A DNA stretch of 37,586 bases, taken from contig NZ_JAPSHJ010000011.1 in NCBI RefSeq assembly GCF_031179985.1, forward strand, positions 5,611 to 43,196, in the 5' to 3' direction. Below the pieces are notes generated by a model. That model was not told where the DNA came from. It worked only from the letters and a program-made list of their open reading frames with translations, and ran no database searches. This DNA comes from Arthrobacter sp. GTDB lineage: Bacteria; Actinomycetota; Actinomycetes; Actinomycetales; Micrococcaceae. Of the stretch, positions 1 to 37,586 are shown piece by piece (the stretch's first letter is position 1; each line of letters starts with the position of its first letter). A program made the position numbers and the translations under genes.

Positions 1-616
1 CGTTCTCGAGGGGGAATCCCCGGTGGACTGCTACCCAGGTTTCTCCGTGGAGGTCTTCTGGCGTGATGAAGTCCTGGGCTGCCAGCCGGTGGTCCTTACT
101 GATAACGAGGTCCAGGGGTTCGAACAGGAGCGGTTCGACGCGCACCGATCCTGGCCACGGTGGACTGCCGGTTAGGCGGTGTGCGATGACGAGGTCGTGA
201 TGCTGGGTGAGGGCGGGGAAGCTTTCCTGGGCCACATCGAAGTCGCTGAGGGCAATACCGGGCTGGGTTGGGGCGTTCACCTTGGCCAGCAGCGGGGGAA
301 ACAGTGCCAGCGCGGCACTGTGGAAGGCCGTAACCGATACATGCCCCTGGGGTTCACTCCGGAACTGTGCGACCGCCTGCTCTGCCCGTTCAAGTGCCAC
401 CTCCACATCCACAGCTGCCGCGGCCAGGGCGCGGCCGGCATCCGTCAGTGCGGTCCGTCGTCCGTCTTTGAAGGTCAGCGGGGCAGCCGTGCGGCGCTGC
501 AGGGCGGTGAGCTGCTGGGAAACGGATGAAGGGGTGACGTGAAGGGCTGCGGCGACAGCGGCGATACTGCCCCTGTCACCTAACTCCCTCAAAGCGCGCA
601 GCTGTCCAAGTTCCAT
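1..616 (-). CDS. LysR-family transcriptional regulator, 3' end beyond the window
   Basis: An open frame reads leftward from ATG at 616 to the window edge without a stop, about 205 codons. The N-terminus (MELGQLRALRELGDRGSIAA) followed by a second helix ending TPSSVSQQLTALQRR is a typical LysR winged helix-turn-helix. The following residues fit the first half of a LysR effector-binding domain. An in-frame TAG lies four codons upstream of the ATG, so the start cannot be much earlier. No Shine-Dalgarno sequence is visible in the short upstream stretch. The gene is divergent from a DMT-family exporter (73 bp between starts), so it probably controls that gene and itself. The C-terminus is missing only because the window ends. 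The effector cannot be inferred. Family assignment is secure; function is by context. Confidence 0.88.
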   Translation of the reverse strand, partial: MELGQLRALRELGDRGSIAAVAAALHVTPSSVSQQLTALQRRTAAPLTFKDGRRTALTDAGRALAAAAVDVEVALERAEQAVAQFRSEPQGHVSVTAFHSAALALFPPLLAKVNAPTQPGIALSDFDVAQESFPALTQHHDLVIAHRLTGSPPWPGSVRVEPLLFEPLDLVISKDHRLAAQDFITPEDLHGETWVAVHRGFPLEN

Positions 617-631
617 TAGTCCAAACTAATG
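614..631. promoter_or_regulatory. Perfect inverted repeat, likely LysR operator
   Basis: CATTAGTCCAAACTAATG is a perfect 7-bp inverted repeat with a 4-nt spacer. Its left arm contains the start codon of the LysR gene, and it contains the T-N11-A pattern usual for LysR boxes. It lies in the 73-bp space shared with the divergent DMT transporter. Binding here would cover the regulator's own translation start, which suggests autorepression. The role is inferred. Confidence 0.65.
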
Positions 632-689
632 TATAACGAGCGAAAATGGCCCCTAGTGCTAATGTCTGGGCCCGGGGAATGATAGGCCG

Positions 690-1706
690 GTGCGTACTTT
701 CCTTGAGAGGTTCCGGGTTGATCTTCTGCTGCTTCTGGTAGCCGTTTCCTGGGGATCGACCTACTTCGTGGCTAAGGAGCTGGTCTCCGCGGACATGGTG
801 CTGGCCCTGCTCGCTTCGCGGATGCTGCTTGCCGCCGGGGTCATGGCTGCAATCGCGGGGGTGAGGCGGAAGTGCGTGGCCCGTACAGAGTTGCTCGCCG
901 GCATGCCAATCGGGGTGCTGCTTGCGGCCGTCTTCGCGTTCGAAACCTTCGGGATCGCGCATACCTCGGCAACGAATGCAGGGCTCATCATCAGCCTTAC
1001 GATGGTTTTCACCCCGATCCTTGAGTCCGTCCTGTCCCGCCGGCCGCTACCCGGCACATTCTTTGCAGCCGCCATACTGGCGGTTACAGGGGTAGTTCTC
1101 CTCGCCGGCAACGGCACACTGGACCCGCCCAGCGTGGGAGATCTGCTGGTGGTGGGCGCCGCGATTGTCCGGGCTGTGCACGTTGTCTCCATGCACAAAC
1201 TCACCGGCGGCAAAGCCATGGATTCGCTGAACCTCACGACCGTGCAGTTGGGCACCTGCGCGCTTCTCTTCACGGCTGGTTCGTTCGTTTACGGGGATTC
1301 CGTCCCTTACTACCTCTCCCGGTTGGATCCCCGGCAGGGGGCGATGCTCCTTTATCTGGTACTCGTCTGCACGGTGTTCGCGTTCTTCATTCAGATTTGG
1401 GCGGTCAGGCGAACTTCTCCATCGCGTGTCAGCCTCCTACTAGGGACAGAGCCGGTCTGGGCGGCATTCATCGGAATAGTCATCGCCCACGACATCATCG
1501 GAATCGTGGGCTATTGCGGCGTTGCCCTCATTCTCGCCGGAACTGCCTGGGGACGCTCCGTGGAACAGCGGCACCGCGTGAAAGAGCGGGAGCCGCAACC
1601 TGCCTCCTCAAAGCCCGAGGAGGCGATCCCGGGAAAGGAAAATGCAAGGCCCGGCTTTCCCTCCATACCACTCGTCCCTGGCCAGTCCGGTAAATTGCGA
1701 GCATGA
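690..1706 (+). CDS. EamA/DMT-family transporter
   Basis: A 338-residue integral membrane protein with about ten hydrophobic segments in two similar halves, as in the EamA (drug/metabolite transporter) family. The first half opens with LLLLLVAVSWGSTYFVAKEL, the usual EamA start (W-G-S/x-x-F). The second half contains the matching region RVSLLLGTEPVWAAFIGI. Proteins of this family export amino acids, metabolites or drugs through the cytoplasmic membrane; the substrate is unknown. The start is GTG at 690. A hydrophilic tail of about 45 residues after the last membrane segment is longer than usual. The stop overlaps the next gene by 4 nt (ATGA), so the acetyltransferase is probably translationally coupled. 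The divergent LysR gene is the likely regulator. Confidence 0.88.
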   Translation: MRTFLERFRVDLLLLLVAVSWGSTYFVAKELVSADMVLALLASRMLLAAGVMAAIAGVRRKCVARTELLAGMPIGVLLAAVFAFETFGIAHTSATNAGLIISLTMVFTPILESVLSRRPLPGTFFAAAILAVTGVVLLAGNGTLDPPSVGDLLVVGAAIVRAVHVVSMHKLTGGKAMDSLNLTTVQLGTCALLFTAGSFVYGDSVPYYLSRLDPRQGAMLLYLVLVCTVFAFFIQIWAVRRTSPSRVSLLLGTEPVWAAFIGIVIAHDIIGIVGYCGVALILAGTAWGRSVEQRHRVKEREPQPASSKPEEAIPGKENARPGFPSIPLVPGQSGKLRA

Positions 1707-2191
1707 TTCACATTGAGCGCGACGACCCCACGCGCTGGGACGTCCACCAACTCCTCAGCGAACACTTGGCAGACATGTTCGCTACATCCCCTGCCGAAAG
1801 CGTGCACGCGTTGGACCATTCAGCACTGTCCGAAACCTCCATCACGTTCTGGACAGCCCGTGAAAACGGTGAACTCCTGGGATGCGGCGCCCTGAAAATC
1901 CTCGATTCCGCAGATACCACTAGAGAGCAAACCTCGGCACAGTATGGCGAAATCAAGTCCATGCGGACCACGGCCAGTGCGCGGGGTCGGGGCGTAGCAA
2001 CCCTCATGCTCAGGCACATCGTGGACGAAGCCCGGCGCCGCGACTACCAGCGCATTTGCCTGGAAACAGGGACCGAAGAGTATTTCGCCCCGGCACGTCG
2101 CCTATACATCCGGAACGGTTTCATCGAATGCCCGCCGTTTGCGGAGTACACCACAGACCCAAACAGCGTCTTCATGGAACTTCGCTTCTAA
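1703..2191 (+). CDS. GNAT-family N-acetyltransferase
   Basis: A 162-residue protein with the GNAT fold. The acetyl-CoA pyrophosphate loop is visible as the ARGRGVATLML segment (R-G-x-G-V/I-A motif) near residues 93-103, followed by the HIVDEARRR helix. The C-terminal part (ETGTEEYFAPARRLYIRNGF) is the motif B region typical of YsnE/PhnO-like acetyltransferases acting on small molecules. The substrate cannot be told from sequence. Its ATG overlaps the stop of the upstream DMT transporter (ATGA), so the two form an operon. An exporter paired with an acetyltransferase suggests modification and removal of the same compound, which is an inference. Confidence 0.87.
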   Translation: MIHIERDDPTRWDVHQLLSEHLADMFATSPAESVHALDHSALSETSITFWTARENGELLGCGALKILDSADTTREQTSAQYGEIKSMRTTASARGRGVATLMLRHIVDEARRRDYQRICLETGTEEYFAPARRLYIRNGFIECPPFAEYTTDPNSVFMELRF

Positions 2192-2240
2192 ATCTCCCGA
2201 CCCGTTCAAACGCCCAAACCCGACGAAAGAGGACCCCTCT

Positions 2241-2546
2241 GTGATCACAGTGCACCTTCGATACGAGATCAATGCCAACAAGCTCGCTGACTTTGAAGAG
2301 TACGGACGGCGGTGGATCCATCTGGTCAACAGGCTGGGCGGAGAGCATCACGGCTACTTCCTTCCCAGCGAAGGTGACAGCGACGAGGCCTTCGCCCTGT
2401 TCACATTTCCCTCGTTCGCGGACTACGAGAAGTACCGGTCAGCGGCGGCAGCGGACCCCGAGTGCATCGAGGCAGTTCAATTCGCAACTCAAACAGATTG
2501 CATCCGAAGGTACGAGCGACGATTCCTCTCACCCATGTTCGAATAG
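2241..2546 (+). CDS. NIPSNAP-family protein
   Basis: About 101 residues, starting at GTG 2241 with a good Shine-Dalgarno (GAAAGAGGA) just upstream. The sequence MITVHLRYEINANKLADFEE, the central YGRRWIHLVNRLGG, and the ending FALFTFPSFADYEKYR match the NIPSNAP ferredoxin-like alpha/beta-barrel fold. Family members are small dimeric cytoplasmic proteins of unclear function. An upstream in-frame ATG at 2139 lies inside the preceding gene and has no ribosome site, so it was rejected. The 49-nt gap after the acetyltransferase is compatible with the same transcript. Confidence 0.82.
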   Translation: MITVHLRYEINANKLADFEEYGRRWIHLVNRLGGEHHGYFLPSEGDSDEAFALFTFPSFADYEKYRSAAAADPECIEAVQFATQTDCIRRYERRFLSPMFE

Positions 2547-2585
2547 CCGACCAATGCAACGGGCAACGGAGTGCCAACGGGCGTC

Positions 2586-2813
2586 TCAAACCGGGTTCCT
2601 CATTCCAGGCCCTGCGGAGCGGCGTTGGTGACTCTGCAATGACGAACATACCCAATAGTGCTCCGACGATCGCTCCGTCACCCCGCCAGTAAACAGGCCG
2701 GCGGCGAGACCGACGGCCATCATCACTGCGTACGCGACACGGACTTGGCGGAAAAATTCCCCGGCCGGACGAGGGTAGCGATAGTCACTCGGTCTTTCCG
2801 GGGGCGAAGTCAT
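2586..2813 (-). pseudogene. Frameshifted small membrane-protein gene
   Basis: Reading leftward from ATG 2813, the protein begins MTSPPERPSDYRYPRPAGEF, continues into a hydrophobic stretch (AYAVMMAVGLAAGLFTG) and then loses sense (TERSSEHYW). Another frame, joined at a run of four Gs (2681-2684, minus strand), continues smoothly as GDGAIVGALLGMFVIAESP and then a basic tail. One missing or extra base would restore a two-helix membrane protein of about 80-90 residues. It is either a young pseudogene or a sequencing error. No family was recognised. The given end is the stop in the unshifted frame. The second frame stays open into the NIPSNAP gene, so the true end is unknown. Confidence 0.5.
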
Positions 2814-2820
2814 GACTTCG
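2805..2820. repeat. Perfect 16-bp palindrome at a start codon
   Basis: CGAAGTCATGACTTCG is its own reverse complement and is centred on the ATG (minus strand, 2813-2811) of the frameshifted small membrane-protein gene. It could be a regulator site or chance. Nothing nearby identifies a binding protein. Confidence 0.4.
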
Positions 2821-2980
2821 ATGCTTTGAAGACGCGTTTTTCTTCCATCTGGTGTGTAGTGAAGCTATCCGAATTTCGGCTCCAGAATAGGCTGGAGCAC
2901 CTTTCGAGGGAGCCGTAGGCCCTTTCTTTGAGTGCTTCTTCAGAGGACACATCAGGGAGTGGGCGGAGGTTTCCGCCACG

Positions 2981-3235
2981 GTGCGCAATCGACTCGGGCA
3001 TGGGTTGGCGATGCCCGAAGGCCAGTCGCAGGACTATGTCCTGCTCGCGAACGTGCTGGACGCCTCCAGGAACGCATCCATCACCGACCTGATAGAAGGG
3101 GCGACGCTGCGGGAAATGAAGCGGCTGCAGCGCAAGTACAACCGCGGTAAGAAGTGGTCGGGGGTCCCGGTCGGAGCACTCCGACCGGGCAGATGCACCC
3201 GCGAAGAAATCCAACACCGGAACGAGGACAAATAA
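2981..3235 (+). CDS. Hypothetical protein, possibly 5'-truncated
   Basis: An open frame with coding-like composition. A central stretch (DYVLLANVLDASRNASITDL) is followed by a basic segment rich in Lys/Arg (EMKRLQRKYNRGKKW) and ends TREEIQHRNEDK. The frame stays open upstream of the GTG at 2981, back to about 2890, and no ribosome site marks a start, so the 5' end may be lost. No family was recognised. It is followed 10 nt later by a helix-turn-helix gene that is itself cut short, which suggests both are relics of one accessory element. Nucleic-acid binding is suggested only by the basic stretch. Confidence 0.4.
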   Translation: MRNRLGHGLAMPEGQSQDYVLLANVLDASRNASITDLIEGATLREMKRLQRKYNRGKKWSGVPVGALRPGRCTREEIQHRNEDK

Positions 3236-3245
3236 CCATGGGCCA

Positions 3246-3476
3246 GTGAGCAAGGACATCGAGCAAATGCCGGCAACGGAACCGGAAAAGCCCAGGTTCC
3301 CCAAGCTGCTGACTCTCGCCCAGGTCACGGAGATCCTGAACGTTGGCATGCCCGCACTCCGCTTTTTGCTGTCCTCAGCCGAGCTGCGCGGCGCGCAGCT
3401 CGGCGGCCGCCGTTGTCTTGTTCAGGCAACTGGCTCGACTCCATTTTTGCCCGGAGTTCGTGGGCAGTGGGTCTGA
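3246..3476 (+). pseudogene. Truncated helix-turn-helix (excisionase-like) DNA-binding gene
   Basis: Starts at GTG 3246. The residues FPKLLTLAQVTEILNVGMPA followed by LRFLLSSAELRGAQLGGRR match the N-terminal helix-turn-helix plus wing of the excisionase/MerR-like HTH family in actinobacteria. These normally continue with a W-R-I/V segment and a short helix. Here the homology stops after GGRR (about 3411) and the frame runs on as unrelated residues to 3476. The break lies just 3' of a 27-bp perfect hairpin. The gene therefore looks interrupted by recombination rather than by a point mutation. What follows up to 3630 is not recognised. Confidence 0.55.
3378..3404. repeat. 27-bp perfect hairpin (12-bp arms, 3-nt loop)
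   Basis: GCCGAGCTGCGC, then GGC, then GCGCAGCTCGGC. The arms are exact reverse complements. It lies inside the truncated HTH gene, eight bases before the point where homology to the family ends. It could be a recombination or attachment-like site, a repetitive extragenic palindrome, or simply GC-rich coding sequence. Confidence 0.55.
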
Positions 3477-3630
3477 CGCCGGTGATTGGTTTCTGTGCGG
3501 TTCGTGAGGATCGTTGGGCCCCGTTGGGTAGCCTTTGGGACGTGATCTTCTGTGGGAGCCCACGGGAACGGGCCCTTTTCCGCGGCCCTCTGACTGCCCG
3601 AAACGCTAGGCTTTGGGAGTGCTTCCCAAC

Positions 3631-4125
3631 ATGACACCTAGGCTGAAGTTCCGTCAGATGACCCCAGCAGACCTCGACAGCATGAGCTCTCTCCTCGGTG
3701 ATCCACTCGTAATGACCTATTACCCCGCGCCAAAATCCCGCGACGAAGCCGCGAAATGGATAGCGTGGAACGAAGTCAACTATGCCGAGCATGGCTATGG
3801 GCTTTGGATCGTGGAAACGCACGAGGGCACATTCCTTGGTGACTGTGGTCTCACTTGGCAGAAGGTGAACGGACGCTCCGAGCTAGAAGTTGGTTATCAC
3901 CTGCGCCCCGAGTTCCAAGGGCTTGGTTATGCCACCGAGGCGGCTGCGGCATGCAGAGATTTTGCCCGCGTTGTATTGCAGGTTCCGCAGCTCGTCGCCA
4001 TCATTCACCCAGATAACGCTCCCTCGCGTCGGGTGGCCGAAAAGATCGGCATGCAACACATCGAGGACGACTACGGCAGTGATCTCGCACTCCGATCGGT
4101 ACTCGCAGTCCAACTGACCGACTGA
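3631..4125 (+). CDS. RimJ/RimL-type GNAT N-acetyltransferase
   Basis: A 164-residue protein of the Acetyltransf_3 (RimJ/RimL) branch. The N-terminal strand LKFRQMTPADLDSMSSLLGD is the usual opening. LEVGYHLRPEFQGLGYATEA carries the acetyl-CoA binding Q-G-x-G-Y-A motif, and IIHPDNAPSRRVAEKIGM is the classical motif B with Asn and Ser. ATG 3631 is preceded by GGGAG (3615-3619). A TTG at 3613 is in frame but overlaps that ribosome site and was not chosen. The substrate is unknown: a protein alpha-amine or a small amine. It stands alone between remnants and another acetyltransferase. Confidence 0.86.
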   Translation: MTPRLKFRQMTPADLDSMSSLLGDPLVMTYYPAPKSRDEAAKWIAWNEVNYAEHGYGLWIVETHEGTFLGDCGLTWQKVNGRSELEVGYHLRPEFQGLGYATEAAAACRDFARVVLQVPQLVAIIHPDNAPSRRVAEKIGMQHIEDDYGSDLALRSVLAVQLTD

Positions 4126-4190
4126 CAGGTCTTCGCCTTTCCAATCCTGCTGGAGTCCGGCTGTGGCGGCGACGCTAAGGTGTTTTGGTG

Positions 4191-4730
4191 ATGGCAAAGA
4201 CAGAAACCTTGACCGGAAATGTTCAGATCAGGCTGCTGAGTTCATACGACGCCGACCTCCTGTCGACAGCCTACGAGCTAAATAAGGAGCATCTTGCTCC
4301 TTGGGAGCCGGCCAGGTCCGCAGATTTTTTCACCGCAGCAGGCCAAGCCGCAGTCATAGCAGCAAAGCTCGATCTCTACACAGCTGGTTCGGAGATCCCT
4401 TGGGTGTTGCTGGATGAAGGTCGTATTATCGGGGCCGTGACCTTGACCGGCATCGTACGTGGCCCCTTCCTTAGCGCCCACATTGGGTACTGGGTCGAGG
4501 GTGCCTCAAACGGCCGGGGAATTGCCTCAGCAGCGGTTGCCTTCGCCGTCGAAACAGCAAAGAGGGATTTGGGTCTCCATCGTTTGCAGGCAGCGACTCT
4601 TAAACACAACCTAGCCTCAAAGAAGGCGCTCAAGCGTTCCGGCTTTGAGCAAATAGGCTACGCACCGGCTTACTTGAAAATCGCAGGCAGGTGGCAAGAT
4701 CACGTGTTGTACCAACGTCTCCTCTACTGA
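4191..4730 (+). CDS. RimJ/RimL-type GNAT N-acetyltransferase
   Basis: 179 residues from ATG 4191, with CTAAGG (4175-4180) as ribosome site. TTG 4185 and GTG 4188 are less well spaced. IGYWVEGASNGRGIASAAVA holds the acetyl-CoA loop (N-G-R-G-I-A), and LQAATLKHNLASKKALKRSG is the motif B helix with the conserved Asn and Ser. The overall layout resembles ribosomal-protein alanine acetyltransferases (RimJ), though such genes are widely used for other amines. It is a different subgroup from the neighbouring acetyltransferase at 3631 and not a recent duplicate. The 60-nt gap allows cotranscription. Confidence 0.85.
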   Translation: MAKTETLTGNVQIRLLSSYDADLLSTAYELNKEHLAPWEPARSADFFTAAGQAAVIAAKLDLYTAGSEIPWVLLDEGRIIGAVTLTGIVRGPFLSAHIGYWVEGASNGRGIASAAVAFAVETAKRDLGLHRLQAATLKHNLASKKALKRSGFEQIGYAPAYLKIAGRWQDHVLYQRLLY

Positions 4731-4836
4731 CGAGCACCGCTGGATTGGACAATTGTTGGCGTAGTCAAATCCCAGCTGCCGTACCTGGAGCAGGCACTAA
4801 TCGGCCAGGTGCCGCCATCCCCACTTCTTTGAAGGC

Positions 4837-4995
4837 GTGCCGGCTTGGCGAGACATACTGCCGCGCGATGTATTGCGTATGTACGAAGGTCCACGCATCT
4901 GCGGGCGTGGAACCGTCATCTGGGTGAAACCTTCTAGTTGGCCTACGCCTGAGGAGGACCAAGGTCGCTTTAGCCGATGGCTCGAGACTGGATAG
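4837..4995 (+). CDS. Short unrecognised coding remnant or small protein
   Basis: In a 450-bp gap that otherwise holds no gene (4731-5181), one frame reads sensibly: MPAWRDILPRDVLRMYEGPR, then a Val/Trp-rich stretch (TVIWVKPSSW), ending in an acidic tail and a stop at 4993-4995. Composition looks protein-like and the frame is open upstream to about 4801 (preceding residues HPHFFEGV). The GTG at 4837 has GAAGG only one base away, so the true start is uncertain. It may be the 3' end of a decayed gene. No family was recognised. Confidence 0.35.
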   Translation: MPAWRDILPRDVLRMYEGPRICGRGTVIWVKPSSWPTPEEDQGRFSRWLETG

Positions 4996-5181
4996 CACTG
5001 CGTCCGGCCGTCCCTTTCGTACTTCCGTACGTCGAACGCTGAACGAACGCCCGCCGGGCACCTAGCCTGCCTCATTGGCGACGGATCAGTCGCGGGTCTG
5101 TCGCAACATTGCAGGTGAAGCTTCTGCCGGTCGCCGAGCCACTACCATTGCGTCAAGCATTGTCGTAGCCGTGAGGAGCGT

Positions 5182-5568
5182 TTAGGTCAGGGGAGTGAGT
5201 GCGCAGAGCTTTGTATCGGAAGACAGGTCTGCCAGAACCAGGTTCAGTTCTCGCACGCGTTTGTTTGTTTCCTGCACGAGAGCTTTTTGCAGGGCGCTCC
5301 ACTGTTCGATTGTTGGCTCACCGGTTTCGGGTAGGAGCTCGAGAAGCGTCTTGATGTCGTGAACGGAAAGCCCGACGCGTTGGGCGACACGGATGACTTT
5401 GATGCGGCATGCGTCGCCCGGGGTGAATCTGCGCTGGTTCCCGGGGGTGCGTTCGGCAGTGATCAGGCCGCTGTCCTCGTAAAAGCGCACAGCGGATGCG
5501 GAGACGCCACTGTCCCGAGCCAGATCACTGACTGTCACTGATGCGCGGGTCTCTGTCGTGGAGCTCAT
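5182..5568 (-). CDS. MerR-family transcriptional regulator
   Basis: 128 residues. The N-terminal winged HTH (TVSDLARDSGVSASAVRFYE, then DSGLITAERTPGNQRRFTPG) is diagnostic for MerR. It is followed by the RIKVIRVAQRVGLSVHDIKTL region and a dimerisation helix. The layout resembles SoxR, but SoxR's C-terminal cluster of four cysteines is missing: the tail has only KLCALTPLT. It should therefore not carry a [2Fe-2S] cluster. The effector is unknown. The gene is divergent from an MFS exporter and a flavin reductase, and a palindrome sits in the spacer of their promoter. That strongly suggests MerR-type activation of those genes by promoter unwinding. Confidence 0.9.
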   Translation of the reverse strand: MSSTTETRASVTVSDLARDSGVSASAVRFYEDSGLITAERTPGNQRRFTPGDACRIKVIRVAQRVGLSVHDIKTLLELLPETGEPTIEQWSALQKALVQETNKRVRELNLVLADLSSDTKLCALTPLT

Positions 5569-5589
5569 GGAGCACTTCCCTCAACCGGT

Positions 5590-5620
5590 TTGACTTCAAC
5601 TTATGTTGAAGTTTTAGCGT
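5590..5620 (+). promoter_or_regulatory. MerR-type promoter with operator in a 19-bp spacer
   Basis: -35 TTGACT (5590-5595) and -10 TAGCGT (5615-5620) are separated by exactly 19 bp, the overlong spacing that MerR proteins correct. ACTTCAACTTATGTTGAAGT (5593-5612) is a perfect 8-bp inverted repeat filling the spacer. The expected transcription start, 7 nt after the -10, falls on the A of the MFS gene's ATG (5627), so the mRNA may be leaderless. The boxes are read directly; activation is inferred from MerR biology. Confidence 0.75.
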
Positions 5621-5626
5621 ACAGGA

Positions 5627-6910
5627 ATGACAACACAGCAGCCTCCCGCACTCGGCAGGACGACGGCGTCGAGGGTGACCTGGGTGTTACTGGTATCCAG
5701 TACGCTGACGGTGATGGCTGGGGCGACGATTTCCCCGGCGCTTCCAGCGATGAACACTCACTTCGCGGCCGCAGGCAATTCGCAGGTCCTGATTCGACTG
5801 GTGTTGAGCATCACCGCGCTGGCGATCGCGGTGTCTGCTCCTTTCGTAGGCGGATTAATTACCCGCTTTGGAGCGAAACGCGTACTTCTCACGGGCGCGA
5901 TCGTCTATGCGGTCGCGGGTTCCTCCGGGCTTGCGATCGACAGCTTGATTGTTCTGCTGGCCTCCCGGTTCATCTTAGGTATGGCTGTTGCCTGCGTGAT
6001 GGTCGCCAGCATCACTTTGATCACTGACTGGCATGCGGGCACATCCAGGAACAAGGTGTTGGGCACACAGGCCGCTTTCTCAGGGCTCGGCGGTGTCGTC
6101 TTTCTGTCTCTCGGCGGCTTTCTCGCGGAGATGAGCTGGCGTGGACCTTTCGCGATTTATCTTCTTGCCATGCCGATCGCCGTCCTCGTCGCACTGTTTG
6201 TAGAAGAAAAGACACCCGGATCCCCCTCTTTTGCGCCCATCACGGCCTTGTCTATTGAGTCAGCTCGAGAGCGGAAAGGGGTCCTCGGACAGAGGAGCTT
6301 CGTGATCGCCTTGTTTGGTCTGGCGTTCGCCTCACAGGTCATTTTTTACACCATCCCGACCCAACTGCCGTTTCATCTTCAGAACATCGCCGGTTCAGGG
6401 GCGGTCATTGCCGGTTTCATCATCGCGTGGATGGTCGCCGTTCAGTCCGGGGCCAGCCTGACGTACCGTTTCGTCGCGCCGATCGGAAACCGTCTCACGG
6501 CCCTCATCAGCTTCACGCTTATCGGAGCAGGCCTGATCATCCTCGGAATGGCGAACACACTTCCCGTGTCCATCCTCGGTCTGACCATTACAGCGCTTGG
6601 CACAGGCCTGGTTATGCCGAATCTCAATTCATGGGTTGCATCCACGGCGCGAGGTAAGGGCAAAGCACAGGCATTCGGAGGGCTCACATCCGCCATGTTC
6701 GCCGGTCAGTTCCTCTCTCCTGCCCTGGCACAACCTCTCATCATCGAGGGCAACGTCTCTTTCGTTTATATCGCTGCCGGGATCCTGTCAGCCGTCATCG
6801 CCAGCTGCCTCCTGCTCCGCATCGGGCAACCAACCACACCATCACACAAAAACCAGTCCGCACCCATACCGGACCATTCCACCACCGCCACCACACCAGG
6901 AGCCTCTTAA
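5627..6910 (+). CDS. MFS transporter, DHA1-like multidrug exporter
   Basis: 427 residues with about 12 membrane segments. The loop between segments 2 and 3 (FVGGLITRFGAKRVLLTG) is MFS motif A. The early segment VMAGATISPALPAMNTHFA has the P-A-L-P pattern seen in DHA1 drug exporters. It is a proton-coupled exporter in the cytoplasmic membrane; the substrate is unknown. ATG 5627 coincides with the predicted transcription start of the MerR-controlled promoter. The purine run before it is too close to act as a normal ribosome site, so translation may be leaderless. The stop overlaps the next start (TAATG), so the flavin reductase is cotranscribed. Together they look like a resistance unit against a redox-active or electrophilic compound. 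Confidence 0.88.
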   Translation: MTTQQPPALGRTTASRVTWVLLVSSTLTVMAGATISPALPAMNTHFAAAGNSQVLIRLVLSITALAIAVSAPFVGGLITRFGAKRVLLTGAIVYAVAGSSGLAIDSLIVLLASRFILGMAVACVMVASITLITDWHAGTSRNKVLGTQAAFSGLGGVVFLSLGGFLAEMSWRGPFAIYLLAMPIAVLVALFVEEKTPGSPSFAPITALSIESARERKGVLGQRSFVIALFGLAFASQVIFYTIPTQLPFHLQNIAGSGAVIAGFIIAWMVAVQSGASLTYRFVAPIGNRLTALISFTLIGAGLIILGMANTLPVSILGLTITALGTGLVMPNLNSWVASTARGKGKAQAFGGLTSAMFAGQFLSPALAQPLIIEGNVSFVYIAAGILSAVIASCLLLRIGQPTTPSHKNQSAPIPDHSTTATTPGAS

Positions 6911-7503
6911 TGATTCGCACCGCCATCATCATCGGCAGTTCCCGTCCCGGCCGCCTCTGCCCCTCCGTCGCTTACTGGCTCCACCGGCTGGCTGAGCAAC
7001 GAGGCGACGCCCTGTATGACGTTGTGGATGTCGCGGATTTCAACCTGCCCCACCTCGACGAACCAGTACCAGCAGCCATGGGGCCCAATTACACGCACGA
7101 CCACACACGTACCTGGTCCTCAACAATCGCCTCTTACGACGCCTATGTGATCGTCACCCCCGAGTACAACCACTCAATCCCCGGGGTCTTGAAGGACGCC
7201 ATCGACTACCTGTACACGGAGTGGCACGACAAGGCCATCGGATTCGTCGGCTACGGATTGGCCGGCGGCACGCGGGCCGTAGAACACCTCCGCTGCATCG
7301 CAGGAGAACTCCAACTCGCGGACGTTCGCGCCCAGGTGGGACTCTCCCTCTTTACTGACTTCACCGACCGCGTCCAGTGCACTCCGGCAGAACATCACGA
7401 AGCCACTGCCACCACCATGCTCGATCAGGTCACCGGGTGGGCCACCGCACTCCAAGCTTTACGGCAGAACAAAATCCAAACCCGCGACACCGTCACCGCC
7501 TAG
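6910..7503 (+). CDS. NAD(P)H-dependent FMN reductase / oxidoreductase
   Basis: 197 residues with a flavodoxin-like fold. IIIGSSRPGR (residues 6-15) is the FMN phosphate-binding loop, and VTPEYNHSIPGVLKDAIDYL (82-101) is the hallmark second FMN-contact motif of the FMN_red family. FVGYGLAGGTRAVEHLR is the third conserved segment. Members transfer electrons from NAD(P)H to flavins, quinones, azo dyes or chromate in the cytoplasm. The start overlaps the MFS stop by one base, so the two are translated from one message under MerR control. Co-control with an exporter suggests reduction of the exported toxicant or relief of quinone stress. Confidence 0.9.
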   Translation: MIRTAIIIGSSRPGRLCPSVAYWLHRLAEQRGDALYDVVDVADFNLPHLDEPVPAAMGPNYTHDHTRTWSSTIASYDAYVIVTPEYNHSIPGVLKDAIDYLYTEWHDKAIGFVGYGLAGGTRAVEHLRCIAGELQLADVRAQVGLSLFTDFTDRVQCTPAEHHEATATTMLDQVTGWATALQALRQNKIQTRDTVTA

Positions 7504-8063
7504 CTCTACGCGCAACTTCCAATACCCGGTGACCGAACCCCTCAAACTCTTGGCTGTGAGCATCTGGGACTCCTCAATGATTGGCTTCGATACGGAGACA
7601 ACCGGCACCGACCGCCGGCCATCTCTGCCTCGGAGTAAGCGGGCCATTGAATGCCCGACCGATGGCCGCGCTTCGGTGCTCGACGTCGTCGAAGGTTGCG
7701 CCCTCCTCTACGAGCCGCAGCATCTCGCGGCAGCGTAGTTCCAAAACGTGCCCGTAAGCCGGTCGATCAGCGTGCCGCTGAAGGCCGCTGACCAGATCCA
7801 AGTGATGCCGGGGCTGGGCTATGTACGTATGACCCGCTCGGTGAAATGAACGATGAGGGGGCGCTAACAGCAACTGCCGGCGGGGACAACGCGGCATGCC
7901 CTATGTCGGAAGCACGTTTCATCAGGCGCCAAGGCTGCCGACGTCAGAAAACGACCGATTTTGAACAGCTGCGATCCGCCTCTCGATTCCTACGCCAAAG
8001 ACTGCTAAGGCGGTGTCACAACTCATGTCCGCAAACAGGAGGTTTCAAAACCCTGTCGACATT
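7504..8063. other. Gap with coding remnants, no intact gene
   Basis: About 560 bp without a convincing intact gene. The first part holds an exonuclease-like N-terminus (listed separately). On the minus strand between about 7640 and 7830, one frame reads plausibly (HVLELRCREMLRLVEEGATF) and resembles a gene fragment, with no start or family that I recognise. The remainder to 8063 shows nothing. Confidence 0.4.
7556..7612 (+). pseudogene. N-terminal fragment resembling a DEDD 3'-5' exonuclease
   Basis: From GTG 7556 the frame reads MSIWDSSMIGFDTETTGTD and then breaks down, with a stop by 7738. G-F-D-T-E-T-T-G is the Exo I motif (metal-binding Asp and Glu) that opens DnaQ-like exonucleases near their N-terminus. 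No Exo II or Exo III motif follows in any frame. It looks like the surviving first 20 codons of such a gene. The match is short, so chance is possible. Confidence 0.4.
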
Positions 8064-8077
8064 TGATAGCGCTAACG
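8064..8077. promoter_or_regulatory. LacI-type operator-like sequence
   Basis: TGATAGCGCTAACG has the central TAGCGCTA core and near-dyad (5 of 7 positions) of LacI-family operators such as TGTTAGCGCTAACA. It lies 69 bp before the aldo/keto reductase start. No LacI gene is in the window, so any regulator would act from elsewhere. Confidence 0.45.
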
Positions 8078-8120
8078 CCTCCTGAAGCAAGCCTGAGTTA
8101 GCCAGAGCTGAACAAGCATC

Positions 8121-8126
8121 TATAGT
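8121..8126 (+). promoter_or_regulatory. -10 box for a probable leaderless transcript
   Basis: TATAGT ends 6 nt before the ATG at 8133, placing the expected transcription start on the A of the start codon. There is no ribosome site upstream. The -35 is weak (TTAGCC, 8098-8103, 17-bp spacer). Confidence 0.5.
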
Positions 8127-8132
8127 CGCATT

Positions 8133-9116
8133 ATGGAACAACGCACACTAGGTAAAACCGGTCAGAAGGTCTCCGTTATCGGCCTCGGAACATGGCAGCT
8201 CGGCGCCGACTGGGGCAACGTCGATCCCGCCCAGGCCCAGACCATCCTCGCCGCCTCGGCGGAAGCCGGAGTCACTTTTTTCGATACCGCTGACGTATAT
8301 GGCGATGGCCGCAGCGAGCAGGCCATCGGCGCTTTCCTCGGTGACAATCCGGGGCTGGACATTACCGTGGCAACCAAGATGGGCCGCCGCCTGGATCAGC
8401 TGCCCGAAAACTACAACCTGGCCAACTTCCGGGAGTGGACGGACCGGTCGCGGCGGAACCTGGGTACGGATTGCCTGGATCTGGTCCAGCTGCATTGCCC
8501 GCCCACCGCCGTGTACAGCAACGCCGAAGTTTACGACGCGCTCGACACACTGGTGGCAGAAGGAGCGATTCGCAACTACGGTGTCAGCGTCGAACGCGTG
8601 GACGAAGCCCTGGAGGCCCTGCGTCACGAGGGAACCGCAACCGTTCAGATCATCCTGAACGCCTTCCGACTCAAGCCGCTAGACGCCGTGCTTCCTGCCG
8701 CCCAGGCGGCCGGAGTTGGCATCATTGCCCGCGTGCCCCTCGCGTCCGGATTGTTGTCCGGCAAGTACACGCTGGACACGAAGTTTGCCAAGGATGACCA
8801 CCGAAACTTTAACCGCTCCGGCGATTCGTTCGACGTCGGCGAGACCTTCTCGGGAGTGAACTACGAACGGGGCCTTCAGGCGGTAAGGGAGTTTGAGGAG
8901 CTGGTGCCTGACGGCGTCAGCACCGCCCAGGCGGCTCTTGCCTGGGTCGCGGCCCAGGACGGGGTGAGCACCGTAATCCCCGGTGCCCGCAACGTGGAGC
9001 AGGCTCGCGCCAACGCAGAGGCTGCCAGTGTCCCGGGCATCGACGCCACGTTCGACGTCGGCGTCCACGAAATCTATGACCGCTACTTCCGCGAAGCCAT
9101 TCACCCGCGCTGGTAG
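8133..9116 (+). CDS. Aldo/keto reductase
   Basis: 327 residues with the AKR (alpha/beta)8 barrel. The start LGKTGQKVSVIGLGTWQLG is typical. The catalytic tetrad is visible: Asp51 in FFDTADVYG, Tyr56, Lys82 in ATKMG, and His121 in LVQLHCPP. IPGARNVEQARANAEA near the C-terminus is the NADPH 2'-phosphate/adenine binding segment. It reduces carbonyls or oxidises alcohols with NADP(H) in the cytoplasm; the substrate is unknown. The transcript looks leaderless, and a LacI-like operator upstream hints at control by carbon source. It stands alone and converges on the MocA-like gene, 11 bp away. Confidence 0.92.
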   Translation: MEQRTLGKTGQKVSVIGLGTWQLGADWGNVDPAQAQTILAASAEAGVTFFDTADVYGDGRSEQAIGAFLGDNPGLDITVATKMGRRLDQLPENYNLANFREWTDRSRRNLGTDCLDLVQLHCPPTAVYSNAEVYDALDTLVAEGAIRNYGVSVERVDEALEALRHEGTATVQIILNAFRLKPLDAVLPAAQAAGVGIIARVPLASGLLSGKYTLDTKFAKDDHRNFNRSGDSFDVGETFSGVNYERGLQAVREFEELVPDGVSTAQAALAWVAAQDGVSTVIPGARNVEQARANAEAASVPGIDATFDVGVHEIYDRYFREAIHPRW

Positions 9117-9127
9117 GAGCTGGCAGT

Positions 9128-9793
9128 TCAGGCATCCGCTTGCAGCAGGTGCAACTGGTCCGGGGTGTCGAGGTCCTCGCCCCCGGACTGGTCGCTGCAA
9201 TCCACGAGGTCGATCAGCCCTGGGTTGGCCTTGAGGAACAGCCGGGCTCCCGCATCATCGCTTGCGGATCCTGCCGCCGCCTCCCTGAGCGAGGAGTCCA
9301 GCAGCAAGGGATGCCCGCGGGTGAGTTCCCCGCCCGGATCTCTGTACGCCGCGGCAGTGACCCGGCCTGGACGGTGGCGTGAGATCAGCCTCGCTACCGA
9401 TTCGGAGGTGAGTCCGGGCTGATCCACGAGAGCTATCAGCACGTGATCCGAAGGTTGTATGGATTGCATGCCGAGCCGGAATGAGCCGCCCATTCCGGAC
9501 CCCCACTCCGCGTTCACCACCACCTTGTGCCGCTCCAGATCCACCTTGGCCAGTACCCTGGCTGCGTCGGCCCCCAGAATCACCACAACCTCGCGGCACC
9601 CACCGTGCCGGAGCACGTCGGCCAGGATCTCCACTAAGGTGCGGCCGCGGAAAGGAAGGAGAGCCTTGGGCCCCAGTCCCAAACGAGAGCCCGAGCCTGC
9701 CGCGAGCAGCACACCAGTGGTGGGCCCGGTATCAGTCCCACCTGTCGCCCAAGGGTCCGCCACGCTGGGCTCCTGTCCATTGGGGATGCTCAT
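9128..9793 (-). CDS. MocA/MobA-like nucleotidyltransferase
   Basis: About 221 residues from ATG 9793; the frame is open further upstream but lacks a better start. GVLLAAGSGSRLGLGPKALL is the signature loop of MobA-like NTP transferases (L-A-A-G-x-S/G-x-R-x-G). LIALVDQPGLTSE carries the D-Q-P metal-binding motif. TRGHPLLLDSSLRE and the closing DLDTPDQLHLL match molybdenum-cofactor cytidylyltransferases (MocA). Such enzymes add CMP or GMP to molybdopterin for molybdenum hydroxylases. A sulfite-oxidase-fold molybdoenzyme is encoded 2.6 kb away, but that family uses unmodified cofactor, so a direct partnership is doubtful. The gene has no obvious operon partner. Confidence 0.85.
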   Translation of the reverse strand: MSIPNGQEPSVADPWATGGTDTGPTTGVLLAAGSGSRLGLGPKALLPFRGRTLVEILADVLRHGGCREVVVILGADAARVLAKVDLERHKVVVNAEWGSGMGGSFRLGMQSIQPSDHVLIALVDQPGLTSESVARLISRHRPGRVTAAAYRDPGGELTRGHPLLLDSSLREAAAGSASDDAGARLFLKANPGLIDLVDCSDQSGGEDLDTPDQLHLLQADA

Positions 9794-10271
9794 AGGACCA
9801 CCATAAGCGCGCAGGGTTCGGGTTGGTCGGCACCTGTCACCTCTCATTGGGGCTGCAGTTTTCGTAACAAATCCCACGGGCGCTCAAAAAGTTTTGGCAG
9901 CCCGTCTCTCCTCAGTCGTTTTTGCCCTCGGTCGTGCGAAGTGACGCTGCGTAGCGTTGGTGCCATACTCCGGCGGAAAGCGCCCTTTCGGACTCACCAT
10001 AAAGGCCCTGAGCGTCCCCCCGCGACGAACGTCTTACGCAGTGTTTCCCTGCATTTCCGCCGCGCAGAATTCCGTTGATGAGTTCAAGAGACGACGCCGT
10101 TGCGTCGCGTTTCCCACACCGTGGCTGTGCTGAGGGTCCATGGCTATGAAACCAGGGCCAAACAGCGTTGATCCGCTGATTTTCCACGGCAGCTTTCCAC
10201 AGCCTTCGGGTCCCGAGCTTAGCCTGGGGGCATTATCTGAAGGGTCCCTCACGAACAGCCAGCCCGGAGCG
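9794..10271. other. Intergenic region without recognised feature
   Basis: About 480 bp. Reading frames here have poor composition and no ribosome sites. Two TTTCCAC-containing stretches near 10178-10201 recall DnaA boxes but do not match well, and no replication genes are nearby. I see no structured RNA. Confidence 0.4.
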
Positions 10272-10664
10272 TCAGAGCGGAAGCAAGGCTGAGAGGTCGG
10301 CCCGCAGCCCGGAGGCAGCTACCCTGCCGGCGTCTACCGCATCCGCCCAGCTCAGCTGTCCGGTAACCATGGCCAGCCAGGTGGCGGCGTCGCACTCGAT
10401 CACGTTGGGGGGAGTGCCGCGCGTGTGGCGGGGCCCCTCCACGCACTGGGTGACGCCGAAGGGCGGAACCCGAACTTCCACTGAATTTCCCGGTGCGCGG
10501 GCGGTGACCTCCTCAAGCGAGTACCTCACCGCCGTCGCTGTTACTGTCCTGGGGACTGCGGCAGGGGAATTGTTAGAGTCCGACGACGCCGCGCTGGCTT
10601 CCAGCCAGACGGCAAGTGCCGCACGGCCCTCGTCCAGCGGAATGCGTCGCCGGGATACAGCCAT
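10272..10664 (-). CDS. Actinobacterial sterol-carrier-family protein
   Basis: 130 residues, beginning MAVSRRRIPLDEGRAALAVW. The conserved core APGNSVEVRVPPFGVTQCVE followed by GPRHTRGTPPNVIE and the ending WADAVDAGRVAASGLRADLS is the pattern of the small 'sterol carrier family' proteins found in actinobacteria. They share the SCP2-like fold end (WADAV...G...SG.RADL). They are presumed to bind a hydrophobic or small ligand in the cytoplasm; the real role is unknown. A low-complexity Ser/Asn stretch near residues 27-35 looks like a lineage-specific insertion. The gene is monocistronic as far as can be seen. Confidence 0.82.
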   Translation of the reverse strand: MAVSRRRIPLDEGRAALAVWLEASAASSDSNNSPAAVPRTVTATAVRYSLEEVTARAPGNSVEVRVPPFGVTQCVEGPRHTRGTPPNVIECDAATWLAMVTGQLSWADAVDAGRVAASGLRADLSALLPL

Positions 10665-11080
10665 TTCTGGGCTCCTGCAGGGTCAAAAGCTGATGTACGA
10701 AGGGCGGTTCAACCATACGTCAGATTCGTGCACCCAGGATTCCGTCCCACAACACGGATGCGGGTTGTGAGCTGAATTGAGCTATCAGGAAGGGGATGCA
10801 AGCTCACCATCGGCACCGCCCTTCAGATACCCGCAGGCCTCCGCTTGTCCAAAAAGCAGCAAACAGAATGGCGGGAATCCACCCGACAGTACCTGGCACG
10901 GGCTAAACACGTGCTGGCATCGCAAAGCGAGCTTCGGCAGGAATCGGATCCCTTTTAATGCGGCCGCTCAAGAAAAATGACGGAAAGAAGCCCCGAAGCG
11001 CCGGCGTTTTGTAAGGCGGGATCCGTCAAGTACTGTTCGAGCATTCCGTCGTGCGATGGACAAGAATTGAGAGGGGAACT
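10665..11080. other. Gap with a weak short frame
   Basis: About 415 bp. One plus-strand frame, open from 10776 to the stop at 10956-10958, reads protein-like in its second half (SKKQQTEWRESTRQYLARAK), but the only in-frame start is TTG 10845 without a ribosome site. It may be the 3' end of a lost gene. Nothing else was recognised. Confidence 0.3.
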
Positions 11081-11365
11081 ATGAGCGGCGTGAGTGAAAT
11101 TCAAGACCCGGTTGTGCAAAGCCAGGAAGACATGGAGGCGGACGCCTTGCGGGAGGGCCTGGGTCAGAAATACAGGCGTTCATCCATCATTATTGGCATC
11201 GTCGGTTTGTTCGTGTTCGGTATTGCTGCGGGAGTGGTGGCTTTTATCATGGCACGCAAAGCTGAGGCCCATGGCGTTGCGGCAACTGCCGGTAAAGTCC
11301 TCGCGGCATTCGACCTTATCAGCGGGATCATCGCCTATACCGTTTTCGTTTCGCTAACGAAGTAG
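11081..11365 (+). CDS. Small two-helix membrane protein of unknown function
   Basis: 94 residues from ATG 11081, with GAGAGGGGA as a strong ribosome site 5 nt upstream. An acidic N-terminal third (residues 1-31) is followed by KYRRSSIIIGIVGLFVFGIA, a membrane helix, then FIMARKAEAHGVAATAGKVL and a second helix (ISGIIAYTVFVSL). The short basic/polar loop places it as a helical hairpin in the cytoplasmic membrane. No family was recognised with confidence. It resembles the many small actinobacterial hairpin proteins of unknown role. It ends 7 bp from the convergent asparaginase gene. Confidence 0.72.
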   Translation: MSGVSEIQDPVVQSQEDMEADALREGLGQKYRRSSIIIGIVGLFVFGIAAGVVAFIMARKAEAHGVAATAGKVLAAFDLISGIIAYTVFVSLTK

Positions 11366-11372
11366 CTGAACC

Positions 11373-12389
11373 TCAGTCCAGGAGTGCTGAAACAGCGTGG
11401 CCAAGCCGGATCTTGCCCACAGGACGGCCGCCGCCCATCACAGGTTCCACCACCTTTTCCAGCACACTGGAAACTCCCGGAATGTCCACGGCCCCGGCGG
11501 CTGCCAGGACAGTGAGGCCCACCAGAGTGGTTGCGCGGAGGTTCCCGTCGAGGATCTTGATGGCAACGGAAACGCCCTGTGATGTGGCCATCACCAGGAC
11601 GCCCTCTGCACCAATCTTGGCGATGATTTCCAGTTCATCCATCACGATGGTGTTCGCTTCGCCCCGCCCCTGGACAGCCCAGGGATAGTCGAGCATGGAG
11701 GTGGCAATCGTGGCGGCCCGGGCGTTCGAGCTTTTGTCCCCGGGAGCTTTGGCGAGCATCGAAAAGGCGCGCGCCAGCCCTGTCAGTGAGATGGCCGCAA
11801 CAGGGGCTCCGCAGCCATCAATGCCGAGGTGCGCGATGCGTTCACCGGAGTATTCCTCGATGACGGATCGGATGCGTTGCTGCAGGGGATGGTTGGGCTC
11901 GAGGTAGCTGTGGATGTCCCAGCCGTTCTCCGTGCAAGCCCACAGGAACGAGGCATGCTTTCCGGAACAGTTATGGGCCAGCTTTGAGATGCCTTGGTCT
12001 GAACGGACCAGCCAGTTCCGTGCTGTTTCATCCTGCGGCCAGGCGCCGGGGCACTGGAGGTTCTCCTCTTTGAGGCCTGCTGCCTTGAGCATGCCTTCCA
12101 CCACATCCATATGGTCCAGGGAGCCGGTGTGGCTTCCGCAGGCAAGGGCCACCTGCGCGCCGCGCAGAGGGACCCCGGACTGCATGACTGCCAGCGCCTG
12201 CAACGGCTTGAGCGAGGAGCGCGCATAGATGGGTGTTGTGATGTCCCCCAACTGTGTGACCACGGTTCCGTCGGCGGCCAACACAACGGCCGAACCGATG
12301 TGCCGGGATTCGACGAAACCGCTGCGTTCCACCACTGCCAGTTCGACGGCGGAGTCCACGGAAAAGGTGGCATGCGAATTTTCTGGCAT
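11373..12389 (-). CDS. Type II-family asparaginase (Asparaginase_II superfamily)
   Basis: 338 residues. The N-terminus AVVERSGFVESRHIGSAVVL, the RSSLKPLQALA motif (57-67), ALACGSHTGS (81-90), KLAHNCSGKHASFLWAC, and GIDGCGAPVAAISL are characteristic of the PF06089 asparaginase family (R. etli type II-like), which is unrelated to E. coli AnsA/AnsB. These enzymes hydrolyse L-asparagine to aspartate and ammonia. There is no signal peptide, so it should be cytoplasmic. Full length. It lies between the small membrane protein (convergent) and the molybdoenzyme (same strand, 36 bp upstream), and may share a transcript with the latter without functional connection. Confidence 0.9.
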   Translation of the reverse strand: MPENSHATFSVDSAVELAVVERSGFVESRHIGSAVVLAADGTVVTQLGDITTPIYARSSLKPLQALAVMQSGVPLRGAQVALACGSHTGSLDHMDVVEGMLKAAGLKEENLQCPGAWPQDETARNWLVRSDQGISKLAHNCSGKHASFLWACTENGWDIHSYLEPNHPLQQRIRSVIEEYSGERIAHLGIDGCGAPVAAISLTGLARAFSMLAKAPGDKSSNARAATIATSMLDYPWAVQGRGEANTIVMDELEIIAKIGAEGVLVMATSQGVSVAIKILDGNLRATTLVGLTVLAAAGAVDIPGVSSVLEKVVEPVMGGGRPVGKIRLGHAVSALLD

Positions 12390-12425
12390 GGCTAAAGTCT
12401 AGGGCGCAGGCCTGCGAATACCCGG

Positions 12426-14003
12426 CTATTCGACCGTGAGCATGAGCGATTGCCAGCCGGACGCGCCGTCGGGCACCGGATCTGCCCGCTGGTCTGTCTG
12501 AACTTCACCTGTTCCGTCGGTGGCCCGGACCTTGATGTAGTGGGGTCCCGGAGTGGCTTCCCAGTCGAAAGACCATTGCCGCCAGGTGATGACGGATGCC
12601 TCAGCGGACAGTGTGGCCTCGGCCCAGTCGCCGTTGTCGATCTGGACTTCGACCTTCGTGATTCCCCTCGTCTGTGCCCACGCCGTTCCGCCAATTGCGA
12701 CCCGGCCTGCAGCGACCTTGGCAAAGGACCTGGGCACTTCCACCCGTGCCATGGTCTTGATGGGGCCGCGTTCCGACCATCCGCGCTGCGTCCAATATGC
12801 CTTGCTGTCAGCGAAACGCGTGACCTCAAGATCCACCACCCACTTCGTGGCCGACACGAAACCGTACAGCCCCGGCACCACCATCCGGACAGGGTAGCCA
12901 TGCTCCAGCGGCAAGGGCTCCCCGTTCATGGCGATGGCCAGCATGGCGTCGCGGTCATCCTGCAGGACCTCCAGGGGGGTGGATGCGCTGAAGCCGTCCT
13001 CCGACGTCGAGAGCACCATGTCCGCTCCGGGCTGGGGGCGGGCCATTTTCAGCACATCCCGGAGGGGCACTCCCAGCCATTTGGCGTTTCCGGCAAGGTT
13101 GCCGCCCACAGGATTGGACACACAGGTGAGGGTCACATGGGACTCAATCAATTCGGCGTCGAGCAGGTCCTGGAACGTCAGCCGGACTTCCTGTTCAACG
13201 AGGCCATGGACCCGGAGCTCCCAGTCCTCCACGTTGATTTCCGGAACGCTGAGGGCCGTATCAATCCGGTAGAAATCGTTGTTGGGCGTGATCCACGGGG
13301 TAACTCCCGCAGCGGCGGATTGGACGCCCGCTGGAACTGCGGGAGCCGCCGTCGCTGGTTCGGGAAGTTGCAGCGACTGCCTGGCCTGTGCGATGTTGCT
13401 CCGGGCGGCACCGAGGAGGCGGCCGCCAGTTGCGGCCATGACCGAAGCTGCAGCGGTGATCCCCGTGGCAGCGAAGAACGCGCGCCTGGTCGAAGCGGGG
13501 CGCTCGGTTCCCTTCGCAGCACGGTCGGCAGGGGCTTCCGGCCAGATTTTTATCCGCCACAGTTGCCTTGTCAGGAGCCTCAACACCACCAGCCCAGCGA
13601 TCGTGCCAAAAAGCGTGGGGAGAGCATCGAGGGGTTTCACTCCGGCACGCGTGACAACGCTGGCCACAATCACGGCGCCCATCAACAGAACACCCGCTGC
13701 CCCCAGAACCCACCTGCGGTACGCCACCATGCCCAGGACCCCGGCGAGCACTGCGATGGTGAGCCCCATTCCAACGAACAGGGCAACCTTGTCGTTGGTG
13801 CCGAACGTGGCAATGGCAAAGTCCTTCATCCAGGGCGGCGTGAAGTCGATGAAGGTCGATCCCAATGCGATAAGCGGTGTGGCGCGCGCCGTGAAGAAGG
13901 CACCGGCCAGTTCCGCAACCGAAAGTACGACGGCGGCCGCGGCCATTCCCGCCAGGGCGGCCAGCGCCGCGGGGCTTCCCAAGCGGGATCTGAGGTTCTT
14001 CAT
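12426..14003 (-). CDS. Membrane-anchored sulfite-oxidase-family molybdoenzyme
   Basis: 525 residues from ATG 14003. Residues 1-150 form about four membrane helices. A cytoplasmic linker then leads to STRRAFFAATGITAAASVMA (171-190), a twin-arginine-like motif followed by a hydrophobic stretch, so the C-terminal enzyme domain is probably carried across the membrane by Tat. From residue 245 on comes the oxidoreductase molybdopterin-binding domain, with Cys294 in TLTCVSNPVGG as the likely molybdenum ligand and HGYPVRMVVPGLYGFVSATK as the substrate/cofactor strand. A Mo-co dimerisation domain ends the protein. It oxidises sulfite or reduces an oxo-substrate (YedY-like); the substrate is unknown. 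Upstream codons to 14231 lack membrane character and were excluded. The purine-rich site (AAGGG) is only one base from the ATG, which is unusual. Confidence 0.88.
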   Translation of the reverse strand: MKNLRSRLGSPAALAALAGMAAAAVVLSVAELAGAFFTARATPLIALGSTFIDFTPPWMKDFAIATFGTNDKVALFVGMGLTIAVLAGVLGMVAYRRWVLGAAGVLLMGAVIVASVVTRAGVKPLDALPTLFGTIAGLVVLRLLTRQLWRIKIWPEAPADRAAKGTERPASTRRAFFAATGITAAASVMAATGGRLLGAARSNIAQARQSLQLPEPATAAPAVPAGVQSAAAGVTPWITPNNDFYRIDTALSVPEINVEDWELRVHGLVEQEVRLTFQDLLDAELIESHVTLTCVSNPVGGNLAGNAKWLGVPLRDVLKMARPQPGADMVLSTSEDGFSASTPLEVLQDDRDAMLAIAMNGEPLPLEHGYPVRMVVPGLYGFVSATKWVVDLEVTRFADSKAYWTQRGWSERGPIKTMARVEVPRSFAKVAAGRVAIGGTAWAQTRGITKVEVQIDNGDWAEATLSAEASVITWRQWSFDWEATPGPHYIKVRATDGTGEVQTDQRADPVPDGASGWQSLMLTVE

Positions 14004-14612
14004 ACCCTTAGTTCGTAGCCAATCGCCCCGCGGATTGTCGGGCCGTGGTCTTCCCGCCCAGTTACTTAATCCGATCGGGCAATCTTTAGCCCGGAGATCC
14101 CCTGTGCCAGCAGACCTTGGGGCGACATGAATCGTCTCCGAATTAGAGCGACTCATGGGGCGGTAGAGGTGCTCATGGCTCTTGTGCACCTGGGGCCTGC
14201 AGCATGGAGAGAGCCCTGGACGATGCCGCAAGAAGTACGTGACAGGTCAGGGAGCCTTGCCCTCATTGCAGCAGCCTTGCAAGGCTATGGAGGCTCGAAG
14301 GTGAAGGTGTCAAAATGTCTGAAGAGGCACTTCATCAGTATTAGGGGTGAACCTTTGAAGCGACTACTAGCTTGTTGCCCGGAGTGCATGATGTATCGGG
14401 CTCCGGATTCTGACCCGCCTTGGTTTGCCGGGTTGGTTCCACCACGTTGAGGTACCGCCTCGGGGCAGTCGAGGATCTGTACGCTTGGCTGGTGGAGCAG
14501 GGGGACGGGGATCCCCTGGGGGCAGTCGATGAACTGAAGCCGGCCCAGGAGGGCAGCGTCGAAGGCTGGGGACGGGACCGCGATGATCGTTATCCTCATT
14601 GGAAGGATCGTT
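14004..14612. other. Intergenic region, nothing recognised
   Basis: About 600 bp upstream of the molybdoenzyme. Several frames of 60-150 codons exist on both strands, but none has a ribosome site or protein-like composition and all overlap one another. It must hold the molybdoenzyme promoter (near 14010-14100, minus), which I could not place. Confidence 0.35.
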
Positions 14613-14840
14613 ATGGTTGATGACGCCCGGACAGGGCAGATGCTGATGACAGTTGTAGTCAGGTACTCCGATTTCCCCGACAGCACCTCAGAGGATCGCG
14701 TTGATTTGATCAGTTGGCACCTGGACCCGGAAGAAGCGGACCGAGAAGCAGCACGCCTCAATGCCGCACGAGCGTGGGAGGGTGTTGTCTATTTTGTGAA
14801 AGTGGTACGAGATCGCCGCGGCAAGGGTCTGCCCTCTTGA
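14613..14840 (+). CDS. Small hypothetical protein
   Basis: 75 residues from ATG 14613, with GGAAGGA (14601-14607) spaced 5 nt upstream. MLMTVVVRYSDFPDSTSEDR, then a Trp/His segment (LISWHLDPEEADREAARLNA) and WEGVVYFVKVVRDRRGKGLP look like a real small alpha/beta protein of acidic middle and basic end. No signal peptide or membrane segment. No family was recognised. The upstream in-frame ATG at 14583 is inside the ribosome-site region and was rejected. It stands alone in a sparse region. Confidence 0.6.
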   Translation: MVDDARTGQMLMTVVVRYSDFPDSTSEDRVDLISWHLDPEEADREAARLNAARAWEGVVYFVKVVRDRRGKGLPS

Positions 14841-15037
14841 AGTTGTTCTTTGCGCTCCGGACATGTTTTGTCCACCGGCTCCCTCGACTTGGTAAGGACC
14901 TTACGGGCACGCAAGAGCGGCCTTCAACGTAGGTCGGTGCTGGGCATCCCCAAGGGAGTGACGGCCGATGCTCGGGACGCTCAGATTCCGGGCAGCACAT
15001 AAGGTCTGAGCACCAGACAGTCTCAGGGGGACATTCG
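14841..15037. other. Short gap before a decayed secreted-protein gene
   Basis: No gene is seen. Several short imperfect inverted repeats occur (for example around 14891-14904, GGTAAGGACCTTAC), but no riboswitch class was recognised. Confidence 0.3.
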
Positions 15038-15142
15038 GTGAACAAGGCAACAAAAGGCGCCGTAGCAGCCTGGCGCAGCAGGGATCCTGCTCTTGGGGGA
15101 GCAGGAGCAGGTACCCTCGCGCTGCTCCCGGTGGCAACGTGA
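15038..15142 (+). pseudogene. Decayed N-terminus of an alternate-type signal-peptide protein
   Basis: From GTG 15038, with AGGGGG upstream, the frame reads MNKATKGAVAA and later LGGAGAGTLALLPVAT before a stop at 15140-15142. Switching frame after AVAA gives AAGILLLGG, so the intact version would have been MNKATKGAVAA-GAAGILLLGG-AGTLAL. That is the N-terminus typical of actinobacterial TasA-like proteins carrying 'alternate-type' signal peptides cleaved by SipW-type peptidases. At least two frame disruptions are needed, and the W-S-D-S-A-T segment and mature domain are absent. It is therefore a pseudogene relic, not a sequencing slip at one site. Confidence 0.6.
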
Positions 15143-15173
15143 TGCCACAGCTTTGGCCGCGGCATCACGTTGC
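15134..15173. terminator. Strong hairpin, 13-bp perfect stem
   Basis: GCAACGTGATGCC (15134-15146) pairs exactly with GGCATCACGTTGC (15161-15173) around a 14-nt loop. It sits directly downstream of the minus-strand secreted-protein gene (stop at 15180) and is probably its terminator, though there is no clear T-run. Confidence 0.6.
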
Positions 15174-15179
15174 GGGCGT

Positions 15180-15512
15180 TTAGTAGCCGTATGGCGGGTA
15201 TGTTACTTCCACACATCCGTTGGCGATGAAGTCAGCAGCTCCGGGCCCCCAATTCAGGCCGGGGAAGTGGCCGCTGGCGTTAGGAAGTTCCCAATCGAAC
15301 TCCGGGATGACGTCTTCGTGATCCTGGTGGTTCTGGTGTCCCCTGACGACTGCCAGTTCATCGGTGGTGATAACGACAAACGGGTTGGTTTCGCTGCCAG
15401 TTGCGTGGCAGTAGGTGACCTTATGGTCCGGAGGTGGGGAGGCGATGGCAGCCGTGCCGCCGCTCAGCAGTACGAGCCCGGTAACGGCACCACAAGCGAG
15501 CAATTTCTTCAT
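15180..15512 (-). CDS. Small secreted protein with a CHATGS motif
   Basis: 110 residues from ATG 15512. GAGGAG is 8 nt upstream; the ATG two codons earlier is only 2 nt from that ribosome site. MKKLLACGAVTGLVLLSGG begins a Sec signal peptide, with likely cleavage after AIA at about residue 25. The mature part starts with HKVTYCHATGSETNPFVVIT and then His-rich RGHQNHQDHEDVIPEFDW. It ends in a Gly/Tyr-rich tail with a second Cys (NGCVEVTYPPYGY). The C-H-A-T-G-S-x-x-N-P-[YF]-V segment recurs in secreted bacterial proteins of unknown role. The two Cys may form a disulfide, and the His/Asp cluster could bind metal (inference). Confidence 0.8.
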   Translation of the reverse strand: MKKLLACGAVTGLVLLSGGTAAIASPPPDHKVTYCHATGSETNPFVVITTDELAVVRGHQNHQDHEDVIPEFDWELPNASGHFPGLNWGPGAADFIANGCVEVTYPPYGY

Positions 15513-15999
15513 GTTCATAACTCCTCATTCGGTGACTATGTATTCGAATTCTGGACTGCGGCAGCAGCTGCAGTTCCATGAGTGCTGGCCGGCACTTCCA
15601 GCGGAATTCCGCTAAATCGGTGGTGGCGCATCCAGGCCCCCATTTCACCGTCTCGCCCGCCCATTCACCTAAACCAGCCGTCCCCTTTCTAAACCGGCTG
15701 CCGACACGCAGATCGCGTGTTATTTGAAGAGTAAATCCACAATCCCGGGGGCGCCCGAGTACTTTCTACCCGTCTTCCAGCCACTCATTCGGGATATGAG
15801 GCGCAATTTACCTGCCTCATAGCCGGGGCAGCACTTGCTCCGGTTGTCGGCCGGTGCCCTTTCCATTAGCCGATAGTCCAGATTATTTGGTTCCCTGAAA
15901 TACGTGCTTATAAGCAGGTCTCTAACCTCTGACAGTTCCGGACCTCAGTCCGGAAACAAGGAACCCGGCATTCGTGCCCGGCTCACAGAGGACGCGCAA
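15513..15999. other. Intergenic region with no recognised gene
   Basis: About 490 bp between the divergent secreted-protein gene and the frameshifted small gene. A/T-richer than its surroundings in places (15640-15910), as expected for promoters. No ORF, RNA or repeat could be supported. Confidence 0.35.
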
Positions 16000-16261
16000 A
16001 TGCGGGCGATTCAGGGAACTATGTTGACCCTCGGGCCCCCGGTACAGGTGGGGGGAACTCCTGGTCGCCTACGAGACCCTGTGCACACAGCTCTACGAGT
16101 ATTACGTTGTCCTCAGCTCGAACATGATCGAAGATCTTCGTCTTGCGGGACAAAGCCTGGCCGCCGCGGCAATGTATGCAGAAGTACTCCTTGAGAACAT
16201 TGCAGATGAACGGCGGAACCTTCGTCAGGGAGGGCCGGAACGGGCTAGGGAACCTCGATGA
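16000..16261 (+). pseudogene. Small gene with a frameshift in a run of six Gs
   Basis: ATG 16000 has AGAGGA (15986-15991) 8 nt upstream. The frame reads MRAIQGTMLTLGPPVQVG, then meets six Gs at 16050-16055. With five Gs it would continue as ELLVAYETLCTQLYEYYVVL, then SSNMIEDLRLAGQSLAAAAM and a charged end (ENIADERRNLRQGG), stopping at 16259-16261. That is about 86 residues of helix-rich, protein-like sequence. Without the shift it becomes Arg/Pro-rich nonsense to 16194. The strong ribosome site plus good downstream frame argue for a recent mutation, a phase-variable tract or a sequencing error. The 3' end overlaps the convergent VanB gene by 17 bp. No family was recognised. Confidence 0.55.
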
Positions 16262-17270
16262 CGATGCCCGGCAGGCCCTGTTCCGGGCCCTGAACTGCTC
16301 CGCCCACGGCTCCAACTGAAGCGACGCGGGAGACGCAGCAGCAGATTTTCTCGCCAGCTTTTTGCTGGCGATCACTGTAGAACACGTCCCGGTGGTCAAT
16401 GGCGCCCTCCAGCCGGAGGACCCGGACCTCACACAGCCCGCATTCGCCTTTCCGGCAGTCGAACATCATGTCCGCCCCCGCGTCCTCCAAGGCCTCCAGC
16501 ATGGAGCGGTCGGGACTGACGGTTGTTGAAATGCCCAGCCTCGGGATACGCACAGTGAATTCCTGCGGTGCATACCAGCCGCTGTTGCCGAAGGTCTCAA
16601 AGCGCAGATTGGCCGGGTCGAGCTGTTTCTCCAGCCAGCTTCGTCGGACCGAGTCCATAAGCCGGATGGGTCCGCACATATACAGCTCCGTGTCGGGAGC
16701 CAGTGCTGCCACCAGGGAAGCGACATCCAGGTTGGTGCCTTCGTCATTGATATGTGCAACCAACTGGCGGCCATGTAGCTGCTGCAGGTCATCGAGGTAG
16801 GCCATGGCTGCCCTGCTGCGCCCCGCATAGACCAGGGTGTAATCGGCATGAAGCTCGCGAAGGACCCGGGCCATCGCTGCAATAGCTGTGATGCCGATCC
16901 CGCCGGCCAGCAGCAGATAGCGTGGTGCGCCGATGCGGAGGGGAAAGTTCTGCAGCGGCTGCGTGACCTCCAGCGTGTCTCCCACTTGCAGCGCGTGCAT
17001 GGCTACCGATCCGCCGCGGGAGGAGGGGGCACGGAAGACGCTGACGGTGAGCCGGGCGCCGTCGTTCGCTGATTCCACCACTGAATAGGAGCGCTTGAGC
17101 GCTTCACCCTGAGTAGAGGAGGGCAAGTTCACCTTCACATCTATGTGGGAGCCGGGGTCCGCTCTCCGTGGGAGGTCCGGCCGCAGAACGATCCGTTTGA
17201 TGTGCTCGGTCACGGCAGTGGTTTCAATGACTGTTGCCTGCTGCCAAACTTCTATGTTCGTCGCTGCCAT
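16245..17270 (-). CDS. vanB: Vanillate O-demethylase reductase (PDR/VanB family)
   Basis: 341 residues. An N-terminal flavin-binding barrel with R60-S-Y-S is followed by the NAD-binding loop GGIGITAI (123-130) and MCGPIRLMD. A C-terminal plant-type [2Fe-2S] domain has Cys272, Cys277, Cys280 and Cys310. This order (flavin, NAD, ferredoxin) is that of phthalate-dioxygenase-type reductases. It passes electrons from NADH to the VanA oxygenase encoded 47 bp upstream. ATG 17270 is preceded by AAGGA at 8 nt. The ATG at 17279 overlaps that site, and the longer open frame lies inside vanA and was rejected. A Gly/Val-rich tail after the last Cys (about 30 residues) is longer than usual. Confidence 0.92.
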   Translation of the reverse strand: MAATNIEVWQQATVIETTAVTEHIKRIVLRPDLPRRADPGSHIDVKVNLPSSTQGEALKRSYSVVESANDGARLTVSVFRAPSSRGGSVAMHALQVGDTLEVTQPLQNFPLRIGAPRYLLLAGGIGITAIAAMARVLRELHADYTLVYAGRSRAAMAYLDDLQQLHGRQLVAHINDEGTNLDVASLVAALAPDTELYMCGPIRLMDSVRRSWLEKQLDPANLRFETFGNSGWYAPQEFTVRIPRLGISTTVSPDRSMLEALEDAGADMMFDCRKGECGLCEVRVLRLEGAIDHRDVFYSDRQQKAGEKICCCVSRVASVGAVGGAVQGPEQGLPGIVIEVP

Positions 17271-17317
17271 TGGCTGCATCCTTGACTGTGTTGATTCTGG
17301 CGGGGTACGGGGTGCTC

Positions 17318-18454
17318 TTACGCGAAGGGGACGAGGCGTCCCTCGGCTGCCAGTTGGCGTTCGATGAGGCGCCGGACCCACATGCCGCCCGCATCGATGT
17401 TCAGGTTGTAGAACTCGTAATCCGGGTTGGCGTCGATCGCAGCCTGCTGAGCCTCCAGCATGTCCTCGTCTTCCTTGAATACCCGCGATACCCCGTCCCG
17501 GAGCTGGGTGGTGATGAGCTGGCTCTCCAGCCGGTAGTTGCGCATAAATGCCCAGAAGTAGTGGCTGGTTTTGACGGTCTCCGGGGAGATGGTGTTCATG
17601 ACGTAACCGTTGACCCCTTGGCTGCGGTCGCCGTCGGGAGCGCCGGTGCCGGCTTTTGCCACGCCGACGTCGATGCAGATGGTGGAGGGGGATTCGAAAT
17701 GGATGATCTGCCAGCGGTCCACCTTTCCCTCGTAGCCCGGAAACTTGTCCCGGATGTTTTTGCGCCAGAAGGGTGGTGCGTCGATGTCGAGCATCCATCG
17801 GGTCACGGTGACGGTGTTGCCCTCGTGGGTCACCACAAAGTCGGACTCGCTGAGCTCCTCCTGCCCGATGCTGGAGCCATGGACGAATTCCTCATGCGTC
17901 AGGTCCATGAGGTTGTCCAGGACGAGCTGGAAGTTGCAGTTGACCGGGATGGTCAGGCCGTCGCCGGCCCACGCGGGGTCTGTCATCTGCCACATGTCCG
18001 GAATCAGCTCAGGATCGGCTTTCGTCGCGTCCCCAAGCCAGACCCAGACGTAGCGGTAACGCTCGACGACGGGGAAGGAGGGCACCGTGGCGCTGGGGTT
18101 GATGGTTTCCTGGGCGGGCATGGAGACGCAGCGGCCCGCGGAGTTGTAGATGATGCCGTGATACGGGCACTGAATCTGGTCGCCGGCAAGGGTCTTACCC
18201 AGTGAAAGCGGTGCCAGCCGGTGCCAACAGGCGTCGGCGAGGGCGACGGCCCTGCCGTCCTCCGCCCGGTACAGGGCCAGAGGCCGGTCGGCGATTCGCC
18301 GGGACATGGGTTTGCGGGTGACTTCGTAATCCCAAGCGGCCACGTACCAGGCGTTGAGGGGATAGCCGAGAACCTTGTTGGTGGTGCTGGACGCGTTGCT
18401 GGTGCGGGAGGTGGTCTGCACAGACGTGCTTTCTACGGCGGGGGCGATGCTCAC
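17318..18454 (-). CDS. vanA: Vanillate O-demethylase oxygenase subunit (Rieske)
   Basis: 378 residues. The Rieske [2Fe-2S] ligands are Cys76 and His78 (ACWHRLAP) and Cys96 and His99 (QCPYHGI). The mononuclear iron site is NLMDLTHEEFVHG, with His187 and His192 as ligands and Asp184 as bridge to the Rieske centre. The N-terminal LGYPLNAWYVAAWDYEV and overall length fit VanA. With VanB it demethylates vanillate to protocatechuate plus formaldehyde in the cytoplasm, a step in lignin-aromatic use. The start is GTG 18454, with GGAAGGAAG upstream. An additional Ser/Thr-rich N-terminal leader (residues 5-26) is unusual. Expression should be repressed by the divergent PadR-type regulator through two operator-like repeats. 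Confidence 0.92.
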   Translation of the reverse strand: MSIAPAVESTSVQTTSRTSNASSTTNKVLGYPLNAWYVAAWDYEVTRKPMSRRIADRPLALYRAEDGRAVALADACWHRLAPLSLGKTLAGDQIQCPYHGIIYNSAGRCVSMPAQETINPSATVPSFPVVERYRYVWVWLGDATKADPELIPDMWQMTDPAWAGDGLTIPVNCNFQLVLDNLMDLTHEEFVHGSSIGQEELSESDFVVTHEGNTVTVTRWMLDIDAPPFWRKNIRDKFPGYEGKVDRWQIIHFESPSTICIDVGVAKAGTGAPDGDRSQGVNGYVMNTISPETVKTSHYFWAFMRNYRLESQLITTQLRDGVSRVFKEDEDMLEAQQAAIDANPDYEFYNLNIDAGGMWVRRLIERQLAAEGRLVPFA

Positions 18455-18479
18455 AATGACTTCCTTCCAAACGAACCGG

Positions 18480-18501
18480 ACTATCTACATTGATAGATAG
18501 T
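18480..18501. promoter_or_regulatory. Operator-like inverted repeat O1 of the van locus
   Basis: ACTATCTA (18480-18487), then 6 nt, then TAGATAGT (18494-18501): a perfect 8-bp inverted repeat. It begins with the same GACTATCTA sequence as the second site 36 bp away. It lies just downstream of the predicted vanA transcription start, where repressor binding would block transcription. Confidence 0.7.
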
Positions 18502-18513
18502 GAGCTGCACCAC

Positions 18514-18542
18514 AGACTATCTATGGATATAGTCATTGGCAA
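18514..18542 (-). promoter_or_regulatory. vanA promoter with operator-like repeat O2
   Basis: On the minus strand TTGCCA (18542-18537) and TAGTCT (18519-18514) form -35 and -10 boxes 17 bp apart. The inverted repeat GACTAT-N8-ATAGTC (18515-18534) fills the spacer and overlaps the -10. On the plus strand TATAGT (18528-18533) is a candidate -10 for the regulator gene. A repressor bound here would shut vanA and could autoregulate. Confidence 0.65.
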
Positions 18543-18564
18543 CACCTATGCAAAGGAACCCACC

Positions 18565-19152
18565 GTGAGCCTCCGGTATGCCTTACTCGCGCTGCTGACT
18601 GTGGAGCCGATGACCGGGTATGACCTGTTCAAGCACTTCGAATCATCGGTGGGGTATGTCTGGCACGCTCCCGATTCGCAGATCTACCCGGAGTTGCGTC
18701 GGATGGAAAGCGACGGCCTGCTCGAAGGCAGGGAGGTTCCGTGGGGTCCGCGCGGTAAGAAGACTGAGTACCGGATCACCGACGAGGGAGTGAAGGCATT
18801 CCGGGCCTGGATGAACACGGATCTGGAGTACAGCAGGGAACGGGACCCGGCACACCTCAAGGCCGCGTACCTGGAGTGGGCGGACCCGGAGGCGGCTCGG
18901 AGCCAGATGCAGGCCCACATTACGCACTATCGGGCGCGGCTGGAGCAGTGGACGGAAAAAATCAGGGAAATCGACGGCGGCGCGAGTCCCATGCTGAATA
19001 AGCGCTTGTCCGGAATTGCACCCGAGGAGCACCTGAAAACGGTGGCTTTCAAGCGGTTCACCTACGAAGGCCTTATTGCCCGCGCGGAACACGAAATTGC
19101 CTGGGCCGAGCGGGGACTGGCCCTGATCTCCGAGCTCTACAGCACCCGCTGA
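18565..19152 (+). CDS. vanR: PadR-family regulator of the vanillate genes (VanR-type)
   Basis: 195 residues from GTG 18565, with AAAGGA 7 nt upstream. MSLRYALLALLTVEPMTGYD is the canonical PadR start, followed by the winged helix (HAPDSQIYPELRRMESDGLL) and a wing rich in basic residues (WGPRGKKTEYRITDEG). The C-terminal half is helical and charged, as in PadR subfamily 2 dimers (Vir_act_alpha_C-like). In Corynebacterium glutamicum vanABK is repressed by a PadR-type VanR and relieved by vanillate. The same arrangement here makes that role likely. An upstream in-frame ATG (18523) lies inside operator O2 and lacks a ribosome site. No vanK transporter gene is present in the window. Confidence 0.85.
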   Translation: MSLRYALLALLTVEPMTGYDLFKHFESSVGYVWHAPDSQIYPELRRMESDGLLEGREVPWGPRGKKTEYRITDEGVKAFRAWMNTDLEYSRERDPAHLKAAYLEWADPEAARSQMQAHITHYRARLEQWTEKIREIDGGASPMLNKRLSGIAPEEHLKTVAFKRFTYEGLIARAEHEIAWAERGLALISELYSTR

Positions 19153-19268
19153 CCAAGCAATGGTGCGGCACCAAACCGGTGCGGGGCGGACCCCTGCCGG
19201 TGAAAAGCGTGGGTTGCGGAGGTCATTGCTTAGGAGTGCGCCGGGTCCACAAAGTACGCTTGGAGACT

Positions 19269-20579
19269 GTGAAGGTACTCGTCATTGGCCCTGGTGGCCG
19301 CGAACACGCCATTGTCCGCTCCCTGCTTGCAGACCCCAACGTCTCGGAAGTCCACGCGGCTCCGGGCAACGCGGGCATCAGCAAGCTGGTTCCAACGCAT
19401 GCGATCGACGCCAATGATCCTGACGCCGTCGCTGCTTTGGCCACGCGCCTGACTGCCGACCTCGTGGTGGTCGGCCCCGAAGCGCCGCTGGCCGCCGGGG
19501 TGTCCGACGCCGTACGTGCCGCAGGCATTCCCGTGTTCGGCCCCAGCAAGGCCGCGGCCCAGCTGGAGGCGTCCAAGGCCTTTGCCAAGCAGGTCATGGC
19601 CGAGGCCGGCGTTCCGACAGCCATGGCTTTGGTTGCCGCCAACGCAGAGGAAGCCGAAGCCGCCCTTGATACGTTCGGCGCCCCCTATGTGGTGAAGGAC
19701 GACGGACTTGCTGCAGGCAAGGGAGTGGTGGTCACTCGCGACCGCAACGCGGCGCTCGCCCATGCTCAAAGTTGCTTCGACGCCGGTGGAACCGTGGTTA
19801 TCGAAGAGTTCCTGGACGGCCCGGAAGTTTCAGTCTTTGTCCTGTGCGACGGCCACAACACTGTGGCGCTTTCCCCGGCGCAGGACTTCAAGCGCATTTT
19901 CGACAACGACGAAGGCCCCAACACCGGTGGAATGGGAGCCTACACCCCCCTGGATTGGGCACCTGAAGGCCTGGTGCAGGAGGTCATCGACAGGGTGGCA
20001 CAGCCCACCGTCAACGAGATGGCCGCCCGGGGAACGCCCTTTGTTGGTGTCCTGTTCGTCGGTCTCGCCCTGACTTCCCGCGGCACGCGTGTTATCGAAT
20101 TCAACGTCCGCTTCGGCGATCCCGAAACGCAGGCCGTACTGGCCCGGTTGAAGACGCCTCTCGGGTCTCTCTTGCTCTCCGCCGCCAAGGGTGAACTGGA
20201 CAAGGCAGAAGAGCTGCGGTGGACCAAGGAAACCGCGGTGGCCGTCGTCGTGGCTTCTGAGAATTATCCCGACACCCCGCGCACCGGAGACCGTATCCGC
20301 GGACTTAAGAAGGTCGAGGAGCTCGAGGGCGTGCATGTCATCCACGCAGGGACCGCGCTCGACGATGACGGCAAGGTCATCTCCGCGGGCGGCCGGGTGC
20401 TCGCCGTCGTCGCGCTGGGAACGGACCTTGTGGAGGCGCGGGAACGCGCGTACGACGGCGTGGAGCTGGTTCAGCTGGAAGGCTCACAGTTCCGGACGGA
20501 TATCGGCCGCAAGGCTGCCCGCGGCGAGATTCGCGTAGCCGCTTCAGGGGTCCCGACAGCATCCAAGGCAAAGGCATGA
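19269..20579 (+). CDS. purD: Phosphoribosylamine-glycine ligase
   Basis: 436 residues. The GTG start gives MKVLVIGPGGREHAIVRSLL, the universal PurD N-terminus; longer in-frame starts (19179) add non-conserved residues. The ATP-grasp core is clear: PYVVKDDGLAAGKGVVV, VIEEFLDGPEVSVFVL, DEGPNTGGMGAYTP and VIEFNVRFGDPETQ, which carries the metal-binding Glu/Asn. It joins 5-phosphoribosylamine and glycine to give GAR, step two of purine synthesis. Full length. The stop overlaps purC by 4 nt (ATGA), so the two are coupled. The ribosome site (GGAG, 3 nt before the GTG) is close. A TAnnnT box (19255-19260) nearby leaves a leaderless transcript possible. Confidence 0.95.
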   Translation: MKVLVIGPGGREHAIVRSLLADPNVSEVHAAPGNAGISKLVPTHAIDANDPDAVAALATRLTADLVVVGPEAPLAAGVSDAVRAAGIPVFGPSKAAAQLEASKAFAKQVMAEAGVPTAMALVAANAEEAEAALDTFGAPYVVKDDGLAAGKGVVVTRDRNAALAHAQSCFDAGGTVVIEEFLDGPEVSVFVLCDGHNTVALSPAQDFKRIFDNDEGPNTGGMGAYTPLDWAPEGLVQEVIDRVAQPTVNEMAARGTPFVGVLFVGLALTSRGTRVIEFNVRFGDPETQAVLARLKTPLGSLLLSAAKGELDKAEELRWTKETAVAVVVASENYPDTPRTGDRIRGLKKVEELEGVHVIHAGTALDDDGKVISAGGRVLAVVALGTDLVEARERAYDGVELVQLEGSQFRTDIGRKAARGEIRVAASGVPTASKAKA

Positions 20580-21532
20580 GCATGGTGGATTTGAACGGGC
20601 CTGGAACGCAGGCCGGAGGGCTCCAGACTCAGGCCCTGCAGCTGCCGGGCTGGAAGCACGTGTACTCCGGAAAGGTTCGGGATCTGTACGTGCCTACGGA
20701 TGAAGGCATCAAGGACCAGCTCCACCAGGACTGCGTCCTGGTGGTGGCCAGCGACCGTATCAGCGCCTTCGACCACGTCCTTAGCAGCGAAATCCCGGAC
20801 AAGGGACGTATCCTTACGCAGCTGAGTCTCTGGTGGTTTGAGCAGCTTGACGTGGAGCATCACGTCCTCGAGTCCACTGTGGAAGGGGGCGTTCCCGCAG
20901 CCGTCGAGGGGCGGGCCATGATCTGCAAGAAACTGGACATGTTCCCGGTGGAATGCATCGCCCGCGGATACCTCACAGGTTCAGGTTTGGCCGAGTACAA
21001 GCAGTCCCGCACTGTTTGCAGCATCCCGCTGCCGGAGGGCCTCGTTGACGGTTCCCGCCTCGAAGAACCGATCTTCACGCCCTCTGCGAAGGCGGAGGTG
21101 GGGGAGCACGACGAGAACATCACTTATGACGCCGTGGTGGACATGGTGGGCGTGGATGTTGCCGAGCGCTTGCGTGAGCTCACCCTGAAAATCTACAGCC
21201 GGGCCGAAGAAGTGGCCCGGGGACGTGGCATCATCCTCGCCGACACGAAGGTGGAGTTCGGATTCGATGTGGTCACCGGAACCATTACCCTCGGGGACGA
21301 GGTGCTGACTCCTGACTCTTCGCGTTTTTGGGATGCCGCCACTTACGAACCCGGAAGGGCGCAGCCGTCCTTTGACAAGCAGTACGTGCGGGACTGGCTG
21401 ACGTCTCCGGAATCCGGCTGGGACAGGGCCTCGGACACACCGCCGCCCGCGCTTCCGGCCGAGGTGGTGGACCGCACGCGGGGCCGCTACGTGGAGGCTT
21501 ACGAGAAGCTGACGGGCCGGAAGTTCGTCTAA
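20576..21532 (+). CDS. purC: SAICAR synthetase
   Basis: 318 residues. HVYSGKVRDLYV is the ATP-binding loop, LVVASDRISAFDHVL, ECIARGYLTGSGLAEYK and IILADTKVEFGFD are the conserved SAICAR synthetase motifs, with DSSRFWD near the end. The length fits the single-domain actinobacterial/yeast-like form rather than the short E. coli form (about 237). It condenses CAIR with aspartate using ATP to give SAICAR, in the cytoplasm. Its ATG overlaps the purD stop, indicating coupled translation. A second ATG two codons later is also possible. Confidence 0.95.
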   Translation: MSMVDLNGPGTQAGGLQTQALQLPGWKHVYSGKVRDLYVPTDEGIKDQLHQDCVLVVASDRISAFDHVLSSEIPDKGRILTQLSLWWFEQLDVEHHVLESTVEGGVPAAVEGRAMICKKLDMFPVECIARGYLTGSGLAEYKQSRTVCSIPLPEGLVDGSRLEEPIFTPSAKAEVGEHDENITYDAVVDMVGVDVAERLRELTLKIYSRAEEVARGRGIILADTKVEFGFDVVTGTITLGDEVLTPDSSRFWDAATYEPGRAQPSFDKQYVRDWLTSPESGWDRASDTPPPALPAEVVDRTRGRYVEAYEKLTGRKFV

Positions 21533-21546
21533 GCAGTCCCCGCAGT

Positions 21547-21560
21547 CCCGCTTAGGCGGG
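21547..21560. terminator. Short hairpin between convergent genes
   Basis: CCCGC-TTAG-GCGGG, a 5-bp GC stem with a 4-nt loop, in the 47-bp space between purC and the convergent HTH-TPR regulator. A modest candidate for a shared terminator with no clear T-run. Confidence 0.4.
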
Positions 21561-21579
21561 GCAGTTATGCAGGCCGGTG

Positions 21580-22860
21580 TCAGCCTGCAGTGTCAACTGA
21601 ACCGCCGGATGCCGCAGCAGCGCGGCGTTCGGCGAGCTTGATTTCCAGGATGGCGTCCATGGCCTGCTGCAGCCGGTCCGAAGCTCCTGCTGAGCTGAAT
21701 TCTTTCCGCGCCTCTTCCAGATGCTCCAAAGCCTCTTCCGGTTCGCCCGCTGCCTTGAGTGACTTTCCCAGCAGGAGGGACACTTCGCCGGCAGTGTGCT
21801 TGCCCAGGGCCTTGCGTTCGGCGTGGATCTCGCGGAGCTTGTTGACGGCCGCCACGATATCGCCGGTGAGGTAGAGCCAGCGGGCCCGGATGAACGCAAC
21901 CTCGAGCTGGTCCGTCTTGTTTCCTCCCACAATAGAGAGCGCCAGTTCGGCACGCTCGATAGCGGATAAAGTCTCAGGCTCTACTATGCCGGAGGACAGG
22001 CGGACGGCCGCTGAGGCTTTGTTGAACCGTGCCCAAAGCTCGATATCGTTGGCCGGCGAGAGCAGCCTGGCGGCGCGTTCGTGGTGCTTAATGCCCTCCG
22101 GGTAGTCGTGGCGCATGAACGCCACGTTTCCGATCACCCAGGCCACCTCGCCGGCAAGCTGGGACATGGAGTTTTCGTCCGTTTGCTCGTTCATGAGCTG
22201 GCAGTATTTCCAGGCCTCCTCAAGCCTGCCGCTTTCGGCCAGGGCGCCGATCAGCGCGCGCATCGCACCGATGATCAACGTGGACCCCTGAGGCAGTTGC
22301 TCACAGAGCCTTACGGCTTCCTGCGCGTGCTCGACGGCGGCAGTGAGCTGGCCTTGGCCGTGGCATACTGCGGCGAGCATCTGCCGTGCCCTGACGCCGA
22401 GGCCTACCGACTCGGAGGCCATGGGGTGCTCCAAGAGGTGCTGGATGATTTTCTGGCAGTCAGCCAACTGCCCCTGCTTCATCAGGCATTCGGCCTGCAT
22501 GTAAGTCATGTTCCACCAGGCGCTGGTGTTCCGCCCTTCGAGGGCTATTTGTGCGGCGGTCGCAGCGTGGCTCGCGGCAAGCGGGTAGTCCCTCAGATCC
22601 CACGCCTGGCGGGCATACAAGCCGGCCAAAACGTACTCGGCGTCGCTGATGGACACCGGCTGGCTCCAGGCTTCGAGGGCTTTGGGGGCCATTTCCAGTC
22701 GCCTGGCCAGCTCTTCAATGACGTCTGCCGTAGGCTCACGCCGGCCGGTTTCCAGCAGGGAGATGTAACTGGGGGAGTAGAGGTCCTTCCCGAGTTCGGC
22801 TTGAGTCAGCCCCCGTTCGAGACGCTCCGCACGGAGCTTCTCGCCGAATCCGTTCCCCAC
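21580..22860 (-). CDS. HTH-TPR regulator, candidate RRNPP-like peptide receptor
   Basis: 426 residues from GTG 22860; AGGAGG lies 5 nt upstream, so the longer frame to 22941 was rejected. Residues 6-60 are an XRE-type helix-turn-helix (LRAERLERGLTQAELGKDLY, then SPSYISLLETGRREPTADVI). The rest is all-helical, with TPR-like pairs such as SAWWNMTYMQAECLMKQGQL, ALIGALAESGRLEEAWKY, VAFIRARWLYLTGDIVAAVN and LLLGKSLKAAGEPEEALEHL. There is no signal or membrane segment, so it is cytoplasmic. HTH plus C-terminal TPR repeats and length match NprR-like members of the RRNPP family (Rap, Rgg, NprR, PlcR, PrgX), which bind re-imported signalling peptides. The divergent neighbour encodes a secreted peptide with three copies of an octapeptide. 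Architecture is seen; the receptor role is inferred. Some HTH-TPR proteins have no peptide ligand. Confidence 0.85.
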   Translation of the reverse strand: MGNGFGEKLRAERLERGLTQAELGKDLYSPSYISLLETGRREPTADVIEELARRLEMAPKALEAWSQPVSISDAEYVLAGLYARQAWDLRDYPLAASHAATAAQIALEGRNTSAWWNMTYMQAECLMKQGQLADCQKIIQHLLEHPMASESVGLGVRARQMLAAVCHGQGQLTAAVEHAQEAVRLCEQLPQGSTLIIGAMRALIGALAESGRLEEAWKYCQLMNEQTDENSMSQLAGEVAWVIGNVAFMRHDYPEGIKHHERAARLLSPANDIELWARFNKASAAVRLSSGIVEPETLSAIERAELALSIVGGNKTDQLEVAFIRARWLYLTGDIVAAVNKLREIHAERKALGKHTAGEVSLLLGKSLKAAGEPEEALEHLEEARKEFSSAGASDRLQQAMDAILEIKLAERRAAAASGGSVDTAG

Positions 22861-22898
22861 CGGTTCCTCCTCATTTTGGGCAGTCTTAAAGGAAATGC

Positions 22899-22938
22899 TT
22901 GACAGCCTCTGTGGAAAACATTTTACAATGTATGTCAA
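22899..22938 (+). promoter_or_regulatory. Candidate peptide-gene promoter with overlapping palindrome
   Basis: TTGACA (22899-22904) and TACAAT (22924-22929) are near-consensus boxes, but 19 bp apart. ACATTTTACAATGT (22918-22931), with 5-bp perfect arms, overlaps the -10 and is a plausible site for the divergent HTH regulator. TGTCAA (22933-22938) repeats the -35 sequence on the other strand. The overlong spacer suggests that the promoter needs an activator or remodelling. Confidence 0.55.
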
Positions 22939-22989
22939 CAAGCGCCGCGCAAACTTTGTAACGAATCCAACTCGTATTGAGGAACATCC

Positions 22990-23199
22990 ATGTTAAAGAA
23001 GATTGCTGCTTCCGTTGCCATGGCCGGGGCAGTGGCTTTCGCGTTTGCTGCTCCAGCCGTCGTGTCCGCCGCCCCCGTTGAGTCCTCGACTGTAGCGATC
23101 GGCAACTGGCCGGACCCGATGAGCGCACCCCAGGCAATCGGTAACTGGCCTGACCCCATGTTCCTTCCTATGATCGGCAACTGGCCTGATCCAATGTAA
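22990..23199 (+). CDS. Secreted peptide precursor with three IGNWPDPM repeats
   Basis: 69 residues from ATG 22990, with GAGGA 6 nt upstream. Residues 1-27 are a Sec signal peptide: a Lys-Lys n-region, an Ala/Val-rich core and a likely cut after V-S-A at 27. A short Ser/Val/Glu linker (28-35) leads to three copies of IGNWPDPM at 37-44, 50-57 and 62-69, separated by SAPQA and FLPM. The last copy ends exactly at the stop codon. The mature part is tiny and nearly all repeat, which suggests a multi-copy pheromone precursor processed outside the cell rather than an enzyme or structural protein. The divergent HTH-TPR regulator is the natural candidate receptor. No peptide importer is encoded nearby; a general Opp system would be needed. 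Alternatives are a small antimicrobial or surface peptide. Confidence 0.85.
   Translation: MLKKIAASVAMAGAVAFAFAAPAVVSAAPVESSTVAIGNWPDPMSAPQAIGNWPDPMFLPMIGNWPDPM
23095..23196 (+). repeat. Three 27-bp coding repeats
   Basis: Units at 23095-23121, 23134-23160 and 23170-23196 each encode (A/M)IGNWPDPM. Within the eight shared codons the units differ only at third positions (GGC/GGT, CCG/CCT, GAC/GAT, CCG/CCC/CCA). That shows old duplication with selection on the peptide. Confidence 0.9.
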
Positions 23200-23228
23200 A
23201 AAGACGTCAGCCCGAAAGGGACCATCCA

Positions 23229-23267
23229 GAGCCCCGGGTCCATGCCAAGCGCATGAACCCGGGGCTC
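23229..23267. terminator. Strong hairpin after the peptide gene
   Basis: GAGCCCCGGGT (23229-23239) pairs exactly with ACCCGGGGCTC (23257-23267). CATGC/GCATG extends the stem inward after one mismatch, leaving a CAAGC loop. Likely terminator of the peptide transcript; only a short T-run follows. Confidence 0.7.
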
Positions 23268-23367
23268 GAGACTTTAAGCCGGCATGTGAATCAAGTCCAC
23301 TGGGGTCAGGGAAAACGGCTTGGATATGCGAAAGAGGGCCTTCCGATTGGAAGACCCTCTTACTGTT

Positions 23368-23444
<77 letters not shown>

Positions 23445-23534
23445 ATCCGCTGCAAAAGCAACTTTACAAGAATAGCGGATCGGAGCACCGGATGCGAAAT
23501 CACCAGGCTCCCCACACCGCCCCTCGAACTGGAA

Positions 23535-25367
23535 TCAAACCAGCGAGTCCTTCCACGCTCCATGGAGCCGGGCGAAGCGCCCGCCGCCACTGATCAGTTC
23601 CTCGGGACTGCCGTCTTCCACCACTCGGCCGTCGTGGACCACCAGGACGCGATCGGCCGTCTCCACGGTGGAGAGGCGGTGCGCGATGATCAGCGCAGTG
23701 CGGCCGGACTCCTTGCCTGCGACCCCTTCCAGAAGCCCTGCCAGGCCCTGCTGGACCAACCGCTCTGAGGGGACATCCAGCGAAGATGTTGCCTCATCGA
23801 GGATCAGGACAGCCGGCTTCGCCAGGAAAGCGCGGGCAAAGCTGATGAGCTGGCGCTGGCCGGACGACACCCGGCCGCCCCGCTTGTTGACGTCGGTGTC
23901 GTATCCCTCGGGCAGTTCCATGATGAACTCGTGGGCGCCCACAGCCTTGGCTGCTTCCTCAATTTCAGCCCGCGTGGCCTCAGGGCGGCCCAACGCGATG
24001 TTGTCCGCCACGGAGCCGCTGAACAGGAAGGCTTCCTGGGTCACCATCACAACGTTCCTGCGAAGATCCGTGGTGCTCAGGTCGCGGAGGTCCACTCCGT
24101 CCAGAGTGAGCGTTCCGGAGGATACATCGTAAAACCTGGCGATCAGCTTGGCGAAGGTCGATTTACCTGCACCGGTCTGGCCTACCAGAGCCACAGTTTG
24201 CCCGGCCGGGATGTGGAGATCCAGTTTGGGAATGATGACCGGGCCGTCGCCGTACCGGAATTCCACTCCCTTGAAGTCGATAGTGCCGCGTGCGTCCTTG
24301 AGCGGTACAGGGTTCTTGGGTGGCCTGACCGTGGGGACTTCCTCCAGGAGACCCGAGACTTTTTCGAGGGCTGCCTGTGCACTTTGGAAGGAGTTGTAGA
24401 ACATGGCCATCTGATCCACTGGCTGGAAGAAGCGCTTGGCGGACAGCATCAAGGCCAGGAGGACCCCCACCTCGAGATCGCCGCCCAGAACGCGGAATCC
24501 GCCGATGAGCAGGACCACTGCCACGCAGACGTTGCCGATCAGCACCAGGCCCGGCTGGAAAATGCCGTTGAGGTTGATGGAGCGCACGGTGACTTTGCGG
24601 TAGTTCTCAGAGAGGTCGCTGTACCGCTGGGCGTTCTCCCGTTCCTTTCGGAAGGCCTTGACGGCCCGGATCCCCGTCATGGATTCCACAAAGTGAACGA
24701 TCAGCCTCGCCGACACAACCCGGGATTCCCGGAAGACAATCTGGGAGTGCTTCTGGTACCAGCGGGACAGGAAGTACATCGGCACGCCTGCACCCAGCAG
24801 GATCAGGCCGCTTCGCCAGTCGAGGGCGAACACCGTGACGGCGGTGAACACCATGAACAGCATTCCTGACGCCAGGGAGCTCACGCCGGAATCAAGGAGT
24901 TCACGGAGTGCTTCCAGATCAGAAGTCTGCCGGGCAATGATGCGGCCGGAGGTGTACTTTTCATGGAACTCGAGGCTGAGCCGCTGGGTGTGCCGAAACA
25001 CCCTGAGCCGCAGGTCAAGGAGCATCGCCTGGCTGAGTTTCGCCGTCGACGTGACATAGAGAGCGGTGAGGGCCGCCGTCGTAATCGCAGCCGCCAGATA
25101 GGCGACGCCGGTCAGTATCAGGGGGAGATCGTCCCCGGCACGCAAAGCCGGGAGGGCATGGTCGATGCCGAAAGCGATCAGGACCGGCCCCGAGACCCTT
25201 GCGAGCTGGGACAGGATTACGGTGGCGAGGGTGAGCCAGAACCGGAGCCGGACCGGACGGATGAGGGACCCGAGCAGCGCAAGAGACCGCCGTCGGACGG
25301 TCCTGCTGTCGCTCTTGCTGAGGAAGGCGTTGTCCTCGTTGGCTGTACCGAACGTGGTGGTGGTCAT
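23535..25367 (-). CDS. ABC exporter half-transporter, consensus-ATPase subunit
   Basis: 610 residues: an N-terminal six-helix ABC exporter membrane domain (about 40-330) and an ATPase domain. Walker A is GQTGAGKST (396-404), Q-loop Gln444, and Walker [10 protein letters not shown] with catalytic Glu525; the H-loop is IIAHRLST. The signature is VSSGQ (500-504) instead of LSGGQ. The gene overlaps its partner by 4 nt. The partner has an intact LSGGQ but an altered Walker B and Q-loop, so the two form a heterodimer with one active and one degenerate ATP site, like TM287/288 or BmrCD. It exports drugs, lipids or peptides across the cytoplasmic membrane; the substrate is unknown. A role in exporting the nearby peptide is not indicated, since that precursor has a Sec signal. 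Confidence 0.93.
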
Positions 25368-27172
25368 CGGGACATCTCCTCGGCCTCGGCGTCGAGTTCC
25401 GACAGCTCGGAATCGAGGTCCCGGGGTTCAGCGACCAGGTTCGCGATCACGTACCGGTAATGGTCGTTGGCTGCGAGCAGTTCAGTATGGGTTCCGACGG
25501 CGGTGATGCGGCCGTTCTCCAGCAAAGCCACCCGGTCCGCCAGCGCGACAGTGGACGGGCGGTGCGCAACGATCAGCGTCGTTGTATCGGCGAGGACTTT
25601 CCGGAGCCTCGCTTCCACGAGCTCTTCAGTGTGGACGTCCAGGGCGGACAACGGGTCATCGAGCACCAGGACTTTGGGCTTGGCCGCGATTGCCCGGGCC
25701 AGGGCGATGCGCTGGCGCTGGCCGCCGGACAGGCTGAGCCCTTCCTCGCCGATCAGCGTATCCACGCCATCGGGAAGGGAGTACGCGAAGTGGGCCTGGG
25801 CGACGTCCAGCGACTCGTGGAGGAGTTCCTCGGTCCGCTCCGAGGCTCCAAGCAGTACGTTGTCCCGGACAGAGCTGGAGAACAAAGTGGTGTCCTCGAA
25901 GGCCATGCCTACTATGCGCCGGAGTTCTTCGACGTCGAAATCGCGCAGATCAACGCCGTCGATGGTGATGGAGCCGTCCGTAACGTCGTAGAGGCGTGGC
26001 ACCAGCTGAAGCATGGCACTCTTCCCGCTGCCGGTGATACCCACCAATGCCAGGGTCTCGCCCGGCCTGACGTCCAGGGAGATGCCCCGAAGGATGGGAT
26101 GGTCCGACGCATCCTCAAAGGCGAAGGAAGCGTTGTTGAAACTCAGTGCGCCCTTTACCTCCTGCGGCTTCCGCTGCGTCTCCGGGGTGGTGATGGTGTT
26201 GGCCGAATCCATGACTTCGAAATGCCGGTCCACAGCGGTCTTAGCGGTAAGGGCCATGGCAAGGAGCATCCCTGAGAACTCCACAGGCGCCGCGACCACT
26301 GCCGCGGTGGCAAAGAATGCCACCAGGGCACCGATGCTCAGCTCGCCGCTTGCCGCCAGCATTACCCCGACCACCAGCCCGGCGCCAAGGGCAAGTTCGG
26401 GGAGGAGCGTGACCACCATGGTGAAGGTGGCCTGGTGCTTGGCCTTAGCGATTTCGGTCTGCCGCAGCACCTCAGCCTGCTCATTGAAGTTCTCCAGCGC
26501 TTCCCGGCTCCTGCCAAAGGCCTTCAGGACGCGAATGCCGTGCACCGACTCCTCCACCGTTGTGGCGAGGTCCCCGGCCTGGTCCTGACTTTGCCGGGTG
26601 ACCTTGCTGAAGCTCGTGCGGAACCGGAAGCCATAAATCATGATGGGCAGGGCGGCACAGAGGAAGATCAGCGCCAACTGCCAGCTCATGGTAAACATCA
26701 CGACGACGCCGATCACCACGGTCAGGGTGGTCACCACCAGCATGATGGCGCCGAAGGCCATCCAGCGGCGGAGGAAGTTCAGGTCCGTCATGGCGCGGGA
26801 GAGCAACTGTCCGGAACCCCAGCGGTCGTGGAAGGCAACAGGGAGGTCCTGCAGGTGGTGGTAGAGCGAGATTCGCATCCGGGTTTCCACTGTGGTGGCG
26901 GGGTTGATGACGAACTGCCGGCGCAGGGCAACGAGTCCGGCCTCGGCGATACCGAGCACAAGTATGGTCAGCGAGGCCATCAGCACGGACTCAGTGGCTC
27001 CGCCGGGCTGGAGCGATTCATTGACCAGCACCCGCAGTACTTGCGGAATGGCCAAAGCCACGACGCTGGCCAAAAGCGCACAAAGAAGCCCCATAAAAAG
27101 CCTCGGCAGGATGGGCTTCATATGGGGATAGAGACGGCTGATGGATTGGAAGAATGAGGTCTGCTTGGTCAT
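25364..27172 (-). CDS. ABC exporter half-transporter, degenerate-site subunit
   Basis: 602 residues: six membrane helices (about 25-310) and an ATPase domain. Walker A is GITGSGKSA (378-386) and the signature LSGGQ (481-485) is canonical. Walker B ends VLVLDD (501-506), so Asp506 replaces the catalytic Glu. The Q-loop reads [10 protein letters not shown], with Glu where Gln is expected. LIVAHRPST keeps the H-loop His. These changes put the inactive ATP site on this subunit and complement the altered signature of the partner. First gene of the pair; its stop overlaps the start of the partner (TCAT on the plus strand), so translation is coupled. Substrate unknown. Confidence 0.93.
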
Positions 27173-27318
27173 GCCCGCTTCTTAGCGCTCAACTGCGTAT
27201 GTGGTGGCCCGTAGCAACAACCTTATTCCATGGCATGACACGATTCACGGAATTCCAGGAGAGACCAGGAGCTTGGGCAGTTATTGCAATACGCAATGCT
27301 CGCGTTCGAGGGCCTGCT

Positions 27319-28266
27319 CTAGCCTTTTGCAGTCAGCGTGAGCAGAACGGCTTCCGGGCGGCAGGCGATCCGGACCGGCGCGAAGCGCGAAGTGCCGATG
27401 CCTCCCGAGACGTTCACCGGCGTCGTACGTCCGTTGCTGTTCCAGTCGTTGAGGCCCTTTGCCCGCCACGTGGGGAGGTCGCAGTTGGCCACAAGCGCGC
27501 CGTAGCCTGGGATGCAGATCTGCCCGCCGTGGGTATGGCCGGCCAGGAGGAGATCGGCGCCGTCCTCGGTGAAGTGGTCCAGGACGCGCTGGTAGGGGGC
27601 ATGGATCACGCCGACGCGGAGATGCGGCGTGATGTCCTGGTTCTTGGTGCCTCGCGGCCAGCCGGCGTACCGTTCCAGGCCAAGGTGGGGATCGTCGACG
27701 CCGGAGAAATCGAAGCGGAGCCCTTTCAGTACCAGGGACTGGGCACGGTTGGTCAGGTCCACCCAGCCACCCATGCCGAAGCCTGCTCGCAGCCGCGGCC
27801 AATCAAGCTCCAACGGTTTCCGCTCGGCTTGGGAGGGCCGGAGGAGATACATGGCCGGGTTTTTCAGCCGCGGGGCGAAATAGTCGTTGGAGCCCGGGAC
27901 GAAAACCCCGGGGAATTCCATCAGCGGCTGCAATGCTTCCAGGAGGGGGTCGACCGCCTTCACATGGCTGAGGTTGTCACCCGTGTTGACCACCAGATCC
28001 GGCTTCAAGGCTGCCAAAGACTGCAGCCAGTCCGCTTTGAGATTCTGGCCGGGGATGAAGTGGATATCGCTCAGGTGGAGGACGCGAAACGGACCGTAGC
28101 CGTTGGGGAGGATGGGCAGCGTTTCTTCGCGCAGCTCGAACTGGTTCTTTTCCCACATCCCGTAACCTGCGGCGGCAAGCCCTGCAGTGGCTCCAACGGC
28201 GGCTGTGACGGCAAGACCGCGCCCGACGGTGCGGGCGCGGTCTGCCAATGCGGAGAAATCGGCCAT
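27319..28266 (-). CDS. Membrane-anchored metallophosphoesterase
   Basis: 315 residues from ATG 28266; upstream codons overlap the PBP gene and are Arg/Pro-rich. An N-terminal hydrophobic segment (about 18-37) anchors the protein. Calcineurin-like motifs follow: LHLSDIHF (Asp67, His69), NTGDNLSH (Asp97), GSNDYF in place of the usual GNHD/E, VGVIHAPY and LLLAGHTHGGQ. The fold binds two metals and cleaves phosphoesters, possibly cell-envelope or lipid substrates. It starts 7 bp after the stop of a class A PBP, an actinobacterial pairing that suggests an envelope role. The Asn-Asp in place of Asn-His is seen in this subgroup and may reflect different metal use. Confidence 0.88.
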   Translation of the reverse strand: MADFSALADRARTVGRGLAVTAAVGATAGLAAAGYGMWEKNQFELREETLPILPNGYGPFRVLHLSDIHFIPGQNLKADWLQSLAALKPDLVVNTGDNLSHVKAVDPLLEALQPLMEFPGVFVPGSNDYFAPRLKNPAMYLLRPSQAERKPLELDWPRLRAGFGMGGWVDLTNRAQSLVLKGLRFDFSGVDDPHLGLERYAGWPRGTKNQDITPHLRVGVIHAPYQRVLDHFTEDGADLLLAGHTHGGQICIPGYGALVANCDLPTWRAKGLNDWNSNGRTTPVNVSGGIGTSRFAPVRIACRPEAVLLTLTAKG

Positions 28267-28273
28267 CGGTGGG

Positions 28274-30538
28274 CTATCCGTTCCCGCGGCCCTTGTTGTC
28301 CGAGCCTGAGGCCGGAGCGGGGGCTTGGGTGGGCGCCTGGGCCGGAGTGGTGCTCTGGGTGGACGGACGGGGAGCGGGTCCGCTGACCAGGTTCGACGGC
28401 GGTGCCGGGAACGGGTTGGTCCCATAGGCAGGGGCCACCTGAGCCATGTACTGGGAGAACATCGGCCCGGCGATCATGTAACCGTCGATCCCCTTGTAGA
28501 ACTTGCCGTTGACGGTGATGTTCTGGCCGGGACGCTGTTGGTTGCCCAGAGGGTCACCGAACCACGCCGCGGTTGCAAGGCCCGTGGTGTGACCCACCAC
28601 CCATGTTGATTCATTCATGTTCGACGTACCGGTCTTGGCCGCAATGGGGAAGTTGGTCCTGGTCGAGATTCGGGGCTGAATCAGCGAACCCGAACCTCGG
28701 TTCAGGACTTCCTGCAGGGCGTAGTTCACACCGCGGGCGACCTCGGGTTTGAGGGCGTCACGGCAATTTGTGGACTGAGCCGGGAGCTGAGCTCCGGTCT
28801 GGTCTGTGACAGCCGTGATGGCGATCGGGGCGCAGTACTTGCCGTCGTTCGCGAACGTGGCGAAAGCGGCAGCCATTGTCAAGGGCGCCGTCTGCTTCGA
28901 ACCCAGGAGGTTACCGATTGTGGTCATGGGGATTTGCGGGTTTGGACCATCAGGGCTCGGTAGACCCTGGTGGATACCAACGGCGTCCACCACCTTCTGG
29001 ATCCCGCAGAGGTCTACTCTCGCCGCAGTTGCGAAAGTCATAGTGTTGATCGAGTTGGCAAGCCCGTCAAGCACGGTCATGCTGCGGTAGTAACCTTCCT
29101 CAGCGTTCTGAAGATCAGTGCTCCCGGCAACGTTGCTGTCATACCAGCCTGTGGTAGGCGTCGGGCAAGTGTTCTTCCACGGGAAGGTCTGTGGATATTT
29201 GCGGACGGCACCGTTCAGGACCGTGTTCATCGAGTTGCCCTCATTGAGGTATTCAGCAAAGGTAAACGGTTTCATGGTTGAACCTGGCTGCGCACCGCCG
29301 AGGCCGTTGAGGTCGTTGCCGTTGGCGTCCAGCTTGTCAACGTTGAAGTTCTGCTCCGCCTGGAATTTCCCCTCGGCCGGCAACCACACGGTGTTCTGGG
29401 CCATGTTGATGATCTTGCCCGTATTGGGCTGAACAGACACCAAGGCAGCGCCCCACTTGTCCGGGTTCGCACCGGCCGAAGCATCAACCTGACCCTGCGC
29501 AATTGCTTGGGCGTTGGGATCCAGGGTGGTGGTGATGGTCAGGCCCCCGCGGTAGATCTTGCTTCTGCGCTCTTCGATGGTTGCCCCATACGCGGGGTCG
29601 TTTTCAAGGAGGTGGAGCACATAGTCACAGAAGTACGCGGCAGTGGCCGCATAGGCGCAGCCTTGACGGGCAGGGGTGACCTTGGTTTCCACCGGGGTGG
29701 CTATGGCGGCATCATGATCGGCCTGATTGATCTTGCCTTGGTTGAGCATGAGGTTCAGCACGAGGTCCCGGCGGTTTTTGGCGTTCTCCGGGTTGGCGAT
29801 GGGGTCGTAGAACGATGGGCTGTTCACGACACCGGCCAGGAGTGCCGCCTGCGGCAGGGTCAGGTCCTTCGCGGAGGTGCTGAAGAAAAGCTTTGAGGCG
29901 GCTTCGATGCCGTAGGCGTCCCGGTTGAAAAAGACGATGTTCAGGTAACCCTCAAGGATCTGCTCCTTGGTGAATTTTTTCTCCAGGGCGATGGCAAGCT
30001 TCATTTCACGGAGTTTGTCCCCAACGCCTTTGTTCACGCCGTTGAGCTTGATGTCCGCTTCCTTGCCTTCGGCGGCAAGGTTGGAGTTCAGGACATTGTT
30101 GACGTACTGCTGGGTGATGGTTGACGCGCCCTGCCGATTTCCCCTGGCTGTGCTGACGAGGGCCCGCATTATGCCGGTGGTGTCCACCCCGCCGTGGTCA
30201 TAGAACCGGCTGTCCTCAACCGCGATGACCGCTTCCTTGATGTATGGCGACATCTGGTCCAGCGATACGCGGGTACGGTTCTCGTCAAAAAGCGTGGCAA
30301 TGACACTGCCATCGGCCGCAAGAATTTTGGTGGACTGGCTCGGCGGGTCCACCTGCAATTCGGCCGGAAGAGTGTCAAAGAACTCGATGGATCCGCTGGC
30401 TGTGCTGCCCGAAACGGCCGCGGCCGGAACCAGCAAACCTGCCACCAGGACACCACAAATGGCACTCACACCCAGGAATCCGAGGATCTTTCCGAGGGTA
30501 GTGGCCGTGTCAAATAAAGGGTTCTTACCAGTCGCCAT
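28274..30538 (-). CDS. Bifunctional class A penicillin-binding protein
   Basis: 754 residues from ATG 30538. One membrane helix (about 15-45) is followed by a GT51 glycosyltransferase domain with AVEDSRFYDHGG (Glu108) and QGASTITQQYVNN. The transpeptidase domain has Ser420 in PGSTMKPF, S496-I-N and K635-T-G. The tail of about 45 residues is rich in Pro, Thr, Ala and Gln (low complexity) and ends in a basic KGRG segment, as in mycobacterial PonA-type proteins. It polymerises and cross-links peptidoglycan outside the membrane. GTGGAAA just upstream of the start is a weak ribosome site. It forms an operon with the downstream metallophosphoesterase. A regulator or WhiB gene, found beside ponA in some actinobacteria, is absent here. 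Confidence 0.94.
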   Translation of the reverse strand: MATGKNPLFDTATTLGKILGFLGVSAICGVLVAGLLVPAAAVSGSTASGSIEFFDTLPAELQVDPPSQSTKILAADGSVIATLFDENRTRVSLDQMSPYIKEAVIAVEDSRFYDHGGVDTTGIMRALVSTARGNRQGASTITQQYVNNVLNSNLAAEGKEADIKLNGVNKGVGDKLREMKLAIALEKKFTKEQILEGYLNIVFFNRDAYGIEAASKLFFSTSAKDLTLPQAALLAGVVNSPSFYDPIANPENAKNRRDLVLNLMLNQGKINQADHDAAIATPVETKVTPARQGCAYAATAAYFCDYVLHLLENDPAYGATIEERRSKIYRGGLTITTTLDPNAQAIAQGQVDASAGANPDKWGAALVSVQPNTGKIINMAQNTVWLPAEGKFQAEQNFNVDKLDANGNDLNGLGGAQPGSTMKPFTFAEYLNEGNSMNTVLNGAVRKYPQTFPWKNTCPTPTTGWYDSNVAGSTDLQNAEEGYYRSMTVLDGLANSINTMTFATAARVDLCGIQKVVDAVGIHQGLPSPDGPNPQIPMTTIGNLLGSKQTAPLTMAAAFATFANDGKYCAPIAITAVTDQTGAQLPAQSTNCRDALKPEVARGVNYALQEVLNRGSGSLIQPRISTRTNFPIAAKTGTSNMNESTWVVGHTTGLATAAWFGDPLGNQQRPGQNITVNGKFYKGIDGYMIAGPMFSQYMAQVAPAYGTNPFPAPPSNLVSGPAPRPSTQSTTPAQAPTQAPAPASGSDNKGRGNG

Positions 30539-30575
30539 GTTTTCCACTTTAGCGGGTAGGACTAGTCTTTCTCTC

Positions 30576-30731
30576 ATGACCAAATGGGAGTACGCCACGA
30601 TTCCGCTCATTATTCACGCCACAAAGCAGATCCTTGACCAGTGGGGAGACGACGGCTGGGAGCTGGTCCAAGTTGTTCCGGGTCCGGAAGGCAACGGTCT
30701 GGTTGCCTATCTTAAAAGGGAGAAGCAGTAG
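30576..30731 (+). CDS. Small DUF4177-like protein
   Basis: 51 residues: MTKWEYATIPLIIHATKQIL, then DQWGDDGWELVQVVPGPEGN and a basic end LKREKQ. W-E-Y and D-G-W-E-L-V/x form the DUF4177 pattern, a small beta/alpha protein of unknown function conserved in actinobacteria upstream of RidA. TAGTCT (30563-30568) sits 7 nt before the ATG and no ribosome site is visible, so the transcript is likely leaderless. The stop is followed after one base by the RidA gene's ATG. It is divergent from the PBP gene, 37 bp away. Confidence 0.8.
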   Translation: MTKWEYATIPLIIHATKQILDQWGDDGWELVQVVPGPEGNGLVAYLKREKQ

Positions 30732-30732
30732 C

Positions 30733-31266
30733 ATGACAAGCCCCGCAAACACCGACGCTGCGGCGTCTGACGCACCGGCATCCGCCGTCGAGCAACGACT
30801 CGCCGAGCTTGGATTGACCCTGCCCGAGGTGGCTGCCCCGGTGGCCGTCTACGTCCCGGCAGTGATTTCCGGTAACCACGTTTACACCTCAGGCCAGCTG
30901 CCCTTTATTAAGGGCAAACTCGAAGCTACGGGCAAAGTGTCCACCGGTTCGGAAGGGTATGCCGACGAACCGACAGTCTCCCCTGAAGACGCCAAGTACT
31001 ACGCTGCGGTGTGCGCAGTCAACGCGCTGGCCGCCGTCAAAAGCGTCATCGGTGATCTTGACCGCATCACGCGGATCGTCAAGGTTGTCGGTTACGTTTC
31101 GTCTGACCCGTCCTTCACCGGTCAGCCCGGAGTCATCAACGGTGCCTCCGAACTGCTGGGTAAAGTGCTCGGCGACGCCGGGCAACACGCACGCGCCGCC
31201 GTCGGCGTTTCAGTCCTTCCCCTTGACTCTCCGGTTGAAGTGGACCTGATTGCCGAGTTCGCCTAA
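30733..31266 (+). CDS. RidA-family protein
   Basis: 177 residues from ATG 30733, with GGGAGAAG upstream. An Ala/Ser-rich N-terminal extension (1-20) precedes the RidA fold: VEQRLAELGLTLPEVAAPVA, NHVYTSGQLPFIKGKL, VNALAAVKSVIGDLDRITRI and ARAAVGVSVLPLDSPVEVDL. RidA proteins hydrolyse reactive enamine/imine intermediates from amino-acid metabolism. This branch (YjgF-like, longer, V-G-V-S-V-L-P-L-D) lacks the usual Arg/Cys pattern of archetypal RidA, so activity is uncertain. Cytoplasmic. Transcribed with the DUF4177-like gene and probably with the NUDIX gene 15 bp downstream. Confidence 0.88.
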   Translation: MTSPANTDAAASDAPASAVEQRLAELGLTLPEVAAPVAVYVPAVISGNHVYTSGQLPFIKGKLEATGKVSTGSEGYADEPTVSPEDAKYYAAVCAVNALAAVKSVIGDLDRITRIVKVVGYVSSDPSFTGQPGVINGASELLGKVLGDAGQHARAAVGVSVLPLDSPVEVDLIAEFA

Positions 31267-31281
31267 GGCCGGTCGTTTTCT

Positions 31282-32193
31282 TTGCCACAGTTAGCCCGTC
31301 GCCTGTTTGTGTTGCCCCCGGAACTTGAGGGGGCAGCACGCAGCTGGCTCGAACATGGCGAGCGGACACCACGTGCTCCGCGCCTCGCCTCATCTGTCGT
31401 TCTGCTTAGGGACTCACCCACGGGGCTGGAGACCTGGCTGGGCTACCGCCCGGGGTCTTCCCCTCTGGGAGTGCTCGCCTTCCCCGGCGGATCCCTTGAT
31501 GCCCCCGACGACGACCCCCTCGGCTGGCTTGGCCCCTCACCACAGCATTGGGCCGAGCAGATGGGAACGGACGACGTCGGACTCGCCCGCCGCCACATCG
31601 TGGGAGCCATCCGCGAACTTTTCGAGGAAACCGGCGTGCTGTTGGCCGGCCCCGACCTTTCCAGCACCGTTGAGGCAACGTCCACTCCGGAATGGATGCG
31701 GGCGCGTGAAGCTGTTGCGAACCAGGAAAAGTCGTTCACGGATGTCCTTGCCAAGCGGGGGCTGTCCCTTCGCACGGACCTGCTGAAGCCCCTGGTGAAT
31801 TGGCTCAGCCCGGATTTTGCCCACCACCGCTTCAACACGCGCTACTTTGCCGCGACTCTCCCGGTCAACCAGCAGCCAACGCTCCTGGAGAGCAAGGGCG
31901 TGTGGGGCCGTTGGGTCTGTGCCAAGCGTGTCATTGAAGAGCGCGAGACATCGGCCCTCGGCGATGAAGTAGGCCAGGAAAACACGGTGGGCCTCACGCT
32001 CGGCCAGCTCCTGGTGCCGGGGTCGGAAATCATGCTCGAGAAAATGGCGGCGGCCAATGGCTGCATCGCCTACCTGAGCTACAAGCGCAAACCGCACGTG
32101 TACCAGCCGAAGCTCGTGGAAGAGGACAGCAAGCTGATGCTCGAAGTCGAGGCCGCAAAGACGGTAGCCGGAGAACCCCAGCGCGAGCGGTAA
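31282..32193 (+). CDS. NUDIX hydrolase (NUDT19-like)
   Basis: 303 residues from TTG 31282. LASSVVLLRDSPTGLETWLG opens the fold. The Nudix box is split: LAFPGGSLDAPDDDP is separated by about 30 residues from the catalytic helix AIRELFEETGVLL, which carries the metal-binding Glu residues. Such an insertion is typical of NUDT19/NUDT7-like and RNA- or CoA-related actinobacterial members. It hydrolyses nucleoside diphosphates linked to another group, possibly CoA derivatives. A rare TTG start, no strong ribosome site (AAGG 11 nt away) and tight spacing after ridA suggest low expression through translational coupling. The C-terminal 40 residues are basic and then acidic and look non-catalytic. Confidence 0.85.
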   Translation: MPQLARRLFVLPPELEGAARSWLEHGERTPRAPRLASSVVLLRDSPTGLETWLGYRPGSSPLGVLAFPGGSLDAPDDDPLGWLGPSPQHWAEQMGTDDVGLARRHIVGAIRELFEETGVLLAGPDLSSTVEATSTPEWMRAREAVANQEKSFTDVLAKRGLSLRTDLLKPLVNWLSPDFAHHRFNTRYFAATLPVNQQPTLLESKGVWGRWVCAKRVIEERETSALGDEVGQENTVGLTLGQLLVPGSEIMLEKMAAANGCIAYLSYKRKPHVYQPKLVEEDSKLMLEVEAAKTVAGEPQRER

Positions 32194-32350
32194 GTCTTTG
32201 GCTTGCGGCGGCCGCCAGCCCTTCGTCGTCGCTTAGACACGACGCATAGGGGCGCCTGCGGTCGCGGGCGACCTCCGGAGCCCGATGCGCCGCGATGCGC
32301 TCCTACACGAAGGACCGTCGCCCGCCTTGTGGGTGCCTCCCTGCTGCCCG

Positions 32351-32406
32351 CTGAGGACACAGAAACGGCCTAAGGACACTCATATTCGGGTGTCCTCAGG
32401 CCGTTT
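32351..32406. terminator. Bidirectional terminator with an alternative pairing
   Basis: AAACGGCCTAAGGACAC (32363-32379) pairs with GTGTCCTCAGGCCGTTT (32390-32406), a 17-bp stem with one mismatch and A/T runs at both ends. It fits the convergent NUDIX and Crp genes. CTGAGGACAC (32351-32360) is an exact alternative partner for GTGTCCTCAG (32390-32399). Confidence 0.8.
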
Positions 32407-32453
32407 GCGCGTCCTAGGAGAATGCGCGCGTCCTCGGGCCGGAACAACTTTGT

Positions 32454-33131
32454 TTAGCGGGAGCGTTGGCGGAGGCGCTGCATGTCCAGGATTACGACGG
32501 CGCGCGCCTCCAGTCGCAGCCAGCCGCGCTGCACGAATTCGGCCAGGGCCTTGTTCACAGTTTCGCGGGATGCGCCAACGAGCTGGGCGAGTTCTTCCTG
32601 TGTGAGCTCGTGGGCCACCAGCACGCCGTCGGTTGCCGGACGGCCGAAGCGGTCGGCGAGATCCAGGAGAGCCTTGGCTACGCGGCCGGGGACATCCGAG
32701 AAGACGAGGTCCGAGAGGGAATCGTTGGTACGACGAAGCCTGCGGGCAAGGGCCTGGAGCAGCTGGGCTGAAACCTCAGGACGGGTGCGGAGGAGGGCGT
32801 TAAGGCTCTCGTTCCTCAGGCCTGCCAACCGTGTTTCAGAGACAGCCGTTGCCGTTGCTGTGCGGGGGCTCGGGTCAAACAGTGCCATTTCGCCGAAGAG
32901 CTCGCCCGGGCCAAGGATGGCCAGCAGGGACTCCCGGCCGTCGGGGGAGGTGCGGCCAAGCTTTACCTTGCCGGAGACGATGAAGTACAGCTGGTCACCC
33001 TGGTCGCCTTCGCGGAAGACGGACGCTCCGCGTGACAGGTCCACCTCGGTGAGTTCGTCCGTCAGCAGACGGAAAGCTTCGTCGTCGAGCGTGGCGAAAA
33101 GGGGTGCGCGGCGCAATACCTCGATGTCCAT
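32454..33131 (-). CDS. Crp/Fnr-family regulator (GlxR-like)
   Basis: 225 residues from ATG 33131, with AGGAG upstream. Residues 1-140 form a cyclic-nucleotide-binding domain; GELFGEMALFDPSPRTATAT is the phosphate-binding cassette with its Arg and Thr. A long helix (SAQLLQALARRLRRTNDSLS) joins to a winged HTH with HELTQEELAQLVGASRETVN. Sequence and position beside the MarP gene match the actinobacterial global regulator Crp/GlxR, which binds cAMP and TGTGA-N6-TCACA sites. One weak half-site-like sequence (TGTGACGTACTTGGCA, 33198-33213) lies upstream and might serve autoregulation. Full length, no iron-sulfur cysteines, so not Fnr. Confidence 0.92.
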   Translation of the reverse strand: MDIEVLRRAPLFATLDDEAFRLLTDELTEVDLSRGASVFREGDQGDQLYFIVSGKVKLGRTSPDGRESLLAILGPGELFGEMALFDPSPRTATATAVSETRLAGLRNESLNALLRTRPEVSAQLLQALARRLRRTNDSLSDLVFSDVPGRVAKALLDLADRFGRPATDGVLVAHELTQEELAQLVGASRETVNKALAEFVQRGWLRLEARAVVILDMQRLRQRSR

Positions 33132-33369
33132 GAAATCTCCTGAGTAAAAGTGTCGGCTGTGGGCGCTTTTGCCATTGTTCCAGAATTTTGGCGGTTCTGT
33201 GACGTACTTGGCATGGGAAACGCCCGGAATGGCGCTCAGGAGAGCTCCGCAACGGCCCGGACTGGCGGCTAGTGAGTCCCCGGTAGCAGCCCCCGGCGTC
33301 ACCCCATTGAGGGCAAACTGTCAGACTTCGCCAGTAGAATCGGATCCTAACTGTATGTAAGGAGCCTTG

Positions 33370-34554
33370 GTGTTCGGCTTGACCGTTTTGGACCTGGCGC
33401 TGATTCTGACGCTCTTGTCCTATCTGATCTATGGCCTGCGCAACGGCTTTCTGGTAACCCTCGGCGGCATTGCCGGATTCGCGGTCGGGGCAGTTGCGGC
33501 CTTCGTTTCCATACCGCTCGTCACCGATTTCGTTGAGGACACCGGTTGGAGGCTCACCGCGGTCATTGGCAGCGCGGTCGTCCTTATGGTGATGGGGCAT
33601 GCGCTGGGGACGGCGATCGGCCGGAGAGTCCGCAGTGCCGTGCGAATCCAGCCTTTGCGGGCTGTCGATCGTGGGATAGGCGGGGCGGTCAACGTTGTGG
33701 TGGCGGCCCTCGTGATGTCGATGCTCGCCTTCAGCATCAGTGCGCTGGGTGTCCCGTTTGTCTCGCAGCAACTGGCCGAGTCCAGGGTGATCAGGTTCAT
33801 AGACGGGTTGACGCCAACCCCGGTCAAGGCCACTATGGCGCAGCTGCGTTCAACGGTCATCGGCAATGGCATCCCCACCCTGATTGAGGGCTTCGGGCAA
33901 GGCCAACCGGTCCAGGTTCCGAATGCCAGCACCGACACTCCGGGACTGAACCGCGCGGCCCGGTCGGTCCTGAAAATTGCGGGAACCGCGTACCAATGCG
34001 GGCAGAACCAGACCGGCACCGGCTTTGTGGTTTCACCTGACAGGGTGGTGACGAATGCCCATGTCGTGGCGGGCGTGTCGCAGCCTGTTGTAGAGCTGCC
34101 CGACGGCGGGGCGTATCCCGGGCGTGTGGTGTACTTCGACGGCCAGCGTGACCTTGCCGTCCTCGCCGTCGAAGGACTGCCTTCGACGCCTCTGGCCCTG
34201 AGCCCCGACCTTCCCAGCGGCAGCCCTGCGGCGTTTGCCGGCTACCCCCATGGCGGCCCTTTCCAGTCCAAGCCGGCCACTGTCCAGGACATTGCCACCG
34301 TTCTGGTCCCTGACATCTACGGCAATAATCCAACTCCCGACGACGTCTACCGGCTGGCCGGGGACGTCCAACCTGGCAATTCAGGCGGTCCGCTCCTGAC
34401 TGTTGACGGGCTGGTGGCTGGAGTAATCTTCGCCAAGGCAACGTCGGACGCGGCATTGGGCTTCGCCATTCCGATGGATGACCTCAACCCGGTGGCTGCC
34501 CGGGCCCCTTCGCTCACCGATGCCGTCTCCCCGGGGCAGTGCATCCAGAAGTAA
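33370..34554 (+). CDS. marP: MarP-like membrane serine protease (CvpA-trypsin fusion)
   Basis: 394 residues. The GTG at 33370 is 5 nt from AAGGAG; TTG 33367 is too close. Four membrane helices of the CvpA/colicin V type (1-130) are followed by a linker and a trypsin-fold protease outside the membrane. The catalytic triad is visible: His231 in VTNAHVVAG, Asp261 in QRDLAVLAV and Ser338 in PGNSGGPLL. Cys210 and the C-terminal Cys391 could form the redox-controlled disulfide known from M. tuberculosis MarP (Rv3671c), which supports survival in acid and cleaves the peptidoglycan hydrolase RipA. The spacing of all elements matches that ortholog. The gene diverges from crp with a 238-bp gap. No target protease substrate is encoded nearby. 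Confidence 0.9.
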   Translation: MFGLTVLDLALILTLLSYLIYGLRNGFLVTLGGIAGFAVGAVAAFVSIPLVTDFVEDTGWRLTAVIGSAVVLMVMGHALGTAIGRRVRSAVRIQPLRAVDRGIGGAVNVVVAALVMSMLAFSISALGVPFVSQQLAESRVIRFIDGLTPTPVKATMAQLRSTVIGNGIPTLIEGFGQGQPVQVPNASTDTPGLNRAARSVLKIAGTAYQCGQNQTGTGFVVSPDRVVTNAHVVAGVSQPVVELPDGGAYPGRVVYFDGQRDLAVLAVEGLPSTPLALSPDLPSGSPAAFAGYPHGGPFQSKPATVQDIATVLVPDIYGNNPTPDDVYRLAGDVQPGNSGGPLLTVDGLVAGVIFAKATSDAALGFAIPMDDLNPVAARAPSLTDAVSPGQCIQK

Positions 34555-34570
34555 CGCCCTCAGGAGTGAG

Positions 34571-35596
34571 CTAGAGCCACTCGAGACTTTGGCCGTGCGG
34601 ACCGGCGATGGCAACCGGCTTACTGTTGTGCGAGATCAGGAAACGCCCTTTTAGCCGGGCCTCGTCAATGTTTGGCACCACGCTTGATCCGTCCTCCTGC
34701 TCAATGACGGTGTTGCCCTCGTTGGACAACCAATGACTGCCACGAGCGGTGAGGTTTGCCATGATGGCCTGGAACTCCGCGCGGTCCCTGCTGCTCAAAT
34801 AGCCCATGACGGCGCTGTGGAAAACTACCAGCGCAGCATTCCCCGGAGCCTGGTGAACAAGGTTCTGCAGTTGCTCATTCAGATGCCCCGCCAGCAGCAG
34901 CGGAGGCTCCCGCTGGGCAATGGCAATGGCCTGGTGCAGGCGCTCACGACGGAATTCCTGCTCAGGCCAGACGAGGGCCTCAAGCCAGGCAACGTCGTCG
35001 GGATTGCGGACGTCCAAAGGGTTCAGGTCAATCCCGGCCCGCCACACCACAGGGGGCAGTTGCGGGGGCAGGGGGACCGTCCCCTCAGTGGCGCACCGCA
35101 GGAGCGGGGTGTCTGCAGGGCTGACTCCCACTGCGGGCGGCGAAAGACGCGTGACTTGCTTCCCGTCGTCGAACTCGTAGCTGTACTTGTCCGGAAACAG
35201 CGCCAGCCCGGCAGAGGCCCCCACCTCGATCAGGGCAAGCGGGCGGTCCTCCTGGCTTGCGATCAGGCCCAGCGACGGCAGCAGCGTGGCGCAACGACCC
35301 GCCTCATTGGTCTGGGTCGCGCGGGAGAGCACCGTCCGTGCCACTTCCGACCAGTGGGAGTCCAGGAACTTCCGGAACTGCGGGTAGGGACTCACCTCCG
35401 CGCCGAGGAAGCGCGCAGCGGCAAAAAGCAGCAGTGGCTGACGCTTCGTGTGGGGCAGCTCATCGATGCGCTGGATCAGTTCCGGATCCTGCGCGACGCC
35501 GAGGGCCCACTCCGCGTAGCAGTCCGAGGAGCCCGGGGCATCAACAGTCCCAAAGGTCCTGTACCAGTCAGCAGTTGCAGAGCCGCCGGAAGCCAT
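34571..35596 (-). CDS. DUF2332 family protein
   Basis: 341 residues: DWYRTFGTVDAPGSSDCYAE near the start, SHWSEVARTVLSRATQTNEA, then CATLLPSLGLIASQEDRPLA and LIEVGASAGLALFPDKYSYE. The last segment resembles the cofactor loop of Rossmann-fold methyltransferases (E-V-G-A-S-A-G). VVFHSAVMGYLSSRDRAEF and GSHWLSNEG follow. This is the DUF2332 family, common in actinobacteria and uncharacterised. A SAM-binding role is only suggested by the glycine loop. Transcribed from ATG 35596, 3 bp after aroQ on the same strand, so probably cotranscribed. It converges with the marP-like gene at its 3' end (17-bp gap). Confidence 0.85.
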   Translation of the reverse strand: MASGGSATADWYRTFGTVDAPGSSDCYAEWALGVAQDPELIQRIDELPHTKRQPLLLFAAARFLGAEVSPYPQFRKFLDSHWSEVARTVLSRATQTNEAGRCATLLPSLGLIASQEDRPLALIEVGASAGLALFPDKYSYEFDDGKQVTRLSPPAVGVSPADTPLLRCATEGTVPLPPQLPPVVWRAGIDLNPLDVRNPDDVAWLEALVWPEQEFRRERLHQAIAIAQREPPLLLAGHLNEQLQNLVHQAPGNAALVVFHSAVMGYLSSRDRAEFQAIMANLTARGSHWLSNEGNTVIEQEDGSSVVPNIDEARLKGRFLISHNSKPVAIAGPHGQSLEWL

Positions 35597-35599
35597 GAG

Positions 35600-36076
35600 T
35601 CAGGCGTTTTCTGAACCCAGCGTGGCCAAGTATTCGACCGCGAACCGGTAGCCCATGATGCCGGCACCGGCGATCACCGCTTTACTGACGTCCGAGAGGT
35701 AGGAGTGGTGCCTGAACGCTTCCCGCGCATGGACGTTGGTGATGTGAACCTCTACGGTGGGCAGCTGCACAGCGGATATTGCATCCCGGATGGCCACCGA
35801 GGTATGCGTGTACGCCCCGGCATTCAGCACGATCCCCAACGCCTTGCCCCGGGCAGCATGAATGGCGTCCACCAGCGCGCCTTCGTGGTTGGACTGGAAG
35901 CATTCCACGTCCAGGCCATGGGCGGCAGCGGTGTCTTTGGCCAGCTGCTCGACGTCGGCAAGGGTGGCAGTCCCGTACTTTTCAGGTTCCCGGGTGCCGA
36001 GCAGGTTCAGGTTCGGTCCATTGAGGACAAGGATGGTTCCATGGCTGCGTCCGGTAGCTGGCTGGGCGTCGTTCAT
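35600..36076 (-). CDS. aroQ: Type II 3-dehydroquinate dehydratase
   Basis: 158 residues. [18 protein letters not shown] (18-35) contains the mobile lid with the catalytic Arg and Tyr34. [38 protein letters not shown] (active-site Asn and Thr/Ser), [20 protein letters not shown] (His) and [17 protein letters not shown] complete all conserved motifs. It converts 3-dehydroquinate to 3-dehydroshikimate in aromatic amino-acid synthesis, as a cytoplasmic dodecamer. Full length with a short N-terminal extension (about 13 residues). Other shikimate genes are absent here. It leads an apparent two-gene unit with the DUF2332 gene. Confidence 0.95.
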
Positions 36077-36126
36077 GCCCCCAACTCTAGGGGATGTTGG
36101 TTCCCGGCTCCGGTGCTGACGGCAGG

Positions 36127-36399
36127 ATGAAGATTTTTTCGTTGGCGTTTCATGGGAGCTTCATGGCTCAGGCAGCGGGCGTCCCGGTGCTGGCCTTTGC
36201 CGGCTCAATCGGTAAGGATGCCCACGAAGTTCATGCCGCCGGCATCGACGCAATTTCCGGAATTATCCCTATTCCTATGAACATGGACCGGGCAGTGGCA
36301 GAAGGCGCCATGCTCCTTAGGGAAGCTGCTGAACGGACATTCCGCGTGCTCCTGCTCGGTTCGGCAATCTCCTCCCGCCTCGGCCGCCTCGCAGCCTGA
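36127..36399 (+). pseudogene. Glycerate kinase remnant (C-terminal part only)
   Basis: About 90 codons. AGVPVLAFAGSIGKDAHEVH, AAGIDAISGIIPIPMNMDRA and AMLLREAAERTFRVLL match the last 70 residues of GckA/GlxK-type glycerate kinases, which are about 370 residues long. The first 25 codons read as unrelated residues. Nothing of the kinase active-site region occurs upstream, where aroQ begins on the other strand. The gene has therefore lost its first three quarters. An ATG at 36127 follows AGG, so a short product cannot be excluded, but it would not be a kinase. Confidence 0.75.
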
Positions 36400-36523
36400 A
36401 GAGGCCCAACAGGGGACTATGGCTACTCGTGGCGGGGTTGCCTACACTGGAAAAACCATCGTGCGGAGTAACCCGTTCGTACCCAGAAAAGCCCCGCACC
36501 GAAGAGCCCGAAGCGGGAGAATC

Positions 36524-37492
36524 ATGCATACAAAAGCCAGGAAATCCACGTCATTCCGCAGTGCCGCCGCAATGATTGCCGCGGTGGCGGCTCTGTTGCT
36601 CACCGCACCCGCAACGTTGGCAGCACCCCAGGCCTCGAAAGGGGGGAGTGTCATCGACCTCCCCGAAGCCTCCGGTGCCGAAGGAATCGCTGCCGGTAAG
36701 GGGACCACGTTCTTTGCCGGCGATCTGGTGACAGGTGACATTTACCGCGGAGACATCCGAACCGGAACGGCCGAAGAGTTCATCACGGCCCCAGCAGGCC
36801 GGGCCGCAGCCGGCATGAAAGTGGATGTGAAGAATGACCTCCTCTTCGTGGCCGGAGGCGGCACCGGCCAGGCCTACGTCTACGACCTCCGAACCGGCGA
36901 TACCGTTGCCACCTATCAGCTTGTACCGGCCGGCACAGGCTTCATCAACGACGTCACCCTTACCCACGATGGGGCATGGTTCACCAATTCGGCAGAGGGA
37001 TCTTTGTACTTCGTTCCCGTCAGCAACAAAGGGGTCCTGGGAACCCAAGAAGTCCTCCCCTTGAGCGGCCCCGCCGCCAATAACACCTTCGGATTCAACC
37101 TCAACGGAATCACCTCCGTCCGCGGAGGCCAGACCCTGATTGTGGCCCACTCGGGCCTGGGCACCCTGTTCACCGTTGACCCTGAAGCCGGGGGCAGTGC
37201 ACCGATCATGGTCGCCGACCCAACAGGAAACCCGGTCGTGCTGACCAACGTTGACGGCATCATCGCTCAGGGCAACACCATCTGGGCCGTTCAGAACTTC
37301 CTGAATCAGGTCAGCCGCATCCAGCTCGACGCTACATTGTCCTCCGGTGTTGTTGAGGAAGTCATCACCAGCCCGCACTTTGTGATCCCGACGACGGCGG
37401 CCCTGTTTGGCGGGACGCTCGCCTTGCCGAACGCAAAATTCACGATGGGCGCCACCGAGTTTGAAGTGGTCCTCGTTGATGCCCGGAGCTGA
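36524..37492 (+). CDS. Secreted ScyD/ScyE-like beta-propeller protein
   Basis: 322 residues from ATG 36524, with GGGAG upstream. Residues 1-33 are a Sec signal peptide (basic start, AAAMIAAVAALLLTAPATLA, cut near A-L-A). The mature protein has repeating blade-like segments: GAEGIAAGKGTTFFAGDLVT, DLLFVAGGGTGQAYVYDLRT, INDVTLTHDGAWFTNSAEGS, LNGITSVRGGQTLIVAHSGL and NVDGIIAQGNTIWAVQNFLN. These fit an SMP-30/NHL-type six-bladed propeller of the ScyD/ScyE family. It is probably an extracellular binding protein or lactonase; no catalytic residues could be assigned. It is monocistronic and the last gene before the contig end. Confidence 0.85.
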   Translation: MHTKARKSTSFRSAAAMIAAVAALLLTAPATLAAPQASKGGSVIDLPEASGAEGIAAGKGTTFFAGDLVTGDIYRGDIRTGTAEEFITAPAGRAAAGMKVDVKNDLLFVAGGGTGQAYVYDLRTGDTVATYQLVPAGTGFINDVTLTHDGAWFTNSAEGSLYFVPVSNKGVLGTQEVLPLSGPAANNTFGFNLNGITSVRGGQTLIVAHSGLGTLFTVDPEAGGSAPIMVADPTGNPVVLTNVDGIIAQGNTIWAVQNFLNQVSRIQLDATLSSGVVEEVITSPHFVIPTTAALFGGTLALPNAKFTMGATEFEVVLVDARS

Positions 37493-37542
37493 CGGAGCCT
37501 GTTGAAACCACGCCTTGAGGCTGTCTGACAGCAAATGAGCCG

Positions 37543-37586
37543 TGGGGGGGCGGGGGGGGCGGGCGCGGGGGGGGGGGGAGGTGGGG
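37543..37586. other. G-only tract at the sequence end, likely artefact
   Basis: The last 44 bases are almost all G with a few C, A and T. This is typical of two-colour sequencing read-through (dark cycles called as G) and is not credible genomic sequence. Just before it, CCACG (37508-37512) and CGTGG (37541-37545) could close a terminator-like hairpin. Confidence 0.75.

What the first reader, a model, noticed from the sequence alone, without database searches (positions are those of the whole stretch)
22990..23199. Tiny secreted precursor carrying three tandem IGNWPDPM peptides
A 69-codon gene with a good ribosome site encodes a Sec signal peptide and then three copies of IGNWPDPM, the last ending at the stop codon. 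Within the repeats all DNA differences are synonymous, so selection acts on the peptide itself. Multi-copy repeats in a signal-peptide precursor are the hallmark of a processed pheromone (compare yeast alpha-factor), and I know of no described actinobacterial signal with this sequence. The peptide is short, neutral and Trp-containing.
Basis: partly seen in the sequence, partly recalled or inferred. Interest (0 to 1): 0.93.

Follow-up and report, generated by a model that had tools for sequence, protein, structure and literature searches.

The report
Trp-Pro peptide signal beside its receptor
A tiny gene of this soil bacterium spells the eight-residue peptide IGNWPDPM three times, and across its family such genes sit beside, and change together with, one DNA-binding repeat protein that likely senses the released peptide, which would make this a little-known kind of peptide language for this bacterial group.

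Summary
The ORF is real: 69 codons, ribosome site, predicted Sec signal, three IGNWPDPM units differing only synonymously. Among the window and 110 related loci, 100 hold such a precursor (98 distinct, 1-6 units); units are kept as peptide (897 synonymous, 123 nonsynonymous differences within genes) while spacers drift (356, 1697). All 100 face a divergent XRE-TPR regulator. Regulators only 36-60% identical, 12 of 15 in the same chromosomal slot, face altered motifs (VGIWPNS, VGNWPDAV, VGDWPHAT and others): receptor and peptide diverge together. TTGACA-N28-TGTCAA spans the shared promoter, once in 24 of 25 genus genomes. Other genera have leaderless mini-genes ending VG[DN]WPD or IGDWPHA, or unlinked precursors with 4-19 copies. 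Best reading: a peptide pheromone sensed inside the cell, working like Bacillota RRNPP systems; membership is not shown. Export, processing, import, binding and output are inferred. Against: 41 of 68 sampled regulators lack an adjacent secretory precursor (10 of these have a leaderless or unlinked candidate), and no exact operator was seen elsewhere in the genome.

The parts
22990..23199 (+). 69-codon precursor gene with three IGNWPDPM units
   Evidence: 199 homologues at E up to 10
22990..23070 (+). predicted Sec signal peptide, residues 1-27 (judged by eye)
   Evidence: translation; MxKK and hydrophobic start shared by relatives
23098..23121 (+). unit 1, IGNWPDPM
23137..23160 (+). unit 2, IGNWPDPM
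23173..23196 (+). unit 3, IGNWPDPM, ends at the stop codon
   Evidence: the last unit ends at the stop in 87 of 98 distinct precursors
22979..22983 (+). ribosome site GAGGA of the precursor
   Evidence: sequence
22899..22938 (.). TTGACA-N28-TGTCAA inverted repeat over the shared promoter, predicted operator
   Evidence: exactly one exact site in 24 of 25 genus genomes, two in the 25th; reversed-pattern control 0
22924..22929 (+). TACAAT, possible -10 box, 19 nt after TTGACA
   Evidence: conserved TTTACAAT block; a consensus scan limited to 16-18 nt spacing found no promoter
21580..22860 (-). XRE-TPR regulator, predicted receptor (426 aa, GTG start, GAGGAGG ribosome site)
20576..21532 (+). purC, conserved flank of the slot
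   Evidence: gene name from recall of the sequence
23368..23444 (-). tRNA-Pro(CGG), conserved flank of the slot
23535..25367 (-). ABC transporter half (recall), conserved flank; no evidence that it handles the peptide
25364..27172 (-). second ABC transporter half (recall), conserved flank

Best explanation
The window carries a two-gene cassette, a 69-codon precursor with a predicted Sec signal and three IGNWPDPM copies, divergent from an XRE-TPR regulator that is likely the intracellular receptor of the released peptide. Inferred cycle: the precursor is exported, signal peptidase and other proteases free the Trp-Pro octapeptide (or a slightly shorter form), an oligopeptide permease brings it back, and it binds the concave face of the TPR superhelix, where Asn117, Asn245, Asn280, Trp241 and Trp276 are invariant. 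The receptor dimer would bridge TTGACA-N28-TGTCAA, which overlaps the probable -35 box and the start region of the precursor promoter, and repress it; ligand would release it, giving autoinduction. Shown: genes, repeats, selection on the peptide, linkage, parallel divergence, the conserved inverted repeat. Inferred: export, cleavage, import, binding, sign of regulation, output.
For: Linkage: divergent regulator within 450 nt for 100 of 100 precursors, window included. Peptide-level selection: 385 within-gene repeat pairs anchored on Trp, 897 synonymous and 123 nonsynonymous in the eight unit codons against 356 and 1697 in nine spacer codons. Parallel divergence: 15 of 56 loci with 36-60% regulators face other xWP repeats, 11 of the 15 with purD-purC beside them and a 12th with an ABC half and the tRNA-Pro. 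Tree of 68 receptors: the adjacent-precursor label needs 6 changes against 21.5 in shuffles, 0 of 500 as low (near-copies help this). Residue 285 is Trp wherever the known peptide is xIWP (two separate branches) and mostly Ala or Ser elsewhere. Inverted repeat with exact 28-bp spacer in 9 of 22 intergenic regions printed, over seven motif types, and once per genome in 24 of 25 genus genomes. Leaderless mini-genes at the divergent place in 10 of 20 loci of one genus, 0 of 4000 resamples. The model is a TPR superhelix; Rap with CSF and NprR are among the matches. Seven SBP_bac_5 binding proteins are encoded.
Confidence: 0.72

Rival explanations
1. The peptide is the output, not the signal: a secreted short peptide acting on rivals or on the cell surface, made under its own dedicated regulator, which senses something else.
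For: The single exact operator lies at the precursor promoter itself, and multi-copy precursors give dose.
Against: Leaderless mini-genes with the same core beside the same regulator lineage would not export an effector by Sec; the regulator's residue 285 follows the peptide motif. No immunity gene was recognised beside the cassette, but none was searched for systematically.
Confidence: 0.12
2. The peptide acts inside the producing cell only: a cytosolic ligand that reports expression of its own gene, with no cell-cell step.
For: Leaderless ORFs of 11 to about 70 residues with GNWPDP cores in the same genomes as the secretory gene and leaderless mini-genes beside the receptor in two other genera.
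Against: The secretory precursors keep a KK and hydrophobic start; leaderless precursors can be exported by ABC transporters, as known for streptococcal SHP (recall; PMC7564271 seen only in a search listing).
Confidence: 0.09
3. A translational device: a nascent-chain arrest or leader peptide whose C-terminal WPDPM before the stop controls a neighbouring gene.
For: The unit ends at the stop in 87 of 98 precursors, and mini-ORFs of 11 residues exist.
Against: Tandem copies up to 19, units inside the chain, a signal-like start, and the convergent, not co-directional, tRNA and ABC genes downstream of the precursor.
Confidence: 0.04

Closest known systems
[quoted passage not shown]
   Same: Two adjacent genes: a 250-500-residue TPR receptor and a 10-100-residue propeptide with a secretion signal (criteria as in PMC10075063, passages); here with N-terminal HTH, short peptide at the C-terminus, TPR superhelix, and invariant Asn in helices of the presumed groove.
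   Different: Micrococcaceae, not Bacillota; no sequence link found beyond the HTH; mostly 2-4 and up to 19 near-identical copies; Trp-Pro core; leaderless and unlinked variants for one receptor lineage.
Phr3T and Phr105 tandem propeptides of Bacillus phages (PMC11343458, abstract and passages)
   Same: More than one pheromone copy in one secreted propeptide, freed by extracellular proteases.
   Different: There an internal copy plus the C-terminal copy; here commonly 2-4 copies, variable spacers and another phylum.
AimR-AimP arbitrium (PMC6458997, passages)
   Different: Phage lysogeny switch with a hexapeptide; here a chromosomal purC-linked locus with repeated units.
Streptococcal SHP and ComS leaderless pheromones (recall)
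   Same: Leaderless precursors of about 20 residues with the active end at the C-terminus, as in the VG[DN]WPD mini-genes.
   Different: Sequence and phylum; exporter not looked for here.
Yeast alpha-factor precursor (recall)
   Same: Secretory precursor with tandem copies of one short peptide.
   Different: No KR-type cleavage sites between copies; the predicted receptor is cytosolic, not a membrane receptor.

Membership tests
RRNPP(A) | N-terminal HTH plus C-terminal TPR superhelix (Rap lacks the HTH) | tested here: met
   HTH_31, HTH_3 and TPR_12 over their cut-offs; model with about eight helical hairpins after residue 70
RRNPP(A) | Adjacent gene for a 10-100-residue secreted propeptide | tested here: met
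   100 of 100 precursors found, window included, have the regulator next door; the signal peptide was judged by eye, so secretion itself is untested
RRNPP(A) | Homology to known RRNPP receptors beyond the HTH | tested here: inconclusive
   No model that I recognise as RRNPP-specific among the Pfam, NCBIfam or PHROG matches; PlcR only over residues 5-57
RRNPP(A) | Same peptide-binding fold as Rap or NprR | tested here: inconclusive
RRNPP(A) | Conserved Asn that contacts the peptide backbone | tested here: inconclusive
   Asn117, Asn245 and Asn280 are invariant in 24 receptors with differing peptides; contact not tested
RRNPP(A) | Mature peptide re-imported by Opp and bound in the cytosol | not testable with these tools
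   Seven SBP_bac_5 proteins are encoded; which, if any, carries the peptide is unknown
RRNPP(A) | Peptide binding changes DNA or partner binding | not testable with these tools
   Needs binding and reporter assays
Alpha-factor-like repeat precursors | KR-type dibasic sites between the copies | tested here: not met
   KR, RR or RK between units in 0 of 120 relatives with two or more units; KK in 28

The most novel reading that the evidence does not exclude
One actinobacterial receptor lineage listens to a Trp-Pro core peptide that evolution has packed in interchangeable ways: Sec-exported polyproteins of one to nineteen copies, leaderless mini-genes of some 11-32 residues, and unlinked loci, some of them in the same cell. 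Cytosolic copies would let other operons short-circuit the export-import loop and trip the pheromone switch from inside, and peptide and receptor change together (A/S285W with N-to-I before the Trp), giving genus-specific dialects. It would be the first peptide-receptor language of this type in Actinomycetota.
Probability: 0.4. Interest if true: 0.94.

Novelty: new variant of a known kind. Interest (0 to 1): 0.88.

Why it matters
Peptide sensing by cytosolic TPR receptors is described as a Bacillota trait; a 2023 survey of such systems says that Actinomycetota signals typically are small molecules (PMC10075063, passage). A coevolving peptide-receptor pair in common soil Actinobacteria would extend that logic to another phylum, gives defined synthetic ligands that can be tested at once, and offers natural specificity swaps (motif dialects, residue 285) and natural packaging swaps (secreted, leaderless, unlinked) for studying how signals and receptors evolve.

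Tried and rejected
Rfam on five loci with leaderless or third-type ORFs, looking for a leader RNA: 0 matches at gathering scores. The 30-base intergenic block had no second site in the genome at up to 3 mismatches. The inverted repeat at one mismatch gave six further sites, against three for the reversed pattern; I did not read them as targets because they lack the TTTACAAT block, and I did not inspect their genes. The sigma-70 scan found no promoter in the region. Regulator relatives outside the family: of 248 genomes in the order sample, the 229 that by the order of the listing lie outside the family had no match at E 1e-40; weaker relatives were not chased. PADLOC and PHROGs gave almost only HTH matches. 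A profile of 13 diverged precursors found 8 proteins, one named Paeniglutamicibacter antarcticus, whose contig length equals that of L147. L177 has a hydrophobic ORF with NDWPIS at the divergent place, left undecided. The literature searches found no paper with GNWPDP, NWPDPM or IGNWPDP (the one WPDPM match is an equine paper), and no listed title or abstract describes such a receptor pair in Actinobacteria; preprints and most subscription papers are not held. A review of actinobacterial quorum sensing (PMC4748050, passages) lists Arthrobacter for LuxR-type domains only. Of the 18 genomes with a GNWPDP match outside the three genera that carry the precursor, I opened 5 (L029, L030, L202, L203, L204); none was a mini-gene ending in the motif. 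One search ended in a script error and was replaced.

Full report
Observation. The ORF at 22990-23199 is as described: ATG, GAGGA six bases upstream, predicted Sec signal, three IGNWPDPM units, the last ending at the stop. The three unit DNAs differ only synonymously. Opposite it, sharing a 129-bp intergenic region, lies a 426-residue XRE-TPR regulator at 21580-22860 (-), GTG start with a GAGGAGG ribosome site.

The family. A protein search gave 199 homologues at E up to 10 (best 120 read). Those with a genus name are Arthrobacter, Pseudarthrobacter, Paenarthrobacter and Sinomonas, apart from one 352-base contig labelled Streptococcus pneumoniae that I take for contamination. A GNWPDP pattern was present in 61 of 295 family genomes, and 80 named loci were kept of 135 confirmed. 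Of the window and loci L005-L114 (111 in all), 100 hold a secretory precursor: 98 distinct DNAs with 1, 2, 3, 4, 5 or 6 GNWPD units in 1, 27, 37, 28, 4 and 1 cases. The last unit ends at the stop in 87 and has a tail of 4-15 residues in 11. The eleven loci dropped from the count are leaderless, chance or unrelated places (L005, L007, L011, L018, L025, L029, L030, L107, L108, L110, L113).

Selection. Pairs of repeats within a gene were aligned on Trp alone, so that the other positions were free to vary. In the eight unit codons there were 897 synonymous and 123 nonsynonymous differences; in the nine flanking spacer codons 356 and 1697 (385 pairs). Spacers differ in length, so their columns are only roughly homologous, but the contrast is large: the peptide, not the DNA or RNA, is what is kept.

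Linkage and slot. All 100 precursors, the window's included, have a divergent regulator within 450 nt; outside the window it is 65-97% identical (in L043 it runs off the contig, in L068 its frame is broken). The slot purD-purC, regulator, precursor, ABC pair is complete in 67 of 80 named loci, and 8 more show the regulator with purC, purD and at most one ABC half; the tRNA-Pro lies there in all 6 named loci scanned and in 5 of 12 unnamed ones. A relative of the regulator at E 1e-30 occurs in 139 of 295 family genomes (HTH-less relatives included), and in none of the 229 genomes of the order sample that lie outside the family at E 1e-40.

Dialects. I fetched 56 further regulator loci at 36-60% identity from unnamed family genomes. 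Fifteen face a signal-peptide precursor with a changed repeat: VGIWPNS x2 (L145), VGNWPDAV x5 and x4 (L146, L147), VGNWPDAS or AA x6 (L148), PGNWPD x3 (L149), TGNWPN x4 (L150), PGIWPD x3 (L151), VWIWPD x2 (L152), VGEWPH x2 (L160), VG[DN]WPH x6-8 (L161, L162, L219), VGNWPAT and kin x7 (L176), VGNWPDRFYS and kin x5 and x8 (L220, L221). Eleven of the 15 have purD-purC beside them and a twelfth, L149, has an ABC half and the tRNA-Pro, so these are best read as orthologues whose peptide drifted. On a tree of 68 regulators the label 'adjacent secretory precursor' (27 rows) needs 6 changes against 21.5 in shuffles, 0 of 500 as low; near-copies make such labels clustered.

Missing neighbours. The other 41 rows matter. 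In one genus (g24) 18 regulators lack the neighbour, while the two lineages branching before them have it. A search with a precursor of that genus, then with the better hit, showed unlinked repeat precursors in 6 of these 18 genomes: LWIWP[NF] x7 (G221), PWIWP[NH] x8 (G270), QWIWPYS x6, x5 and x4 (G182, G096, G277) and PWIWPYS x19 (G076). In the G221 case it stands between a gene that I read as glnE and a solute-binding protein (names recalled). In two other genera the divergent place holds leaderless mini-genes: IGDWPHA[AD] ends in L163 and L215, and 19-23-residue ORFs ending VG[DN]WPD in 10 of 20 loci of genus g32. The same pattern, chosen after seeing these, occurs in 0 of 4000 resampled regions, and a looser one in 1 of 4000. 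In the other 10 no such ORF is left. After all this, 31 of the 68 regulators still have no known peptide.

A second packaging in the same genomes. Short ORFs without a signal peptide, most with a good ribosome site, and with a GNWPDP core occur elsewhere: MSSIGNWPDPM (L190), MNRIGNWPDPM (L196, no ribosome site seen), two to four copies (L194, L108, L113), and in the own genome a 46-residue ORF ending VGNWPDPLAPTD (L182, L025). Nine of ten upstream same-strand genes that I translated code for a secreted-looking Ala/Pro-rich protein ending [FV]DPGS[ST]P[DG]; the one upstream of L190 does not. L191 and L193 are a third type: a signal-like start and a single C-terminal IGNWPDPM. Whether any of these feed the receptor is unknown.

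Control DNA. Intergenic regions of 83 distinct close orthologues share a block with TTGACA, CTGTGGA, ATTTTAC and TGTCAA. The exact form TTGACA-N28-TGTCAA holds in 9 of 22 regions printed across the family, over motif types GNWPDPM, GNWPDPS or x, GIWPNS, PGNWPD, TGNWPN, PGIWPD and WIWPD; by eye it is degenerate in L146, L148, L160 and L161, and it is absent in L163, L215, L176, L220, L222, L223, L153, L157 and L207, some of which have other inverted repeats. In 25 genus genomes the exact pattern occurs once in 24 and twice in one, with 0 for the reversed control. In the own genome one mismatch adds six sites, the reversed control having three. Unlinked precursors lack it. So the cassette's own promoter is the only strong target seen.

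Reading. The anatomy is that of a peptide pheromone and its cytosolic receptor. What it works like: RRNPP. Whether it is one: not shown, since the sequence kinship that I could find ends with the HTH. Literature searches found no report of this peptide or of such a receptor pair in Actinobacteria (review passages), within a library that lacks preprints and most subscription papers.

Noticed in passing
L182 ~7110 (own genome), L107, L108, L194, L195, L200, L187-L189: Leaderless GNWPDP ORFs follow a gene for a secreted-looking Ala/Pro-rich protein whose C-terminus reads [FV]DPGS[ST]P[DG]; that protein may be a further precursor or a surface protein.
   Followed up: partly
L181 5406-6422 (G000:C1:37405-38421): The own genome has a relative of the regulator's TPR part (40%, residues 63-401) in an open frame of 359 aa, apparently without HTH, with a GGDEF-like gene downstream (reading from recall); similar ones occur in other family genomes.
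   Followed up: no
window 16245-19152: Genes that look like an aromatic-ring demethylase pair (Rieske oxygenase and reductase) next to a PadR-like regulator, by recall of the sequences.
   Followed up: no
P0087: A protein labelled Streptococcus pneumoniae on a 352-base contig is a member of this Micrococcaceae family, probably a contaminant record.
   Followed up: no
L191 1876, L193 3046: Short proteins with a signal-like start and a single C-terminal IGNWPDPM; I did not recognise the regulator among the larger ORFs of the stretch fetched.
   Followed up: partly
L068 4646-5871: The regulator reading frame is broken in one named genome while its precursor is intact; error or real loss not decided.
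   Followed up: no
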